Origin: Leptolyngbya sp. SIO1E4
GTDB taxonomy: Bacteria; Cyanobacteriota; Cyanobacteriia; Phormidesmidales; Phormidesmidaceae
NCBI GenBank assembly: GCA_010672825.2
Contig: JAAHFU020000001.1
Span: forward strand, 1 to 64,000
Length of the DNA stretch: 64,000 nt
Direction of reading: 5' to 3'
Position numbers and translations under genes: made by a program. Positions 1 through 64,000 of the stretch are shown in pieces (within the stretch, counting starts at the first letter, position 1; every line of letters begins with the position of its first letter). A model generated the notes under the pieces. That model was given only the letters and a program-made list of their open reading frames with translations. It searched no databases and was not told the origin of the DNA.

Positions 1-1094
1 TTTCTTGAATTCTTCTCGGTAAAATAGAAAGTCGCCGCAGATTGCCTCATCGCCTGCGTCAAAGCACACTTTGAGGTGCTGAAAGCAGCTCTGGCGTAGG
101 TAATCTGCAGTATTTTTACGCGTCTTCGGCAAGTCCTACCCAAAACTACTGCAACATCAATCTAGAGTCTGGGAATTGTAGTGCTGCCCATTTTGCTCAG
201 GACGTCGCGCCGCGCCCAGAGATTTAGCGCAGAATCACAAGGATTCGCAGTCTTGTCCTAATTAGACTGGCGAGTGCCATAGCAAGATATGAACGGTTGA
301 TCTGCTAATTTCCACCACGGCTTTGCTGATTGCAGATCCGTAGGGTATGAGGCAATTCTGTGAAGTGAATTCCCACTAGATGCCCAGATATTGATCTGGC
401 GGTGCTACTTGCTCTATGAAGAACCAGCTGATGCTAAGGGCTGCTAACCAACAGAGGAACCTCCACTAAGGCTGCATTGCTGCACTAGCCCCCTTCAGCA
501 TCCGCTATGGCAAGGCACAAAGTCATGAGCGACAGACCGGTCAGCATAGTAAGCCAATCTGTGGAGGTTCAGCACATTTGTGCAGAGATGCACTTTCTAA
601 TTGGCTTGAGGCTTACACTTTTGTGGATAGAAATCCGTAAGGCAAGACTCTGGTGCTTAAGGCTGACGCTTGAATAAGGCATTAGCTTGGCAATGAGCCG
701 AAAAAGGGTTGGGGGGATGGGATGTGGCGTATCCCCTTCCAGATCTTGCTAGCCGGAAAAGCTGGTTAGTGTAATATTCCTAATTGCCCGCTGCTACTCA
801 CCATGGCAACTGGGTATAGCAAAAGGCAACAGGATGTCGCTTGCTTCTGCGTATGCAGTAGGCAGAAGGATAAATAGAAACGCTTGATTAGAGGGCAGTT
901 GAGTTATCCAGGCTGTCACAACACAAATGCGGACTGCTTGTGAATGACAGGTAGAGTAAGTATCTTAATCATCCCTCCAGGTTGCACGGCCAGGAGGGAC
1001 TGCTAGACGGGCTAAAGATGCGTTCTGCAATCACCTTTTGAAGAGTCTTCGGAGCTGAACAATAAGTAAAACACTCAGCGGTATTTGGCTTAAC
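1..1094. other. Long non-coding stretch downstream of ftsE
   Basis: I find no convincing coding frame here on either strand and no tRNA, tmRNA, SRP or RNase P signature. The only structure I see is the set of inverted repeats around 457-593, listed separately. FtsX, the usual partner of FtsE, is not encoded here. Confidence 0.5.
457..593. ncRNA. Possible structured RNA (inverted repeats)
   Basis: GAACCTCCAC at 457-466 is the exact complement of GTGGAGGTTC at 561-570, with a further GGCT/AGCC pair just inside (470-473 and 552-555). Immediately 3' is a second hairpin, GTGCA-GAGA-TGCAC (580-593), whose loop is a GNRA tetraloop. A long closing stem followed by a GNRA hairpin in a kilobase without genes fits a structured RNA. 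I do not recognise a family, and strand and ends are unknown. Confidence 0.25.
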
Positions 1095-1982
1095 TCACCG
1101 ACGAAGATGGCGAAGACAGCCATTTTTAAGCTGCACAACGGGATGGTTAGAAATTCTGACTAAGTGCTCATTGTGGGTAGTCACAATCACAGTAATGCCT
1201 ATGGAGTTGAGCTTCTTCAAGATTTTGACGACCTGAAGTGCGTTTTCAGAATCCAGGTTCCCTGTCGGCTCATCCGCTAGCAGCAATGGAGGGGTACCTA
1301 CGATCGCACGGGCAATACTAACCCGTTGTTGTTCTCCCCCGGACAACTCATCCGGAAAACAATTTGCTTTATCTTGCAACCCAACCATTTTCAGGGTCGG
1401 CCATAAGCGACGATGTATTTCCTTGCGAGTATAGCCCTGGGCCCACAACACAAAGGCCACATTTTCGGCAACGGTACGTCGAGGAATCAGCTTGTAATCT
1501 TGAAAAACGACTCCGATTCGACGGCGCACCATCGCTAGCTGGTTACCCCGAAGTCGACTGAGTGATGTTCCTTCAATCATGACATCCCCTGAAGAGGGGC
1601 GTTCTTGCCCGTAGAGCAACTTCAGTAGGGTCGACTTGCCCGCCCCTGAGGGTCCTGTAATAAAGAAAAAATCACCCTTATGCATTTGAAGATTGACATC
1701 TACTAAGGCCTGGCTGCCGTTTGAATAAGCCTTAGAAACGTTTTGCAAGACCACGACCACATCTCGCTGAGGCGCAGTGCGAGGGGGTTTGGATGCTTTG
1801 GGTTGTTTAAATTGAGATTTAGGGACTGTACGGGAGTCGGGAACTGCAGACCGATTGGGTCGGGCAGGAACCGTACCTGCTGCCGGGGGAGACACCATTT
1901 GAAAGCGATCGCTGAGGCGTGATCGGACATCTTCAGGCAACCGTTCATATTGACTATTAGAACGTGTGACGACAGAGGTCAT
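1095..1982 (-). CDS. ftsE: FtsE-like ABC transporter ATPase
   Basis: ATPase of the FtsE/LolD-like class, which in bacteria partners with FtsX to couple cell division to peptidoglycan hydrolysis at the inner membrane. The ABC core starts near residue 75. Walker A GPSGAGKST is at about 110-118, the signature LSGGEQQR near 213-220, and Walker B is LLLADEPTGNLD. The sequence after Walker A (TLLKLLYGQERP) is typical of FtsE. The first 74 residues are a proline- and basic-rich extension without homology that I recognise. If this is an over-call, a GTG in the VVVV stretch near residue 75 would give a normal-length FtsE. No ftsX is adjacent, as is common in cyanobacteria. The fold is certain; the role in division is inferred. 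Confidence 0.85.
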   Translation of the reverse strand: MTSVVTRSNSQYERLPEDVRSRLSDRFQMVSPPAAGTVPARPNRSAVPDSRTVPKSQFKQPKASKPPRTAPQRDVVVVLQNVSKAYSNGSQALVDVNLQMHKGDFFFITGPSGAGKSTLLKLLYGQERPSSGDVMIEGTSLSRLRGNQLAMVRRRIGVVFQDYKLIPRRTVAENVAFVLWAQGYTRKEIHRRLWPTLKMVGLQDKANCFPDELSGGEQQRVSIARAIVGTPPLLLADEPTGNLDSENALQVVKILKKLNSIGITVIVTTHNEHLVRISNHPVVQLKNGCLRHLRR

Positions 1983-2158
1983 AGGCTAAAGTCCCAAGAT
2001 TATCTAGCTACCCAGGTATCTACCCGCAAGCTTCTATGACGCTGTATTGTACTGAACTTACGGCAAATGTCTACCCCTATTTGCCAAGTTGATATGGTTA
2101 TTAGCGTTTTAAAGCGAAGCCTGCCCCCACATATAGGGTCATCCTCAAATAGTTGCGT

Positions 2159-3295
2159 TCACATAAGGGGAAGTTGCTGTTCAGTGGTGAGGGTAGGAAC
2201 AATGACGGCGTCTCCGTAGCCTAGGTGATGGCAGGCTGCACGGGTAACGACGCGACCTCGGGGAGTTCGCTGTAGATAACCCAGTTGCATCAAGTAGGGT
2301 TCGTATACTTCCTCGATTGTTTGCGCATCCTCCCCGGTGGCTGCTGCCATCGTATCGAGTCCTACAGGGCCACCATTGAAATTTTCAATCATGACGGAAA
2401 GAAGCCGACGGTCAGTCCAGTCTAGTCCACAGGGATCAACATTAAATAGCTCTAGGGCTTCAGCAGCGATCGCCCGGGTGATAGCGCCTGATGCCTTAAC
2501 CTCCACATAGTCGCGCACCCGTTTTAATAAGCGATTAGCGATCCGTGGCGTGCCGCGAGATCGCCGGGCAATTTCTTCAGCCCCATCAGGCTGAATGGGC
2601 GTATTCAACACCTGAGCTGTCCGCAATGCAATTTGGGTCAACTCATCCACTTCGTAAAACCGCAACCGCTGAATCAGGCCAAAGCGATCGCGCAGGGGAG
2701 AGGTGAGCGCCCCAACCCTTGTGGTTGCCCCGACCAAAGTAAAAGGCTGCAGGGGAATGCTGCGCGTTCGGGCACTTTGCCCCTTACCAATAGTGATATC
2801 CAGCCGTGAGTCTTCCATTGCTGGGTAAAGGATTTCCTCAGTCACCCGAGGGAGGCGATGGATCTCGTCGATAAACAAGACATCCCCCGGCTTCAGGTTT
2901 ACCAGCAATCCAGCAATATCGCGGGGTCTTTCGAGCGCAGGGGCGGTTGTGATTTTGCAATCTACCCCCATCTCTTGGGCCAAGATCAGCGCCATTGTGG
3001 TCTTACCCAAACCCGGTGGGCCATACAGCAACAGATGATCTAAGGGTTCCTGGCGAGACTTAGCAGCCCGAATCGCGATGTCTAGCACTTCCTTTAGAGA
3101 CTTCTGACCGATATAGTCTGCCAACCGTTGAGGTCGCAGGCTATCCTCTTGGGGGCTAGCAGGCCGCTCTTCGGCACCTCGGACAAGGGAAGGGGTTAAA
3201 GGGAGGGGGACCGTTTCTTGAGGTTTCGTCCCAGACTGCGATCGCCGCCTGGGCGGTTGTGATTCTGGAGAAGATTTTGATGAAATGATGGCCAT
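2159..3295 (-). CDS. ruvB: Holliday junction branch-migration helicase RuvB
   Basis: AAA+ motor that, with RuvA, drives branch migration of Holliday junctions during recombinational repair. An N-terminal variable region of about 50 residues, rich in Pro, Ser and Arg, precedes the conserved start [11 protein letters not shown]. Walker A GPPGLGKT is at 92-99 and Walker B FIDEIH near 141-146. The sensor and arginine-finger region reads [18 protein letters not shown]. The C-terminal winged helix ends in [15 protein letters not shown]. At 378 residues it is slightly longer than most RuvB because of the N-terminal extension, which is common in cyanobacteria. ruvA is not adjacent; it is usually elsewhere in this phylum. 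Confidence 0.97.
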
Positions 3296-3353
3296 AGGGT
3301 GAGCGCGATCGCAGCAAACTTGCTTCTGATTCTAGTGAGAACGAGCGTATTAC

Positions 3354-4340
3354 TCAACCTGATAGCACACCACTCAACTGCATCAGATCGGCCACCGTCG
3401 GGCAGTGAGGTTTGAGCCCTAGCCTGGCAGGATGCACAGGGTTTTCATAAACAAAGTGGCGATACTTCAAGCAAAAGCGATCCCACTCATCCATCCGAAT
3501 GTTGAATCGATCAATAATGCGGTCTGCCAGCCAAAGGGACAGAGGAATGCGGAAAAAGATACGCAGACCAAGGTAGTCGCTAATTTGCTCTACAGCTTGA
3601 TTAACGGTCAAAGCAGGATTGCCAATAATGACTTGCCGCGGTTCCCCAGGGCCAGCAGGATGTTCAATTAAGTAATTCACCACTAAAGCAATGTCTTTTC
3701 CATGCACAAAGTGAAAGCTGCCGTCCGCTTTCAAAAAGCGAATCAGCCCCATCCACTTCACCACCTCTTGAATGCCTGCGGAAATATGGGAATAAGGCTT
3801 GTCTTTATCACCACCGAACACCAGGGTCGGAAAAACCGTTGTAACCTTTGGGAAAATTGCTAACTCCGGTAGCTTGAGATAGCACTGATACTTGCTACGA
3901 ATGTACTCTGTGCCAATGACCCCGGCTTCAGGCAGAGGCTGATTATGGTTGTCTAAAATGCTGGCAGTGGAAAAGTAGAGTACCTGTTCACACCGATCCA
4001 CATTAAGCAGTGACATTAGCCTGTGGTTGCCTGTCACGTTGATGTCATAAATTTCCGGTGCCCCTCCCCAAGAAGTTGCCGCAAGGATGGCAATATCCAT
4101 AGTGGCCAGCAACTCAGCATGGGCATCGACATTACGAATGTCGTCCTGGATGACTTGAATACGCGGTTCATCCTGCCAATTAAACATCAGCTTGGCTGGG
4201 TTTCGTACAAGCAGGAATAGATGATGAAGCGTATCCGCGAGCAATGTCTCGATTAGGTAATGGCCGATACAGCCACTTGCCCCGGTGATAAAAATACGCT
4301 TTCTGTCAGTATTTTCGGAAGTTTGAAGCAAATCAGACAC
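3354..4340 (-). CDS. NAD-dependent epimerase/dehydratase (extended SDR)
   Basis: Extended short-chain dehydrogenase/reductase of 328 residues. The Rossmann nucleotide-binding motif TGASGCIGHY sits near residue 19, and a YIRSK (YxxxK) catalytic pair follows after about 145 residues. A serine-containing strand (YFSTASILD) just before it completes the Ser-Tyr-Lys triad. The C-terminal third is the substrate domain of the nucleoside-sugar epimerase type. The substrate cannot be read from the sequence. It lies between ruvB and hemE on the same strand, with a gap of about 150 bp to hemE, so co-transcription is possible but not shown. Confidence 0.85.
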   Translation of the reverse strand: MSDLLQTSENTDRKRIFITGASGCIGHYLIETLLADTLHHLFLLVRNPAKLMFNWQDEPRIQVIQDDIRNVDAHAELLATMDIAILAATSWGGAPEIYDINVTGNHRLMSLLNVDRCEQVLYFSTASILDNHNQPLPEAGVIGTEYIRSKYQCYLKLPELAIFPKVTTVFPTLVFGGDKDKPYSHISAGIQEVVKWMGLIRFLKADGSFHFVHGKDIALVVNYLIEHPAGPGEPRQVIIGNPALTVNQAVEQISDYLGLRIFFRIPLSLWLADRIIDRFNIRMDEWDRFCLKYRHFVYENPVHPARLGLKPHCPTVADLMQLSGVLSG

Positions 4341-4497
4341 AGTAATGACAGGGAAAAACGCTGGATTCCCAAGACAGTAATAGAGAAGTCTTCATGCTTG
4401 CCTCCTAAAAGAAATGCATGCATGACGCATCTCAGCGATGCTTAATGGCAAGGATGTCAAGGTTATCCCAGCGTATCACCCGGCAGAAATATCACCG

Positions 4498-5562
4498 TTA
4501 AGCAGGAACTGCTAACAGTTGATCGAGTTGTTTACCGGTCTCAAAGAAGAAGGCTGCGTTCTCTTCTGGAGTACCGGGGAGAATACCGTGACCCAAGTTG
4601 AGGATATGTCCTCGTCGTCCAGCTTTTTGCACCGTATCAAAAATGCGATCGCGAATAAACTTCTTGGAACCAAACAACGCTGCCGGATCAACATTTCCCT
4701 GCACCGCAATATTCGGCCCTAGGCGGCGGCGAGCTTCGGCCATGTCCACCGTCCAATCTACGCTCACAATATCTACCCCAGATTCACCCATGAGGTCTAA
4801 CACTCCAGCGCTGCCGCTGATGTAAAGAATCAGCGGCGTTTCTGGATACCGGGCCTTAACCTGGCGCACAACCTGTTGCTGATAGGGCAGCGCAAACGTG
4901 CGATAGTCCATCGGACTGAGCTGACCAGCCCAGGAGTCAAAAAGCTGCACCACTTGGGCACCGCACTCAATTTGGTGGCAGGCATAGACAGCAATATTAT
5001 CGGCCAGTTTGCTCAGCAATTGATGCAGCATCGCTGGCTCAGAAAAGGCCATGCCCTTGATGTTGGCATAGTTTTTCGAGGTGCGCCCTTCCACTGCATA
5101 GGCAGCCAGCGTCCAGGGAGAACCAACGAACCCTAGCACCGCTGCTTCATTACCGACTTCTGCCCGGAGCGCACCCAAAATCGTCCGGATAAAGGGGGTA
5201 GCGGTGTCTGGGTCAAGCCCATGAACCGCATCAACTTGGGCCTGACTACGGATTGGCGTATCAATAATGGGGCCTTTACTCTCAACGATATCGAAAGGAA
5301 TCCCCATGCCAGTGAGCGGCGTCAGAATATCAGAAAATAAGATCACCCCATCAGGCTTAAAGGCGTGCCATGGCTGTAGCGAAATTTCAATCGCGAGATC
5401 AGGATTCTCAGATCGCTCTCGGAAAGAAGAGTATTTGTCACGCAGATCACGATAAACCTTCATATATCGACCTGCCTGGCGCATCATCCACACAGGAGGG
5501 CGATCTAACACTTCTCCGCGAGCTGCCCGCAGTAAGAGGGGTACCTGATTCAATCCGACCAT
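4498..5562 (-). CDS. hemE: Uroporphyrinogen decarboxylase
   Basis: Decarboxylates the four acetate side chains of uroporphyrinogen III to give coproporphyrinogen III, in the shared trunk of haem, chlorophyll and phycobilin synthesis; cytosolic. The 354-residue length is normal. Both family signatures are visible: [14 protein letters not shown] near residue 22, with the substrate-binding arginines, and [16 protein letters not shown] near residue 143. The C-terminal [16 protein letters not shown] is also diagnostic. A phycobiliprotein lyase gene starts 175 bp upstream on the opposite strand, a plausible functional link through tetrapyrrole metabolism. Confidence 0.98.
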
Positions 5563-5736
5563 TGAAACTTCACCAGTATTTATGAAACGTTTTGAGCGTA
5601 CTGGTTAGCGTAACATTCTGCGAATACCCCTATTTCTCGTAGCTGGAGAGGCTTCCATTTTTTGCCTCCAGCAGAGAGAGCGCTTCAGCGTAGAATGAAG
5701 AGCACTGGGTCATTTGAAGCCACTGAAGGCAAAGGC

Positions 5737-6258
5737 ATGGATATCGTTAATTTTTTTGAAAAGGTTGAAGGAACTTGGTTTTCACAGCGCACGACTCATT
5801 TTTCGCTGGGGATGCCTTCTCAAACTGCACAGTCAACATTACAGATCGTTCACCTCACCGCCAGTGATCCCCACATTTCAGCCCTATGCCAACAGTTTGC
5901 GGCCAACCCTGACCAAACGGCATTTGCCCTAAGGATTCAGCAAGAAGCGACAAAAAGCCTCTATGGATCAGCTGCAAACACACCTCAGCGCACCACAGTA
6001 TTAATCGGGTTAAAATCCAATCACGCTTGGGCTGGCGCATTCTTTAGCCAAACCGAGCAAGAATCCGCCACTACCGGGCAATATCACCTTGAAAATGAGG
6101 TGCTGACACTCACAACAGTCAATGATCAGCTACGGTCTGAGGAACGGTTATGGTTTATGAACCCTAACCTGCGGATGCGCACCAGCCTACTGAAGCGAGC
6201 TGATGGTTTCCAGATGGCTTCGTTCTGCTCAGAAGTCCGTCGCTCACCTAAGACCTAA
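5737..6258 (+). CDS. cpcS: Phycobiliprotein lyase, CpcS/CpeS family
   Basis: CpcS/CpeS-type lyases attach phycocyanobilin or another bilin to a conserved cysteine of phycobiliprotein subunits. The family hallmarks are MDIVNFF at the start, TWFSQRTTH near residue 13, and the C-terminal block SEERLWF, PNLRMRTS and MASFCSEVR. The fold is a lipocalin-like beta barrel. I chose ATG 5737 because family members begin with this MDxxxFF motif; the frame is open back to 5662, which would add 25 residues without homology. The resulting 173 residues match the family. Subfamily (CpcS-I, II or III) and target subunit are not resolved by eye. The gene diverges from hemE and is followed closely by tRNA-His on the other strand. 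Confidence 0.92.
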   Translation: MDIVNFFEKVEGTWFSQRTTHFSLGMPSQTAQSTLQIVHLTASDPHISALCQQFAANPDQTAFALRIQQEATKSLYGSAANTPQRTTVLIGLKSNHAWAGAFFSQTEQESATTGQYHLENEVLTLTTVNDQLRSEERLWFMNPNLRMRTSLLKRADGFQMASFCSEVRRSPKT

Positions 6259-6290
6259 ACTTCAAAGGGTCTTGAATGATGACCTTAAAG

Positions 6291-6364
6291 GGCGAACGAG
6301 GGGATTCGAACCCCCGAATGGCGGAACCACAATCCGCTGCCTTAACCCCTTGGCTACGCTCGCC
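6291..6364 (-). tRNA. tRNA-His (GTG anticodon)
   Basis: Read on the minus strand the 74-nt cloverleaf folds completely. The anticodon stem GCGGA/TCCGC encloses a GTG anticodon, and the T-arm contains GGTTCGAATCC. The acceptor stem GCGAGCG/CGTTCGC has an extra 5' G opposite C73, the G-1:C73 pair that identifies histidine tRNAs. CCA is not encoded. Confidence 0.97.
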
Positions 6365-6712
6365 GTGCGCGCTCTTCAATATAGCATTTCACTCGCTAAT
6401 TATGACAAGGGTCTACTGACAGGTTTGTCGTGAATAAACCGCGCGGATTGCGTCTATTTGCGAAGCATTTTTGGTCAGAAGCACGCTTGAGGCGGATAGG
6501 TTCGTAAGTCTAGAGGAGTACTCACTTGAGCAGGATGGCTCTAAGATGGAGGAGCTTTAACAGGCAGGTGGTTGAGTATGAAGTTACACAGTTCTCAGGG
6601 CTCAAGCTACCGCCCATTAGCATTGCACCTTGTTGCAATGTATTCCTAGAAATCAATCGCTTAGTGGGGTTACGCAATTGAATGGCACTCTAACCAACGT
6701 GATTTTGCCTCT
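6365..6712. other. Intergenic region, nothing recognised
   Basis: 348 bp between tRNA-His and the DUF4359 gene. I see no reading frame of note and no strong hairpin. It should hold the promoters of both neighbours, but I cannot point to convincing -35/-10 boxes. Confidence 0.4.
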
Positions 6713-7093
6713 ATGAAGCTTTCTGTGCTGCTTAGCGTTCTGTTGCTTGCGATCGCAACAGGTGGGTTAGTGGTCACAAACCCTGACCTTGATGCCTACG
6801 AGCAATATGCCAGCCGGCAGGCTGAGCAGTACTTGACCGAAGAGATTTGTACCGAACTTCCGAAGGAAGTTAACGATCTACTGGGAGGGCAGTGTGTCGA
6901 AGTCGTGCAAACGCTGCAACCTAATGTGGAGAGGTTGATTCGAGATCGCACAGAACGCCTAAATCTCGGTGTGGCGAGTATTTATCGCACCTCATTGGGG
7001 ATTCCAGAATTAGCCATGTTACCCCGCTACGAGATTGAGACCATTGGCATTCTAGGTCGGTTTATCACCTACCGGGCAACCCAGGTGCAGTAG
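6713..7093 (+). CDS. DUF4359 family protein
   Basis: Small exported or membrane-tethered protein of 126 residues. A hydrophobic N-terminal segment (LSVLLSVLLLAIATGGLVVT) acts as signal peptide or anchor. It is followed by the NPDLDAYEQYA motif, the conserved entry of cyanobacterial DUF4359 proteins, and by two cysteines (in EEICTEL and GGQCVEV) that could form a disulphide. The family is largely restricted to cyanobacteria and its function is not known. It stands alone in its transcription unit. Confidence 0.8.
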   Translation: MKLSVLLSVLLLAIATGGLVVTNPDLDAYEQYASRQAEQYLTEEICTELPKEVNDLLGGQCVEVVQTLQPNVERLIRDRTERLNLGVASIYRTSLGIPELAMLPRYEIETIGILGRFITYRATQVQ

Positions 7094-7162
7094 ACGACAT
7101 GTGTAGGCGTCAGCTTTAATTTGATAGCAACCTACAGGCAACCGGCTGCATGCATAGTAGCG

Positions 7163-7465
7163 CTAAGCGATATGGGCTTTGCCAATACAGCGATCGCCCG
7201 ACTTAACAATTAAGACATTAAATAGACTGATATCTGTATCATCAGGAAACGGGACATTAAAAGAACCACTGGTCTGCTGGAGAGCGCCTAGGTCAACGGT
7301 GCGCTTGGATAAATCACCTCTAATTGTGAGATAAGCTCTTAAATCCGAGGTATCTGCATCCGTCTGGAAATTTTGAAACGCTAAATCCCCCCCAACACCG
7401 GCAATGACGGCAACACCAATGCTGCCGGTTGTCGTATGCCCCTCTAAGCCCGAAAACGTACTCAT
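7163..7465 (-). CDS. Short DM13-like domain protein
   Basis: The 100-residue product resembles a single DM13 domain. It starts FSGLEGHTTTGS, continues with an LRAYLTI strand, then VDLGALQQTSG and DDTDISLFNVLIVKSG, and ends near GKAHI. DM13 domains are proposed haem-binding, redox-related extracytoplasmic modules in animals and bacteria. This one has no signal peptide: an in-frame TAG lies only four codons upstream of the chosen ATG (7465; a TTG at 7468 is also possible). It may be a 5'-truncated gene or a genuine cytosolic form. A weak AGGA lies about 13 bp upstream of the ATG. The domain call is moderately sure. Confidence 0.55.
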   Translation of the reverse strand: MSTFSGLEGHTTTGSIGVAVIAGVGGDLAFQNFQTDADTSDLRAYLTIRGDLSKRTVDLGALQQTSGSFNVPFPDDTDISLFNVLIVKSGDRCIGKAHIA

Positions 7466-7620
7466 CAATCCAGAGTCCTAATATTTTTGTAAGGTGCTTC
7501 TCGCACAAATAATCGAGTTAGGCAACCTGTCGTAAAACTCCTTGCAAGCAAGTCCGAACAGTGCCCAGGCAATTGTAAAGGATATTCTCTACAGTTTTCA
7601 GGGCCTGCAGCAGATTGGTG

Positions 7621-8445
7621 TCAGTCTCTCTTTGAACGACGTTTGAGGGTGAATCCCCCAAATGCCAGGGCAGCGAGCGTCCCTAGAACGGTACCCGGCT
7701 CTGGAATCGGTTCAGGTTCACAGCCGACAATCACCAAAGAGCTGACAATCGTACAGTGATCTGGATCCGGATCTGGATCGGTGTCTGCAACTTGTAACAC
7801 CAGACTGGCGGGGGAACCTAATAAATCGGAGAATCTGACCCCTTCACCACCGGATACCTGAGTTCCCCCTAAAGAACTCAAGGCGAGACCCAGGGAAAAA
7901 TCTCCAGAGCCCAGCCGTGCTTCGTTGAGAGAACTAATTGCTGCAGCACTGAGCGTAATTTCCAAAAATCCTGTCAGAGGGTTCACACCGGGCGTGCCAA
8001 AGACGGTTCCTTCTCCATAGACAGCACCACTCCCTAAGTCGTCGAAAATACCCAAACCTTCTGCTGACGGCGGGTCACTGGCTAGCTCATCAGACGTGGC
8101 AGACGTAACGTCGTAAACCGTCACCGTCTCGCTGGAGTCACCTGAAAAATAAAGGTCTTGGGGAAGCCGCAATGTGGCCCCTTCAATCTCTGACTCTAAG
8201 TCACTGACGTCAAAGTTAAAGAAGGAACGAAACTCCAGAACCTCAGACACCTCCGGATCTTTAAACTCTCCTGTAAAAGTATTTCCAATCTTGCCAGGGC
8301 CACCGTTATTCCTCCCATCTTGCCGATACCAACCCTGCTCACTGGCCCCCAGCGTCAACGTTGCTGCTTCTGCAGAGCCGCCCAGAACGAGGACTGTCAT
8401 CACAATCACAGAACTCGCGAAATTTCTGAACAGTGAAGCTTTCAT
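7621..8445 (-). CDS. PEP-CTERM sorted exoprotein
   Basis: Secreted protein of 274 residues. The signal peptide ends around SAEA-ATL (residues 1-28). The middle part contains a jelly-roll-like region of the DNRLRE type (EFRSFFNFDVSDL ... GATLRLPQDL). A DPDPDPD linker leads to the C-terminal sorting signal, PIPEPGTVLGTLAALAFGG followed by KRRSKRD. PEP-CTERM tails are recognised by exosortases and direct proteins to the cell surface or extracellular matrix. A good ribosome-binding site (GGAGAAAGG) precedes ATG 8445. No exosortase gene is in the window. Confidence 0.88.
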   Translation of the reverse strand: MKASLFRNFASSVIVMTVLVLGGSAEAATLTLGASEQGWYRQDGRNNGGPGKIGNTFTGEFKDPEVSEVLEFRSFFNFDVSDLESEIEGATLRLPQDLYFSGDSSETVTVYDVTSATSDELASDPPSAEGLGIFDDLGSGAVYGEGTVFGTPGVNPLTGFLEITLSAAAISSLNEARLGSGDFSLGLALSSLGGTQVSGGEGVRFSDLLGSPASLVLQVADTDPDPDPDHCTIVSSLVIVGCEPEPIPEPGTVLGTLAALAFGGFTLKRRSKRD

Positions 8446-9401
8446 AAACCTTTCTCCACCTGCTTAGCCGTGCTTATTCCGAAACACAGCAGTCTATATC
8501 TTTGGTAGACACACCTTTACCCCTCAGTTGCCTTACCGACCCCTAGAAGCCGAGAAACATTCACCGTTGGGATTATCAGAATCTTTGAGCAGCGATCCGA
8601 CAAACCTGTCATTGCAAGCTAAAGGCGCTTTAAGGGAGATAACCATAAGTCGGTCAGCAATATTGCGGTCGTTATTTCCCTAAGAGACCTATTCTCAAAA
8701 GCTTGCCGCGGTTCGTCATTTGCTTACACTCTCAACTAGTACACCCCATCACCCTCATACCCAATATGGTCTTTACACGCAGAGAGGCTCAATGGTCAGC
8801 GGCACATCTTTATCTACACCCAAAATACAGCCGACATTTTTAAGGAAAGTGTGAACATGCTGCTGAATGCCATCAAAACCTTCACCCTCAGTTAAAGGCG
8901 CTTACAAAGTTCAAGGAACCTGCAAACGGTCATCCCCTTAGACGGTAATGACATCAAAAAGCTCCCCTTTAATCTCTAATCTTGACTAATTCAGATTGTA
9001 TCTGTCTTTACTTTACAATCTGTAACAGTCACTTTTCTAGTTAGCAAATCCTAGAAGAGAAATAACAAATTCAGTTGAGTAACGACTTAAAAATCAGATC
9101 GCAGCGACTCTAAAATATACTGACACGGGCTTTGTGATAGGTCTTAACGGTTGAGAGGGTGCCGTGATCTAACAAGCTCATCAATTTATTTGACTGTCTA
9201 TTTGACTTATTTTGTATAACAAAGCGTTCTTGCGTGGTTTTTATTGTAAATCTGCACTTCTAAGCCCATTTCTGCAGAATCATAAAGCCGCCCCTCATAA
9301 GGGTTTGGGGCAAGGCAGCCACAGACAACTCGTTAACTTTAAGGAAGATTCACAGATTATTCACAAATCCGCCATCGCTTGCTAACCCTCTGTTGGTTCT
9401 G
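8446..9401. other. Long intergenic region upstream of PEP-CTERM gene
   Basis: 956 bp without a convincing gene on either strand; base composition becomes AT-rich between 8950 and 9260. Two similar short motifs, AAAGGCGCTT, occur at about 8621 and 8896. It contains the promoter of the PEP-CTERM gene and the 3' region of the GTPase pair, but I cannot locate a promoter or terminator with confidence. Confidence 0.4.
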
Positions 9402-10844
9402 TTAAGTTCCAGAACTCGAGTTCATGAGCTGTGTTTCTAATTCATTCCGAAGGCGAGCAACCGTGGAGTCTGAGTCGATTTGGCTGAGGATATCTTGCAT
9501 CACTGCCTTCACGCCGTTGGGTTCCCAAGTACAGCCTTGTTCCAGATAAATTTGAGCCGCTTTGCCCACAACATAGGTGCCGTAGCCAGAGGCACTTGCT
9601 TGGGCCACCATGACGCTGATAAGGGCGGAAAAGCCAGCAGTACCATCCAATAAGCCCCACAGGGCTGCCGCCCCTTTGCCGGTGCCTAGCAAGAGCCCTG
9701 TTCCTACTTCACTCAAGAGTAGGACTCCGGTGCTTTTGGCGATCGCCTGCCAGAGTTTGCGGGCTTCATGTTGGGTAATCGGGAGGCCATATAGCTGGGC
9801 GAGGGCACGAATCATCACCAGATCAGTGATGAATCCGCCCACCATATCTAAGATGGCAATTGGGTTAAGGGCAACCGCTAGGGCTTTGTATTTGGCAAAT
9901 TTCCAAATCAGCGCTTCGGCATCGTCTTGATGGAGGGCGATCGCCCGTTTGGCAATCTCTGTTTCTAACGTATCGGCCTCGCGGAGTGCGTTCAAAGCAA
10001 TCAGTGCTGTTCCATCTTGACGAGCAATCGACAGCAGGGCCTTTTTAAGATCGTCAACCTGAGGTGGTAAGGTTTCCCATTCATGCGTGACTCGACCCTC
10101 CGGCCATTCCACCCGCACCTGCAACGGTGCCGGAGCCGCCGCCACCATTACCACATCGTCCACAGCTAAGGCCACATTCGGCTGAGTATCAGCGCCAGAC
10201 TGCCACAGCGTTGTGAGGGCATCATAAATTGCCTGGCGATCGGTATCGGGGTACAGGTCAACCTTATTAAAAACCAGCAGTAACGGTTTACGCGCCTCTT
10301 GCAGAGCCGATAGTGCCTGATATTCGGTACGGGTAATATCACCCGCGACAACAAACACAATCAGATCGGCGTGGTGGGCAACCTCCTGGGCAACGGCACT
10401 ACGGACTTCTCCATCCACCTCATCGAGGCCAGGGGTATCAATCAGCTCTAGCTGGGGAAGCTCATTGAGATCATGAACCGTATCGATAGGCGGCTGCCAG
10501 TAGATAGACCGTGGCCAACGAGTCACGCCGTGCAGTGGCCCTGTTGGCAACAGTGATTCACCAATCAATGCATTAATTACGGCTGACTTTCCTCGGCTCA
10601 CCAGACCAAACACAGCAATGCGTAAGACTGGCTTCGCCAAACGGGCTTCTAATGCCGTTAACGCCGTCATATCCTCTTGCCGTTGACTAGAGTCTGACTG
10701 AGGTTGAGGATCTTTTAGTGTTGTCTGGGTATGGCGTTGGATGGTTCGCCGCAAGACCTGACGAGCCCGCTGAAAACGATTGGTCGCAGGTGTTTGCACG
10801 GTCAATTTCTCTGCAGACGATGGATGGGGGAGAAAGGGGCTCAA
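9402..10844 (-). CDS. GTPase with C-terminal DUF697-like domain
   Basis: Era/dynamin-like GTP-binding protein of 480 residues. The G domain is complete: G1 GLVSRGKS, a threonine in LHGVTRWP as likely G2, G3 DTPG in LELIDTPGLDE and G4 NKVD. The C-terminal half is hydrophobic with glycine-rich helices (LDMVGGFITDLVMIRALA), typical of the DUF697 region that associates with membranes. Translation appears to start at TTG 10844, which overlaps the TGA stop of the upstream gene (TTGA); GGAG lies 8 bp before it. This strongly suggests translational coupling with the upstream GTPase. Cyanobacteria often encode such proteins in pairs; function is unknown, perhaps membrane remodelling. Confidence 0.85.
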   Translation of the reverse strand: MSPFLPHPSSAEKLTVQTPATNRFQRARQVLRRTIQRHTQTTLKDPQPQSDSSQRQEDMTALTALEARLAKPVLRIAVFGLVSRGKSAVINALIGESLLPTGPLHGVTRWPRSIYWQPPIDTVHDLNELPQLELIDTPGLDEVDGEVRSAVAQEVAHHADLIVFVVAGDITRTEYQALSALQEARKPLLLVFNKVDLYPDTDRQAIYDALTTLWQSGADTQPNVALAVDDVVMVAAAPAPLQVRVEWPEGRVTHEWETLPPQVDDLKKALLSIARQDGTALIALNALREADTLETEIAKRAIALHQDDAEALIWKFAKYKALAVALNPIAILDMVGGFITDLVMIRALAQLYGLPITQHEARKLWQAIAKSTGVLLLSEVGTGLLLGTGKGAAALWGLLDGTAGFSALISVMVAQASASGYGTYVVGKAAQIYLEQGCTWEPNGVKAVMQDILSQIDSDSTVARLRNELETQLMNSSSGT

Positions 10845-12397
10845 ACCGGTTCTCCAGGCCGTATAGCCTCTGGGGGTATCCCCGCAACTGCCAGCGTGTT
10901 TTCTGGCAGGTCTAGGGACGGTAAGGGGGCAGCAGCCAAACCGGGGGAGGACTTGATTGTGAGTTTTTGAATTCCCTGTTTTACCAGGGTTTGTAAGAAC
11001 TCAACGCGTTGGGTGCTGGGTAGCAGGGTTTGTAGCTTCTGGCCGATCGCGTCTACCGAAAGGGCGGTCTCGATTTGGCCAGACAGCGCCCGATCCTCGA
11101 AATAGGCCATCAGGCTTTCTCCAGAGAGGCGGGTGAGGTAAGCGGCACTGAAGGCTTGCACGCTGCCCCCCACCACATAGGTAGCGGCATGGCTTTTGAG
11201 GGCGGTTGTCAGCAATTGTGTGGAGACTTCAACCAGCCCTAGTTTAACGACGATCGCAGCCAGTTCTGAGGCAATGGTCTTGGCCTGATCTAGGGAGAGG
11301 GGCTGTTGATAGATGCGGCCCAAATCCATGACTAACTGACCACTAATGGCAAGGGTCGCTAACAAATCCAGAGAAGGGACAGGGCTGGCAAACGCAGTGG
11401 CCGCTGCCGTCCACTGTAATTGCTCTACGACAGGAAGGGCTTGAGCCCGACGCGCCTGATTCAAGGCACCCTGAATATCTCGTCGGAGCTGATGGGTTTG
11501 GCGCATCACCGTCTGCGCAACCAAATGGGCAACGTCTTTAGCCAACCAAGTTTTTAATGCTGCTGTAATCGGAGCAACGTCTGGGCTCTGAGGCTCTAGG
11601 CGTTCTTCCACTTGACCATCAGCAGTATGGGTTCTGACCTTGATAGCTTTAGGCGCCGTTGCGATCGCCGCGACTTCAACCGGCTGGGGCAACCTCTGTA
11701 GCCGCGATGTGAGTTGCTCCACAACCACAACTCGTTCATCAGGTAAATAATTGTCTTGCTTGTTTAAGCTCAGAACGACGCGCTGCCCTGCCGTTGTCAG
11801 GGTTCTCAGGTCGGCCAAGGCTGACTCTGTCAGATCTTCGGTGACTAGATAAACCACGGCATCCTGATGCTGTATCAGGGAGGCCATGGTTTTATCCTGG
11901 GCGCCTTCTGCAGTGAGCGCAACCTCTGTCAGGGTGAACTCTCCAGCAGTTGGTGAAGCGGCCATCGCCCCCAGATGGCTGATTAAAGTCGTTTTTCCCG
12001 ATCGCGATGGCCCTGCGATCGCAACCTGCAGCGTTGAGCGATCCAGCTCTTGCAGTAATCTTTGCCGCTGACTTTCTAGGCCCGAAACAAGGGATTCTGT
12101 CAATTCTAAATCGAGGGCAGCCATCTCCTGTCGTAGCAGTGATAAAGAGGCGTGTAAATCGGCCAGAGTGGCCTCTACAGCGTCCCGCGCAACCAGCTCT
12201 ACAGGCTGTTCGTGCGGCAAAGCTGGGGCAGGGCGCTGGCGTCGCCACCACCAAACGCCTGCACCTGCCGCCATTAGACTCATGAGAGTCATATCGTCGA
12301 ATAAAACATCCTGTAGCCCGCCTAGTAAGCTCAAGCCCGCGGCTAAGCCTAACCCACCAACCAGAATAGGACGCTCAGATAGCAATTTTTGGATCAC
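10841..12397 (-). CDS. GTPase-like protein with DUF697-like domain, degenerate G motifs
   Basis: 518-residue partner of the downstream GTPase. Two hydrophobic N-terminal stretches (ILVGGLGLAAGLSLLGGL and LMSLMAAGAGVWWW) anchor it in a membrane. A short coiled coil precedes P-loop GPSRSGKT and a G4-like motif NKQD, but the expected DxxG of G3 is missing: the region reads LTEVALTAEGAQD. The C-terminal half (LDLLATLAISGQLVMDLGRIYQ) again looks like DUF697. It starts at GTG 12397. The product may bind nucleotide weakly and act as the non-hydrolysing half of a heteromeric pair; that is inference. Confidence 0.8.
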   Translation of the reverse strand: MIQKLLSERPILVGGLGLAAGLSLLGGLQDVLFDDMTLMSLMAAGAGVWWWRRQRPAPALPHEQPVELVARDAVEATLADLHASLSLLRQEMAALDLELTESLVSGLESQRQRLLQELDRSTLQVAIAGPSRSGKTTLISHLGAMAASPTAGEFTLTEVALTAEGAQDKTMASLIQHQDAVVYLVTEDLTESALADLRTLTTAGQRVVLSLNKQDNYLPDERVVVVEQLTSRLQRLPQPVEVAAIATAPKAIKVRTHTADGQVEERLEPQSPDVAPITAALKTWLAKDVAHLVAQTVMRQTHQLRRDIQGALNQARRAQALPVVEQLQWTAAATAFASPVPSLDLLATLAISGQLVMDLGRIYQQPLSLDQAKTIASELAAIVVKLGLVEVSTQLLTTALKSHAATYVVGGSVQAFSAAYLTRLSGESLMAYFEDRALSGQIETALSVDAIGQKLQTLLPSTQRVEFLQTLVKQGIQKLTIKSSPGLAAAPLPSLDLPENTLAVAGIPPEAIRPGEPV

Positions 12398-12646
12398 CGA
12401 AAGACCCCAATCAATGCCAACAACTGCTCACAGCATAGGAGCAAAGCACCCCCATTCTAAGGCGTTTGCTGCCTTTGCTCATTACGGAAAACCTCCTTTC
12501 TCTAACACAGCCTGCCAGAGACTGAGTAAAGCCGCCAAATTCAATCGCTTTACCCAGGTTTAGAGGCTCGATTCCCTTAAGCACCCATTTGTAAACACCC
12601 TTTTACAGAGTTTCCTGCCAACGACTCCCGCGGGGGAGGGTAGAGC

Positions 12647-12760
12647 TCAGCCCCCTGAAGACTGTTGAGAAGGGGTTGAGGCTGCATAGATACGAGCCAC
12701 CCAATAGGCTAATGCCCACCAGACAATCGTCCCGGTTATCAAACCAATGGTGAGGCTCAT
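12647..12760 (-). CDS. Small single-pass membrane protein (37 aa)
   Basis: ATG 12760 opens a 37-codon frame with one clear membrane segment (ITGTIVWWALAYWVARIYAA) and a polar Ser/Gln/Gly tail. This is the size and shape of small cyanobacterial photosynthetic or respiratory subunits, though I do not match it to a known one such as PsbX, PsaM or PetN. An in-frame ATG 36 bp upstream would add 12 residues containing the doubled motif HSLH. No strong ribosome-binding site is seen for either start. The clean transmembrane pattern argues for a real gene; otherwise it is unsupported. Confidence 0.4.
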   Translation of the reverse strand: MSLTIGLITGTIVWWALAYWVARIYAASTPSQQSSGG

Positions 12761-12957
12761 GAGATGAAGCGAATGATGAAGCGAATGAATAACCATGGCG
12801 AAGGAGTTTCGAGCGGTAAACTAACGGTTGTTGAATGCATCGTGAAACAAACCGACCACCCTAACAGTACCCAGCGCTAGGAATGGGATCGCAGTGACTT
12901 CGTAAGCGTTTAAGCTGACTGAATTCTTGTAATATTTGCTCACAGAACTTTGAAAGA

Positions 12958-13053
12958 TATAGCGGTGTGCATTTGGATCAAGCACACCCTAGACCCCAAA
13001 CCCTAGACCTTGCCTTCACCAAAACGTACTGAATTGACCTGAATAGGGCTATA
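12958..13053 (+). repeat. Heptamer-core dispersed repeat, copy A
   Basis: About 96 bp, from TATAGCGG to GGGCTATA. The core CCCTAGACCCCAAACCCTAG is two alternating heptamers, CCCTAGA and CCCCAAA. It lies upstream of the kinase gene at 13224. Confidence 0.85.
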
Positions 13054-13223
13054 AATGCTGGCACCAACACTATATCCAGCACTTATTCAGAGGCGCTGCC
13101 GATTACAAACTTCCTTACCAGATGACCCACGTCTGGCATAGCAGACTCTACAATCATTAATCGGGAAAGGAAGATACTGTTAATTGGGTATGCTTGCCCG
13201 TATATATTCCAGAGACATTGGTT

Positions 13224-15212
13224 ATGCAACCCCCGCTACCCTTTGGTACTTTGCTACAGTCCCGCTACCGCGTTGTCCAACTGCTGGGTCAGGGCGGGTT
13301 TGGGCGCACCTATTTGGCGGAAGATCAAAATCGCTATGATGAGCGCTGTGCCATCAAAGAGTTTGTACCGCAGCAGGGGGAAGACCACTTCTCAAGTAAA
13401 GCCACGCAGCTCTTTCAGCGGGAAGCGGCGATTCTGTACCAGATTCAGCATCCTCAGATTCCGCAGTTTAGAGCGACCTTTGAAATCGAGCAACGCCTCT
13501 TCTTGGTGCAAGACTATGTTGAAGGGCCGTCTTATCGAGAGGTGCTCAATCAACGGCGAGCGCAGGGCGCTCCTTTTTCAGAGGCAGAGGTGCGGCAATT
13601 TCTTCAGCAAATGCTGCCGGTCTTAGCGCACATACACTCTAAAGGGATTATCCACCGGGATATTAGCCCTGACAACCTTATTTTGCGTAATCGCGATCGC
13701 CTGCCTGTGCTCATTGACTTCGGGGTTGTCAAAGAAGTCGTGACACGGATGCAGATGATCGACACCACCCACCAAGCCACCACGGTGGGAAAACCGGGCT
13801 ATGCGCCCAGTGAGCAAATGCAGTCTGGACGGGCATATCCCAGCAGCGACCTCTATGCTCTGGCAGTAACTGCCGCCGTTCTGTTAACCGGCAAAGAACC
13901 CCAAGATCTGTTTGATGACGTCAACCTGGCGTGGCACTGGCAACAGTACGCCGCCGTTACCCCAGGCCTGGCTCAGGTATTGAATAAAGCTATGAGCTAT
14001 CGCCCCGGCGATCGCTATCAATCGGTCAGTGAAATGGCCCAGGCGTTAGGGGCCGCTGGGAATCTGGCCTCTCCCGTAACACCTTACACGCCCCAGAGAC
14101 CTCCCACACCACCGCCTTCCCAAGTGCGCACCGTGGCCATGGGAAGGCCTTACCAAGCGACGACGGTGGCAACCAACCCAATTGCTCGCCCAACCACCCC
14201 GGCCCCGGTGCGCCCAGCCACCCCTTCTGTACTCGACGACGATGAAGGCTCTATCTGGGAGAATCCCTGGGCTGTGGCGGCCCTGGCCATTGGGCTAGCC
14301 CTCATCGCTGGGTTAGGGGGCTGGGGGTTAGTCAATGCGTTAAACCGCAACCAACCCGAAACTTCCCCGACCCCTGAACCGCCAACCCTGACCCTTAATC
14401 CTGATAGAACGGTCACTTCCCCGACACCGACACCAACGGAACCGGAAGAAACTGAGGTAGAACCCGTCGAATATAGCCAACGTTTGGGCCTGCAAGCAGG
14501 AGAATCAACCACGGTTGAAGGCAGCCTGAGGGCTAATGAAACCGTGAATTATCAATTAGAGGGGCAAGAGGGACAAACCCTCCTAGCTCAGTTAGAAGAT
14601 GAAGGCGTTTTGATGACGATCTTGGCCCCTAATGGTAACCCTGCCGATGGCCAGGCTCAACGGGTACTAGGTTGGACAGGAACGTTTGACTTTACAGGGC
14701 AGTACACGATTCAGCTAAGTCCGATAGAAGGGGTGGATGAAAGTAATTACATCCTCAACGTCTCTTTAGAGGAATCAGACGCCTCCGAGACACCGGAAGA
14801 ACCCACAGAGCCGGAAGAACCCGCAGAACCGGAAGAATCCGAAGAACCCGCAGAACCTGTAGAGCCGGAAGAACCGGCGGAACCCGCAGAACCGGAAGTG
14901 CAACCGAACATCTCAGAACAGCGGGTACGATTTCCGGCTGGGCAAAGCAGCATTTTGGTGGCCAATAGTGTAGGACCAGGGCGGGTTCGTCGCTATGTCA
15001 TTAATCTCCGCGAGGGTGAGATACTGGAGGCTGAACTCTCTGGTGCAACAGGCCCCATCACATTCAGTGTCTTGCAGCCGACGGATGAGCCCCTATCTGG
15101 AGCGCGATCGGTGGAACTGTGGGAAGGTGAGGTACCGGTTGGGGGAGACTATGCGATTGAGGTGGTCTCGTCTGAGGACGCTGAGTTTACTCTCCGGATT
15201 GGGGCGCAGTAA
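13224..15212 (+). CDS. Ser/Thr protein kinase with extracytoplasmic PPC-like domains
   Basis: Membrane-spanning eukaryotic-type kinase. The kinase domain occupies roughly residues 10-270: glycine loop LGQGGFGRTY, catalytic Lys45 in CAIKEF, HRDISPDN with Asp146, and DFG Asp165. The catalytic loop has Ser where most kinases have Lys, a feature of one cyanobacterial subfamily. A Pro/Thr-rich linker leads to one membrane helix (about 350-370). Outside are two beta-sandwich domains resembling bacterial pre-peptidase C-terminal domains, separated by a Glu-Pro repeat. ATG 13224 is chosen because family members begin about 10 residues before the glycine loop; a TTG at 13194 would add 10 residues. bioD begins at the next ATG after the stop. 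Confidence 0.9.
   Translation: MQPPLPFGTLLQSRYRVVQLLGQGGFGRTYLAEDQNRYDERCAIKEFVPQQGEDHFSSKATQLFQREAAILYQIQHPQIPQFRATFEIEQRLFLVQDYVEGPSYREVLNQRRAQGAPFSEAEVRQFLQQMLPVLAHIHSKGIIHRDISPDNLILRNRDRLPVLIDFGVVKEVVTRMQMIDTTHQATTVGKPGYAPSEQMQSGRAYPSSDLYALAVTAAVLLTGKEPQDLFDDVNLAWHWQQYAAVTPGLAQVLNKAMSYRPGDRYQSVSEMAQALGAAGNLASPVTPYTPQRPPTPPPSQVRTVAMGRPYQATTVATNPIARPTTPAPVRPATPSVLDDDEGSIWENPWAVAALAIGLALIAGLGGWGLVNALNRNQPETSPTPEPPTLTLNPDRTVTSPTPTPTEPEETEVEPVEYSQRLGLQAGESTTVEGSLRANETVNYQLEGQEGQTLLAQLEDEGVLMTILAPNGNPADGQAQRVLGWTGTFDFTGQYTIQLSPIEGVDESNYILNVSLEESDASETPEEPTEPEEPAEPEESEEPAEPVEPEEPAEPAEPEVQPNISEQRVRFPAGQSSILVANSVGPGRVRRYVINLREGEILEAELSGATGPITFSVLQPTDEPLSGARSVELWEGEVPVGGDYAIEVVSSEDAEFTLRIGAQ
14795..14898 (+). 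repeat. In-gene Glu-Pro repeat (EEPxEP)
   Basis: Tandem imperfect 9- to 12-bp units of the GAAGAACCCGCAGAACCG type encode an EEPAEP-rich spacer between the two extracytoplasmic domains of the kinase. Such tracts are prone to length change and probably form a stiff, acidic linker. Confidence 0.8.
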
Positions 15213-15215
15213 GTG

Positions 15216-15917
15216 ATGACTGTCCCGATTGCCAACGCCCTGCTGATTACTGGCACAGATACTGAAGTGGGCAAAACCGTCGTTACCACGGCGCTGGTCG
15301 CTTACTGGTTAAAGCACTATAGCAAGAACGCCCTGGGCGTCATGAAACCCGTGCAATCTGGTCAGGGAGATTTTGAGCAGTACACGCGCCTGTTTGATCT
15401 TGACCAAGCCCCTGAAACCATTACTCCCCAGCGCTTTGCTGCACCCCTAGCGCCCCCTTTAGCGGCGGCCAAGGAGGGTAAAACGGTCGATTTAGAACCG
15501 ATATGGCAAGCCCTAAGCCAGCTCTTGGCAGAGCGTCAGTATGTCTTCATCGAAGCGTTAGGGGGGCTCGGCTCTCCAGTGACGGAAGAGTGGACAGTGG
15601 CAGACTTAGCCGCCGCCTGGCGGTTGCCGATTGTGCTTGTGGTGCCGGTGAAATTGGGAGCGATCGCTCAGTCTGTGGCGAATGTGGCCCTAGCCCGCCA
15701 ATATAAGCTGTCTGTAAAGGGGATTATTCTGAACTGCACCACGTCTACCACGGCTGAACAACAGGACAACTGGGCCCCTGTTCCACTAATTGAACGCATG
15801 ACTCAGCTACCTGTCTTGGGATGCCTGCCCTATTTAACCGCCCCCAACAATGTGGACGATTTGGCCAGGGCAGCTGCGAATTTGACGCTGGAAGCGCTCT
15901 GGGATGCTTGCTTATAG
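15216..15917 (+). CDS. bioD: Dethiobiotin synthase
   Basis: ATP-dependent carboxylation of 7,8-diaminopelargonic acid to dethiobiotin, the penultimate step of biotin synthesis; cytosolic. The P-loop TDTEVGKTVVTTAL near residue 13 and the MKPVQSG motif are diagnostic, and EALGGLGSP carries the conserved acidic and glycine residues. ATG 15216 follows three bases after the kinase stop; a GTG at 15213 would give one extra residue. Its stop codon lies inside repeat copy B. No other bio gene is nearby. Linkage to the kinase is by position only. Confidence 0.95.
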   Translation: MTVPIANALLITGTDTEVGKTVVTTALVAYWLKHYSKNALGVMKPVQSGQGDFEQYTRLFDLDQAPETITPQRFAAPLAPPLAAAKEGKTVDLEPIWQALSQLLAERQYVFIEALGGLGSPVTEEWTVADLAAAWRLPIVLVVPVKLGAIAQSVANVALARQYKLSVKGIILNCTTSTTAEQQDNWAPVPLIERMTQLPVLGCLPYLTAPNNVDDLARAAANLTLEALWDACL

Positions 15918-16004
15918 CAAGATGAAGCATACCCTAGACCCCAAACCCTAGACCCCAAACCCTGCCTTAACCCAGACATCCTGGACTCCACTAAACAAGG
16001 CTAC
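15913..16004 (+). repeat. Heptamer-core dispersed repeat, copy B
   Basis: Starts TATAGC, ends GGCTAC, with four clean heptamers (CCCTAGA CCCCAAA, twice) in the core at about 15931-15960. Its first bases supply the TAG stop of bioD, and it fills almost the whole gap to the convergent response-regulator gene. Confidence 0.9.
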
Positions 16005-16006
16005 AG

Positions 16007-16378
16007 TCACCAGCCCAGGAGTTTAGAAATTTCGGCGGCTAGCTTCAAGGGACGAAACGGCTTCGCAACAACACCGGCGAGGGCCAAGTCCTTAAAGTCT
16101 TCTAAGTTAGAGTGGCGGGCTTTTGCCGTCACCAAAATCACCGGAATAGATTGGGTGGTTGCCTCGGCTTTAAGTCGTTGCAGCGTTGCCCGGCCATCCA
16201 TATCCGGCATCATCATGTCTAGCAAAATTACATCCGGGGCTTTTGTCGCAGCCACCGTTAAGGCCTCTGCGCCAGAAGTGGCCGTCAATACGGTCCAGTC
16301 TGTCCCCATTTCTAAGCCCAGTTTGGTGATTTCCCGAACGTCTGCTTCGTCATCCACAATCAGAACACATTTAGTCAT
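16007..16378 (-). CDS. CheY-like response regulator
   Basis: Single receiver domain of 123 residues without an output domain. The acidic pocket is DDE at 9-11, the phospho-acceptor is Asp54 in LLDMMMPDMDG, and the conserved Thr and Lys are in VILVTAK and AKPFRP. It is the last gene of a four-gene minus-strand operon with three histidine kinases and probably shuttles phosphate among them, or signals by protein-protein contact. Confidence 0.93.
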   Translation of the reverse strand: MTKCVLIVDDEADVREITKLGLEMGTDWTVLTATSGAEALTVAATKAPDVILLDMMMPDMDGRATLQRLKAEATTQSIPVILVTAKARHSNLEDFKDLALAGVVAKPFRPLKLAAEISKLLGW

Positions 16379-16442
16379 CGGCTTAACCTATTCCAGAAAT
16401 GGTTTACGAGGGGTTTTTGCATCAGCAGGGCGAGAAGGGCAG

Positions 16443-18077
16443 CTAGTTGGAAAAAGTGAGCGGGGTGTAGCCTCCTAACGGTAATAGAACATTGAAGGTG
16501 CTACCTTCGCCGAGGGTACTTTCGGCCCAAATCTGTCCGCCATGTTGCTGCACAATCTGTTGGCAAATGGAAAGCCCCAGACCTGTGCCCCCTTTCGCCC
16601 GGGCATCGGAAGCATCGACTTGTTGAAAGCGTTCAAAAATCAGACGCAGTTTGTCTGCAGGGATGCCTCGGCCCTGATCCCGAACAGTGACGTGGAGGCA
16701 GCAGGCGGCGGAGGGGAGAGGGGCAGGCGAGAGGGGGGCGGAGTTTACGCAGCCATCCCTAGCCGCTTCACCTTCTCCCCCTTGAGGGCTGGCTGAGGGT
16801 TGGCGGCTGTCTCGCGGTTTCTCTTCCGTGATTTGAGCCGTCAGCCAAACCGTACCGCCAGGGGACGAAAACTTGATGGCATTGCTGAGGAGGTTGGTGA
16901 GGAGCTGCTGGATGCGATCGCAATCGACCCGCAGCTGCACTTCGATAGGTTCAACAACCAGGGTGATTTGGGCGCTCTGAGCCATTGCTTGCATGACCGT
17001 TGCGGCCTGCTCGAACACCGTAGGCAGATCGCAGCGTTTGGGGTGCAGCGTCAGCGTGCCAGACTTCATGCGTTCTAGATCGAGGATGTCATTCACCAGG
17101 CGCACGAGGCGCTCAGCATTGTTGATGGCCATGGTCACCATCTGCTGACCTTTGTCGGTGAGGGAGCCGAGCTGCCCTGTGCCCACCAGATCAAGCGCCC
17201 CAATCAACGAATTCATAGGTGTTTTAAGCTCATGACTCACCAGGGAGATAAATTCGTTTTCGAGCCGTTTGCGTTCAGTAATGTCGTTGGCGATCGCGAG
17301 TGCACAGCGATGCCCCTGGAGTTCGATAAGTTCCACCGACAGCAGTACCGTACGGTGGTCACCCGCTTTGGTTCGCAGTTCAAATTCCCAATTTTGTAAG
17401 ACGCCAGCCTCCTCTAGTTGAGCCAGACCTTCGGTGTACCGGCGGGTATCAAGGCCCAAATCGAGTTCATTGATCCGATAGCCAATCACCTCATTGCGGG
17501 TGTAGCCGCTGAGGCGCAGGAAACTAAGATTGACCTCCAAAAAGCGTCCTTCTTCTAGGGTGGTGATAACAATGGGGCTAGGGCTCGCGCGGAAGGCTTT
17601 GGTAAAGGTTTCTTGGGCCAATTTGCGATCGCGAATCTCCTGTTGTAGCTGCTGATTTTGTGCCTGCAATTGCTGGCGCAGCGAGCATAGCTGCAGATGG
17701 GTTTCGATGCGGGCCAGCACCTCCTCTACCTGAAAAGGCTTGGTAACAAAGTCAACACCGCCGACCTGGAACGCCCGAACCTTATCCAGGGTTTCCCCAA
17801 GGGCGCTGATAAAAATCACGGGGATCTCGCGGGTACGCTCATCGGCCTTAAGCTGTTCGCACACCTCATAGCCGCCCATTTCCGGCATGTTGATATCCAA
17901 CAAAATCAGATCCGGAGGGGCTGCCTGCGCCGCCCGCAAGGCCGTTCTACCCTTGGTGACACTGCGCACCTTGTAGTTGCGATCGGTGAGCAACTGGGAG
18001 AGTAGCTGGAGGTTTTCGGGCGTATCATCAATGGCCAGAACATCGGCACGATAGGGCCGCTCAGCGAGCTTCGGCAT
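16443..18077 (-). CDS. Hybrid histidine kinase: REC-PAS-HisKA-HATPase
   Basis: Cytoplasmic 544-residue kinase. The N-terminal receiver (about 10-125) has its acceptor Asp in LILLDINMPEMGGYEV. A coiled coil (QLQAQNQQLQQEIRDRK) leads to a PAS domain, then HisKA with the H-box FISLVSHELKTPMNS and HATPase with N, G1 and G2 boxes (DQGRGIP, GGTGLGLSI). A low-complexity Ser/Pro/Gly insert of about 40 residues splits the HATPase before the DQGRGIP motif. The architecture matches two-component relay kinases that read phosphorylation of their own N-terminal receiver. It overlaps the upstream kinase gene by 17 bp. Confidence 0.92.
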   Translation of the reverse strand: MPKLAERPYRADVLAIDDTPENLQLLSQLLTDRNYKVRSVTKGRTALRAAQAAPPDLILLDINMPEMGGYEVCEQLKADERTREIPVIFISALGETLDKVRAFQVGGVDFVTKPFQVEEVLARIETHLQLCSLRQQLQAQNQQLQQEIRDRKLAQETFTKAFRASPSPIVITTLEEGRFLEVNLSFLRLSGYTRNEVIGYRINELDLGLDTRRYTEGLAQLEEAGVLQNWEFELRTKAGDHRTVLLSVELIELQGHRCALAIANDITERKRLENEFISLVSHELKTPMNSLIGALDLVGTGQLGSLTDKGQQMVTMAINNAERLVRLVNDILDLERMKSGTLTLHPKRCDLPTVFEQAATVMQAMAQSAQITLVVEPIEVQLRVDCDRIQQLLTNLLSNAIKFSSPGGTVWLTAQITEEKPRDSRQPSASPQGGEGEAARDGCVNSAPLSPAPLPSAACCLHVTVRDQGRGIPADKLRLIFERFQQVDASDARAKGGTGLGLSICQQIVQQHGGQIWAESTLGEGSTFNVLLPLGGYTPLTFSN

Positions 18078-20991
18078 GGGTCTGGGTCTCCGCTAATTCC
18101 ACCAAGGCATCAAAGTCAAGTTGGTCGACGAGCTGGGTCAAATGCCCTTTGAGATCAGAGCAAGATTGAGGAACTTGGGCAATCAGCTGAATGAGCCAGT
18201 CCCGATCCGCCTCAATAGATGCCTGCTGAAGTTCTTGAATCCAGTCAGCGGACATTTCCCACAAGGGGGGCGATCGCAGATCGAGATTCCCCCAATCGGA
18301 GCGTTCATCGGTTTGATAGCGGTAGGTAACCCCTAAATGCTCAGCCAGTACATTGAAAATTTCCTGCGCTTGATAAGGCTTATGAACACAATCGTCACAA
18401 CCCGCTGCCAAGATTTTGGCCCGATCTGCTTCGAAAGCGCTGGCTGTGAGGGCGATGATTTTGAGAGGAGGGGAACAAGGTGAGGAGGGGTGAGAGGGAG
18501 GAGGGGACTCTGGTTCATGTACCCACGCGCCTGGATCCTCATGCTGCATTGCCCGAATTCGCTGGGTCACTTCATACCCATCCAGTACCGGCATGTTCAT
18601 ATCCATCCAAATTAGGTGGGGTTGCCAGCATCGATAATTAGCGATCGCGGCAGTCCCATCTTCAGCGGTACGAACCTGAAAGCCAACGCTGCTGAGCAGC
18701 TCTTTTAGCAGCTGGCGATCTACGGGCTGATCATCGACCACAAGAATACGAAGAGGGGGCTGATGGGCAGCTAACCCAACGACCCGGCAAGGAGGAGTGT
18801 CAGGCTGCGCAGCTGCTAGCTGCATCGGCAACTCTACCCGGAACAGAGCACCCGGGGTCTCAGTCACCTGCAGGTCAATACGCCCCCCCATGAGTTGGCT
18901 GTAGTCGCGACAGATGGCTAACCCCAACCCGATCCCCGCTTGGCAAGGATGTCCGGCGTCTGCGTGCATAAAGGCCTCAAACAGATGTTCTTGCTGCTCA
19001 GGGGCAACCCCTGGGCCGGTATCTTCTACCTCAAAGCGAAACCAGAGGGGGGTGCCCTGAGTTCCCTTTTTGGGGGCAGGCTGAATCGAGATCGGGTCAG
19101 CGACAAGGGATCGTGGGGAAGCAACCGTTGACGCGATGACGTCTCTATCCATATCCGCCCTATCGGGAGCTTCAAGTTCACTGACTCGCAGCACGACACT
19201 GCCTCGTTGGGTGAACTTGAGGGCGTTACTCAGTAAATTCATCAGGATCTGCCGCAGCTTGCCCACGTCTGCCTGCAGGTAACGAGGTAGGTGGGGCGAT
19301 CGCATAACTTGCAGCGTTAGACCCTTCGCATCCGCCTCAATGCGAAACAGATCTTCCAAGGTTTGCAGCACCCGGTAGAGATCAAACCGTGTCTCTAGCA
19401 GAGTGATGTGCCCCGCTTCGATTTTAGAAATTGCCAGCACATCGTTAATTAGGCTGAGCAGATGTTCGCCGCTGCGGTTGATGATGTCTAGATGGGTACG
19501 CTGCAGCGCTGTGGACTGGGCACTGCGCTGCATAAGCTGAGTAAAGCCCAGAATCGCATTCAGCGGCGTGCGCAATTCATGGCTCATGTTCGCGATGAAG
19601 CGGCTTTTGGTGAGGTTTGCGGTTTCTGCTTTTTCCTTAGCTGCCGCTAGCTGCTGATTCGATTCGGCCAGTTCTGCCGTGCGCATGTTGACTTTCTGTT
19701 CAAGTAGGGCAAATGATCCTTTCAGGGCTGCTGCCATGAGGCTGAAGGAGGTAGCCAGTTCTTCCATCTCTTGGATGCCGTTGGCAGCGATCGTGGGGTT
19801 ATGCCAGCATCCGTGGGAGAGATCCCTGGCAGCCTGATTCAGCTGTAGGATGGGTCGAAGCACCCAACGAGCGGTGAGCAGACCAATGGTGATCGCCAGG
19901 AGTAATGCCGCTAGCGACAGCATCAGCGTGGTGCGGGTGTTGGCGTTGATCTGCGCCGTAAAGTCAGATTCAGGCACCACCGTGATGAGTAGCCAGTCTA
20001 AGCCGATGATTTCCTCCAGGGGCATCACCTGCAGAAAATGGCGATCGCCATCGACCCAAAAGTCAAGCTGCTGGCCATTTTCTATCTGATTAAGGGGGCC
20101 AAAGCGAGTCTGCAGAAAATGGGCAGAAGCAGTGAGTAACGGCAACTGGGAGGTCTTGATGGGGAGGCGCTCGGCGGTGGCGCCGTCGGAACTGACCTGA
20201 TAGGGATTGCCCGCAGTGGAGGTGGCCACAAGCTTACCGGTGGCAGGTTCAACAATAAAGGTCTCCCCTGACGCGCCCAGATCGAGCTGGCGCAGAAATT
20301 GGCTAATGTCGAGCAGCCCTAAGGAAACCCCTAGCACTCCCTGTAATTGACCCTGGTCGTAAATAGGCTGCACTGTGTCGATGCTCATATTGACCAGCGG
20401 TGACCAGACAAAAATTTCGGTCCAGGTGGGGTGACCTCGCGCCACGGCCAGCTGATACCAGGGGCGCGTGCGGGGATCATAGGGGGCTGTGTGTAGCCGT
20501 TTAGCAGGCCGATTTTGGCGATCAATGCTGTAAATTTCCAGGTGGCCGTTGGTGGTAACCGCATCAGCCACCCCCAAGGCATAGTCGCCATCGGGACGAT
20601 GTTCAGCGCCAACGTATGTCCCAGCTTCCGTGCTCCAGTAAATTGCTGTCAGCCCTGTAAAGGTCTGAATCTGCTCTAGAAAGTAGCGATTGAGGCGATC
20701 GGGATCATTCAGATTCAGCATTCCTTGGGCGATCGCCTCGGCGTTGAGACGGTTTACCTGAGTCGCCTGACCGACGTGATCGCTTAACTCGGTTTCGATG
20801 CGATCGCTCACCTCCCCCATCAGGCGGTGAGCGAGTTCATAAATGGCCTGTTGTCCATTCCGCCAAGACAAATAGCCAACCAGACCAACGGCCCCCAGCA
20901 CCTGCAGCAAAAAGGGCAAAATCAGCACCAGCCTAAGGGGAATCCGAGGCAGCGACCAAGGGAGTCGTTGAGTAGGATCACCGTTAGCCAT
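18061..20991 (-). CDS. Transmembrane hybrid histidine kinase (Cache-HAMP-HisKA-HATPase-REC)
   Basis: Sensor kinase with an extracytoplasmic ligand-binding domain. A first membrane helix (VLILPFLLQVLGAVGLVGYL) is followed by a double-Cache region of about 300 residues containing DPRTRPWY, a typical Cache motif. A second helix (LMLSLAALLLAITIGLL), HAMP, HisKA (FIANMSHELRTPLNA), HATPase and a receiver (IWMDMNMPVLDGYEV) follow. After the receiver comes a tail of about 80 residues shared with the upstream kinase. I prefer ATG 20991, which overlaps the previous stop by 8 bp and has GGTGGAG upstream; the frame is open to 21027. The receiver carries a 20-residue Ser/Pro insert before KIIALTASAFE. Confidence 0.9.
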   Translation of the reverse strand: MANGDPTQRLPWSLPRIPLRLVLILPFLLQVLGAVGLVGYLSWRNGQQAIYELAHRLMGEVSDRIETELSDHVGQATQVNRLNAEAIAQGMLNLNDPDRLNRYFLEQIQTFTGLTAIYWSTEAGTYVGAEHRPDGDYALGVADAVTTNGHLEIYSIDRQNRPAKRLHTAPYDPRTRPWYQLAVARGHPTWTEIFVWSPLVNMSIDTVQPIYDQGQLQGVLGVSLGLLDISQFLRQLDLGASGETFIVEPATGKLVATSTAGNPYQVSSDGATAERLPIKTSQLPLLTASAHFLQTRFGPLNQIENGQQLDFWVDGDRHFLQVMPLEEIIGLDWLLITVVPESDFTAQINANTRTTLMLSLAALLLAITIGLLTARWVLRPILQLNQAARDLSHGCWHNPTIAANGIQEMEELATSFSLMAAALKGSFALLEQKVNMRTAELAESNQQLAAAKEKAETANLTKSRFIANMSHELRTPLNAILGFTQLMQRSAQSTALQRTHLDIINRSGEHLLSLINDVLAISKIEAGHITLLETRFDLYRVLQTLEDLFRIEADAKGLTLQVMRSPHLPRYLQADVGKLRQILMNLLSNALKFTQRGSVVLRVSELEAPDRADMDRDVIASTVASPRSLVADPISIQPAPKKGTQGTPLWFRFEVEDTGPGVAPEQQEHLFEAFMHADAGHPCQAGIGLGLAICRDYSQLMGGRIDLQVTETPGALFRVELPMQLAAAQPDTPPCRVVGLAAHQPPLRILVVDDQPVDRQLLKELLSSVGFQVRTAEDGTAAIANYRCWQPHLIWMDMNMPVLDGYEVTQRIRAMQHEDPGAWVHEPESPPPSHPSSPCSPPLKIIALTASAFEADRAKILAAGCDDCVHKPYQAQEIFNVLAEHLGVTYRYQTDERSDWGNLDLRSPPLWEMSADWIQELQQASIEADRDWLIQLIAQVPQSCSDLKGHLTQLVDQLDFDALVELAETQTHAEAR

Positions 20992-23900
20992 GTACGACGG
21001 TCTCCACCCACTCCACAATGGCCTCAAATTCGAAGCGGCTCACCAGGTCTCGTAGCCGTTTGGCCAGCTCTGCCTGCTCGGGTCGCATTTGGTCGACTAA
21101 GTGCTTCAGCCAGTCAGCATCCGCCTGAATCGCCGCCTGACTGAGATCCTGAAGCCAGCTCCTGGGCATCCCTTCTCGAGTCTCAAGGGATAAAGCCCCC
21201 AACCGCGCTGCCGGTAGCGCCCTCTCTCGGGGAGAGCTGAGCACATAGGCGACCCCGAGATGGTCAGCCATCTTGCGAAAAATCTCTTCCCCATGGAAGG
21301 GCTTATGCATAAAATCATCACACCCGGCTGCCAACATCTCTTCCCGCTGATCTTCAAAGGCACTGGCCGTGAGGGCAATGATTTTAGTCGGCAGTGCCGG
21401 AGAAATCGAAGAAGGGGCGGAGGCGGCAGGATTTTCCGATGCCCCGCGGCCTTGCTCTCGCTTCCGTATCTGCCGCGTGGCCTCATAGCCATCCATAATG
21501 GGCATTCGCATATCCATCCAAATCAGATGGGGGTGCCAGGTAGACCATTGGTTCAGGGCGTCTTGGCCATTAATGGCAGCACGGGTATCAAACCCAACCG
21601 ATTGCAGCAACTGCACCAGCGGATCTAGATTTTCAGGACGGTCATCAACCACCAGAATGCGGTAGACCGGTTGGTCAGGCGCAAGGCACTGAACCGTTTT
21701 GTCAGAGGCAGTCGCAACTTGCAAGGACAGATCTTCCAGGGTAGCTAGGGCCGTTGGCTCAACAGGCTCTAAGGCAATTGAAAACGTAAAGGTAGAGCCT
21801 TGACCAACTTCAGTGGCGATCGCAATGGCGCCGCCCATGAGTTGAACAAACTGCTGGGTAATGGCCAGGCCCAAGCCGCTCCCCCCTTCACCAGGGACGT
21901 GGTGAATCGCCTGGACAAACGGTTTAAATAACAAGGGCAAAACCTCGTCAGGAATCCCCGGCCCCGTATCTTCAATGGCAAAGGTTAGGGTGCCATTGGC
22001 AGCAGCAGTGGGTGCCTCAGCCTGTACTGTCAGGGCTACATGGCCAACCTGCGTAAATTTAAGGGCATTCCCCAACAGATTGATGAGTACCTGCCGCAGC
22101 TTGCCTTCATCCCCCACGATATAGCGGGGCACGGCATCATCCAGGGTAAAGCGGAGGGTTAGCTGCTTTGCCTCCGCCTGGATTTGGAACATATCTTGCA
22201 AAGTTCGCAGCAGGTGCCGCAAATCAAAGGGGTGAGGGCTAAGGGTGATGGTTCCAGCTTCAATTTTGGACATTTCCAACACGTCATTGATCAAATCCAG
22301 CAGGTGCTCACCACTGGTGTTGATCACATTGAGAGCCCCCTGCTGTTGAGGAGACAGGCTGGTATCTCGAGCCATCAGCTGAGCAAATCCCAAAATGGCA
22401 TTCATGGGGGTGCGCAATTCGTGGCTCATGTTAGCCAAGAACTGACTCTTAGCCCGGTTAGCCATCTCGGCAGCTTCTTTCGCTCGATAAAGTTCCTCGG
22501 CGGTGCGCTTGCGCTCCATCGCGATCCCCGCCAAGTGAGCAGCGGTTTCCAGAATTTGCCAGTGATCAGCGGTGGGCGCTTGCGGCCGATCAAAATAGAG
22601 GGCAAACGTCCCCATCATCGTTCCCTGGGACGACATAATCGGCATTGACCAGCAGCTATGTAGGTTGAATCGCCGAGCCAGATCTCGCCATTGACTCCAG
22701 AGTGGATCACTCTGGGTATCGGTCACAATGACCGGAGCTTTCCGGTAGGCCGCTGTTCCACAGCTACCGACAGCGGGGCCAATTTCTAACCCATCCACAA
22801 GTTGCTGATAGGCCTCAGGCAGGTTGGGGGCAATACTGTGGTGCAGATGTTGGCCCGAGTCGTCCAACAACAAAATAGACCCTGTACTGCAGTGGGCCAG
22901 CTTTTCAAAAGTACTGACTAGCAGGGCCAACGTGGCATCTAACGGAGCGTCGGCAGCAATCAGCTCTAGCACCTGCTTCTGGCTCGTTAACAGCATCTCT
23001 GCCCGTTTGCGATTGGTGATGTCAACAATCACCCCGTCTAGCCACAGCAGGTTGCCAGCATCATCAAAAATACCTTGCCCCTTTTCATACATCCAGCGTT
23101 CGCTGCCGTTGGCATGGGTAATGGGATATTCCACCACGTAGGGTTGATGGGCATCGACGGCCTGACGCATAACAGCGTTGACTGCAGTGACATCCGATTT
23201 AGTCAACAAGTCAGCAAGACTACGGCCCGGCTTATTCATAAAGTCAGCAGCAGGGTAGCCCGTGAGGTCGGCGATCGCCTCACTTAAAAACGTCATCGTC
23301 CACCACTCATCGCTGCGGCATCGATAGACGGCTCCGGGCACATTCTCAATCAGGGTTCTAAATTGTTCTTCCCCCTGACGGAGGGCAGTTTCTGCCTGCT
23401 GCCGCTCAAGTTCTGCACCGACCCTGGCCGCAAAAATGCGGAAAAACATTTCCCGGTCAGGGTCAAATTCAAGGGAGCCGCGATTGAGAACAGCAATCAC
23501 CCCAATCACTTCGCCGTTCGAACTCACCAAAGGCAGCCCCAAATAGCTATCTAGGCGCTCACTGGCAAGTAAAGGATCGTTAGGAAATAGCGCTACCAAG
23601 CCCTCAGCAAAATAGGCAGGCTTTCCTTGAACCACGAGTTCACAGGGAGTACCCGCCAGATCATAGTCAAAGTTTTCTCGCAGCTGACCTTCTATCAAAA
23701 ACGAGAGCGTATGCACTCGACATTTGTGAGCATCGGCCCATTTGCCAATCAGCACAGCATCTACTTTCAGCAGACTGGCCATGTGACCAATACAGGATTG
23801 AAAAAATGCTTCCCCCGTATGGGACGCTGTCCCTTCCACCAGCAACTGCAGGGCCTGCTCTCGCTGCTTGCGCTCCTCAATCGGACGGGTAACACCCAAC

Positions 23901-24676
23901 ACTAACGGATTGCCACTGCCATCTTGGGAGCAGGCTAGGCTGGCACTTTGCCAAATCCAATAACCGGCTTTATGGCATGTCCGGAATTCAATTTCTTCTT
24001 GATCTTGCCCCGTGGAGAGCACCCGATGAAAGACGGCTTCACAAAGCACTAAATCATCGGGGTGAATAAAAGGGGCAAAGGGTTTTCCAGCCACTTCCTG
24101 GGGCGTAAACCCAGTGATCTGGGATAAATTGGGCGAGGTGTAGACAAAATTCCCCTCGGCATCTAAGAGAAAAGTGATGTCCTTGGCGTGCTCAACAATG
24201 CGACGAAATTGCTCCTCGCCTTGCCGTAACGCTGCCTCCGTTTGCTGTCGCTGGGTAATGTCGCGATAGCTCCACACTCGACCCACAATCTCGTCCTTCA
24301 GGCGCTGGGGCTGGGAATACCACTCAAACACGCGCCCGTCCTTGAGGGTGATTTGGTCGCAAATCACGGCATCAGGCGTCTGATCAAACAGCGCTAGGAT
24401 ATGAGCCTTAAACCCCTCTGGATCTACCGTCTGGTTCGCTAAATACTGAAACCGTTCTGCTGCATCTGATTGAGGCGAAACCAGATGTTCAGGCATCCCC
24501 CACATCTGCAAAAACTTCTGATTATGGCCTAGCACCCGGCCATCGCGATTAACAACAATTAACCCATCTGCTGTGGACTCAAAGGTGGCTTGTAGCAGCG
24601 AGAGGGCCTCTTCCCGATCTTGGGAAACCTGCTCGTGGAGGAGGATTTTCTCTGTCCCACTATCCCGCCCGCCCAT
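20984..24676 (-). CDS. Large hybrid histidine kinase with PAS and GAF domains
   Basis: 1230-residue cytoplasmic kinase, first gene of the operon. Domains in order: PAS near 25, PAS (FRRIVEHAKDITFLLD ...), GAF (about 280-430), PAS, a second GAF with SCGTAAYRK, HisKA (FLANMSHELRTPMNA), HATPase (DTGPGIP, GGSGLGLAI), receiver (IWMDMRMPIMDGYEA) and the conserved C-terminal tail. The second GAF resembles those of small-molecule or redox sensors, not phytochromes: I see no bilin-binding cysteine motif. A Ser/Pro/Ala insert of about 20 residues occurs in the receiver at the same place as in the next kinase, suggesting paralogy. The signal is unknown. Confidence 0.9.
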   Translation of the reverse strand: MGGRDSGTEKILLHEQVSQDREEALSLLQATFESTADGLIVVNRDGRVLGHNQKFLQMWGMPEHLVSPQSDAAERFQYLANQTVDPEGFKAHILALFDQTPDAVICDQITLKDGRVFEWYSQPQRLKDEIVGRVWSYRDITQRQQTEAALRQGEEQFRRIVEHAKDITFLLDAEGNFVYTSPNLSQITGFTPQEVAGKPFAPFIHPDDLVLCEAVFHRVLSTGQDQEEIEFRTCHKAGYWIWQSASLACSQDGSGNPLVLGVTRPIEERKQREQALQLLVEGTASHTGEAFFQSCIGHMASLLKVDAVLIGKWADAHKCRVHTLSFLIEGQLRENFDYDLAGTPCELVVQGKPAYFAEGLVALFPNDPLLASERLDSYLGLPLVSSNGEVIGVIAVLNRGSLEFDPDREMFFRIFAARVGAELERQQAETALRQGEEQFRTLIENVPGAVYRCRSDEWWTMTFLSEAIADLTGYPAADFMNKPGRSLADLLTKSDVTAVNAVMRQAVDAHQPYVVEYPITHANGSERWMYEKGQGIFDDAGNLLWLDGVIVDITNRKRAEMLLTSQKQVLELIAADAPLDATLALLVSTFEKLAHCSTGSILLLDDSGQHLHHSIAPNLPEAYQQLVDGLEIGPAVGSCGTAAYRKAPVIVTDTQSDPLWSQWRDLARRFNLHSCWSMPIMSSQGTMMGTFALYFDRPQAPTADHWQILETAAHLAGIAMERKRTAEELYRAKEAAEMANRAKSQFLANMSHELRTPMNAILGFAQLMARDTSLSPQQQGALNVINTSGEHLLDLINDVLEMSKIEAGTITLSPHPFDLRHLLRTLQDMFQIQAEAKQLTLRFTLDDAVPRYIVGDEGKLRQVLINLLGNALKFTQVGHVALTVQAEAPTAAANGTLTFAIEDTGPGIPDEVLPLLFKPFVQAIHHVPGEGGSGLGLAITQQFVQLMGGAIAIATEVGQGSTFTFSIALEPVEPTALATLEDLSLQVATASDKTVQCLAPDQPVYRILVVDDRPENLDPLVQLLQSVGFDTRAAINGQDALNQWSTWHPHLIWMDMRMPIMDGYEATRQIRKREQGRGASENPAASAPSSISPALPTKIIALTASAFEDQREEMLAAGCDDFMHKPFHGEEIFRKMADHLGVAYVLSSPRERALPAARLGALSLETREGMPRSWLQDLSQAAIQADADWLKHLVDQMRPEQAELAKRLRDLVSRFEFEAIVEWVETVVHG

Positions 24677-24693
24677 CTACTGCATCACCCTAC

Positions 24694-24735
24694 TTAGCCT
24701 GCTTTATTCCAACATTAGCCCGCTTTGTTCAAACA
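24694..24735. repeat. 21-bp imperfect tandem repeat in divergent promoter region
   Basis: TTAGCCTGCTTTATTCCAAC(A) at 24694-24714 is followed directly by TTAGCCCGCTTTGTTCAAAC(A) at 24715-24735. The pair lies between the divergent kinase operon and GH3 gene. A 21-bp period is two helical turns, so this could be a double regulator-binding site. Confidence 0.55.
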
Positions 24736-24848
24736 GGTTTACTCTATGCTCCAATCGAGAAAAACTCGGGAAGAACGCGGAAAACTCAACGGCCATAAAC
24801 CCTTCTGTCTGGGGTGTTTTTGGCATAGCTTTCAACACGGCTAAAGTG

Positions 24849-26354
24849 ATGCTCGCCTATGCTGGAGAACGATACGCCTCATCTGGGGAGAATCCGGTGC
24901 TGTTTTGGGTCTTAAAACTCACTCAACTGCTGCTGTTGCTGCCTCTGGGGTTCCTGGCACTCAGGCTCAGAACTCCTTTGCTTACCGGCCTGCGATCGCA
25001 GCTGCTGTGGCTGTTGCCTTTGGTGTTAATCGGCTTACTGGGCTTCACCCTATGGGAGCTGCGATCTCGCAGCCGGATCAAAAATTCTCGCCGAGCTGGC
25101 ATGCAGCTGCTGATCTTGGTGCTGTGTGCAGCAAACTTAGCACTCATGCTGACCGTCGAAAGTCGGTATCATCTGACCAAGCGTGCCGTGCTCAGCGGCG
25201 ATCGCACCCAGCTAGAACGGCTAGGGCAGCACCTGGTTGTGGGCTATCGCAACTTTGAAGCGGTGCAAACCTTAGTGCAGGCACGCGGAATTGGCGGCAT
25301 CTTCATCTCCCATCGCAATCTCCAAGGGCAGACGGCGGCACAGCTAAGTCAGCAGATTGCCACCCTGCAGAGCATACGCCGCCAGCAGCAGTTGCCTCCA
25401 CTGTGGGTTGCCACCGATCAGGAAGGGGGGGTCGTGTCTCGACTGTCGCCGCCTTTAACCCACCTCCCCCCGTTAGGTGAAGTGGTCAGCCAAGCTTCAA
25501 CACCGGCGGCCCGTCACCAACAGGTGCAGCAATATGGCGATACCCATGGGCAAGAACTCGCATCGCTCGGGATTAACCTTAACTTCGCTCCGGTGGTAGA
25601 CCTTAACAAGGGCATTGTGGTGCCTGGCGATCGGTTCTCTGTAATTTACCAGCGGGCGATTTCAGACGATAAAGCGGTTGTGGCGGAGGTCGCCCAAGAT
25701 TACTGCGCGGCCCTTTCCCACCATGGAGTGCGCTGTACTCTCAAGCATTTTCCGGGGTTGGGGCGGTTGCAGGCAGATACCCATTTGAGTTCCGCCCACC
25801 TGGATACCCCCATCACTGAGTTAGCTCAGGATGACTGGATGCCGTTTCAGCAGGTGATGGCCAACTCGGAAGCGCTGACGATGTTGGGCCACCCTATCTT
25901 GACCGCCGTCGATGATCAGCATCCGGTGTCCTTTTCTGAGGCGGTTATTACCGGTATTGTGCGCCAGCAGTGGCACCATGATGGCCTTCTAATTACCGAT
26001 GACTTCAGTATGGGAGCCGTTTATAAAAGTCGCGATGGCGTCACGGGGGCGGTGGTGAAGGCATTGAACGCTGGGGTAGATCTAATTTTGATTTCCTATG
26101 ACATAGATTTGTATTACCCGGTGATGGCGGCGTTAATGCAGGCCGAACGCAACGATCGCCTCTCTGATCAGCGGCTAGCAGAGAGCCGCGATCGCCTGCA
26201 GCAAAATCCGCCCTGTGATCTCGCCTCTTCAGCAACCGACACTATATTGTCCGGGGGTAACCCCGACAAACCGCTTAAAGTGGCGGGTAAAGTGGCTCTG
26301 ATCGGCAAAACCAGTGTCAACGGCAACATCAGCGATGGCTCGTCCTTGGGCTAG
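24849..26354 (+). CDS. Membrane-anchored glycoside hydrolase family 3 (NagZ-like)
   Basis: Likely beta-N-acetylhexosaminidase acting on peptidoglycan or related sugars. I take ATG 24849; the upstream part of the frame is antisense to the kinase gene. Three hydrophobic segments fill residues 20-105, then the catalytic domain follows with ATDQEGGVVSRL, LNFAPVVDLN, KHFPGLG and ITDDFSMGA (Asp384/385), all NagZ hallmarks. NagZ itself is cytosolic and has no membrane helices, so an anchored form is unusual. The last 42 residues or so have no GH3 similarity and run antisense to the end of the AraC gene, a convergent overlap of 126 bp, as if the original stop were lost. Confidence 0.85.
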   Translation: MLAYAGERYASSGENPVLFWVLKLTQLLLLLPLGFLALRLRTPLLTGLRSQLLWLLPLVLIGLLGFTLWELRSRSRIKNSRRAGMQLLILVLCAANLALMLTVESRYHLTKRAVLSGDRTQLERLGQHLVVGYRNFEAVQTLVQARGIGGIFISHRNLQGQTAAQLSQQIATLQSIRRQQQLPPLWVATDQEGGVVSRLSPPLTHLPPLGEVVSQASTPAARHQQVQQYGDTHGQELASLGINLNFAPVVDLNKGIVVPGDRFSVIYQRAISDDKAVVAEVAQDYCAALSHHGVRCTLKHFPGLGRLQADTHLSSAHLDTPITELAQDDWMPFQQVMANSEALTMLGHPILTAVDDQHPVSFSEAVITGIVRQQWHHDGLLITDDFSMGAVYKSRDGVTGAVVKALNAGVDLILISYDIDLYYPVMAALMQAERNDRLSDQRLAESRDRLQQNPPCDLASSATDTILSGGNPDKPLKVAGKVALIGKTSVNGNISDGSSLG

Positions 26355-27041
26355 CTGAGCTTTGGCATGGTGAATGCGAACCTGCAAAAGATAGGCATGG
26401 GGCGGCAAGCCCATTTCTTTGCGAAACGTGCGTAACAGGCGCAGGGGTTTCATCTGAACTAAAGTCGCCAGCTCCGTCAATGACAGGTTTTGCGTAAAAA
26501 ACGCCTCAATATAATCGCGAACGCGCTGCACAATACGACTCTCTGGGGTCAGCGGGTCAACCGCGCCTTCGGCATGTTGGGTAACCAGTTCAGCTAAAAC
26601 CGTTGTCAGATAGGTCTCTTGGGCCAAGGTGATGGGCTCGTGCTCAAGGGCCGTCAGCAGATGCCGCAGCTGCTGGGTCAGCCTGCGATCGCAAATTTGA
26701 TTCTCTTCAAAATAAGGCAGGGGCTGCTCGCGCTCACTCGGCATTGCCCTCGCCACAGTTTCACACGCTGGATAAAGAATCCGGTAGCTGTAGCGATTGC
26801 CATTAACGGTTCCGCCCCAGTGCACCTGCCCTGGGTTAATGACCAGCATGTCGCCCGGATTTAGGAAATAGTCTCTCGCCTCAGTTCTGTAGGCGAGCTG
26901 CCCCTGCTCAACCACGGCGAGGCCAAATTCAGGATGAATGTGCCGACCAAAGGCGTGGGTAATGCCGACGGCTTTGAGGCACTCGACATTGTTCAACGCC
27001 TGCACGCGCCAGAGTTTTGCTTGCGACTTGGGCATACGCAA
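26229..27041 (-). CDS. AraC-family transcriptional regulator
   Basis: 270 residues. The N-terminal cupin-like effector domain contains HIHPEFGLAVVEQG and NPGDMLVINPGQVH. The C-terminal double helix-turn-helix shows LSLTELATLVQMKPLRLLRTF and AIADVAVDTGFADQSHFTRH, and ends with the typical VGVTPGQY. The ligand is not evident. It converges on the GH3 gene with overlap; it may regulate itself or a distant target. Start at ATG 27041; MPKSQAKLW two codons later is equally possible. Confidence 0.9.
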   Translation of the reverse strand: MRMPKSQAKLWRVQALNNVECLKAVGITHAFGRHIHPEFGLAVVEQGQLAYRTEARDYFLNPGDMLVINPGQVHWGGTVNGNRYSYRILYPACETVARAMPSEREQPLPYFEENQICDRRLTQQLRHLLTALEHEPITLAQETYLTTVLAELVTQHAEGAVDPLTPESRIVQRVRDYIEAFFTQNLSLTELATLVQMKPLRLLRTFRKEMGLPPHAYLLQVRIHHAKAQLAQGRAIADVAVDTGFADQSHFTRHFKRFVGVTPGQYSVGC

Positions 27042-27129
27042 CGCCTGTCAACTTACTTAAAGTACTAGCGTAGTGATGAAATTCATGCCTGTCTTGTACG
27101 TTTTTTCAGGACTTCGCCACACGATTTCT

Positions 27130-28740
27130 TTATTCTTCCAGCAGGTGACTGTGATAGCGCAACTGCTCATTAGGCAGATAAACCGTTGGCCTTAAGGTTT
27201 GGTGTTTTAGCTGAAATGAGCGTGTGATGTTGATTCGACTCAGGAAATCCAGATCATGGGAGATAACCCACAGGGCACTTTGATAGTCGTTTAGGGCTTC
27301 CACCATTTGATCGACGGTTGTCATGTCTAAATTGTTAATGGGTTCATCTAGAATCAACAGATCGATTTCTGAAATCGTAATCATTGCGATCGCTAATCGC
27401 ACCAACTCTCCACCGCTCAAGACAGACGCCACCTTATCAACATCGTCATTAAAAAATAGAAAATGACCCAGCTGTTGTCTTAATACCTGATAGTTGAGGG
27501 CAGGATTTGCCCGCTGCAGGTTTTGCAGCACCGTTTGGCTACGATCAATCAGCTCATAGCTTTGATCTAGATAAACCGTCCGCATATCTGCCAGTTGAAC
27601 ATCCCCCCCTTGCAACAAGGCGGGCGTAGACTCCAGCCCTAAAATTGCCTTGACCAGGCAAGATTTACCCGACCCGTTAATTCCTGAAATAGCAATGCGA
27701 TCGCAACTCGAAACCCGAAGCTCAATATCTTTGAGCAATAATCGGTCTTCGACCCAAAGATTGGCATGATTGACTTCAATTAAATTTCGATGTTTTTGGC
27801 TGTGCTCCTCTAGCTGAATGCTGGTGATCTTATGGGTTCTGACTTTTGTATCGGTGACTTTTTGCGAGGCCGCAGCGATCGCTTTGTCATGTTTAACTTT
27901 CAATTTCCCCGCCACGGCCTCAGATTTGCGCTTTAAATTCCCAGCCAGAATGCGAGGCATGCCCCCATTGAGAGCTTTCTGCCGCCCATTTCGAGATGAC
28001 TGGTGTGCCCGTTTTTGCTCGCTTAAAGCAGCTGCTTTCGTACGTTTAAAGACCTTTCGCGCGGCTTCGTGAGCTCTTGCTTTGGCGGCCGCTTCGAGTT
28101 GTTTTTGCGCCCGGTAGTCTGAGAAGTTACCTCCATACACCTGTAACCCTGCAGGGGTGAGTTCCCAAATCGTTTTAGCAACTTGATCTAGAAAGAATGG
28201 TTTGTGTGCAACAATCACAAACGCCCCCTGAAACTGGCAAAGCACCTGACTCAGAGTTTCTAGGGCCAGATAGTCCAGGTGATTTGTGGGCTCATCCAGC
28301 AATAAGAGATCGGGCGATTGGGATAAGCCAACAGCCAGAAATAGCTGAGTCAACTCACCACCGCTGAGAGTTTGCAGAGGCAACGATAAATCCAACGTTG
28401 TGTTGAATGTGGTTTCAAGCCTTTGCTCAATCTCCCACCACTCGTTAGAAATAGCACTGAGAAAATCGAGAACAGACTCTGACTGAATCGCTGCCCGAAT
28501 CGTGCTGATTTGCGGCAGATAGTATGTTGAACCGTTACAGGTTACTGACCCTTGAGCAGGCCGTATCTGCCCCACTAAAATCTTAAGCAGTGTCGACTTG
28601 CCGACTCCATTATCGCCCACTAAAGCAATCCGATCGTGGGGTTTCAGGCTGAGATGAATTCCTTGAAATAAAGTCTGCGTAGACTCTAGTTTGTAGCTTA
28701 AATTCTCAGCAATTAAGTAGGGCTGTCGCTGGGTAGACAT
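27130..28740 (-). CDS. ABC-F family ATPase
   Basis: Two ABC domains without membrane parts, the ABC-F layout of ribosome-associated translation factors and antibiotic-resistance proteins. First domain: GDNGVGKST, LSGGELTQ, LLLDEPTNHLD. Second: GINGSGKSC, LSGGELVR, LILDEPINNLD. The linker of about 100 residues is strongly basic and contains GGMPRILAGNLKRKSE, as in several ABC-F subgroups. ATG 28740 is chosen because AAGGAGGT lies just upstream; a TTG at 28770 would add ten residues that include the Shine-Dalgarno region itself. Whether it protects the ribosome from a drug or is a housekeeping factor cannot be told. Confidence 0.9.
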   Translation of the reverse strand: MSTQRQPYLIAENLSYKLESTQTLFQGIHLSLKPHDRIALVGDNGVGKSTLLKILVGQIRPAQGSVTCNGSTYYLPQISTIRAAIQSESVLDFLSAISNEWWEIEQRLETTFNTTLDLSLPLQTLSGGELTQLFLAVGLSQSPDLLLLDEPTNHLDYLALETLSQVLCQFQGAFVIVAHKPFFLDQVAKTIWELTPAGLQVYGGNFSDYRAQKQLEAAAKARAHEAARKVFKRTKAAALSEQKRAHQSSRNGRQKALNGGMPRILAGNLKRKSEAVAGKLKVKHDKAIAAASQKVTDTKVRTHKITSIQLEEHSQKHRNLIEVNHANLWVEDRLLLKDIELRVSSCDRIAISGINGSGKSCLVKAILGLESTPALLQGGDVQLADMRTVYLDQSYELIDRSQTVLQNLQRANPALNYQVLRQQLGHFLFFNDDVDKVASVLSGGELVRLAIAMITISEIDLLILDEPINNLDMTTVDQMVEALNDYQSALWVISHDLDFLSRINITRSFQLKHQTLRPTVYLPNEQLRYHSHLLEE

Positions 28741-29045
28741 CCAGTACCTCCTTGCACAATAACGTTGCAAAGTTAGGCTGCTGATATAGCAGCAATATTT
28801 AGGGGTTTAAAAAATTAGAAGGTTGAGATGCAGTTTGGCCCTCAGCAGGTCGTTCCTAACCGATACCTGACCAAAGGGTTGCCAAATCAGCCTGATTCCA
28901 ACAGCTGAACGGACACCTAAATCTGCAATCTATGTCAAATGCTACTTCATCTTTTTGTGGCTTGAAGTGTCTTGCACCAGGGTAGCGCAACCGCCCAGAC
29001 AACGTCCAGCGATCACAGTGCTCAATTAAAGCACCAGTTTTTATC

Positions 29046-30857
29046 CTAGCGCTGGCTAAGAGCCGCTTGCCGCTGTTGAATATCGGCAATTGTGGCATCT
29101 GGGATCGCCGCGATGAGCTGTTGAGTGTAAGGCTGTTGCGGTGAATTGTAGATGGCTTCCGCTGGGCCAATTTCTTCGATGTGCCCCTGGTTCATCACCA
29201 TGATGCGATCGCTGACAAACTTAACGACGCTGAGATCGTGGGAGATAAAAATGTAGGTGAGATTAAAGTCCTGCTGCAGGTCTTTCAGCAAGTTCAGCAC
29301 CTGGGCCTGCACAGAGACATCCAGCGCTGACACCGACTCATCGCAAATAATAAATTTCGGTTCGCAGGCCAGGGTACGCGCAATACAAATGCGCTGGCGT
29401 TGCCCCCCTGAAAATTCATGGGGCATGCGTCTGAGGGCATCGGCCTCTAACCCTACCCGCTCCAGTAAACTGGTGGCACGGGCCTGGCGCTCTGCCTCAC
29501 TGTCACCGAGACCGTGGATGCGCATGGGTTCAGTAATGGCTGCGCCAATGCTCTGGCGGGCGTCAAGGGAGCCATAGGGATTTTGAAACACAATCTGCAT
29601 TTCTCGTCGTAGCTGACGCATCTCCGCTGGGGTCAGATCGAGTACTGAGCGCCCCTCAAAGTGAATCATGCCTGAGGTGGGCTCAATCAGACGTAGCAAA
29701 CAGCGACTGAGGGTTGACTTACCACAGCCCGACTCGCCAACTAGCCCCAGCGTCTCACCTGGATAGACATCAAAACTGACGGTATCGACTGCTCGCAGTT
29801 CAGTTCTGGCCCCAAAAAAGCCCTGCCGCATGGGAAACGCCTTAATCAAGTTTTGCACCTGTAGCAAGGGAGGGTGTTGCAACAACCCCTGGCGATGCTG
29901 CTCAATTTCCTGGGGGCTGACCTCGGCCAGCAGTTCTGCTTTTTCCGCCGCTGTCCGCACCTTGGCCACTACCTGCACAGCCTGACCATTTTCAGCCGAG
30001 CGCGTTTCCATAAAGTCACTCACGGTGGGGAGCCGTCGCAGCTGCTGTTGGGGTCGGGGCCGACAGTTCAACAACCCCTGGGTGTATGGATGTTGCGGGT
30101 TGGCAAAGAGGTCATAGACGGGGGCAATTTCAACCAGGTCGCCCTTATACATGACTGCGACGCGATCGGCAATTTCTGAGACGACGCCCATATCATGGGT
30201 AATGAAGACGGTGGCAGTGCCCCGCGCCACCTGCAAGTCTCGCAGCAGATCTAGGATAGTGGCCTGAATGGTGACATCCAGCGCAGTGGTGGGTTCATCG
30301 GCAATGAGCACCGCTGGGTTACCGGCCAGGGCGATCGCGATCATGACCCGCTGCTGCTGGCCGCCAGAGAGCTGATGAGGATAGCGGCCTAAAATCTCCT
30401 GGGGATGAGGCAGCTTAACTTCCTCAAAGAGTTCTATGGCCTTAGCTCTCGCGGCTTTGGCAGTCAACTCCTGATGCAGTCGCAGGGCTTCCACCAGCTG
30501 ATCGCCACAGGTATACACCGGGTTAAGCGAGGTCAGCGGTTCCTGAAAAATCATGGAAATTAGCTTGCCCCGATACTGCCGCCGCGCTTCCCGTGATAGC
30601 GTGAGCAAATCAACCGGGTCGGCATCAGGGTGATTCGGATCGCGAAACCAAATTTCACCCGACAACTCAACCCCCTGCCCCAGCAGCCCAATGAGGGCTA
30701 GCGACGTTACAGACTTGCCGGATCCAGACTCACCGACCAGACCTAATGTCTCCCCAGACGCGAGCGCAAATGACACCGCTTTAACCGCTCGCACCGGCCC
30801 CGATTTGGTCGGAAACGTCACAGAGAGGTTGCGAACATCAAGGATGGGAAAAGGCAT
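29046..30857 (-). CDS. Peptide/glutathione ABC importer, fused double ATPase
   Basis: Two OppD- and OppF-type ATPases in one chain (DppD-DppF fusion, like GsiA). First half: [28 protein letters not shown]. Second half: [28 protein letters not shown]; here the usual Pro of DEP is Ser, as in many OppF proteins. Oligopeptide-family C-terminal extensions ([11 protein letters not shown] and [12 protein letters not shown]) are visible after each half. Start placed at ATG 30857 (MPFPILDV); the frame is open to 30941. It is divergent from the cognate binding protein and permease genes. Confidence 0.93.
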
Positions 30858-31579
30858 TGGGGATACCCGGTTAACGATCAAATCTTCTGACAAGAACCTG
30901 GTGAGGTATTTTTCTGCAGGACTTCTGCAGCGATTAAACACTGCCTAATATTACCTAAAAAGTGCGAATACAGGCGCAACAGATGTTACCAGATAACGAG
31001 CAATCATAAAGATAAACCTACTATTCCTGGAGCGATCTAGCATTTTGTGATGTCCCCTAAATTGATCTCCAAAACATAAATATTTTTTATCTAGAAGAAT
31101 CTATATGAAGTCAATAGACGTTACCGTCGAAGGCGATCGCGCAGCATAAAAATTCTGGGGCAAGCCCTGAGACTTATGCGCATCTAGCGCCAACCTTGAC
31201 AACCTTAATTGTCTGCTAGCTCCAGCAGATCGCGCTAAAGACGACCTATTCCGCTGAGATGAAACCTAGTAGCGGCAATACTTTCACTGGCTTGTACTAA
31301 TACACTATCTAAACATTTTTTCAAAGCTTGCCACCCCAACACAGGGTAAAGTACACCTCCTGGCAAACTCTTAAGAAAAGCTCAAGACATCCCTTTTAGG
31401 CCCAGCCAGCATCAGGAGATACCGCCCCGGCTCCACTGAGAAGAGCGGCAAGAAATAGAACGAGATGTATTCCTTTACTCACTTTTTTGTACGAAGATTC
31501 ATGTAGGTTTTGGACATTTGATTGAGGCGCTTGGTAGAGTGCCATTCAACCTATTTTTTGCACATCAGGAGTTGAGTAT
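30858..31579. other. Intergenic region between divergent importer genes
   Basis: 722 bp between the ATPase and binding-protein genes, AT-rich in the middle (31020-31120). It must contain both promoters. A TTGACA occurs near 31196 but has no good -10 at normal spacing. I see no gene and no strong palindrome. Confidence 0.4.
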
Positions 31580-33256
31580 ATGCGCAACCGAGGGTTTTTC
31601 CGGCAGCGGTTTCGACGAGTTTTTTTAGCCTTATTTGCGCTGACCTTAGCGTTGGTTCTCGCTAACTGCGGCGGTTCTTCCCCAGAGGGAGCGGGCGATG
31701 CGCCTTCCGCCGATGAGGCAGCAGCTCCGGCAGAAACAGGAGCGTTGGTGTTTGGCTCAGGGGGTCAGCCGGTTAACCTCACGCCAGGCAACGTGACCGA
31801 TGGCAACTCTCTCTATGTGCAGCAGCAAATTTACAACTACCTGATTGAGGATGAAGCCGGCACAACCGATCTCATCCCTGCCTTAGCCACTGAGTGGAGC
31901 GCCTCTGAAGATGGTTTGACGTGGACGTTTCTGCTGCGCGAAGGGGTCAAGTTTCACGACGGCACCGACTTTAACGCCGACGCGGTTGTGTTTAATGTCA
32001 ACCGCTGGTGGGATCCAGACTTTGAATATGGTTACCGGGCCGAGGGCAATCTCTATGAGATTTGGACTGATCTTTTTGGCGGCTTCAAAGGCGATGAGGC
32101 CTCTACTCTGGTTGATGTGCGAGCAGTGGATGATCTGACCGTAGAGTTTGAATTGGCAGAACCGTTTGCAGCCTTTCCGGCGGCAGTTTCATCGGCCTAC
32201 TTTGGCATCGGCAGCCCCACGGCCATGCAAGAAGCTGGCGCAAACTATGGGACGCCGTCTGGAGTAGCAGTGGGGACTGGCCCCTTTATGTTTGAAGAGT
32301 GGCGCAGTGGCGATCGCATCACCCTCTCTAAGTTTGATGACTATTGGAAAGAAGGGTTGCCCAACAGCGAGCAGTTGGTGATTAGTTTTGTGGAAGACCC
32401 CGCGGCTCGCCTCGCACAGCTACGGGCCGGAACGCTGGACTTCACGGTGGATCTCACCCCGGATCAGCTGCCTGAAATTGAGTCGGATCCAAACCTAGAA
32501 GCTGTTTTCCGACCCTCGTTTAATGTAGGGTATTTGGCCCTCAACCCCAGCTATGAGCCTCTGGCTTCGGTAGAAGTGCGCCAGGCCATTGCCCAAGCAA
32601 TTAATAAAGCCGACATTGTCGAGGCTTTTTGGGGAGATTTGGGGGTAACCGACGGTCACTTTGTGCCCCCCTCTCTGGAAAACTACACCAGCGATGAGGT
32701 GAGTGACTATGCGTACGATCCGGAAGCAGCCCAAGCCGCGATCGCAGCGGCAGGCTACCCAGATGGCTTTGCCCTAGACCTGTGGTACATGCCGGTAAGT
32801 CGCCCTTATTTCCCCAACCCGAAGCCCATTGCAGAGGCCTTTTCTGCTGAACTCAGCCAAATTGGGATTCGGGTCAATTTGCAAACGAAAGACTGGGGCG
32901 CCTATTTAGAAGATCGCAACACCGCCCCCGGATTCCAGTCCTTCATGCTGGGCTGGACAGGGGACTACGGAGATCCCGACAACTTCCTCTATGCTCACTT
33001 TGGCCCGGGTGCCACTCAAGATTTGGGAGATTACCAAAATCCTGAGCTGTTTGACCTGTTGAACCAGGCGCGGGTTGCCAGTGAGCAGAGTGAGCGAGAG
33101 GCGCTCTACCAACAGATCGATACGCTGCTGTTTGAAGAAGCGCTGCGGATTCCGATTGTGCATTCTCAGCCCCTGCTGGCCAAACGAACCGGGGTTGAAG
33201 GGTGGGTACCCAGCCCGCTGGCGAACGAAGACTTTACTGAAGTTGAGAAGATGTAA
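31580..33256 (+). CDS. Peptide ABC transporter substrate-binding lipoprotein
   Basis: Family 5 extracytoplasmic solute-binding protein (DppA/OppA/GsiB type), 558 residues. The signal peptide ends in lipobox LANC with Cys30 as lipid-attachment site, so it is tethered in the periplasm. The signature region WTFLLREGVKFHDGTDFNADAV is near residue 110. The ribosome-binding site CAGGAG lies 8 bp before ATG 31580. The permease gene follows after 11 bp, and the fused ATPase is divergent upstream. Substrate (dipeptide, oligopeptide, glutathione, nickel) is unresolved. Confidence 0.95.
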   Translation: MRNRGFFRQRFRRVFLALFALTLALVLANCGGSSPEGAGDAPSADEAAAPAETGALVFGSGGQPVNLTPGNVTDGNSLYVQQQIYNYLIEDEAGTTDLIPALATEWSASEDGLTWTFLLREGVKFHDGTDFNADAVVFNVNRWWDPDFEYGYRAEGNLYEIWTDLFGGFKGDEASTLVDVRAVDDLTVEFELAEPFAAFPAAVSSAYFGIGSPTAMQEAGANYGTPSGVAVGTGPFMFEEWRSGDRITLSKFDDYWKEGLPNSEQLVISFVEDPAARLAQLRAGTLDFTVDLTPDQLPEIESDPNLEAVFRPSFNVGYLALNPSYEPLASVEVRQAIAQAINKADIVEAFWGDLGVTDGHFVPPSLENYTSDEVSDYAYDPEAAQAAIAAAGYPDGFALDLWYMPVSRPYFPNPKPIAEAFSAELSQIGIRVNLQTKDWGAYLEDRNTAPGFQSFMLGWTGDYGDPDNFLYAHFGPGATQDLGDYQNPELFDLLNQARVASEQSEREALYQQIDTLLFEEALRIPIVHSQPLLAKRTGVEGWVPSPLANEDFTEVEKM

Positions 33257-33267
33257 TTAGGGGTCCC

Positions 33268-34278
33268 GTGGGCAGATACATTCTTAGACGTTTGTTTCAG
33301 CTAGTCCCCGTTTTGCTGGGTATTTCACTCCTTGTGTTTGCCTTTTTACACCTGATTCCGGGGGATCCGGCGGTAACGCTGCTGGGAGATCGCGCCACCC
33401 CCGATCAGGTAGCAGCATTGCGGGAGCGGATGGGCCTCAATGAGCCCTTGCCGCTGCAGTATCTCTCTTTTCTGGGGAATCTGCTGACGTTTAACTTAGG
33501 CACCAGCATTTTTACCGGTGTCCCGATCTGGGATGAGATTAAGCTGCGCTGGCCGGCAACCTTTGAACTCTCAGTGGTAGCAATGGTGATTGCCCTGGTG
33601 CTGGGTATCCCAGCAGGGGTCATTGCTGCCGTGCGCAAAAACAGCCTGGTCGACAACCTGACCATGAGCGGCTCCCTTCTGGGGGTATCGATGCCGGTTT
33701 ACTGGTTAGGGCTGTTGCTGGTTTACCTGTTTGCGGTCAATTTGCAGTGGTTACCGCCCAGTGGGCGCATTGGGGTCGATGTGGGCTACACTTTTGAGCC
33801 CATTACTGGCTTTTTTATTTTTGATGCGCTCATTCAGGGGAACTTTCAGGCTCTGCAAAATATTCTGTCTCACTTGGTTCTACCAGCGGTGACGCTGAGT
33901 ACGATTCCGCTGGCAATTTTGGCACGAATTACCCGCAGCGCCATGCTAGAGGTGCTTTCGCAAGACTACATTCGTACTGCCCGGGCAAAAGGACTGCTGG
34001 AATTTTGGGTAATCGGCAAACACGCACTCAAAAATGCCATGTTGCCGGTAGTGACAATTGTGGGGCTAGAGTTTGGCACACTGTTGGGCGGTGCGATTCT
34101 CACAGAAACGATTTTCTCCTGGCCAGGTATTGGCAAATGGATCTATGAGGGAATCTTGCAGCGCGATTATCCAGTGGTGCAGGGGGGTGTCGTGTTTGTG
34201 GCGTTTGTGTTTGTACTGGTCAATCTGATTGTCGATATTTCCTACGCACTGTTAGATCCCAGGATTCAATACAAATAA
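33268..34278 (+). CDS. Peptide ABC transporter permease, DppB type
   Basis: Inner-membrane permease of 336 residues starting with GTG 33268. Six helices; the N-terminal MGRYILRRLFQLVPVLLGIS and HLIPGDPA motifs are typical of DppB/GsiC. The cytoplasmic coupling loop is the EAA-like RTARAKGLLEFWVIGKHALKNA. Normally a DppC gene follows directly. Here the next gene is an unrelated convergent dioxygenase, and the only DppC-type gene in the window is at 50027. Confidence 0.95.
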   Translation: MGRYILRRLFQLVPVLLGISLLVFAFLHLIPGDPAVTLLGDRATPDQVAALRERMGLNEPLPLQYLSFLGNLLTFNLGTSIFTGVPIWDEIKLRWPATFELSVVAMVIALVLGIPAGVIAAVRKNSLVDNLTMSGSLLGVSMPVYWLGLLLVYLFAVNLQWLPPSGRIGVDVGYTFEPITGFFIFDALIQGNFQALQNILSHLVLPAVTLSTIPLAILARITRSAMLEVLSQDYIRTARAKGLLEFWVIGKHALKNAMLPVVTIVGLEFGTLLGGAILTETIFSWPGIGKWIYEGILQRDYPVVQGGVVFVAFVFVLVNLIVDISYALLDPRIQYK

Positions 34279-34374
34279 CCAGACCGCTTCATATCCTCAT
34301 TGAAGTTTTCGAGCCCCGATCCGCGCTCTGGGCAGGGTAGTTTCTCTGGAGAGAGAACAGAACGGGGCGCTGCC

Positions 34375-35016
34375 TCACGCTGCTTCAGTTTCCAGAACGA
34401 AGTTAAAGGTCGCCTGTTTGCCTTCAGCCCCCTCGCGAACTGACATCAGTAACTCTGGCTGAAACAAGAAATCGTCTTGGTTCAAGGGTTCTTCGGGGAA
34501 ATAGAGCTGCGTCGTGAGGCCAGTTTTATCAGAGTCTCGCACTCTGACATGAAAATGGCGGGTGCGACCGGGGTAGACACCTGGCACGATCGTTTCCAGG
34601 CTGTAGCGACCTTCTGCATCTGTAAACTGGTGACCTCGCAAGGTGTAGCCGCTGTTGTCATACTCACCTCGATCATTGGCGTGCCAAAAATCTACCCGGG
34701 CATTTGCAATGGGTGTGCAGTTTGATGACAGCACCTGGCCGGTCACAATAATGCGGGTTCCTGTAATGCCAGGCTCTAGCAAAGAGGTGCGCTCTGGTGA
34801 ATTTGGGGTGTAAAAAGGTCCTGCTGTTTGAGACGGGGTCGAACCGCCATCATCACAGGCGGGGGTGGGCGGCAATCTTTGGGCTTGAGAGGGTTGACTC
34901 GCAGCATTCAGAGCCTGACGAGGACCCCCTTGGCGACACGTCACCAACACAAACGACGCTAGCATCGGGGGGGCCATCCGCAAAAAAGCGCGACGGCTCG
35001 ACCATGACCTTGGCAT
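34375..35016 (-). CDS. Intradiol ring-cleavage dioxygenase-like exported protein
   Basis: Protein of 213 residues with a twin-arginine-like start (SSRRAFLRM) and a possible lipobox (LVTC at about residue 27), so exported folded and perhaps lipidated. The rest is the protocatechuate 3,4-dioxygenase C-terminal fold: TAGPFYTPNSPERTSLLEPG, ANARVDFWHANDRGEYD, then TIVPGVYPGRTRHFHVRV with Tyr and the His-x-His iron ligands. Such exported cyanobacterial and actinobacterial homologues are of unknown substrate. Converges with the permease gene; P450 lies upstream on the same strand. Confidence 0.85.
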   Translation of the reverse strand: MPRSWSSRRAFLRMAPPMLASFVLVTCRQGGPRQALNAASQPSQAQRLPPTPACDDGGSTPSQTAGPFYTPNSPERTSLLEPGITGTRIIVTGQVLSSNCTPIANARVDFWHANDRGEYDNSGYTLRGHQFTDAEGRYSLETIVPGVYPGRTRHFHVRVRDSDKTGLTTQLYFPEEPLNQDDFLFQPELLMSVREGAEGKQATFNFVLETEAA

Positions 35017-35074
35017 AAGTTTTCACTCTCTCATTGAGATGCGTGTTCTCCGACACTGTCTTTCATCCTCCGAC

Positions 35075-35170
35075 TGTAGCCTTGTCCAGTTGAGTCCAAT
35101 ACATCTGGGTCAAGACAGGGGCTAGGGTTCGGGGTCTAGGGTGTACTTAAACAGCCTGCATACCGCTATA
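35075..35170 (-). repeat. Heptamer-core dispersed repeat, copy C
   Basis: Minus orientation: TGTAGCC to CCGCTATA, core GGGGTCTAGGGT. Lies between the dioxygenase-like gene and P450. Confidence 0.85.
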
Positions 35171-35209
35171 AGTCGCTCTGTTCGCTTACCTGGCTCCACG
35201 GTATGGGAG

Positions 35210-36631
35210 CTAACGGTGAACTCTAGACTTCACCCGAAGTTTCATAGAAGCAGGGGGCGCAAGGGTTATGCCTCGTCGGGCTGGTTGCAGGGGTCGGGGT
35301 CGGGGAAGCTCTAGTTCAAACTGCTGTAGTAGCGTTGCAATCCCTAACTTGAGCTCCATCATCGCTAAGGCTGAGCCCACGCAGCGTCGATGGCCGCCGC
35401 CAAAGGGCAAATACTCGTGGGGGGCATATTGGCGTTCTAAAAATCGCTCGGGGCGAAACTGCTTGGGCTCAGGGTAAATATCTGGACGTTGGTGAATGAT
35501 GTAAGTGGCTGGCATGAGGGCAGTTCCTGCCACAAAGGAATACCCCATGAGTGTCATCGGTTCACGTAATATCCGCACAAATGCAGTCGGTGTAATCGGA
35601 TAAATCCGCAGCGATTCTTGGCATACGGCAGTCAGATATGGCAGCTGAGCGATCGCCATCGGGTCAGGGTTAGGGCCAAGCTCAGCCAATTCAGCTCGGA
35701 GTTTTTGCTGTACCTCAGGCAAATAGTGAATCCAGTAAAGCATCCAAACCAGCGCTGAAGCCGTAGTTTCATGCCCAGCCAGCAACAGGGTGACGAGTTC
35801 GTCGTGGAGTTCCGCATCGCTCATGGCCTCACCCGCCTCATCTCTGGCCTGCAGGAGTAGCGTCAGAATGTCCGTTCGTTCTTCTGGATTTGCTCCCGGT
35901 TGCGCCAAGCTTTGACGGCGATCGCGAATTTCAGCATACAGTAGCTGTCGTATCTCTTCCCGCTGGCGAATAAATCGGCCCCAGGGACTCCAAGGCCCCC
36001 AATCTTTTTGCAAACTTGAGAAAAACAAAAAGCTGGAACTAATCGGATAGGCAAACGAGTCGAGCATTGTGCTCATCAGCCCTTGGAGTTTCGATAAGCG
36101 CTCCCCTTCTTGCAGGCCAAAAACAGCCCGGAGAATGACCCCCAAAGTTAAGTCTTGCATCGGTGGACGGGCGACAATCACCTGGCCTGGTCGCCAAGAA
36201 GCACTCACCTGGCGCGTGATGTCGCAGATAAGCTTCGCATAGACCCGCAAGCGATCGCCATGGAAAGGCGGCATCAGCAGTTTTCGCTGTCGCTGGTGAG
36301 GTTCACCATCCAGCAGCAAGATAGAATGCTCTCCCACCATCGTCTGGAGAATCCCGTTGCCTTGCCCTGTAGTGACCTGAGCATCATTGAGCATGAAGAT
36401 TTCCCGCACCACATCGGGCTCCCCCACATAGATGAGGGGAGGGCTGCTTTCACCACCAATCTTGAACATGAAGCCGTAGCGCCGGACGTTATCGTCCATA
36501 TATGCCGTCGGCTTCAAAATCATGCGGAAAAGGCGCAGCGTACGTCGTAATCCCTTAGCTTTAGGCCCATCTAGTTGTCGATAGTTAGGAGCATTGGATG
36601 GCGTAGCCGTCTCTGCAGCTTGAGTTGTCAT
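35210..36631 (-). CDS. Cytochrome P450 (CYP110-like)
   Basis: Haem-thiolate mono-oxygenase of 473 residues. I-helix AGHETTAS, K-helix ExxR in ESLRIYP, PERF motif FRPERFLE and the cysteine loop FGGGHRRCVG are all intact. The N-terminus (LRRTLRLFRMILKPTAYMDD) resembles the CYP110 group common in filamentous cyanobacteria, which oxidise fatty acids, alkanes or terpenes. No ferredoxin or reductase gene is adjacent. Target unknown; assignment to CYP110 is by eye. Confidence 0.93.
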   Translation of the reverse strand: MTTQAAETATPSNAPNYRQLDGPKAKGLRRTLRLFRMILKPTAYMDDNVRRYGFMFKIGGESSPPLIYVGEPDVVREIFMLNDAQVTTGQGNGILQTMVGEHSILLLDGEPHQRQRKLLMPPFHGDRLRVYAKLICDITRQVSASWRPGQVIVARPPMQDLTLGVILRAVFGLQEGERLSKLQGLMSTMLDSFAYPISSSFLFFSSLQKDWGPWSPWGRFIRQREEIRQLLYAEIRDRRQSLAQPGANPEERTDILTLLLQARDEAGEAMSDAELHDELVTLLLAGHETTASALVWMLYWIHYLPEVQQKLRAELAELGPNPDPMAIAQLPYLTAVCQESLRIYPITPTAFVRILREPMTLMGYSFVAGTALMPATYIIHQRPDIYPEPKQFRPERFLERQYAPHEYLPFGGGHRRCVGSALAMMELKLGIATLLQQFELELPRPRPLQPARRGITLAPPASMKLRVKSRVHR

Positions 36632-37251
36632 TGCGCTCTATCCAAGGTGAAGGAAGGGTGATCCTAGCGTTATGCCTTGATGATAGATGAGCAGATAATT
36701 GTTTGCAGAGAGCGCGATGGGCGATGATCCAATGCTTCGCGACAGACGATCGCGTGATCAGAGCGGAAAAACTACCCGCATCCACTACGGCAACCAATTC
36801 AGAAACACCGTCCTAGAGACCCATCGGTATGGCCCTTCATCCTTATCAATTATTGCAGAAGAGCAAAGGTGTTTTAACTCAAGCAGCTTTTATATTTTAA
36901 AGGCAATAATAGGGATATCGAAACAACCGCTGTTCATCATGAATTGAAGCGGGTAAATCAGTGTATTCACCCGTGTATACAGCGTTTCTCACTCTGATGA
37001 AGTACTCGCCTTAGACCTCAAACCCCAGACCCTAGACCCTATTGCGACCAGGATGTACCTCACTCAGCTAAAAAAGGCTGTATAGGCTCTATAAAGAAAC
37101 GAATGATTGGTGAACGCTCACTGTTTTCAATCACAGAATATCCATCATCAATCTTGGATTTGAACGCCCAAAAGTCATTCAAGTACAAGCATTTTCAATC
37201 TGAGTAAACTGCACGCTTAAAGAACCGTCGTTGGAATTGGAGTTGAAAAAC
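36632..37251. other. Intergenic region between P450 and molybdenum hydroxylase operon
   Basis: 620 bp containing diverged repeat copy D (36976-37084). Otherwise I see only short frames without support. It should hold the operon promoter, not identified. Confidence 0.4.
36976..37084 (+). repeat. Heptamer-core dispersed repeat, copy D (diverged)
   Basis: Begins TATACAGCG and ends GGCTGTATA. The core near 37010-37041 is a drifted run of CCCCAGA, CCCTAGA and CCCTATT units followed by the conserved GGATGTAC. Confidence 0.7.
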
Positions 37252-37950
37252 GTGACAGAAGAAAAAAACCTGTCATCAAAACAGAAATCTCGACGTAAGT
37301 TTTTAGGGCGATCGCTCACAGCCGCTGGCGCGGCGATCGCGGCTCCATCCTTACTAAATGCCTGTCAAAATCGTAATGTTCCAGAATCTGATACGGAGTT
37401 ATCTGACGGTGAAATTGCCCTGGAACTCAACATAAACGGGCAGTTGCAAACCCTCGCGATTGAACCCCGGGTAACCTTATTAGACGCGCTGCGAGAAACA
37501 TTAGGGCTCACAGGCAGCAAAAAAGGGTGCGACCACGGCCAATGTGGCGCGTGTACCGTGTTAATTGACAACCAAAGAGTTTATTCATGCCTGACGTTAG
37601 CCGTCATGCATGACGGGAAGGAAATTACCACCATCGAAGGGTTGGCCAACGGCGATACTTTACACCCCGTCCAAACGGCGTTTATTGATAATGACGGCTT
37701 TCAGTGCGGGTACTGCACGCCAGGACAAATATGCGCTTCGGTTGCGTTGTTAGACGAAGTTAACAACGGTGCGGTCAGCTATGTCACCCCCGATCTCAAT
37801 AGCCCGCCCCAGCTCGCAACCCTTTCAGAAGCCGAAATCAAAGAACGGCTGAGTGGCAACCTGTGTCGCTGCAGTGCTTACAACGGCATCGTCGCAGCCG
37901 TTCAGCAAGTCACTGGGCAAACGCCACCCTCACCGGCTGCATCAGTTTAG
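37252..37950 (+). CDS. Molybdenum hydroxylase 2Fe-2S subunit, Tat-exported (PaoA-like)
   Basis: Small iron-sulphur subunit of an aldehyde or xanthine-type oxidoreductase. The Tat signal RRKFLGRS is followed by a hydrophobic stretch ending in LLNAC. The plant-type ferredoxin cluster motif CDHGQCGACTV and the second cluster motifs CGYCTPGQ and CRCSAY are complete. GTG 37252 is preferred because TTGGAG lies 9 bp before it; a TTG at 37231 would add seven residues. The signal on this subunit would carry the folded trimer to the periplasm, as in E. coli PaoABC (YagTSR). Confidence 0.92.
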   Translation: MTEEKNLSSKQKSRRKFLGRSLTAAGAAIAAPSLLNACQNRNVPESDTELSDGEIALELNINGQLQTLAIEPRVTLLDALRETLGLTGSKKGCDHGQCGACTVLIDNQRVYSCLTLAVMHDGKEITTIEGLANGDTLHPVQTAFIDNDGFQCGYCTPGQICASVALLDEVNNGAVSYVTPDLNSPPQLATLSEAEIKERLSGNLCRCSAYNGIVAAVQQVTGQTPPSPAASV

Positions 37951-37970
37951 GAAAATCAGATCTCAGATCA

Positions 37971-38966
37971 ATGAAAAATTTTGCTTACGGCCGCGTTAGC
38001 TCAGTTGAAGAGGCTGTTGACCGGGCCACTGGCTATCGCAACACTGTGTATATTGCTGGCGGCACAAATTTAGTCGATCGCCTGAAAGCATTTCTAGACG
38101 AGCACACCCAGCTGCTCGATATCTCTCGTCTAGAGATGAAAAGAATCGAACCCACCCCAGAAGGGGGATTAAAAGTGGGTGCGCTTGTCACCAACACAGA
38201 TTTCGCCAATCACGCTGAAGTTCGCCGTCAGTATCCGATGCTCAGTCGGGCTATTCTCTCTGGCGCTTCGCAACAAATCCGCAATATGGCCACCGTAGGC
38301 GGCAACCTGATGCAGCGCACACGCTGCCCCTACTATTACGATACGGCGTTTGCCTGTAATAAACGCCAGCCCGATACAGGATGTCCAGCCATTGATGGCG
38401 TTAATCGCATGCACGCCATCTTAGGGGCTAGCGAAAGGTGTGTGGCAGTTAATCCTTCCGATATGTCTGTCGCCTTAGCGGCCTTAGATGCGATCGTGGA
38501 AGTGCAAGGAGAGCAGGGTCAACGCGAAATTCCGTTAGTCGATTTCCATCGTCTGCCAGGCAATACCCCCGATCGCGATACCAACTTAGAGCCCGGCGAA
38601 TTGATTACCGCTGTGAGTTTACCCCCTCTCGCTTTTGCCCAATCAGGGGTTTATCTTAAGCTGCGCGATCGCGCGTCCTATGCCTTTGCGTTAGTCTCAG
38701 TCGCGGCGGCTTTAGAGCTCGCAGGCGACCAGATTCGGAACGCTCGCATTGCCTTGGGAGGGGTTGCTCACAAACCCTGGCGCGCCAGTGAAGCCGAAGC
38801 CTTTTTACAGGGTAAGACAGCCAATCCATCAACGTTTGAGCAAGCTGCAGACATGGCTCTTCAAGATGCCCAGCCGCTTTTATACAACGGCTTCAAAGTA
38901 GACCTTTCTAGACGAGCTATCCGTCGCGCACTCGCCGTTTCAGCCAGAGGAGGAGGTATCGCATGA
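37971..38966 (+). CDS. Molybdenum hydroxylase FAD-binding subunit (PaoB-like)
   Basis: Medium subunit of 331 residues. The FAD loops IAGGTNLVDRLK and TVGGNLMQRTRCPYY are intact; the cysteines of RTRCPYYYD and the following CNKRQPDTGCPA match the additional Fe-S-binding insert found in PaoB. Start at ATG 37971 (MKNFAYGRV), the usual family start. Downstream it overlaps the large subunit gene by 4 bp (ATGA), indicating translational coupling. Confidence 0.93.
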   Translation: MKNFAYGRVSSVEEAVDRATGYRNTVYIAGGTNLVDRLKAFLDEHTQLLDISRLEMKRIEPTPEGGLKVGALVTNTDFANHAEVRRQYPMLSRAILSGASQQIRNMATVGGNLMQRTRCPYYYDTAFACNKRQPDTGCPAIDGVNRMHAILGASERCVAVNPSDMSVALAALDAIVEVQGEQGQREIPLVDFHRLPGNTPDRDTNLEPGELITAVSLPPLAFAQSGVYLKLRDRASYAFALVSVAAALELAGDQIRNARIALGGVAHKPWRASEAEAFLQGKTANPSTFEQAADMALQDAQPLLYNGFKVDLSRRAIRRALAVSARGGGIA

Positions 38967-41092
38967 ATCAACTTATCGGGCCATCCGTGGGCCGCAAAGA
39001 CGGACGCGCCAAAGTCACGGGGGCGGCCACCTACGGGGCAGAACACCCACTTCCTGGCCTTGTTCACGGCTATTTAATTACGGCCAAAATTGCCCACGGA
39101 CGCATCCTCAATATCGATACTGCAGCCATTGAGCGATCGCCCGGCGTGATTGCTGTGTTCACCCATGAAAATATGCCGAGGGTGTTTGCCCCAGCCAACG
39201 ACTGGGCAAATGCCCAAATTTATGAAACGCGACTTCCTTTAGCGGACGATCTCGTTCATTATGCCGGTCAAATCATTGGTCTAGTCGTGGCCGATACCTT
39301 CGAGAGAGCCAGAGACGCGGCTCATTCGGCCCCGGTCGAATATCAACCCGACGCCGTACTCGTGGAGGCCGACAAAGCCACCTATGAAGATTCACCCCCC
39401 TGGTTTGGCGAAGATTTTCAGTTTCAGGAAGGGACGTTTGAAACCGGTGATTTCGCAGCGGCGACAGCAGGGGCTGCCATAGCTGTAGAAGCTACCTACA
39501 CCACCGAGACAGAACTGAACGCCCCCATGGAACCGCACGCGCTGGTGGCCCATTGGCAAACGAATGATTCGGTCACCATCTACGAACCGACTCAGTGGGT
39601 GAGAGTCTCCCAAGGGACCTATGCTGAGCTGTTCGGTCTCCCTACCGAGCGGGTTCGCATTGTCAGCCCTTATGTTGGCGGGGCCTTTGGGTCAAAGGCT
39701 TTTCCCTGGCCCCACGGCATTCTCTGCGTTGCGGCGGCTAGAGAACTTCAACGTCCGCTTAAAGTCGTCGTTTCGCGCCGTCAAATGACAGCGAATACCG
39801 GGCATCGATCGCAAACGGAACAAACGGTTGGCCTCGCCACCAACGAAACAGGTCAGCTCATCGCGATCGAACATACTGCTAGAACCTGCACGTCTCCGGT
39901 GGAGGTTTTTTCGGAACCCTGCACGGCGATTACCCCCGTCATGTACGCCACGCCGAATCTAAGACTAGGGCAAGAACTTGCTGTCCTGAACGTTGGCACA
40001 CCGACGTTTATGCGTGCCCCCGGAGAAGCCCCGGGCATGTTCGCTTTAGAATCGGCGATGGACGAACTCGCCTGGGAATTGGGACTAGACCCGGTGGCGT
40101 TGCGGTTACAGAACGAAACGCAAGCGCACCAGCGCCGGAAACAGCCCTTCTCTACAAAAAACTTTGCCGCCTGTTTAAGAACAGGGGCCGAAACGTTTGG
40201 CTGGAGCCAACGCCAGATGCAGCCGCGATCGCAGCAACGGGATAATCTTTTAGTCGGTTGGGGCATGGCTGCCGCCACCTTTCCCGGGTATCGAGGTGCT
40301 GCCGAAGCCAAAGTCCGCCTACTGCCCAATGAAACCGTCCATGTTTTAACATCAGCCAACGACATGGGGACGGGAGCTTACACCATGATCGCCATAACAG
40401 CGGCCGAAACGCTAGGGCTGCCCGTTGAAACTATTCAGGTTGAAATCGGCGACTCTGTCATGCCCGATGGAGGACTGGCAGGGGGCTCTCAAATGACTGC
40501 CACGCTTGCCCCTGCTGTGGTGAATGCTTGCCAAGCCGTGCTCGTAAGGGCCAACGCCGAAACCGCCCAACAAGCGTTTGCGTCCCTCCAGGCTTCCGGC
40601 AGGGCGGCCTATGAAGCCACGGGATCCGCTGCGCCCGGCGAAGAGGGCACCCAGTTTGCGTTTCAGTCTTGGGGGGCTCATTTCTGTGAGGTGACGGTTG
40701 ATGAAGAAATTGCTCGGCTACAGATAACGCGCTGGGTTTCAGTCATGGACGTGGGGCGAGTTGTCAATGCCAAAGCTGCCGCTTCACAGATTCGCGGCGG
40801 CATCATTATGGGCATCGGTTCGGCGCTCATGGAGGAATGTCATTTCGACCCAGCCAGTGGTCACCCTGTGGTGTACGACTTGGCAACCTATCACTTCCCA
40901 GCCCATGCCGATATCCCCCACATTGAGGTCACATTTGTCGGCGAACCGGATCTCAACTTTAATCCGCTGGGGGTTCGGGGTGTCGGTGAAATTGGCATCA
41001 TGGGCGTCGCGCCAGCCGTGGCAAATGCGGTCTATCACGCGACAGGTAAACGCATCCGCAGTTTGCCGATTCTTCCCGACAAGTTGATTTAG
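38963..41092 (+). CDS. Molybdenum hydroxylase large subunit (PaoC-like)
   Basis: Molybdopterin-binding catalytic subunit of 709 residues, containing the aldehyde oxidase a/b hammerhead (GRKDGRAKVTGAATYGAEH) followed by the cofactor domain. VGGAFGSK, FMRAPGEAPG and the C-terminal GVRGVGEIG are in place, the last with the catalytic glutamate. It lacks its own signal peptide, so export depends on the small subunit. Size and motifs fit PaoC, which oxidises aromatic and aliphatic aldehydes and hands electrons to oxygen or ferredoxin. Substrate is inferred only from the family. Confidence 0.93.
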   Translation: MNQLIGPSVGRKDGRAKVTGAATYGAEHPLPGLVHGYLITAKIAHGRILNIDTAAIERSPGVIAVFTHENMPRVFAPANDWANAQIYETRLPLADDLVHYAGQIIGLVVADTFERARDAAHSAPVEYQPDAVLVEADKATYEDSPPWFGEDFQFQEGTFETGDFAAATAGAAIAVEATYTTETELNAPMEPHALVAHWQTNDSVTIYEPTQWVRVSQGTYAELFGLPTERVRIVSPYVGGAFGSKAFPWPHGILCVAAARELQRPLKVVVSRRQMTANTGHRSQTEQTVGLATNETGQLIAIEHTARTCTSPVEVFSEPCTAITPVMYATPNLRLGQELAVLNVGTPTFMRAPGEAPGMFALESAMDELAWELGLDPVALRLQNETQAHQRRKQPFSTKNFAACLRTGAETFGWSQRQMQPRSQQRDNLLVGWGMAAATFPGYRGAAEAKVRLLPNETVHVLTSANDMGTGAYTMIAITAAETLGLPVETIQVEIGDSVMPDGGLAGGSQMTATLAPAVVNACQAVLVRANAETAQQAFASLQASGRAAYEATGSAAPGEEGTQFAFQSWGAHFCEVTVDEEIARLQITRWVSVMDVGRVVNAKAAASQIRGGIIMGIGSALMEECHFDPASGHPVVYDLATYHFPAHADIPHIEVTFVGEPDLNFNPLGVRGVGEIGIMGVAPAVANAVYHATGKRIRSLPILPDKLI

Positions 41093-41117
41093 AGCAATCA
41101 CCCATTGGCGAAATATG

Positions 41118-41216
41118 GCCCTGTGCATTTCGGTCAAGTACTGCTCTTTTGCTTAAGGGGAATAGGGAACAGGGAATAGGGAATAGAGCGTGCCTGACTC
41201 GACTACATGCCGCTAT
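41118..41216 (-). repeat. Variant repeat with GGGAATA heptamer core
   Basis: The outer parts resemble the minus-oriented dispersed repeat (TATGGCC, GTGCAT with GGTCAAG, and ATGCCGCTATG at the end), but the centre is four heptamers GGGAATA/GGGAACA (41158-41185) in place of the CCCTAGA/CCCCAAA type. The array itself is certain; its relation to the dispersed family is inference. Confidence 0.6.
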
Positions 41217-41407
41217 GTTTTGCACTGTGGCGAAAGAGCTGGGAGAGATTAGGGCTGATTCATTCAACAGAAAAAATACTCTGCATACCTACGAAGATGC
41301 CTAATCTCAGCCAAACCTTCAATGACTCAACCAACCGTCAGCTGGAACCAACCGTTAAGTCCACCTCATTGCCCCCTCCTTTCCGCGAGGTCCAGGACGG
41401 CGAACCT

Positions 41408-41449
41408 GGTTGACGGGGTCTGGGGGTAGCGAAATACCCCCAGTCAACC
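41408..41449. repeat. Inverted repeat, 15-bp stem with bulge
   Basis: GGTTGA ... CTGGGGGTA, loop GCGAAA, TACCCCCAG TCAACC. Two stem segments of 6 and 9 bp are perfectly complementary, separated on one side by CGGGGT. No T-run follows, so it is not a plain terminator. Confidence 0.7.
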
Positions 41450-41488
41450 TCACTACACATCATCAGAATTGTCGTCTTACCGCCCTCA

Positions 41489-41522
41489 CCTAAAAGTCCC
41501 CTAATCCCACGGGACTTTTAGG
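41489..41522. repeat. Perfect 12-bp inverted repeat
   Basis: CCTAAAAGTCCC, 10-nt loop, GGGACTTTTAGG; the stem extends by CTC/GAG beyond one A-C mismatch. It is 63 bp upstream of the xdhC start. Possible attenuator, RNA-processing site or palindromic repeat. Confidence 0.75.
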
Positions 41523-41584
41523 CGAGCAATGCGTAAGTTTTAGAAACGTCTCCTTAAAGTTAATTGTGCAGGAAAATCGCAATC

Positions 41585-42751
41585 ATGCATGAATTAGAAG
41601 CGATTATTTTAGCTAACGAAAAGAGTCGGCAAAAGGGCGAAACGACCTTCTTAGCCACAATTGTGAACACGGTTGGCTCTACCTATCGTCAAAAGGGGGC
41701 CAAAATGCTGATTCATGAAACGGGCGAAATGGTCGGAACCTTAAGCGGGGGGTGTGTCGAAAACGATATTTTTCAGTACACTCAGCGAATCATTCAAGAA
41801 CCTCTGATCATTGAATACGATGCAACTAAAGTAGAAGAAGACCTAATCTGGGGGTTTGGATTGGGGTGCAACGGTGCCGTGACAATCCTCTTAGAAAAGC
41901 TCAATCAGCCCGATATCCTTTCTCCTCTCAACTTAATCTCACAATGCCTGAAAAAGAAAGAAATTGGCGCGATCGCGACCATCTTTTCCATCACACGAGA
42001 AATAGACCTAAAGATAGGGGCACGGTTTGTTCTTTATCCCGACGATACAACGGACACCGACATTCAAAATCGTACTCTTGTTGAAGCGATCGCCCACGAT
42101 ACAATTAGAGCTAAAGCAAGTCAAAAATCAACGGTCAATCAATATCAACTACCCTCAGGTAGCATTGACGTTTTTATTGATGTTATTCACCCTCCCCGGT
42201 CTTTAATCGTATTTGGGGCAGGGCGAGATGCTTTACCCGTCGTCACATTGGCTAAAGCGATTGGCTGGCAGGTAACTGTAGTGGATTGTCGCGCGTTACC
42301 AGAAACATACCAAAGGTTTGCGATCGCTGATGAAATTATCCTCACCCGTCGCGATATTCTTAACCGACAGCTATCCATCAATGAAAATACCGCAGCGGTT
42401 GTAATGACCCATAACTATTTAGACGATTTTGAAATTATTAAATGGCTACTGCCTACCCCAATCCCTTACTTAGGCGTAATGGGTTCAAAAAATCGAATTG
42501 CTAATATCATGAAGCAATTGAATCCTACATCGGCTCAACTCAAAAAAGTATATAGCCCGGTTGGATTAGATATTGGGGCCGATACGCCAGCAGAGATTGC
42601 CACCGCGATCGTTGCTGAAATTCAAGCCGTCTTGGCAAAGCGTAACGGTGGTTTCAGCAAACATCGCCACCAACCTCTTCACGTCAGAGATGATATTCAA
42701 TACAAGCCAATAAGTTCATCAGAGAAAGTCAAGATACTTGAATATAAATAA
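41585..42751 (+). CDS. xdhC: XdhC/CoxI family molybdenum hydroxylase maturation factor
   Basis: Binds molybdenum cofactor, helps its sulphuration and insertion into xanthine-dehydrogenase-type enzymes (PaoD function). The N-terminal XdhC/CoxI motif GTLSGGCVEND and the C-terminal Rossmann domain FGAGRDALPVV and VMTHNYLDDFE are clear, ending with GLDIGADTPAEIA. ATG 41585 has AGGAAA 8 bp upstream; the frame is open to 41564. It follows the structural genes after the repeat-rich gap, and mocA follows 64 bp later. It should serve the adjacent PaoABC-like enzyme. Confidence 0.93.
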   Translation: MHELEAIILANEKSRQKGETTFLATIVNTVGSTYRQKGAKMLIHETGEMVGTLSGGCVENDIFQYTQRIIQEPLIIEYDATKVEEDLIWGFGLGCNGAVTILLEKLNQPDILSPLNLISQCLKKKEIGAIATIFSITREIDLKIGARFVLYPDDTTDTDIQNRTLVEAIAHDTIRAKASQKSTVNQYQLPSGSIDVFIDVIHPPRSLIVFGAGRDALPVVTLAKAIGWQVTVVDCRALPETYQRFAIADEIILTRRDILNRQLSINENTAAVVMTHNYLDDFEIIKWLLPTPIPYLGVMGSKNRIANIMKQLNPTSAQLKKVYSPVGLDIGADTPAEIATAIVAEIQAVLAKRNGGFSKHRHQPLHVRDDIQYKPISSSEKVKILEYK

Positions 42752-42815
42752 TTCGCTTCTGTCAGTGGTATACCCATTGTCCATGACGCTGTAGCATCAC
42801 CCCACAGGATAAAAG

Positions 42816-43418
42816 GTGAATAAACCATCAGTTGCGGTGATTATCCTCGCTGCCGGTGCCTCAAGACGAATGGGGCAACCCAAGCAATTATTGCCCTACC
42901 GAGGCCAAATTTTACTGGGTCATGTCATTCAATGCGCGCTGGCGTCTTCATGCAGCCCAGTCGTTGTCGTATTAGGGGCCCATGCCGATAAAATAGCGCC
43001 CGAAATAGCACATTTCCCTATAGAGATTGTCAACAATTCTGATTGGAATCAAGGGATGAGCAGTTCTATCCAATGCGGGCTTAATTATCTTAAAGACAGA
43101 TCTATAGAGGGAATAGTTTTCCTAACCTGTGATCAACCATTTATTTCAACTGACATCATCGAGCAGCTAATCGATCTTTACACTCAATCAAATAAAGCAA
43201 TCATTGCCAGCCAGTACGGAGAAATCATCGGGATACCGGCTTTATTTACCCGCAGTGCCTGGCCAGAACTCATACAGCTAAAAGGTGACTCTGGCGCTAA
43301 GAGTATCATCCAAAAAAATCGAGATCGCGTGGCCACGATAAAATTCTTCCAAGGCCGCATCGATTTAGATACACCTGCAGAATATCAACAGTTCATCTCA
43401 GAAAGGAATGTGGTTTGA
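42816..43418 (+). CDS. mocA: Molybdenum cofactor nucleotidyltransferase (MocA-like)
   Basis: MobA-like NTP transferase of 200 residues, starting at GTG 42816 with AGGA upstream. The glycosyltransferase-A-type nucleotide loop LAAGASRRMGQPKQLLPYRG and the TCDQPF metal-binding motif are intact. Members next to xdhC convert Mo-molybdopterin to its cytosine dinucleotide, the cofactor form used by PaoC/CoxL enzymes. Cytidylyl specificity is inferred from context. Confidence 0.88.
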   Translation: MNKPSVAVIILAAGASRRMGQPKQLLPYRGQILLGHVIQCALASSCSPVVVVLGAHADKIAPEIAHFPIEIVNNSDWNQGMSSSIQCGLNYLKDRSIEGIVFLTCDQPFISTDIIEQLIDLYTQSNKAIIASQYGEIIGIPALFTRSAWPELIQLKGDSGAKSIIQKNRDRVATIKFFQGRIDLDTPAEYQQFISERNVV

Positions 43419-43437
43419 AAGAAAGCTGTTAGCGCTT

Positions 43438-43690
43438 CTATCTCTTACCTAAACCGCCCCAGACTTTAACTCGAACAACTGCACGTTTACCCGCAGCGGA
43501 AAATTGAGCAGAAGCATTATCAAATTGAAGCTGTTCCCCTGGCAGTAAGGCCGTTCTTGGGCATGATTAACGACGTGATCTTCTGGCCACGATTTCTTGT
43601 GATGGATTTGGAAATCACTAAGGCTGAGGTAGAGCATGTTGTTGCTATCGACAAACGGATGTGCCAAACTCCGTTTCTTGATATTGCAAC
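43438..43690 (-). pseudogene. Possible 3' gene remnant with frameshift
   Basis: On the minus strand two overlapping frames look protein-like but do not join: one gives SNNMLYLSLSDFQIHHKKSW, and about 30 codons later another frame gives LLPGEQLQFDNASAQFSAAG, continuing to a TAG at 43440-43438. Read together they look like the last 75-80 residues of a protein broken by a frameshift. I do not recognise the family. It lies just beyond, and partly overlaps, the end of the P460-family gene. Confidence 0.3.
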
Positions 43691-44322
43691 TGTCTTGTTT
43701 GGGCGGCAGCGAGTAGGGCTGGCAGCGTAAATAGGTAATCACGATCGCGCACCATGGTGTGGCAGCCGATGCAAGACCCTTGGCCGCTGGAAACTAAGGA
43801 CCCTTCTGGGCTGTACCAAGCTGATCGCCACTCACCGCTATCTTCATTAACTCTCCAGCCATCCCGTTTTTCGCGGATGAACACATTGTTGAGTCGGGTC
43901 GGTGTCAGGCGTCCGTCGTTGCTCTGCTGAGCAGCGTGTGTTTCCATTACCAGCACGGTTCCACTGGGTACGATATCGCTGGTTTGCAACGCATCCAAAG
44001 CAGCCGAGTTTACATACATTTTTCTGACGATGCGGCTGTTTGGGCAATCTACCGTGGCGTACTGGACAAATTGCTGCCGGTAATCCGCAGGAAACGCCAC
44101 CCGCGTCGAGGTTCCAGCATCAGCGGGGGCCTCGTCATACTCCGCATCAGCGTAGGGATCTTGATGAGGATTTGAACCCTCGTAGTTTGCCGAAACTGGC
44201 TGCTGATAGACGTCACCTAAGCTTTGCAGAGCGTGGGGTGAGGTGAGGTTGGTGAAGGTGATCGCGACACCGACGGATAGACCCAAAAGAATTAGCCAGG
44301 AAATCCATTTGGCGCGTGTCAT
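43645..44322 (-). CDS. Cytochrome P460-family c-type haem protein
   Basis: Exported or membrane-anchored protein of 225 residues. An N-terminal helix (WISWLILLGLSVGVAITF) is followed by a P460-type domain: YRQQFVQYATVDCP, RKMYVN, GTVLVMETH, GEWRSAWYSPEGS. The c-type haem motif CIGCH is near residue 190. P460 cytochromes oxidise hydroxylamine; many homologues are generic haem proteins, and I do not see the cross-linking Lys with certainty. It is divergent from the first LysR gene. Confidence 0.85.
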   Translation of the reverse strand: MTRAKWISWLILLGLSVGVAITFTNLTSPHALQSLGDVYQQPVSANYEGSNPHQDPYADAEYDEAPADAGTSTRVAFPADYRQQFVQYATVDCPNSRIVRKMYVNSAALDALQTSDIVPSGTVLVMETHAAQQSNDGRLTPTRLNNVFIREKRDGWRVNEDSGEWRSAWYSPEGSLVSSGQGSCIGCHTMVRDRDYLFTLPALLAAAQTRQLQYQETEFGTSVCR

Positions 44323-44353
44323 TGTATAGCCTCTTGAGTTTAGTGCGGGAAGA

Positions 44354-44413
44354 AGGGTTTAAGGTTTAGGATTTGAGGTCTAGGGCATGTTTGATTCACA
44401 TGAGAAACGCTAT
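44354..44413 (-). repeat. Heptamer-core dispersed repeat, decayed copy H
   Basis: Minus orientation, half copy: drifted heptamers GGGTTTA, AGGTTTA, GGATTTG, AGGTCTA, then CATGTTTGATT and a CGCTATGG end. Confidence 0.55.
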
Positions 44414-44560
44414 GGTTTTCACCTCAGGAAAAACTTCAGTTTCCAAATCGGAGATGGGGTAAGTGCAAGTCCCTAAAATGTGATTTGTAGAAGCTGTTTC
44501 CCGTTTCCCAACATAGACAGGTGAGAATAATACTGTCCAATGCTTTTTAGGTCGGTATTG

Positions 44561-44575
44561 ATAGCATTCAGCTAT
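44561..44575. promoter_or_regulatory. LysR-type operator ATAG-N7-CTAT (LysR1)
   Basis: ATAGCATTCAGCTAT is a T-N11-A dyad, the classic LysR-type box, ending four bases before the ATG of the first LysR gene. The second LysR gene has the same form, so it is likely autoregulatory and may also control the divergent P460 gene. Confidence 0.6.
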
Positions 44576-44579
44576 TACT

Positions 44580-45527
44580 ATGGATATCTATTCCCTGCGT
44601 TATTTTGTCGCGGTGGCAGAAGACCTCAACTTTGGTCGAGCCGCTGCCCGATTGCATATCACTCAACCCGCTTTGAGTCGGCATATTCACCGGCTAGAAG
44701 AAACGCTGAACGTGCAGCTGTTGCACCGAACTAAACGAACCGTAGAACTAACCGAAGCAGGGGCAGCCCTGTTAGTCGAAGCTCGCAAAATACTAGAGCA
44801 AGTTGAATCCGCGATCCGTGTGGTACAACAAATTGCGCAAGGGGAAAGGGGCTCCCTGCGGATTGCCTTTACCCCCTCCTCCATGCACACGGTTTTACCC
44901 GAGATTTTGAAGCACTTTTGCGATCGCTATCCCAACGTCAAACTGGCGATGAGCGAATTGTGTACGCGTGATCAGGTGAAGGCGCTACAGGCAGAAACCA
45001 TCGATGTCGGATTGCTACATCCGCCAATCAGTGACCCTTTTCTCAAACTGCATCCGCTGCCAGGTGAGCGATTAGTGGTAGCCCTGCCTCACACGCATGT
45101 GCTAGCGCCGCAACCAGAGGTACCACTGAAGTCCCTGAGTAATGAGCCTTTTATCCTGCATCCTCGCCAGGAAGGGCCGACACTCTATGACAAAATCCTC
45201 AGCCTGTGTAGGGATGCCGGATTCGAACCTCACATTATTCATGGAGACGTCAAACATCAAGCGCGGGTTGGGTTAGTGGCTGCTGGAATGGGCATCACGT
45301 TTGTGCCTGAAAGCTTGCAACACGCGAGTCTCACAGGGGTGTCGTATTGCAGACTCAGGGATGAATCTCCAGAACTCCAGTTAGCTGTCGCTTGGCGGCA
45401 AACGCAGGAATCTCCAGTCCTTCAACAATTCCTGCAAGTGGTGGAAGAAACGACTGGCGGAAACCCATTGTCGACGACAAGAGAACGCAATCAAAATCCG
45501 ACAGCTGACGAGGAGCTAACTGCCTGA
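44580..45527 (+). CDS. LysR-family regulator (LysR1)
   Basis: 315 residues. The winged HTH (residues 1-60) contains LRYFVAVAEDLNFGRAAARL and TQPALSRHIHRLEE; the effector domain starts GSLRIAFTPSSMHTVLPEIL. It is about half identical by eye to the second LysR gene at 47003. Proteins of this group (CatR/CbbR/BenM-like) often control aromatic-acid catabolism. The C-terminal 25 or so residues extend past the usual end and overlap, convergently, the beta-propeller gene. Confidence 0.93.
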   Translation: MDIYSLRYFVAVAEDLNFGRAAARLHITQPALSRHIHRLEETLNVQLLHRTKRTVELTEAGAALLVEARKILEQVESAIRVVQQIAQGERGSLRIAFTPSSMHTVLPEILKHFCDRYPNVKLAMSELCTRDQVKALQAETIDVGLLHPPISDPFLKLHPLPGERLVVALPHTHVLAPQPEVPLKSLSNEPFILHPRQEGPTLYDKILSLCRDAGFEPHIIHGDVKHQARVGLVAAGMGITFVPESLQHASLTGVSYCRLRDESPELQLAVAWRQTQESPVLQQFLQVVEETTGGNPLSTTRERNQNPTADEELTA

Positions 45528-46896
45528 GCCTTACCCAGCCCTGCCTTAAGGAACCAACCAACACCATGGAGTGTGCGCCTCGTGTTACGGGGATAGCGTA
45601 GCGTGTTTGTACCAGCATCGGCTGAGGATTGAGTGGGTCAGCCGCAATACGCCAAAAATCAATGGAGCCGCCCTGAATGCTGTCGTCAAAATGGTCATAG
45701 TTCACCACGGCTAGATATTGGCTGGAGGCATCAAAAGCAGCGGCTTCTGGCAAGATGCCATCGTAGGGGAAATCACCGACATGGCTCAGTTGTCCCGTTT
45801 CAGGGTCCAGCGTAATCAAGCTAAGGGATGAAAACCAGGTAATGCGATCGTCATCATAGGGTAGGTAGCTCCGTTCCAAATTGGTAGTTACCACAAACCG
45901 ACCATTGGGGCTAATAGCGATGCCTTCTGGACTCACGCCCGTATTGGCGCGTGACACTAGGGCATGACGCGGCGAACCATCTGATTGTGTGCCAGCGGCT
46001 AAGCGAATACTGTTGACGCTGCCCAGGGGGGCTTCACTCCAAGTTCCCTCCACATCTGATCCCCAAAACAGATTATTGACAATGAGGTGTCTGCCATCAG
46101 GCGTAAACCGAGCCATATAGGGGGCTTTCTCAATTTTTACCACGTTGCCCCACAGTTGCAGGCTCGGGATCCCTCCCTGCCCAGCCACTTGAGCAAAGGA
46201 GACCTCAGCAGCTGTTTCATTCACAAGGGCCAGCACATCCTCGGTGGGATGCCATTCAGCATGAATCAACCGTTGCCCAGTTGGAAAGTCAGGAATGGTG
46301 GGGTATGTGGGTTCTCCCAGGCGACCGTTACTGAAGGGAATCAGCGCGAGGGGGGTTTCTGCACCGGCTCCAGCTGGGTGAAAGGTGACCGCAATTAACG
46401 AGCCGTCTCGATTGATGCTCACCGCATCGGGTCTTTCTGCCACGGTGACTTCCTGCACCAGCGTTGGCTGCGTTGGGTCAGCCAGGTCAAAGACTTGCAG
46501 GCGATCGCCAAAACTCAGATCCGCAAAGGTTTGATTTTCCCACGGTCCTTCAGGGCGAGGGGTAAAGGATTCCACCACGATCGCGTAACGACCATCGGGC
46601 GTCACCGCCACTGCAACGGGTGGCCCTGCCACGGAGTTACTGGCTTCAACTTCGTAAGCTTGTAAGTCGCGGACGTGCCCGCCTAAAGGAATCACACTCA
46701 GCGCATCGCTGCCTTCACGGGGGCCTAGCTGACCATTCACATAGGCCGATGACAGCATATCCGCATCTGAAATTGAGACGAGGTAGCGTCCTTGGAAGTC
46801 CATCGGGGCCGCCCGATTTTGAGCGAAACCTGGGGCAGCGATCGGCAGCAAAACGCAACCCAAAACCAGGGAACGAACGAACGATTTGAGTGCCAT
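45355..46896 (-). CDS. Secreted beta-propeller protein (lactonase/YncE-like)
   Basis: Exported protein of about 513 residues. Signal peptide MALKSFVRSLVLGCVLLP...FAQ; I take ATG 46896, since the frame above it (to 46983) lacks homology and would cover the LysR2 operator. The rest is repeated blades: DGRYAIVVES, DRLQVFDLADPTQP, NRDGSLIAVTF, DGRHLIVNN, ISPNGRFVVTTN, SSQYLAVVNYD, as in six- or seven-bladed lactonase or YVTN propellers. Natural similarity ends at GAHSMVLVG; the following 62 residues are antisense to the LysR1 C-terminus (173-bp overlap). Placed between two LysR genes, it is probably their target. Confidence 0.82.
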   Translation of the reverse strand: MALKSFVRSLVLGCVLLPIAAPGFAQNRAAPMDFQGRYLVSISDADMLSSAYVNGQLGPREGSDALSVIPLGGHVRDLQAYEVEASNSVAGPPVAVAVTPDGRYAIVVESFTPRPEGPWENQTFADLSFGDRLQVFDLADPTQPTLVQEVTVAERPDAVSINRDGSLIAVTFHPAGAGAETPLALIPFSNGRLGEPTYPTIPDFPTGQRLIHAEWHPTEDVLALVNETAAEVSFAQVAGQGGIPSLQLWGNVVKIEKAPYMARFTPDGRHLIVNNLFWGSDVEGTWSEAPLGSVNSIRLAAGTQSDGSPRHALVSRANTGVSPEGIAISPNGRFVVTTNLERSYLPYDDDRITWFSSLSLITLDPETGQLSHVGDFPYDGILPEAAAFDASSQYLAVVNYDHFDDSIQGGSIDFWRIAADPLNPQPMLVQTRYAIPVTRGAHSMVLVGSLRQGWVRLRQLAPRQLSDFDCVLLSSTMGFRQSFLPPLAGIVEGLEIPAFAAKRQLTGVLEIHP

Positions 46897-46969
46897 GCTT
46901 GTGGTTAAAAAGACTAAACCCACAATAAGAAGCCCGGTTATAATCTGTCCAATAGATTTTTGATCCTTG

Positions 46970-46992
46970 TTTAATAGTTTCAAGCTATTAAA
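46970..46992. promoter_or_regulatory. LysR-type operator (LysR2 / beta-propeller)
   Basis: TTTAATAG-TTTCAAG-CTATTAAA, a perfect 8-bp dyad that contains ATAG-N7-CTAT (46974-46988), the same box as before LysR1. It lies in the gap between the divergent propeller and LysR2 genes, well placed for auto- and target regulation. Confidence 0.7.
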
Positions 46993-47002
46993 ATTTCATC
47001 GA

Positions 47003-47896
47003 GTGACATCCCCTGTAGAGCTACGACATCTCCGCTATTTCGTGACGGTTGCCCAGGTATTGCACTTTGGGCGAGCCGCTGAACAATTGGGCATTACGCA
47101 ACCCGTTCTCAGCGATCAAATTCGCCGCCTGGAGACATTGCTGGGGGTGCAGTTGCTGCACCGCACAAAACGGGTGGTGCAGCTCACAGAGCCCGGACGT
47201 ATTTTTCTGGCAGACGCGATGCGTTTGCTCGCGCAGGCGGATGCAGCCATTGCCACGGTGCAACGAGCCGCACAGGGAGCCGTTGGTAAGCTGGCGATTG
47301 GCTATACCGGGCCGGCTCTTTACACGGTGCTGCCTGAGATTGTGCGGACGTTTCGCGATCGCTACCCTGAGGTTGAACTCACCCTCCACGAGAACTGTAC
47401 CCCTGAGCAAGAATCCGCCCTTATCGCCGATGAGATTCAGGTGGCCTTTTTACATCCGCCGATTGATTCGCCCGTGTCGATGCAAGACGTTTTTTGTGAA
47501 TCAATGGTGGTGGCCATGCCCGAGGACCATCGGCTAGCGGAGCAATCCAGTGTGTCCATCAAAGACTTGGCGCAGGAATCGTTTATTCTCTTTCCCCGCA
47601 CGGTGGGGCCGTATCTCTACAGCCGCATTCTGTCGCTGTGTGCTCAGGCGGGCTTTAGTCCCAAAGTGGTGCAAGAGGTGACGCCCCAACCTACGATGAT
47701 TGGCTTAGTTGCTGCTGGGATTGGGATTGCGTTTGTTTCGGCTTCGCTACAAAGCATTAGCCGACCAGGGGTGGTGTACCGAGCGCTACAAGAGGAGGCT
47801 CCCGTATTGAAGCTAGCGATCGCCTGGAAAGATGACGCGCGATCGCCCGTGCTGCAGAACTTCTTGCAGGTGGTGAACGAGTGGCGCAGTCATTAA
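47003..47896 (+). CDS. LysR-family regulator (LysR2)
   Basis: Paralogue of LysR1: LRHLRYFVTVAQVLHFGRAA, TQPVLSDQIRRLE, VQLLHRTKRVVQLTEPG, then the effector domain GKLAIGYTGPALYTVLPEI. I prefer GTG 47003, 298 residues; the frame is open to 46967 (TTG), but that start would place the operator inside the coding region. No strong ribosome-binding site is seen for either. Likely regulates the divergent propeller gene. Confidence 0.92.
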   Translation: MTSPVELRHLRYFVTVAQVLHFGRAAEQLGITQPVLSDQIRRLETLLGVQLLHRTKRVVQLTEPGRIFLADAMRLLAQADAAIATVQRAAQGAVGKLAIGYTGPALYTVLPEIVRTFRDRYPEVELTLHENCTPEQESALIADEIQVAFLHPPIDSPVSMQDVFCESMVVAMPEDHRLAEQSSVSIKDLAQESFILFPRTVGPYLYSRILSLCAQAGFSPKVVQEVTPQPTMIGLVAAGIGIAFVSASLQSISRPGVVYRALQEEAPVLKLAIAWKDDARSPVLQNFLQVVNEWRSH

Positions 47897-48068
47897 GGGC
47901 TATGAACTGGCGCTGTAGATGCGCATATTTTTCTGAATGCCGAGAACTGAGACGTAACATCTGTCAGGTTGGCTAGGATGATTGAGGCTGGCGACATAAA
48001 CCTGGGCAGTCAGAGCATCATCTTAACGCTCACCTAAGTTGAACCATCCCTGTTTTAGAAGATAACGT

Positions 48069-49520
48069 ATGGTGTCAGAATCATCTCCACCCCTTTGGTT
48101 AGGAACCTGCCTAAATAATCGCTATGACATTCAAAAAGAGCTAGGCAAAGCGTTCGGGCGTAAAACATTTCTGGCTGGTGATAAACAAGAGCAATGTCTT
48201 GTTGTGATTAAAGTCATCACATTCGGGGATGATTTTGAATGGACCAATCTACGACTGTTTGAGCGAGAAGCGGAAGTCCTCAAATCTCTTAACCATGATG
48301 GCATTCCTGATTATTTAGACTACTTTGAAATCGATCTACCGCACGCTAAAGGCTATGCTCTGGTACAAAGCCATGTCGAGGGGCGATCGCTACAAGAGCA
48401 CCTTGAAGCAGGGCGTAGCTTTAGTGAAGCAGATGTGCTCGACATTGCCCGGCGGCTATTAACTGTTTTGCACTATCTCCACAGTCAAATGCCGCCGATT
48501 ATTCACCGTGATCTCAAACCTAGTAATATTTTGCTCACTGACCGTACTGCTCACAGTCAGGGACAGCTTTATCTAATAGATTTTGGCTCTGTACAGGTAC
48601 CGTTCTTAAATACGTCTGGCACACTCACCATTGTGGGTACCTACGGTTACATGCCACCTGAACAATTTGGTGGACGGGCGACCCCTGCATCAGATTTGTA
48701 TAGCCTGGGGGCTACGCTCATTTTTCTGATGACCGGGTGCCATCCGGCTGATCTGCCTCAGAAAAATATGCGTATACAGTTTGAGGCCAAAGCCAAGCAT
48801 ATTAGTCACCCTGTACGCCAGTGGCTACGTTGGTTGACAAATCCGGATGTTAGCCAGCGTCCTACCTCAGCCACAGAAGCGCTCACTGACTTAGAAACAG
48901 TGTTAGAAACGGGTGCTTTAAATACCCTGTCTACAGCATCTCTAGACCAACATCGCATTTTAATCAATCAGCAAGACCACATATTAAATCTGATAATTCG
49001 ACCCAAAGGTTTTCGAAGCAGAAAGTTAGGGTCTTGGCTAGATTTATTAGGCGTTATATTTACCTTTAGTTTGTCTTCTTCTATTACAGGAGGAATCATT
49101 ACCTGGGCTTCCTTATCAATTCTGGGCACCTCGTTTGTGATAGATTTCCCTGCGTTCTGGTTTATTGTCAGAATTGTGAGCGTCATTTCAGGGTTTGCAG
49201 GTATGGTACTGCTACCCACTCCCGCCAGGAATCGTTTGCTCGGTCAGCTGCATATCTGCCTCACTGATGAGGACCTCATTATCTATCGAGAGCTATTATT
49301 ATCGATGCGATCGCGAAAAGTCTTATTTCAGGCCAAGCGAGAAGACATTCTCCTACTAACGTTAGACATTGCTAAAAGTATCCTTGCAATTCATACAAGT
49401 AGTCGTTCCTATCGCTTGAGGTGTAAGTCATTAGGCTTAAAACCAAGCGAATCTCAATGGCTTGCTCAAGAACTTAGCAATAATCTCGGTGTTCATCTCA
49501 CCTCTAATCCACCTACCTAA
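48069..49520 (+). CDS. Ser/Thr protein kinase with C-terminal membrane domain
   Basis: 483 residues. Kinase domain about 15-285: glycine loop GKAFGRKTF (atypical, only two of the three glycines), Lys in VVIKVI, HRDLKPSN with Asp148, DFG Asp171, GTYGYMPPEQ. Unlike the kinase at 13224 it keeps the HRDLK lysine. The C-terminal part has two membrane helices (LLGVIFTFSLSSSITGGI and FWFIVRIVSVISGFAGMVLL) and ends in a cytosolic beta-rich segment of about 80 residues (LTDEDLIIYRELL). No partner gene is apparent. Confidence 0.92.
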   Translation: MVSESSPPLWLGTCLNNRYDIQKELGKAFGRKTFLAGDKQEQCLVVIKVITFGDDFEWTNLRLFEREAEVLKSLNHDGIPDYLDYFEIDLPHAKGYALVQSHVEGRSLQEHLEAGRSFSEADVLDIARRLLTVLHYLHSQMPPIIHRDLKPSNILLTDRTAHSQGQLYLIDFGSVQVPFLNTSGTLTIVGTYGYMPPEQFGGRATPASDLYSLGATLIFLMTGCHPADLPQKNMRIQFEAKAKHISHPVRQWLRWLTNPDVSQRPTSATEALTDLETVLETGALNTLSTASLDQHRILINQQDHILNLIIRPKGFRSRKLGSWLDLLGVIFTFSLSSSITGGIITWASLSILGTSFVIDFPAFWFIVRIVSVISGFAGMVLLPTPARNRLLGQLHICLTDEDLIIYRELLLSMRSRKVLFQAKREDILLLTLDIAKSILAIHTSSRSYRLRCKSLGLKPSESQWLAQELSNNLGVHLTSNPPT

Positions 49521-49538
49521 ATCCACCTACCTAATTGA

Positions 49539-49817
49539 TTAGAGGTGAGAAGACTTTGCCATACTAATGAAAATTAAATTTAAGGACACAACAGTCCAAA
49601 TAATATCAGACCCTATGTAACCCCAAAAGCCCCATTTCTTCCAGTTGAAAAGGGCAATGAGGCAAACAAGGTGAAAAACACTCGAGATAATCACAAATAT
49701 CCATACAGATTCCTCCAAGTCACCTAGGTCTAATATGCTGCCTAAGGCCGCTAGTGAGTTGAGTATCAGGAGAAAAATGAGCCAGGCAGTGAGACAACTA
49801 TGACGTTTCTTCAGCAT
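49539..49817 (-). CDS. Small three-helix membrane protein
   Basis: 92 residues from ATG 49817 (a TTG at 49823 adds two). Three hydrophobic stretches: LTAWLIFLLILNSLAALGSI, VWIFVIISSVFHLVCLIALF and WGYIGSDIIWTVVSLNLIFI, with a FNWKKWGFWGY turn. No domain recognised. Converges with the kinase gene, 18 bp after its stop. Confidence 0.6.
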   Translation of the reverse strand: MLKKRHSCLTAWLIFLLILNSLAALGSILDLGDLEESVWIFVIISSVFHLVCLIALFNWKKWGFWGYIGSDIIWTVVSLNLIFISMAKSSHL

Positions 49818-50026
49818 AGTCAATGTTTAATTGCCTCTCTCTATGCATTTAACAAATAAAAAAGAATCAATCCAAACCACAGGTGCGTAGAGGTCTAATG
49901 GGTCTTGACGATCGCACGCCGACATCCGAGGTACAGAAAACAGCACACTCTACTGCTAAAGTATCTGAACTTGCTGGTCGCACCTGGCCAGTCACCCTTA
50001 AAGCCCCTAGCTGACCCCTCAACTCT

Positions 50027-50908
50027 ATGGCGACCACGACCTCTTCTAACCGCACACCTCGCTTACTCAAAAATCGAGCGGTTCAACGGTTTTTAGAATC
50101 TACCTCTGGGCTAATTGGCCTAGGATTAACCCTGTTCATTGTGCTGGCAGCCCTCTTGGCACCAGTCTTAAACCCCTATGATGCAGCCAGCGATCGCAAC
50201 TATGCCATGCGACTACAAGGCCCCAGTCTAGGTCACTGGTTTGGCACCGAGGGGCTAGGGCGCGATATTTTGACCCTGGTTTGGTACGGCCTCAGAACCT
50301 CCCTGGTGATTGGCCTGGTCTCTGTGGTGATTGGCATGGTGATTGGGGTGGCTCTGGGCCTATCGGCGGGCTACTTTCGGGGTCGCGTAGAAGGGGTGAT
50401 CGGCTGGATGACCGATGTCATGTTGGCCTTTCCTTCAATTCTGCTCGCGATCGCGGTGGTCACCGTTACTGGCCCGAGCGTGCTCAGCGTGATGGTTGCC
50501 GTCGGCATTGTGCAAATTCCCAAGTTTATTCGGCTCACCCGCAGCATGGTGCTCTCCTTGCGGGAGCAAGAATTTGTCCAAACCGTCCGCGCTTTTGGGG
50601 CTAAGCCGCCGCGCATTGTGTTTCTGCACATTTTGCCCGCCAGCCTAGCCCCCATCGTGGTGCAGGCAACCCTGGCGATCGGCACCTCTACGTTAGAAGC
50701 CGCTGGGCTAGGCTTTTTAGGATTAGGGGCTCAGCCGCCGACACCCGAACTGGGCACCATGCTCTCCGATGCCTTCAAGGGCGGCTATTCGCTCTCGTCC
50801 CCTTGGACCATCGCCTTTCCAGGGTTATTTATCACTGTGACGGTGCTGGCATTTAACCTGCTGGGCGATGGCCTCAGGGATGCGCTAGACCCGAAGGGCA
50901 GCCGGTAA
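50027..50908 (+). CDS. Peptide ABC transporter permease, DppC type
   Basis: 293 residues with the DppC/GsiC-partner layout: N-terminal cytosolic segment, helix LGLTLFIVLAALLAPVLNPYD, HWFGTEGLGRDILTLVWYG (the family signature), and coupling loop EFVQTVRAFGAKPPRIVFLH with ILPASLAPIVV. It is the natural third partner of the ATPase, lipoprotein and DppB permease at 29-34 kb but lies 15.7 kb away, with no transporter gene beside it. No Shine-Dalgarno is evident before ATG 50027. Confidence 0.93.
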   Translation: MATTTSSNRTPRLLKNRAVQRFLESTSGLIGLGLTLFIVLAALLAPVLNPYDAASDRNYAMRLQGPSLGHWFGTEGLGRDILTLVWYGLRTSLVIGLVSVVIGMVIGVALGLSAGYFRGRVEGVIGWMTDVMLAFPSILLAIAVVTVTGPSVLSVMVAVGIVQIPKFIRLTRSMVLSLREQEFVQTVRAFGAKPPRIVFLHILPASLAPIVVQATLAIGTSTLEAAGLGFLGLGAQPPTPELGTMLSDAFKGGYSLSSPWTIAFPGLFITVTVLAFNLLGDGLRDALDPKGSR

Positions 50909-50943
50909 CGAGCGCTGCGGTTTTGGGTAACGCACTGCGTGGG

Positions 50944-51150
50944 TTAGGACCGCACTTTGTCATGGGGTTTATCGACATGCAGCTGTCCGCCAACCGCCCA
51001 GTTTTCTCGCTCAAATTCATCAATATGGATGGTGACCCATTCAGATTTAGTCCCCAAGACCGTGACCAGGGTATCGGTCAATGCCTGGGCCAGTTCTCGT
51101 TTTTTCTCGATTGAGTGTCCTTTGCCAATTTGCAGCGTAACGAATGGCAT
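50944..51150 (-). CDS. 4-Oxalocrotonate tautomerase family protein
   Basis: 68-residue tautomerase. After Met removal the N-terminus is PFVTLQIGKGHS, with the catalytic Pro1. Start at ATG 51150 is decided by GGAGGAA 8 bp upstream and by Pro at position 2; an upstream GTG/ATG-like start at 51168 would bury the proline. IHIDEFERENWAVGG near residue 45 is typical. The family ketonises 2-hydroxymuconate or acts on related enols. It follows the cupin dioxygenase gene by 17 bp: clearly one operon. Confidence 0.92.
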   Translation of the reverse strand: MPFVTLQIGKGHSIEKKRELAQALTDTLVTVLGTKSEWVTIHIDEFERENWAVGGQLHVDKPHDKVRS

Positions 51151-51167
51151 CGTAAATTCCTCCGGCA

Positions 51168-51776
51168 CTAAAAATTCTTGGCCGTATGGGCGATCGGGTC
51201 ATACTCAAAACGGCGGGAATGATGGGTCTCACCATAGAGACTAAAGCTGAAGGTGGGTTCGTCTCCGACAGCTTTTATGCTGTGGATGGCATCGCTGGTG
51301 AAGCTGATAATGTCCCCTGGCAGCAGGGTGATCTCGCCAACGGGTTCCACGCGATTAGGGAACTGAGGTTCAGGGATGCGTCGCCACATGCGATTGCTTT
51401 CTTCCCCTTCTAGAATGGCCACGACACCCCAAGTCCCGTGATTATGAATCGTTGAAATGACGTCGGGCTGGGCGATCGCGGTCTGTACCGTTAACGGATA
51501 GCCCAACTCGTCATAAAGCATCCGTGCGGGTATCTTGGTGTCGGAGGGCTCGGGCTTTTGGGTGCGAATCCAATAGGAGTTAGTGACTAGCCGTCGCACC
51601 AGGAACCGGAGTGCGGCTAAACACTCGGTCTCGTCATAGCCCCTATTCAAGACATCTTCGACTTCTGTGAGAAAACGGTGCAGATAATAGGGCGTTCGCA
51701 ATAGATCCCAGGCTTTTGCAGGTTTGTATACCTGCCAACTGCCATCTCCAGTGACCAAAAAATCCCGGTTTTTCAT
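51168..51776 (-). CDS. Cysteine-dioxygenase-like cupin protein
   Basis: 202 residues from ATG 51776, with GAGGTGGG upstream. The cupin metal site shows IHNHGTWGVVAILEGEE and the second box PGDIISFTSDAIHSI. Overall layout matches the type I cysteine dioxygenase or related thiol dioxygenase group, cytosolic, non-haem iron. The substrate cannot be told: the pairing with a tautomerase suggests ring-cleavage or thiol-acid oxidation. Same transcription unit as the tautomerase. Confidence 0.82.
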   Translation of the reverse strand: MKNRDFLVTGDGSWQVYKPAKAWDLLRTPYYLHRFLTEVEDVLNRGYDETECLAALRFLVRRLVTNSYWIRTQKPEPSDTKIPARMLYDELGYPLTVQTAIAQPDVISTIHNHGTWGVVAILEGEESNRMWRRIPEPQFPNRVEPVGEITLLPGDIISFTSDAIHSIKAVGDEPTFSFSLYGETHHSRRFEYDPIAHTAKNF

Positions 51777-52163
51777 CACTAGCCCACCTCATTATCGCCA
51801 TTAGGATGGTTTAGAGTGTTTTGCACCTCAGGATTGCCCCCTTGGTGCGGTTTTCAAGTTCACGCCCTGGCATGACACCTTAATTTTGCGATGTCACCTT
51901 GTCTCAGCTGTGCGCCTCAACGTCGATGCTGCATCAGCTCAGCGATCGCTCAAGACATGCAAAATTTTTAGTGAATCATTTATGGCCTATTCGAATTGTA
52001 GAAGACGGCACTCTGAAAATCCCTGGCTTATTAAGCCTGTACTCAATCGCTACAAGCGTTGGTACATAAGCTTTTCAGAAAACGATTCGAGACCATAGGC
52101 GGGTATTTTGGTGAAAGGCAAAGGGCAGAGGGCAGAGGGCGCAAGGAAGAAGGCAAAAGAGCC
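51777..52163. other. Intergenic region with AAGGCAA-type heptamers at its end
   Basis: 387 bp. I see no gene. Its last 50 bases are the heptamer array listed at 52115-52156, close to the 3' end of smtB. Confidence 0.45.
52115..52156. repeat. Heptamer tandem array (AGGGCAG type)
   Basis: Six 7-bp units: AAGGCAA, AGGGCAG, AGGGCAG, AGGGCGC, AAGGAAG, AAGGCAA. A short tandemly repeated repetitive (STRR) sequence of the class well known in filamentous cyanobacteria, next to the smtB stop. Confidence 0.8.
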
Positions 52164-52547
52164 TTACTCATCCTCCAGGTCGGTTTCTTCAGGCTCATCC
52201 AGGTGATCGGAGGCTTCCCGATAGAGGTTGAAAATGTGAGCGTCTTTCAAACAGTAAAAGACATTGCGCCCCCGCTTGCGATAACTGACGAGTCGCATGG
52301 TGCGTAAAATCCGCAGCTGATGGGAAACGGCGGATTCCGTCATTTCCACAGCCTCAGCCAAAGCCCGCACCCGCATTTCCTGTAAGGCTAGGGCCGACAG
52401 AATGCGCCAACGATTGGCATCCCCCAATACGCCAAAGAACGCGGCCATGCGCTGGGCCTTTTCGACACTTAGGATGGCGTGCAGCGGGGCGTCCGTGGGG
52501 GCTGTTGGGTCGGGGGGCTCGTCAGAGGCAGACCTAGGGGTGGACAT
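52164..52547 (-). CDS. smtB: SmtB-type metal-sensing ArsR repressor
   Basis: 127 residues. Winged HTH of the ArsR family: FFGVLGDANRWRILSALALQ, then MTESAVSHQLRILRTMRLVSYRKRGR. The alpha-5 metal site of SmtB is intact as DAHIFNLYREASDHLDE with the D-x-H and H-x-x-E pattern. SmtB binds Zn(II) (also Cd, Co) at that site and releases operator DNA. It diverges from smtA with two matching palindromes between. The N-terminal 25 residues are Pro/Asp-rich and include a His in the position of SmtB's alpha-N ligand. Confidence 0.93.
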   Translation of the reverse strand: MSTPRSASDEPPDPTAPTDAPLHAILSVEKAQRMAAFFGVLGDANRWRILSALALQEMRVRALAEAVEMTESAVSHQLRILRTMRLVSYRKRGRNVFYCLKDAHIFNLYREASDHLDEPEETDLEDE

Positions 52548-52679
52548 TCAGCAGAATGAGCGTTGGAGAATAGCGATCTTCAAACTATCCAGAACATGCA
52601 CGGCATTCACACAACACATCCGCTTCTGAGGCTAGGCAAAGTTGAACTCAAGCTTAAATATTGCAGCCCTCAATATCTG

Positions 52680-52697
52680 AATGCTTGTTCAAGCGTT
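52680..52697. promoter_or_regulatory. SmtB operator 1
   Basis: AATGCTTG-TT-CAAGCGTT, an 8-2-8 dyad with one mismatch, in the smtB-smtA gap. Same geometry as operator 2. Confidence 0.6.
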
Positions 52698-52711
52698 ATG
52701 GTAAACATGTG

Positions 52712-52729
52712 AATACCTGTTCAGGTATT
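52712..52729. promoter_or_regulatory. SmtB operator 2
   Basis: AATACCTG-TT-CAGGTATT, a perfect 8-2-8 dyad that resembles the known smt operator half-site TGAACA/TGTTCA type. It lies 31 bp before the smtA start, where a repressor would block its promoter. Confidence 0.75.
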
Positions 52730-52760
52730 GTCCATATTCTACTGTTCCCAGGAGACTGCT

Positions 52761-52928
52761 ATGACAACTGTGACTCAAATGAAATGTGCCTGCGAGTCTT
52801 GCCTGTGTGTTGTAGACACCAGCAACGCGATTCAAAAGGATGATCATTACTACTGCAGTGAAGCCTGTGCCAACGGCCATCCTGATGGTTCGGGATGTGG
52901 CCATACAGGCTGTACTTGCCATAACTAG
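52761..52928 (+). CDS. smtA: Bacterial metallothionein
   Basis: 55-residue zinc- and cadmium-sequestering protein. Nine cysteines (CACESCLC, YYCSEAC, GCGHTGCTC) and four histidines are arranged as in SmtA of Synechococcus; the fold holds a Zn4 cluster in a zinc-finger-like shell. ATG 52761 is chosen because CAGGAG lies 8 bp upstream; the frame is open to 52728. Divergent from smtB and regulated by it. Its stop lies in the same CTAG as the stop of convergent coaR. Confidence 0.97.
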   Translation: MTTVTQMKCACESCLCVVDTSNAIQKDDHYYCSEACANGHPDGSGCGHTGCTCHN

Positions 52929-54025
52929 GTCGATTTGAGGTAGCAGTGGCAATCGGGTTTCTCGATGAGGGATGCGGCCAATCGATTTAAGGCCACTGCC
53001 GCCAGCAGCCCACCCCCCAAGGCTCCCTCTACCGTGATATGGGGGGTCTGAAGCTGCATGAGCCGTCGCTTAGCAGCTGGCGCATGGCTAAACCCGATGG
53101 GTAGTCCAATGATCAGCGCTGGCTGGCTGACCTGATTTTCAATTGCTTCGCAGAGCTTCATCAAGACTGACGGGGCATACCCCACGACCCAGATATTGCC
53201 CGTGATCAGGTCGTTGAATCGCGGGTGCCAATCAGTGCCCTGCCAGAAAGCTTGTTCAGCATCCGCTGCGCTATCGATATGGGGATCGTTCATCAGGGAT
53301 GTCCACTGGCAGCCAAGGTGAGTCAGGCGAGTGTGATCGAGCGTGGCGGTAATCGCCGGAACATCTCCAACAACGGTGCAGCCTGCAGATAGGGCCTCTC
53401 GGGCGGCTTTAATGGCACCGGGGCTGAAGCGCACAAACGCTGCTAAACTCACATCGCCACAGGTCAAAACCAGGTGAGACACCACATCCACCTCAATTTC
53501 GGGCCGCTGGGCAAAATCCGGTAACAGATGCTGGAGCGCTTCCTGAAAGTTCTCAGGATGATCGGGCGCGGCGGCATCTAAGTGTTGCCATAGGTCTTCG
53601 GTTAAGGTCTGGGCGGTTTGGGTTTCAACCTCTAGCAGGCGCAGTTGAGCCAGCGCCTCTGCCTGCCTGGATTGACACGGGCGATCGCGACCAATAACCC
53701 CTTCTAGCGCCGTCGCCGTTTGCCGCAGCTTCACTAATCGTTGCAAGACTGTCTGATACTGCTGCTGAAGCTGCTCAATCAGGGGCTGCATTTGGGCGGC
53801 AGTCGGCTGAGCCGCGAGCATCTGCTTGATATGGGAGAGCTGAAACCCCTGGTGCTTCAACGCCACAATCCGCTGCAGGCGCTGGACATCCGTGTCGCTG
53901 TAGAGGCGATAGTTATTGGCCGATCGCGTAGGCGGTGGCAACAACCCAATCTGGTGATAGTGCCGCACCATGCGGGGGGTGAGGCCATGGCCAATGGTTT
54001 CAGTGAGTTCTTTAATGGTGAGCAT
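52925..54025 (-). CDS. coaR: CoaR, cobalt-responsive MerR-type activator with CbiC-like domain
   Basis: MerR-type HTH at residues 1-75 (LTIKELTETIGHGLTPRMVRHYH), coiled coil, then a large domain resembling precorrin-8x methylmutase (CbiC/CobH): FQEALQHLLPDF, CTVVGDVPAI, IIGLPIGFSHAPAAK, VEGALGGGLLAAVALN. The C-terminus ends CHCYLKST, carrying the Cys-His-Cys cobalt-sensing motif described for Synechocystis CoaR. ATG 54025 (MLTIKEL) is the natural MerR start; the frame is open to 54106. CoaR activates coaT when cobalt is present. Confidence 0.95.
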   Translation of the reverse strand: MLTIKELTETIGHGLTPRMVRHYHQIGLLPPPTRSANNYRLYSDTDVQRLQRIVALKHQGFQLSHIKQMLAAQPTAAQMQPLIEQLQQQYQTVLQRLVKLRQTATALEGVIGRDRPCQSRQAEALAQLRLLEVETQTAQTLTEDLWQHLDAAAPDHPENFQEALQHLLPDFAQRPEIEVDVVSHLVLTCGDVSLAAFVRFSPGAIKAAREALSAGCTVVGDVPAITATLDHTRLTHLGCQWTSLMNDPHIDSAADAEQAFWQGTDWHPRFNDLITGNIWVVGYAPSVLMKLCEAIENQVSQPALIIGLPIGFSHAPAAKRRLMQLQTPHITVEGALGGGLLAAVALNRLAASLIEKPDCHCYLKST

Positions 54026-54084
54026 TTCGCGGCTAGGGAACGGGCAATGAAAGCAGAAAGGAAGGTGGACTGCCGGGGCATGGC

Positions 54085-54116
54085 TTGACCTTAACATCAA
54101 TGTCAAGGTTTACCGT
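54085..54116 (+). promoter_or_regulatory. coaT promoter with CoaR-type operator
   Basis: -35 TTGACC (54085-54090), a 20-bp spacer and -10 TACCGT (54111-54116). Over-long spacers of 19-20 bp are the mark of MerR-activated promoters. The spacer holds the dyad ACCTTAACA-TCAA-TGTCAAGGT (54088-54109) with one mismatch. The coaT ATG is 30 bp beyond the -10. Confidence 0.75.
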
Positions 54117-54145
54117 CGGAAGGCCGATGAGTAAGGGATCTACCG

Positions 54146-56077
54146 ATGGTTTGCGGATCTACATCTACTTGGCCAGGCAAATTTCAAGACTGGCTCAAAA
54201 TTTATGCCGATGCGATCGCGGCGGTTGTTTGCGCGCTGCTGACGCTGCTGGGTTGGCTAGCGCTCAACGGCAGCTGGTTGGGCTTAGGGGTGTGGATTTT
54301 GCTGACGGCCTATGTCATCGGTGGCTACGAAAGTGCCCGTGAGGGGGTAACCACGCTTTGGCAAGAGCACGAGCTAGATGTGGATCTGCTGATGATTGTG
54401 GCAGCATTGGGGGCGGCCACGCTGGGGCTTTGGCAGCAGGAATATTATCTGCTGGTGGATGGAGCGGTGCTGATTTTGATCTTTGCGATCAGCGGTGCCC
54501 TGGAAAACATTGCCATGCACCGGACAGAGCGCAATATTCGCAGCCTCATGCAGCTAACGCCAGATGCTGCCAGGGTGCTGCTGCCAGGTCAAGAGCGGAT
54601 GGTGCCCACACAACAGCTGCGGGTGGGCGATCGCATCCTCGTCAAACCGGGTGAGCTAATCCCGACGGATGGCGTGGTTTGTGAGGGCTGCAGTGCGGTG
54701 AACCAAGCCCCAATTACTGGAGAATCGATTCCGTTGGAGAAGGTTGCCGGAGATGAGGTGTTTGCAGGCACAGTGAACGGTCGCGGGGCGCTGACGGTGA
54801 AACTGCACAAACCACCGGAAAGCAGTCTGATTCAGCGAGTGATTCGGTTGGTAGAGCAGGCAAAAACTGCCCAGCCCCCCTCCCAACAGTTTTTAGAGAC
54901 CTTTGAGCGGGGCTATGCTCGGGTGGTGGTGGCGACAGGACTGATGCTGGCCACCCTGCCGCCCCTACTCCTGGCCTGGAGTTGGGAAACCACGATTTAT
55001 CGAGCGTTGGTTTTTCTAGTGGTGGCGTCTCCCTGCGCGCTGATGGCGGCGATTATGCCAACGCTGCTCTCGGGCATTGCCCAGGGGGCGCGGCAGGGCA
55101 TTTTGTTCAAGGATGGAGCCCAGTTAGAGACGATTGGGAAGGTCCGGGCGATCGCCTTCGATAAAACCGGCACCCTCACCACCGGACAGTTACAGGTCAG
55201 CGAGGTGATACCAGCACCGGGCTACAGCAGCGATGAAGTGCTCCAAGTTGCCGCATCGTTAGAGGCCTATTCAGAACACCCCGTTGCCCAGGCCATTGTC
55301 CAGGCTGCCCAGGCCACCGGGCTATCTTTAATGCCTGCCACCGAAGTGGAGGCACAAGTTGGACAAGGAATTACAGGTCGCATCCGGGAACAAGCCGTCA
55401 CCTTGGGCAAGCGAGCATTTGCGTTGGCGGCCTTAACGGAGCCTGACACCCCCCTGCACCTTGAGGCTCAACGTCTAGAGGCTGAGGGCAAAACCGTCAT
55501 TTGGGTTTTGCGTCAGCAGCAGGTCTTAGGCGTGTTGGCAGTGGCTGATCAGGTGCGGGCTAGGGCCGCTCAGCTGCTAACGGCCCTGACGCGCATGGGG
55601 ATTGCTGGCACGGTCATGTTGACGGGGGATAATGCCGCGACAGCTGAAACCGTTGCCCAAGCGGTGGGGGTGCGCCAAGTCTACGCCGACCTGCTGCCTG
55701 AAGATAAGGTAGACGTGGTGAAGCGACTCCAGCAGCAGTATGGCCCCGTGGCAATGGTGGGGGATGGCATCAACGATGCCCCCGCTCTGGCTCAGGCATC
55801 CGTGGGGATTGCCATGGGCGGGGCGGGCAGCGACGTGGCCCTGGAGACGGCAGATATTGTGCTCATGGGCGATCGCCTGGAGAAACTAGAGCGGGCCATT
55901 CACATTGGCAGAAAATCCCAGCGCATCATCCGGCAGAACATTGCCCTGGCGCTGATTTCCATCGCTATTTTGATCGTCGCCAATTTCTTTGGCGAACTGA
56001 CCCTGCCCGCTGGGGTTCTAGGCCATGAAGGTTCAACCCTGCTCGTGACACTGAATGGACTGCGGTTGCTGCGATAA
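54146..56077 (+). CDS. coaT: Cobalt-exporting P1B-type ATPase
   Basis: 643-residue inner-membrane heavy-metal pump. In place of the CPC of Cu/Zn pumps the sixth-helix motif is SPCALMAAIMP, the SPC signature of the P1B-4 (cobalt, also ferrous iron) class. DKTGTLT phosphorylation site, ITGESIP, SEHPVAQAI and GDGINDAPAL are all present. It lacks an N-terminal GMxCxxC metal-binding domain, as CoaT does. ATG 54146 lies 30 bp after the -10 of the CoaR-type promoter. Function follows from motif and from divergent coaR. Confidence 0.95.
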   Translation: MVCGSTSTWPGKFQDWLKIYADAIAAVVCALLTLLGWLALNGSWLGLGVWILLTAYVIGGYESAREGVTTLWQEHELDVDLLMIVAALGAATLGLWQQEYYLLVDGAVLILIFAISGALENIAMHRTERNIRSLMQLTPDAARVLLPGQERMVPTQQLRVGDRILVKPGELIPTDGVVCEGCSAVNQAPITGESIPLEKVAGDEVFAGTVNGRGALTVKLHKPPESSLIQRVIRLVEQAKTAQPPSQQFLETFERGYARVVVATGLMLATLPPLLLAWSWETTIYRALVFLVVASPCALMAAIMPTLLSGIAQGARQGILFKDGAQLETIGKVRAIAFDKTGTLTTGQLQVSEVIPAPGYSSDEVLQVAASLEAYSEHPVAQAIVQAAQATGLSLMPATEVEAQVGQGITGRIREQAVTLGKRAFALAALTEPDTPLHLEAQRLEAEGKTVIWVLRQQQVLGVLAVADQVRARAAQLLTALTRMGIAGTVMLTGDNAATAETVAQAVGVRQVYADLLPEDKVDVVKRLQQQYGPVAMVGDGINDAPALAQASVGIAMGGAGSDVALETADIVLMGDRLEKLERAIHIGRKSQRIIRQNIALALISIAILIVANFFGELTLPAGVLGHEGSTLLVTLNGLRLLR

Positions 56078-56086
56078 AGCAGTACG

Positions 56087-56182
56087 TATAGCCTTGTTCA
56101 GGTGAGTCCAGTACATCTGGGTCAAGACAGGGTCTAGGGTTTGGGGTCTAGGGTGTGCTTGATTAGCATGCATACCGCTATA
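56087..56182 (-). repeat. Heptamer-core dispersed repeat, copy E
   Basis: Minus orientation, TATAGCC to CCGCTATA, core GGGTCTAGGGTTTGGGGTCT; near-identical to copy F in reverse. Begins 10 bp after coaT. Confidence 0.9.
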
Positions 56183-56214
56183 TTTGTGTTAGGACAATCC
56201 AGATAACTCAATTG

Positions 56215-56241
56215 CCCTCTGCCTTCTGCCCTCTGCCTTCG
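56215..56241. repeat. Heptamer tandem array (CCYTCTG type)
   Basis: CCCTCTG, CCTTCTG, CCCTCTG and a partial fourth unit. It lies 33 bp after copy E and just before the terminator of the next gene. Confidence 0.75.
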
Positions 56242-56253
56242 AATACAAACCAC

Positions 56254-56280
56254 AAAAAAAGCCTCCGATGGGTCGGAGGC
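56254..56280 (-). terminator. Intrinsic terminator of the small secreted-protein gene
   Basis: On the minus strand GCCTCCGA-CCCA-TCGGAGGC forms a perfect 8-bp stem with a 4-nt loop, followed by TTTTTTT. It is placed 56 bp after the stop of the minus-strand gene at 56336. Confidence 0.92.
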
Positions 56281-56335
56281 TACTGCGCACTAGGTGTGAG
56301 GCAAAACCGTGAGAATGAGATGGGGTAGGGGTTCT

Positions 56336-56668
56336 CTAGATTCCCGTGCACATTCCCCCGATGGGCTGACCTATCTCGTCATAGACCATGCCTGTAAAAT
56401 CCCCACCTTCGCCAATGCAGTTAGCAATAAAGTCATTGCAGTGCGATGCCCCTGAACAGAAGGTTGGAAAATAGACTTCGTCTTGGGGAGCCTGCACTTG
56501 GTCGGGCGAATTCGGCAGAGTGGGTGTGGCTTGGGGCACCTGTCGCTGTACCTGAACAGGCTGTGCTGGAATGACGCGGCTAGGTAGTTGACGGGTTTGA
56601 GCTGTCGCCACAGACGCCATACTTAACAAAGCAGGGGTCATGATGAGTCCACGGAAAATGCGTTTCAT
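56336..56668 (-). CDS. Small secreted cysteine-containing protein
   Basis: 110 residues from ATG 56668, with GAGGACTT upstream; the frame is open to 56701. Signal peptide MKRIFRGLIMTPALLSMASV, cleaved after ATA, then a Pro/Gln-rich linker and a compact C-terminal region with four cysteines (FCSGASHC, NCIGEGG, GMCTGI) that could form two disulphides. No family recognised. It has its own terminator, so it is a single-gene transcript. Confidence 0.7.
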   Translation of the reverse strand: MKRIFRGLIMTPALLSMASVATAQTRQLPSRVIPAQPVQVQRQVPQATPTLPNSPDQVQAPQDEVYFPTFCSGASHCNDFIANCIGEGGDFTGMVYDEIGQPIGGMCTGI

Positions 56669-57278
56669 TAGAGAAGTCCTCATAGAAGTATTGATTGACA
56701 CTATTCTCTAGGGCGGCTTCGCAGGGTTTATGCACACAGTCGAGGAATTTCTCAGAAAAAAGTTTCTGGCGAGGCCGCCAAAATCGCTCAATCGACCCTA
56801 CAGCAATCAGTTCTCCGGTTTCTTGGCGACTCAGTACACCCGTGATCTAGCCCTCCCCTGATACCAGTTCTCGTTTCTAAAGCTACAGATCAGACCCCTC
56901 CCAGCCTCCCCTTGCCAAGGTGAGGTGCCGCAGGCGGTGGGGTGGCGATGTGTAGCGCTGATTTGGAGAATGGGTATTAGAGGAGGTCTCCAGCACGCTT
57001 CTGGATCAGATAAGGACTTATTGCACCTGAGATGCTAGTTAGGACAATCAGATTCCCTGAAATCCTTATGCAGCAAAGTTTTGATTTCTGCCTTCTGCCT
57101 TCTGCTTTCTGCCTTTTGCTATATGTCTTTGCAAAGGTGAGGTGCCGCAGGCGAAGGGGTGCCAACGCAAAGGATGAGCGAGATCGCCAAGGCATTGGCA
57201 ATAACGGAGAGATTTTGTTGCCGTCCAGCAGTTACAGGCAGATTCTGAAATGCTTGCCACGCATGACAAAGCTCTCGA
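56669..57278. other. Intergenic region with repeats
   Basis: 610 bp without a gene I can support. It holds a 20-bp direct repeat (56917-56936 and 57134-57153, AAGGTGAGGTGCCGCAGGCG) and the heptamer array at 57086-57120. Confidence 0.5.
57086..57120. repeat. Heptamer tandem array (TTCTGCC type)
   Basis: Five units: TTCTGCC, TTCTGCC, TTCTGCT, TTCTGCC, TTTTGCT. It is preceded at 57039 by TTAGGACAATC, which also precedes the 56215 array (TTAGGACAATCC near 56189), so the two loci share flanks. Confidence 0.8.
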
Positions 57279-58442
57279 CTAAAATCTCAAAATTTCCACA
57301 TCGTATTGATCAGGCGCTGGACTTGTGCCCCAAACAATGCCTTCGTCCGGCTCCAGGGCCACTTCGATCAACAGCTGATCTACAGGCTGTTCTGCGACCT
57401 CTGCATTGCCCTCGAAAGGCTGTAGGTCTTCTGTCAGCAGATAGAGGCGGAATCCAGCCGGAATGGGGCGACCGGGAATCAGGCAGCTGAGTTCAAAGCG
57501 CCAACGGTTATTCACGACGTCTAAGGGCACAACCCGCAGCTCATAGGGCACTTGCTCAATGGACAGCTGTCTTGAGAAAGCGGCTGTCGGCGTCTCGGTG
57601 GCTTCCCCTCGACCCAATGCAGGGGCGGTCTGCCAGTTTACCTGCTGCCAGCCGACCTGAGTTGCGAGTTGGCGAATGCCTGCGGCTAACCAGTCGGGCA
57701 CCTGTCGCTGTGCTGTCAGGCCCCAGCGCTGTTCGGCCAGTTGCTGTCGCCAGCCCCCATGGGCAACCAACGCCCCCCACTGGGTAAAAGGTACGCTGAG
57801 ACGGGGCTGGGGAAGCGCCGCGTCACCTAAGCGTTGAATCAACTGGCGGGCCTGCGACGGTTTGAGCCTGGGCAAAGGGGCACACTCTGCTTGGGTAACG
57901 GTGGCAACCTGCAGCTGTCGCGCAGTCCACAAGACAGAGAGATCGGCCATTAAATCGAGGTCGGCCACGGCATAGGTTCGATCGCGCCAATCATATTGGC
58001 CCGCTTGCTTAATCTGATGATGGGTCGTGAAGCCAAAGACTCGCACCCAGCCCGCATCCGGCTCAACCTGTACGCCCCAATAATAGTCGCCGCGCCACTC
58101 AGGAATATCGATCCATTCCTGGGGGACCCGCAGTTCATCAATATCGACGGCTTCTGTGGGCATCAACACTAACCGATGTGGCCTCAGGGCGATCGCACTG
58201 CCGTTAACCAGTTCCCAAAAGCTGGGCAGAGCCGCTCGGGGCACTGTGGGTTCGGCCCCCGCTTCCTGCTCAGCTCGAATCCAGGGCAGGACGGTATAAG
58301 TACATAAATAGTTGAGATACCCTTGCCACTGACTGTGGGGGGTAGCCAGCAGGCGACTCTGCCGCCAGGCTTCATCCCGCAGGTCGGGCGTAATCTCCAG
58401 ATAAAGGTGGGGTGGGTTAACGCGATCGAGATCAGAGATCAT
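57279..58442 (-). CDS. DUF1822 family protein
   Basis: 387-residue protein of a family found almost only in cyanobacteria; function unknown. The conserved N-terminal block includes WRQSRLLATPHSQWQGYLNYLC and LPWIRAEQE; the central VQVEPDAGWVRVFGFTTHHQ and the C-terminal SCLIPGRPIPAGFRLYLLTED are also typical. It contains no signal peptide. It is downstream of the sigma-70-like gene on the same strand, 91 bp apart, a neighbourhood seen repeatedly for this family in my recollection of cyanobacterial genomes, and likely one operon. Confidence 0.82.
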   Translation of the reverse strand: MISDLDRVNPPHLYLEITPDLRDEAWRQSRLLATPHSQWQGYLNYLCTYTVLPWIRAEQEAGAEPTVPRAALPSFWELVNGSAIALRPHRLVLMPTEAVDIDELRVPQEWIDIPEWRGDYYWGVQVEPDAGWVRVFGFTTHHQIKQAGQYDWRDRTYAVADLDLMADLSVLWTARQLQVATVTQAECAPLPRLKPSQARQLIQRLGDAALPQPRLSVPFTQWGALVAHGGWRQQLAEQRWGLTAQRQVPDWLAAGIRQLATQVGWQQVNWQTAPALGRGEATETPTAAFSRQLSIEQVPYELRVVPLDVVNNRWRFELSCLIPGRPIPAGFRLYLLTEDLQPFEGNAEVAEQPVDQLLIEVALEPDEGIVWGTSPAPDQYDVEILRF

Positions 58443-58533
58443 AGCGGCAGTTCCATCTAAGCGCGTGGCAAGGGATAAGCGATAGCAAAAAAGGGCTAGC
58501 AGAGCAGGCGATGAAACCGAGAATTCTGGGGCT

Positions 58534-59811
58534 TCAGCCCTCCTCTGGTGCCATTGATTGGGCAGATTCGTCTATAGGAGCTGAGACATCAGGATTTGAA
58601 GCCCCTTGGTAGTAGTGCACTAGCCATTCGTCAAGGGCCGTGCTGGCAGTATTAATTACGTCCAGGGTTGGCGCAATATGCAGCGCCGTTTGCCCCCACT
58701 GCACGAGCTGTTTCAGCAGCCCCTCGCGCACCCGCGTCAGCCGTCGGGAAACCTGGTATTGCTTGAGATCAAGACGCTTGGCGATCGCTTGCTGGGTAAG
58801 TTCTTCTCGGTAATAGAGCGTGAGGAGGTGTTGAGACGTTGCATCCAGCGCCTGTAGAGCAGTTTGCAACATCGTCTGCATCTCTTGACGCTGACTTTGG
58901 CGCTGCTGCACCTCCTCCAACTGCACCAGCTGAGCCATGCCTTCCACCTGGTCGGCATCGGTCAGGGTGTCGCCGTAGTCTCCTGAACCACTGGCAGTCG
59001 GCGCATCAATCGACAGCACGGCCGGGTAAAGGTACTGCCGCGCTGCCTGGGCACAGGCTGATAGCCAGCTTTCGAGGGTTGTGACTGAGTCAGAGGCAGC
59101 GGTTGCGGTTAGCTGCTGTGGCCGCTCATGGTTATAGAGATCCGCGATCGCTTGCCAGGTCGTCGCATCCGGTTTGGGCAAGCGGCGACTGCCCGCTTTC
59201 TGAATTGGCGTGTAGAGGGTGTTAAAGCAACGCCAGGCCAGCTGGTACTGAGCGATCGTGGCTGGCGCTAACCCAGCTTGCGCTAGCGCTGCCGTCAGGC
59301 GTTTTTGACTGAGCTTGCGGAGTAGCCCCCAGTCGGTACAGATATCTACAGCTTGTTGCTGTCGCAGGCTCTCTCGCAGGAGGTTAGCCAGCATCACTGT
59401 GGCATAGCCCTTGAAGCTACGGCCCTGCTGCGGATTAAACCCTTGCAGGACGCGATCAAACCGAGCGATCACCATTTGAAACAAATCGGCGACCCCATAC
59501 TGGGCTTTACCAAAGCGGCTGTGGGTCTTGAGAGCTGTCCAGTAGGCGATTTCCTGTACGTAAGCCACTAGGTGATCTCGGGCCAGGGGGTGGGGTGCCC
59601 GCTGCCAAGCCCGATGCCAGTGCAGCGTCCAAAAATCATCGTCTGTGGGGAGATCTGGCGTAGCGGCTCCCTGAGCTTTCATGCTGCGACGCAACCGCCC
59701 TTCTACCCGCCACTGGCGAAACTGGTCAGATTCAAATTGGACAAACGCCGAAAACCTTTCTAGCAAGCTCTTTCGAGGGCGCATAGCGGGCTTCTCTTCA
59801 AGCAGGTGCAT
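58534..59811 (-). CDS. Sigma-70-family RNA polymerase sigma factor-like protein
   Basis: 425 residues. The C-terminal part (about 280-370) resembles sigma region 4: ALDATSQHLLTLYYREELTQ, QAIAKRLDLKQYQVSRRLTRVREGL. The N-terminal half has a region-2-like helix set (YVQEIAYWTALKTHSRFG, DLFQMVIARFDRVLQGFNP, GRSFKGYATVMLANLLRE). It is longer than ECF sigma factors, and the link between is Gln/Ala-rich. Whether it binds core polymerase is not shown. Start at 59811; ATG 59784 (MRPRKSLLE) is possible. Divergent from the two secreted-protein genes, which could be its targets. Confidence 0.75.
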   Translation of the reverse strand: MHLLEEKPAMRPRKSLLERFSAFVQFESDQFRQWRVEGRLRRSMKAQGAATPDLPTDDDFWTLHWHRAWQRAPHPLARDHLVAYVQEIAYWTALKTHSRFGKAQYGVADLFQMVIARFDRVLQGFNPQQGRSFKGYATVMLANLLRESLRQQQAVDICTDWGLLRKLSQKRLTAALAQAGLAPATIAQYQLAWRCFNTLYTPIQKAGSRRLPKPDATTWQAIADLYNHERPQQLTATAASDSVTTLESWLSACAQAARQYLYPAVLSIDAPTASGSGDYGDTLTDADQVEGMAQLVQLEEVQQRQSQRQEMQTMLQTALQALDATSQHLLTLYYREELTQQAIAKRLDLKQYQVSRRLTRVREGLLKQLVQWGQTALHIAPTLDVINTASTALDEWLVHYYQGASNPDVSAPIDESAQSMAPEEG

Positions 59812-60072
59812 AACTTACCGAGCCCCAACCTAGCAGAAGACTGTGCAAGAGATGCACACCTCTAGCGGGCGATCGGCACGCCCCTTATCCTATCAGCCGA
59901 CCAAAATCTGCTCATCCTATCCGTTTACCCCCAAGATTCCAGGCGCACATCCCATGAAAAATCTTGATTCCAAATCATGCCCCATTGCTTGAGCCACAAG
60001 ACACGCTGGCGGCACCTGGTGGGGCCATAGATCAGCCCCCTTCATCCACTATTTCTTTTAGGAGACCCTTTC

Positions 60073-60294
60073 ATGCTCTATTCAGCGGTACCCAGAATTT
60101 CACTCTTTCTCCTCTCAATCATTGCTGTGGTCGGCATCCAGGCCGCACCCGGAAATGCACAATCAGCCCCTGCAGTGCGATCGCCAGTGCAGGTTGAGGT
60201 CATGCAGCCACTTTATGACGATGAAGGGCTGTTCATCATTGGCCATGAGCCGACCCCTTACTGCGTTGCGGATAATGCCACACCCCAGGGTTAA
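60073..60294 (+). CDS. Small secreted protein
   Basis: 73 residues: signal peptide RISLFLLSIIAVVGIQA with cleavage near GNAQ-SA, then a short mature part with one cysteine (YCVADN). Good AGGAG 9 bp before ATG 60073. No family recognised. It heads a likely operon with the next gene, 81 bp on. Confidence 0.65.
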   Translation: MLYSAVPRISLFLLSIIAVVGIQAAPGNAQSAPAVRSPVQVEVMQPLYDDEGLFIIGHEPTPYCVADNATPQG

Positions 60295-60375
60295 GCCACA
60301 TCGGATAAAGACTCCGCTGGCATCTATTCAGCATCATTTGTCGTTCTCAACCGTCTCGATCCATAGGAATTAGTC

Positions 60376-61074
60376 ATGCAAAAGTTCTTATTCATACAGC
60401 TCGCGGTAGCCACCTCTCTATTAGGAGCGATCGCCCCGGCAAGCTGGGCAGAGTCTATGCCGACTGCCAACCCGCCTGCGACGAACCTCCCTGCGACCAA
60501 TTCCCCCGCACCTGCAACCGCCCCGACGCTGACGACGGAGACCCCGGTCACCCCTGAGGCGCCTATCACCCTAAACGGGGGAACAGGGCTGGTGGTACAG
60601 TTCCCGATTGCCCTGACCCTGACCATTGATGAGGGGCAACCTTACCCGATTTCTTTACCGCTAACCCAGGCCATCTTGGACGATCAAGGAAACGTGATCA
60701 TCCCCGCCCAAACACCTGTAGGAATGCTGCTACAGCCCCAGGAGGGCGGGGTGCAGCTAGTGGCTGAATCCCTGGTGGTTAACGGGCAACTCATCCCCAT
60801 TGTAGGGATGGGGCCCACGATTCCGGGGACGACCGTCACCTATGAGGAAGCCAATGCCGCTGCAACACAGTCGGGGGCAGTCTTCAGTGACCTATTTGCC
60901 AATGCGGCGGGGCTGATGGGCAATGGCAACCCGAATCTTTACAGCCAAGGCGCTATGTTAGGCAGTATTGTGGGCACCTTGGCCGGGCTGCAATCACCAG
61001 AAACCGCACGCGTGGTGCAGATTCCTCAAGGGGCATCCTATGTGCTCTCACTCACGACTGAGGTGACGTTTTGA
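60376..61074 (+). CDS. Secreted hypothetical protein with Pro/Thr linker
   Basis: 232 residues. Signal peptide MQKFLFIQLAVATSLLGAIA cleaved near SWA-ES, then a low-complexity Ala/Pro/Thr segment (residues 25-60). The folded part begins GLVVQFPIALTLTIDEGQPY; it contains ILDDQGNVIIPAQTPVGMLL, which resembles the OmpA-like/TrbI-type exported conjugation or pilus proteins, but the match is weak. Ends LSLTTEVTF. It may be cell-surface or periplasmic. Divergent from the sigma-like gene. Confidence 0.65.
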   Translation: MQKFLFIQLAVATSLLGAIAPASWAESMPTANPPATNLPATNSPAPATAPTLTTETPVTPEAPITLNGGTGLVVQFPIALTLTIDEGQPYPISLPLTQAILDDQGNVIIPAQTPVGMLLQPQEGGVQLVAESLVVNGQLIPIVGMGPTIPGTTVTYEEANAAATQSGAVFSDLFANAAGLMGNGNPNLYSQGAMLGSIVGTLAGLQSPETARVVQIPQGASYVLSLTTEVTF

Positions 61075-61099
61075 ACCTTCTGTAGATCTAGGGTCTCGT

Positions 61100-61148
61100 T
61101 GAGTTTGGGACATCTGGGTCAAGGGGGTTTGGGGTCTGGGGTCTGCGT
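61100..61148 (-). repeat. Heptamer-core dispersed repeat, partial copy G
   Basis: Minus orientation fragment: GGACATCTGGGTCAAG followed by GGTTTGGGGTCTGGGGTCTG. The distal end is missing. Confidence 0.65.
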
Positions 61149-61376
61149 TACCCGCAGGCAAATTGCGACAGCGTTAGAAGGGGCAGCGATCGCCGGGCAG
61201 CCTCTCACCGCCTACGGATCCTCGTATAGCGGTATGCAGGTTAATCAAGCACACCCTAGACCCCAAACCCTAGACCCTGTCTTGACCCGGATGTACTGGA
61301 CTCACCTGAACAAGGCTATATCGCTGACTCGGTCGTCTGGACACCCTATCTCAACCGATATCTCGGCCTGCAGACG
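61148..61376 (+). pseudogene. Reading frame interrupted by repeat copy F
   Basis: The frame before copy F reads RRQIATALEGAAIAGQPLTA followed by YGSSY. Just after the repeat, the frame that starts at its last TAT reads IADSVVWTPYLNRYLGLQTR, then CV and a stop at 61375. Joined at TAT they form one continuous, protein-like segment of about 50 residues. This fits insertion of the repeat into a small gene, or a relic of one. Family not recognised. Confidence 0.4.
61225..61320 (+). repeat. Heptamer-core dispersed repeat, copy F
   Basis: 96 bp from TATAGCGG to AAGGCTATA, with the heptamer core CCCTAGACCCCAAACCCTAG. It is the reverse complement of copy E with only a few differences. Confidence 0.92.
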
Positions 61377-61435
61377 CGTTGCGTATGATGAGGGGGTTCA
61401 TTAGCCAGGAGACTATATGGGGTAATTGATGCACC

Positions 61436-64000
61436 ATGGCACCCGCACGGATTAGCAAGAGTCGAGCCAGCTATGCCCTAGAAACCGGAGAAGCCAAACT
61501 CTGGGCACTGCTGATTGGGGTTAACCACTATCAGGATGCACAGCTGCCGCCCTTGCGCTACCCAGCGATGGATTGCCAGGGGTTGAGCTACGCGATCGCC
61601 CAGGCGACAGCGCTGTTTCCCCGCAAGTCGATTACCGTGCACTGCAGCGGGGGCAGTGGGGAATCGGGGGCAGTAGACTCACCGATCAAGACGGCTTCAC
61701 TGCAGCTACCGCAACTCAACGCGGTGCAGCAAAGTTTGGCGGAGCTGGTGCAGCAGGCCCAGCCTCAGGACACGGTGCTGGTATATTTTTCTGGCCATGG
61801 GGTGTTAGGGGCAGATCAACAGCGGGCGGTGTTGTGTCTGGCAGACACTGACACCCAAGCCTTGAACACAACGGGCCTTAGCCTCGCAACACTTTTAGCC
61901 ACTCTCAATCAGTGTGCCGCCCGGCAGCAGCTCCTGTGGCTGGATGCCTGCCATAGCGGCAGCCTCACCCTGCGAGGGGGGAAAGATGCGACCCCGACCT
62001 TTCCCAATCCCACCGCTCAACTGATTGATGTGCTGCGCCAGCGCGCCCGCCAAAGCCAGGGGTTTTATGCCCTGCTGTCCTGTGACCAGCAGCAGCGCTC
62101 CTGGGAGTTTCCGGAGCTGGGCCATGGCGTATTTTCCTACTTTTTAATGCAGGGACTGTTGGGGGCAGCGGCCAATGGTCAGGGCATTGTTGAGGCGGAT
62201 GCCCTCTACAAATATGTCTATTACCAAACGCTGCGCTATATCGACACGGCCAATCAGCAGCTGCGGCTGATTAACCAGCAGCGACGCAGCCGGGGCGATA
62301 CCCAGCTGCTATCGGAGTATCCGCTACAAACCCCCAAGCGCATTGTCGAAGGGGTGGGGGAACTGGTGCTGGGGGTAACCCCGTCCTCACCTGCGATCGC
62401 TCCCTCCCGTCAGGCCATGATGGTGGCGGCAGACACGCCCACTGCCGAGCTGTTGCGCCTCAGCCAACAGCTTCAACAGCAGGGGGGGTTTGCCCTCCAC
62501 TACTGGTCACCGGGGCAGGGTTCTGAGTCGGTGCAGGAAAGTTTGGAGGCGAGGCTGAATGGGGCCATCGCCACTGAATTCCAACTCACTGCAGAAGACA
62601 TCAGCGGCGGTAAAGGCACCGGTGCACCGGAGAAGCCTACAGCCCAACCCTGGAAAGTTGCTGACAAATCGCTGCCGGGGATGCCATCTAATACTGCAGG
62701 CACCCTATTACTGTATCTACAGGGGGTGCTAGAGCAGACCCCAACCGGGGAAGCCTGGCTGCGCTTAGGCTCTGACACGCGATTGAGCCTGGCCTGGCTG
62801 CGCCAGCGCCTCCGGAGATCGCCCTACCCTCAGCAAATCATCCTTCTCGACTGCCCCGGTGCAGACACCCTGGAAGACTGGGTGGATGACCTCCAGCTCA
62901 ACGCTGATCACAACCAGGCCATTGTGGCTGGGGCTGCCCCGGAACCTGCCCAGTTTGCCGCCCTGCTACTCAATAGCCTCACCGCCCCCGAGCCCGAAAC
63001 CGGGCTGTCGATCGCAGGCTGGATAGCGCAATTACAGCAGCAGGCGGCAGAGACTGAGCTAACCTTACACACCTGGCTCTCTAGCCCGCGCGTGATTGAG
63101 GTGTTGTTGGGGCAGACCCGCGAGCGTGGGGCCTCTGAGCCAACAGCGGTGGATTTGGGCCTCTGCCCCTATCGGGGACTGCGGGCCTTTCAAATCGCCG
63201 ATGCCCCCTACTTCTTTGGGCGAGAGTCGCTGGTGCAGCAGCTCATGGCGGCACTACACCAGCAGTCTTTAGTGGCGGTGGTGGGGGCCTCCGGCAGCGG
63301 CAAATCGTCTGTGGTGCAGGCTGGGCTGCTGGCCCAGCTACGGCAGGGGCAGCAGATTCCCGGCAGCGATCGCTGGTGGCTGGGGTCCCTGCGCCCTGGG
63401 GAACAGCCGCTGACCGCCCTGGTGCAAACCCTGATCGATCCGGGGACAGAGCGGGAGCAGTTTTATCAGCAGCAGCAGTTGGAAGGGGTGCTGCATCAGG
63501 ACGTTGAAGGGTTTGTGCACTGGCTCCGCTCCCGACCTGAGCCCATGGTGGTGCTGGTGATCGATCAGTTTGAAGAGCTGTTTTCTTTAGCCGCCGCGAG
63601 CGATCGCCACCAGCTATTAACCCTGCTGCTCGGGGGTCTGGAGCATGCCCGCGATCGCTTCAAGCTAGTGCTGACCCTGCGCTCTGATTTTATGGCCACC
63701 GCCCTAGAAGACCCCGCCTTGGCAACCCGGCTGCCCCCGGCAACGGTGCTGGTGCCCCCAGTGTTAGCTGGGGAGGAGTATCGTCAGATCATCCTCAAGC
63801 CCGCCGAGAAAGTGGGCCTACAGGTAGAGCCTGCTTTGGTGGATGTCCTGCTGCAGGACTTAGGTCAGGGCATTGGCAACCTGCCCCTGCTGGAGTTTGT
63901 GCTAGAGCAGATCTGGCAGCAGCGACAAGCAGGCACGCTGCCCCTGGCAGCCTATCAACGCACTGTCGGTGGCCTGCAAGGGGCCCTAGAGCGCAAAGTC
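61436..64000 (+). CDS. Caspase-like peptidase fused to nSTAND NTPase (3' end outside window)
   Basis: At least 855 residues, still open at the window edge. The N-terminal caspase (peptidase C14) domain starts AKLWALLIGVNHYQ and has the catalytic His121 in YFSGHG and Cys172 in LDACHSG. Around 420-560 a second segment (LLLYLQGVLE, IILLDCPGAD) looks like a caspase fold without the His. An nSTAND1 domain follows from about 575: CPYRGLRAFQIADAPYFFGR, P-loop GASGSGKSS (about 617) and Walker B VLVIDQFEELF (about 708). Such proteins usually end in WD40 or similar repeats, expected beyond the window. Probable stress- or phage-triggered cell-death sensor. Confidence 0.9.
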   Translation, partial: MAPARISKSRASYALETGEAKLWALLIGVNHYQDAQLPPLRYPAMDCQGLSYAIAQATALFPRKSITVHCSGGSGESGAVDSPIKTASLQLPQLNAVQQSLAELVQQAQPQDTVLVYFSGHGVLGADQQRAVLCLADTDTQALNTTGLSLATLLATLNQCAARQQLLWLDACHSGSLTLRGGKDATPTFPNPTAQLIDVLRQRARQSQGFYALLSCDQQQRSWEFPELGHGVFSYFLMQGLLGAAANGQGIVEADALYKYVYYQTLRYIDTANQQLRLINQQRRSRGDTQLLSEYPLQTPKRIVEGVGELVLGVTPSSPAIAPSRQAMMVAADTPTAELLRLSQQLQQQGGFALHYWSPGQGSESVQESLEARLNGAIATEFQLTAEDISGGKGTGAPEKPTAQPWKVADKSLPGMPSNTAGTLLLYLQGVLEQTPTGEAWLRLGSDTRLSLAWLRQRLRRSPYPQQIILLDCPGADTLEDWVDDLQLNADHNQAIVAGAAPEPAQFAALLLNSLTAPEPETGLSIAGWIAQLQQQAAETELTLHTWLSSPRVIEVLLGQTRERGASEPTAVDLGLCPYRGLRAFQIADAPYFFGRESLVQQLMAALHQQSLVAVVGASGSGKSSVVQAGLLAQLRQGQQIPGSDRWWLGSLRPGEQPLTALVQTLIDPGTEREQFYQQQQLEGVLHQDVEGFVHWLRSRPEPMVVLVIDQFEELFSLAAASDRHQLLTLLLGGLEHARDRFKLVLTLRSDFMATALEDPALATRLPPATVLVPPVLAGEEYRQIILKPAEKVGLQVEPALVDVLLQDLGQGIGNLPLLEFVLEQIWQQRQAGTLPLAAYQRTVGGLQGALERKV

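What the first reader, a model, noticed from the sequence alone, without database searches (positions are those of the whole stretch)
61148..61376. Repeat copy F appears to split a reading frame at TAT
Sequence on the two sides of copy F joins at TAT into one frame of about 50 sensible codons (…YGSSY | IADSVVWTPYLNRY…). This would be direct evidence that the repeat moves, and would define its insertion site as TA(T).
Basis: partly seen in the sequence, partly recalled or inferred. Interest (0 to 1): 0.6.

Follow-up and report, generated by a model that had tools for sequence, protein, structure and literature searches.

The report
Cyanobacterial jumping mini-element; no split gene
The repeat is one of about two hundred copies of a tiny, protein-less transposable element that inserts at TA sites in a cyanobacterial genome, but the gene it seemed to interrupt here is almost certainly a chance reading frame.

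Summary
Copy F (61225-61320) is a real, full-length member of a 92-bp element with TA on each side. The genome (8.2 Mb) holds 194 matches to its right end; the reversed-pattern control has none. The repeat does move: for 15 of 106 copies examined an unoccupied paralogue of the insertion site lies in the sequence I held, and in 14 of the 15 the alignment is best when one TA is kept (one is a tie). The target duplication is therefore 2 bp, TA. Target sites favour ANNTANNT. Its ends match the right end of an IS630-family insertion sequence in the same genome (23/27 and 19/27). It is a MITE of the IS630/Tc1-mariner kind. The specific claim, a frame split by copy F, fails. The frame is open only if TATA is kept; with TA it stops at once. 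Its span is ordinary (47 of 106 copies reach it), its codon use is intermediate, and its upstream part runs through an older remnant of the same repeat. Peptide and DNA found only themselves in the genomes searched. New member of a known kind; low interest.

The parts
61227..61318 (+). Copy F: 92-bp MITE proper, TAGCGGTATGCA...GAACAAGGCTA
   Evidence: boundaries from other copies
61225..61226 (.). left TA of the target duplication
   Evidence: inferred for F from empty sites of other copies
61319..61320 (.). right TA of the target duplication
   Evidence: inferred for F from empty sites of other copies
61098..61156 (-). older decayed copy of the same repeat; the upstream part of the joined frame runs through it
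   Evidence: blastn 72%, E 3e-5; score 62 against a maximum of 35 in 500 shuffles
61099..61404 (+). mechanical TTG ORF of 101 codons that reads through copy F without a stop; not evidence of a gene
56087..56182 (-). full copy, 97.9% to the consensus
35077..35170 (-). full copy, 91%
12958..13053 (+). older full copy, 81%
15922..16003 (+). diverged partial copy, 80%
37016..37082 (+). diverged relative (flank and end TACAGCG...GGCTGTA), 76%
44325..44396 (-). weak remnant, 71%, E 0.002

Best explanation
Copy F is one insertion of a 92-bp non-autonomous DNA transposon (a MITE) moved by an IS630/Tc1-mariner-family transposase. The transposase would bind the imperfect terminal inverted repeats (TAGC..T.T.CAG...), cut the element out and insert it at a TA, duplicating the TA. 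Shown by sequence: copy number, TA duplication, ANNTANNT target preference, scarcity inside long frames, ends shared with an IS630-family element in the same genome. Inferred: that this transposase did the moving, the cut-and-paste route, and the TA duplication at F itself. Both copies of that IS found in this genome are broken, so movement today would need another source of transposase. Copy F lies between a 232-aa ORF and a caspase/nSTAND gene, next to an older copy; the frame it seems to split is chance.
For: 194 matches (up to 3 mismatches) to the 30-base right end, 0 for the reversed-pattern control. Of 106 distinct family copies examined with flanks, 96 have TA at both outer ends. Empty paralogous sites for 15 of 106; in the best hit of each, TA is best in 14 (one tied with TATA, L142) and TAT in 1 (L101); L050 against the empty site in L107 is 95/95 identical across the joint. 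A at -3 in 57/106 (p 1e-9) and T at +3 in 61/106 (p 1e-12) against distal flanks (a few copies share a landing repeat, so not all are independent). Frames of 100 codons or more span 23/106 sites against 360/530 nearby TA sites. The IS630-family element L070 is bounded by TA|TAGCGGTGTGCA at both ends; its right end matches the MITE left end 23/27 and right end 19/27, and the only window 27-mers at 19 or more, 6 of 127,946, are MITE ends. Three transposase relatives at 86, 85 and 83% identity (L145-L147) have TAGCGG ends 1,024-1,037 bp apart, TA included; L145 holds an open 315-aa IS630 transposase. In G022 the better IS end matches that genome's own MITE ends at 20/27 and 22-23/27 in the two copies compared.
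Against: No intact autonomous partner was seen here: two transposase places at E 1e-30 or better (all 22 candidates scored), L070 broken by an IS982-like ORF and L069/L087 matching only 564 of 597 bases of the right half. The other IS end fits worse: 18/27 and 15/27 here, 16-19/27 in G022. Terminal repeats are imperfect (19 of 29, counted). At 200 codons or more the spans do not differ (4/106 against 14/530; 600-base flanks limit this). No orthologous empty site in another genome was found for F, and none was sought for the other copies. 91 of 106 copies have no empty paralogue in the sequence held; 10 of 106 lack TA on one or both sides. F's own flanks do not fit the preferred target: T at -3, G at +3, and G at -1, which only 8 of 106 copies have.
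Confidence: 0.93

Rival explanations
1. One reading: copy F inserted into a real gene, leaving TATA at the joint, and split a frame of about 50 codons.
For: The TATA join gives an open 73-codon stop-to-stop stretch; its 46-codon end scores above about 92% of wrong-frame stop-free pieces.
Against: Empty sites of other copies show TA kept: TA beats TATA in 13 of 15, ties in 1, loses by one point in 1. No homologue. Ordinary length, codon score below 97% of true coding pieces, upstream part in a repeat remnant.
Confidence: 0.03
2. The repeat spreads by another route with no IS630 transposase, for example as a palindrome moved by a RAYT or IS200/IS605-type enzyme.
For: No intact IS630 partner with these ends seen in the genome; the minus strand folds somewhat better than shuffles (z -2.0).
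Against: 2-bp TA duplication, symmetric target preference and ends shared with IS630 elements. IS200/IS605 elements leave no target duplication (recalled).
Confidence: 0.04
3. The copies were duplicated together with their surroundings rather than transposed.
For: Seven copies sit in two positions of another repeat (L012, L114, L125, L061 and L134, L035, L050), so some may have been copied with it.
Against: Eight of the 15 empty sites lie outside that repeat, and 91 of 106 copies have no paralogue of their joined flanks in the sequence held.
Confidence: 0.02

Closest known systems
ISY100 (ISTcSa) of Synechocystis, IS630/Tc1-mariner family (PMC2170065; passages seen, part of the abstract among them)
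   Same: Inserts at TA and duplicates it; imperfect terminal repeats; IS630-family transposase.
   Different: ISY100 is autonomous; the element here has no gene. No sequence comparison with ISY100 was made.
IS630-family element of this genome (L070) and its relatives L145-L147
   Same: TA|TAGCGG(T/C)(G/A)TGC ends; right end of the L070 IS matches the MITE left end 23/27.
   Different: The relatives are about 1.02-1.04 kb with a transposase; the MITE is 92 bp with CCCTAGA/CCCCAAA-type heptamers inside.
Type I bacterial MITEs, including cyanobacterial ones (review PMC10969869, passages; Anabaena sp. 90, PMC3542288, passages)
   Same: Short, many copies, mostly between genes; type I means an IS with matching ends is thought to move it.
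   Different: The Anabaena sp. 90 MITEs were reported as type II, with no evident match to the IS ends of that genome; here matching IS ends exist. Nezha was seen only as a reference entry in the review and was not compared.
Sleeping Beauty target preference ANNTANNT (PMC2756404, one passage)
   Same: Same symmetric preference around TA.
   Different: A vertebrate transposon system; only the target pattern is compared.

Membership tests
IS630/Tc1-mariner-type MITE | short element without a transposase gene, many copies | tested here: met
   92 bp; 194 matches to its right end
IS630/Tc1-mariner-type MITE | 2-bp TA target duplication | tested here: met
   best in 14 of 15 empty paralogous sites, one of them tied; 1 of 15 best with TAT
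IS630/Tc1-mariner-type MITE | terminal inverted repeats | tested here: met
   imperfect, 19 of 29 with TATAGC perfect
IS630/Tc1-mariner-type MITE | ends shared with an IS630-family element | tested here: met
   23/27 and 19/27 to the right end of the L070 IS, 18/27 and 15/27 to its left end; NF033545 for relative L145 (191 bits) and for L069 (110.7 bits; cut-off 100)
IS630/Tc1-mariner-type MITE | intact transposase source in the same genome (usual, not strictly defining) | tested here: not met
   two close places, both broken; other IS630 elements such as L066 and L067, ends TAGCAATCCG, are present
IS630/Tc1-mariner-type MITE | transposition observed | not testable with these tools
   needs an assay or re-sequenced strains
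gene split by copy F (reader) | joined frame open with the real target duplication | tested here: not met
   TA join gives YGSSYR*
gene split by copy F (reader) | homologue of the joined frame | tested here: not met
   only itself; 0

The most novel reading that the evidence does not exclude
A lineage-restricted MITE family amplified to about 200 copies by an IS630 element whose own copies in the strain are now broken, with an internal heptamer array that grows and shrinks in steps of 7 bp (element lengths 82, 89, 96, 103), so that one element is both transposon and minisatellite. A bolder addition, not excluded: copy F interrupted a young, lineage-specific small gene whose target site was later altered.
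Probability: 0.3. Interest if true: 0.3.

Novelty: new member of a known kind. Interest (0 to 1): 0.2.

Why it matters
It corrects a tempting but wrong proof of transposition (a chance frame) and replaces it with sounder evidence: empty paralogous sites that fix the target duplication at TA, and an IS630-family partner with matching ends. The many near-identical copies make the strain a convenient case for studying MITE bursts and ANNTANNT target choice in bacteria.

Tried and rejected
Tried without result: homologues of the joined peptide; Pfam on it (one chance-level hit, UPF0060, E 0.047); exact empty junction in genome contigs (the window's own genome may be left out there); joined flanks in the family; the element in 387 other genomes of the class (only G022, but at most 2 candidates were scored per genome, so a weak negative, with up to 14 scored, also found only G022 among 62 family genomes). 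RNA fold of copy F: plus strand z -1.2, minus strand z -2.0; not followed further. Literature listings; no paper naming this element was seen in them, but no search was made with its sequence, and most subscription papers are not held.

Considered and rejected: a 4-bp TATA duplication (TA scores higher in 13 of 15 best hits, equal in L142, one point lower in L101); target TAT (best only in L101, where the empty paralogue has one extra T).

Rows dropped before counts: hits overlapping MITE-like segments by more than 20 bases and hits with under 15 bases on either side of the TA, copies not aligned from base 4 or earlier to base 93 or later, or with under 150 bases of flank, and the three G022 loci. 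The 106 copies come from the window and the loci I fetched and include some older ones of 71-89% identity; they are not a census. One search counts 194 and lists 100; I fetched 54 of the 70 listed places that had no locus, the other 16 being held. Searches scored only 40 of 548 and 40 of 197 candidates.

Full report
What is there. Copy F occupies 61225-61320 and reads TATAGCGGTATGCAGG...GAACAAGGCTATA. The window holds further copies at 56087-56182, 35077-35170 and 12958-13053, and partial or diverged ones at 15922-16003, 37016-37082, 44325-44396 and 61098-61156. The whole genome (8.22 Mb, 12 contigs) has 194 matches to the 30-base right end with up to 3 mismatches, 101 forward and 93 reverse; the reversed pattern has none.

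Does the finding's frame exist? As arithmetic, yes: keeping TATA at the joint gives ...AYGSSYIADSVVWTPYLNRYLGLQTRCV*. But it needs four retained bases. With TA the frame ends at once...YGSSYR*, and with TAT it passes into another frame. The longest six-frame span over the joint for copy F is 73 codons with TATA; 47 of 106 copies reach that, and for TA (72 codons, another frame) 59 of 106. The codon score of the 46-codon peptide is intermediate: 3% of 4000 in-frame pieces of 29 long window ORFs score as low, and 7.6% of 4408 stop-free wrong-frame pieces score as high.

Homologues. The joined peptide finds only the two halves of itself among 58 relatives plus the own genome and among 388 genomes of the class including the own (the sets overlap). 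The joined DNA finds only itself in 63 family genomes, own included, with at most 13 candidates scored per genome. The exact junction with TA and 0 to 3 further bases is absent from genome contigs (the window's own genome may be left out there).

Does the repeat move? Yes. I collected 106 distinct copies with 150-base flanks from the window and fetched loci. For each I joined the flanks and searched the sequence held (419 kb, partly redundant). Fifteen copies have an empty paralogue; with nothing, T, TA, TAT or TATA at the joint, the best hit scores best with TA in 14 (L142 ties with TATA) and with TAT in one (L101). Seven of the 15 lie in two positions of another 96-bp repeat, of which L107:630-725 is an unoccupied copy; L050 matches it 95/95 across the joint. 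One of the other eight, L022, sits in an older copy of the same family. So the target duplication is TA and the element proper is 92 bp, 61227-61318 for copy F. The duplication at F itself is inferred, since no empty paralogue of F was found.

Target choice. A stands three bases before the TA in 57 of 106 copies and T three bases after it in 61 of 106, against about 25% in distal flanks (p 1e-9 and 1e-12); G just before the TA is rare (8 of 106) and C just after it is rare (4 of 106). The pattern is ANNTANNT, the preference stated for Sleeping Beauty in PMC2756404 (one passage). Copy F has none of this: T at -3, G at -1, G at +3. Copies are scarce inside long frames: frames of 100 codons or more span 23 of 106 sites, against 360 of 530 nearby control TA sites; at 150 codons 9 of 106 against 249 of 530; at 200 codons, where the 600-base flanks limit the test, 4 of 106 against 14 of 530.

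The partner. Pfam DDE_3 gives 20 matching places in the genome. One element, L070, is bounded by TA|TAGCGGTGTGCA at both ends; it carries IS630-family transposase pieces and is broken by an ORF with an IS982-like transposase match (below the NCBIfam cut-off, above Pfam's). A second copy (L069, L087) matches only 564 of 597 bases of the right half. With all 22 candidates scored, these are the only two places in the genome that match the transposase at E 1e-30 or better. The IS right end matches the MITE left end 23/27 and the right end 19/27, the IS left end 18/27 and 15/27; in the window the only 27-mers at 19 or more to the IS right end are MITE ends, 6 of 127,946. Of 63 family genomes, own included, 20 have a transposase match at E 1e-30 or better; the closest others, L145, L146 and L147 (86, 85, 83%), have TAGCGG ends 1,024-1,037 bp apart. 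L145 holds an open 315-aa IS630 transposase (NF033545, 191 bits against a cut-off of 100). G022, the genome of L147, also holds 71%-identical MITEs (three matches); in the two compared, the better IS end matches their ends at 20/27 and 22-23/27, the other at 16-19/27. Named loci with the same ends and spacing suggest that G022 is Oscillatoria sp. CS-180, G066 filamentous cyanobacterium CCT1 and G032 Leptolyngbya sp. SIOISBB (inferred).

How it most likely works. An IS630/Tc1-mariner transposase binds both ends, cuts the element out and joins it to a TA, as described for ISY100 (PMC2170065, passages). For this element the ends, the TA duplication and the target preference are shown; the enzyme and the cut-and-paste route are inferred. 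Of 82 copies of 96 bp at 92% identity or more, 8 equal the consensus and 25 differ from it at one base, so a recent burst is likely.

Known or new. It works like, and by the tested features other than an intact partner belongs with, IS630-type MITEs. Lengths of 82, 89, 96 and 103 bp (5, 1, 89 and 5 of 106; 4 are 95 and 2 are 97) suggest a varying heptamer array inside. It is a new member of a known kind; the particular finding, a split gene, is not supported.

Noticed in passing
L107:630-725: An unoccupied copy of a second, palindromic TA-bounded repeat (TACAGC...GCTGTA, 96 bp) that is a landing site for the MITE in seven of the copies examined.
   Followed up: partly
L050, L054, L005, L061: MITE copies of 103 or 82 bp: lengths change in steps of 7 by gain or loss of internal CCCTAGA/CCCCAAA-type heptamers.
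   Followed up: partly
61436-64000: Gene with an N-terminal caspase domain (PF00656) and an nSTAND1 NTPase domain (PF20703), running off the window.
   Followed up: no
L070:960-1430: An ORF with an IS982-like transposase match inside the IS630-family element, breaking it.
   Followed up: partly
L066 and L067: Two IS630-family elements of about 950 bp with the same ends (TAGCAATCCG) and the same transposase score, apparently intact.
   Followed up: no
817-939: Stretch of the window similar to joined flanks of several MITE copies (L101, L104, window 56087-56182), probably another dispersed repeat.
   Followed up: no
56213-56240 and 57086-57119: Heptamer tandem arrays (TGCCCTC, TTCTGCC), like the short tandem repeats of cyanobacteria known to me by recall.
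   Followed up: no
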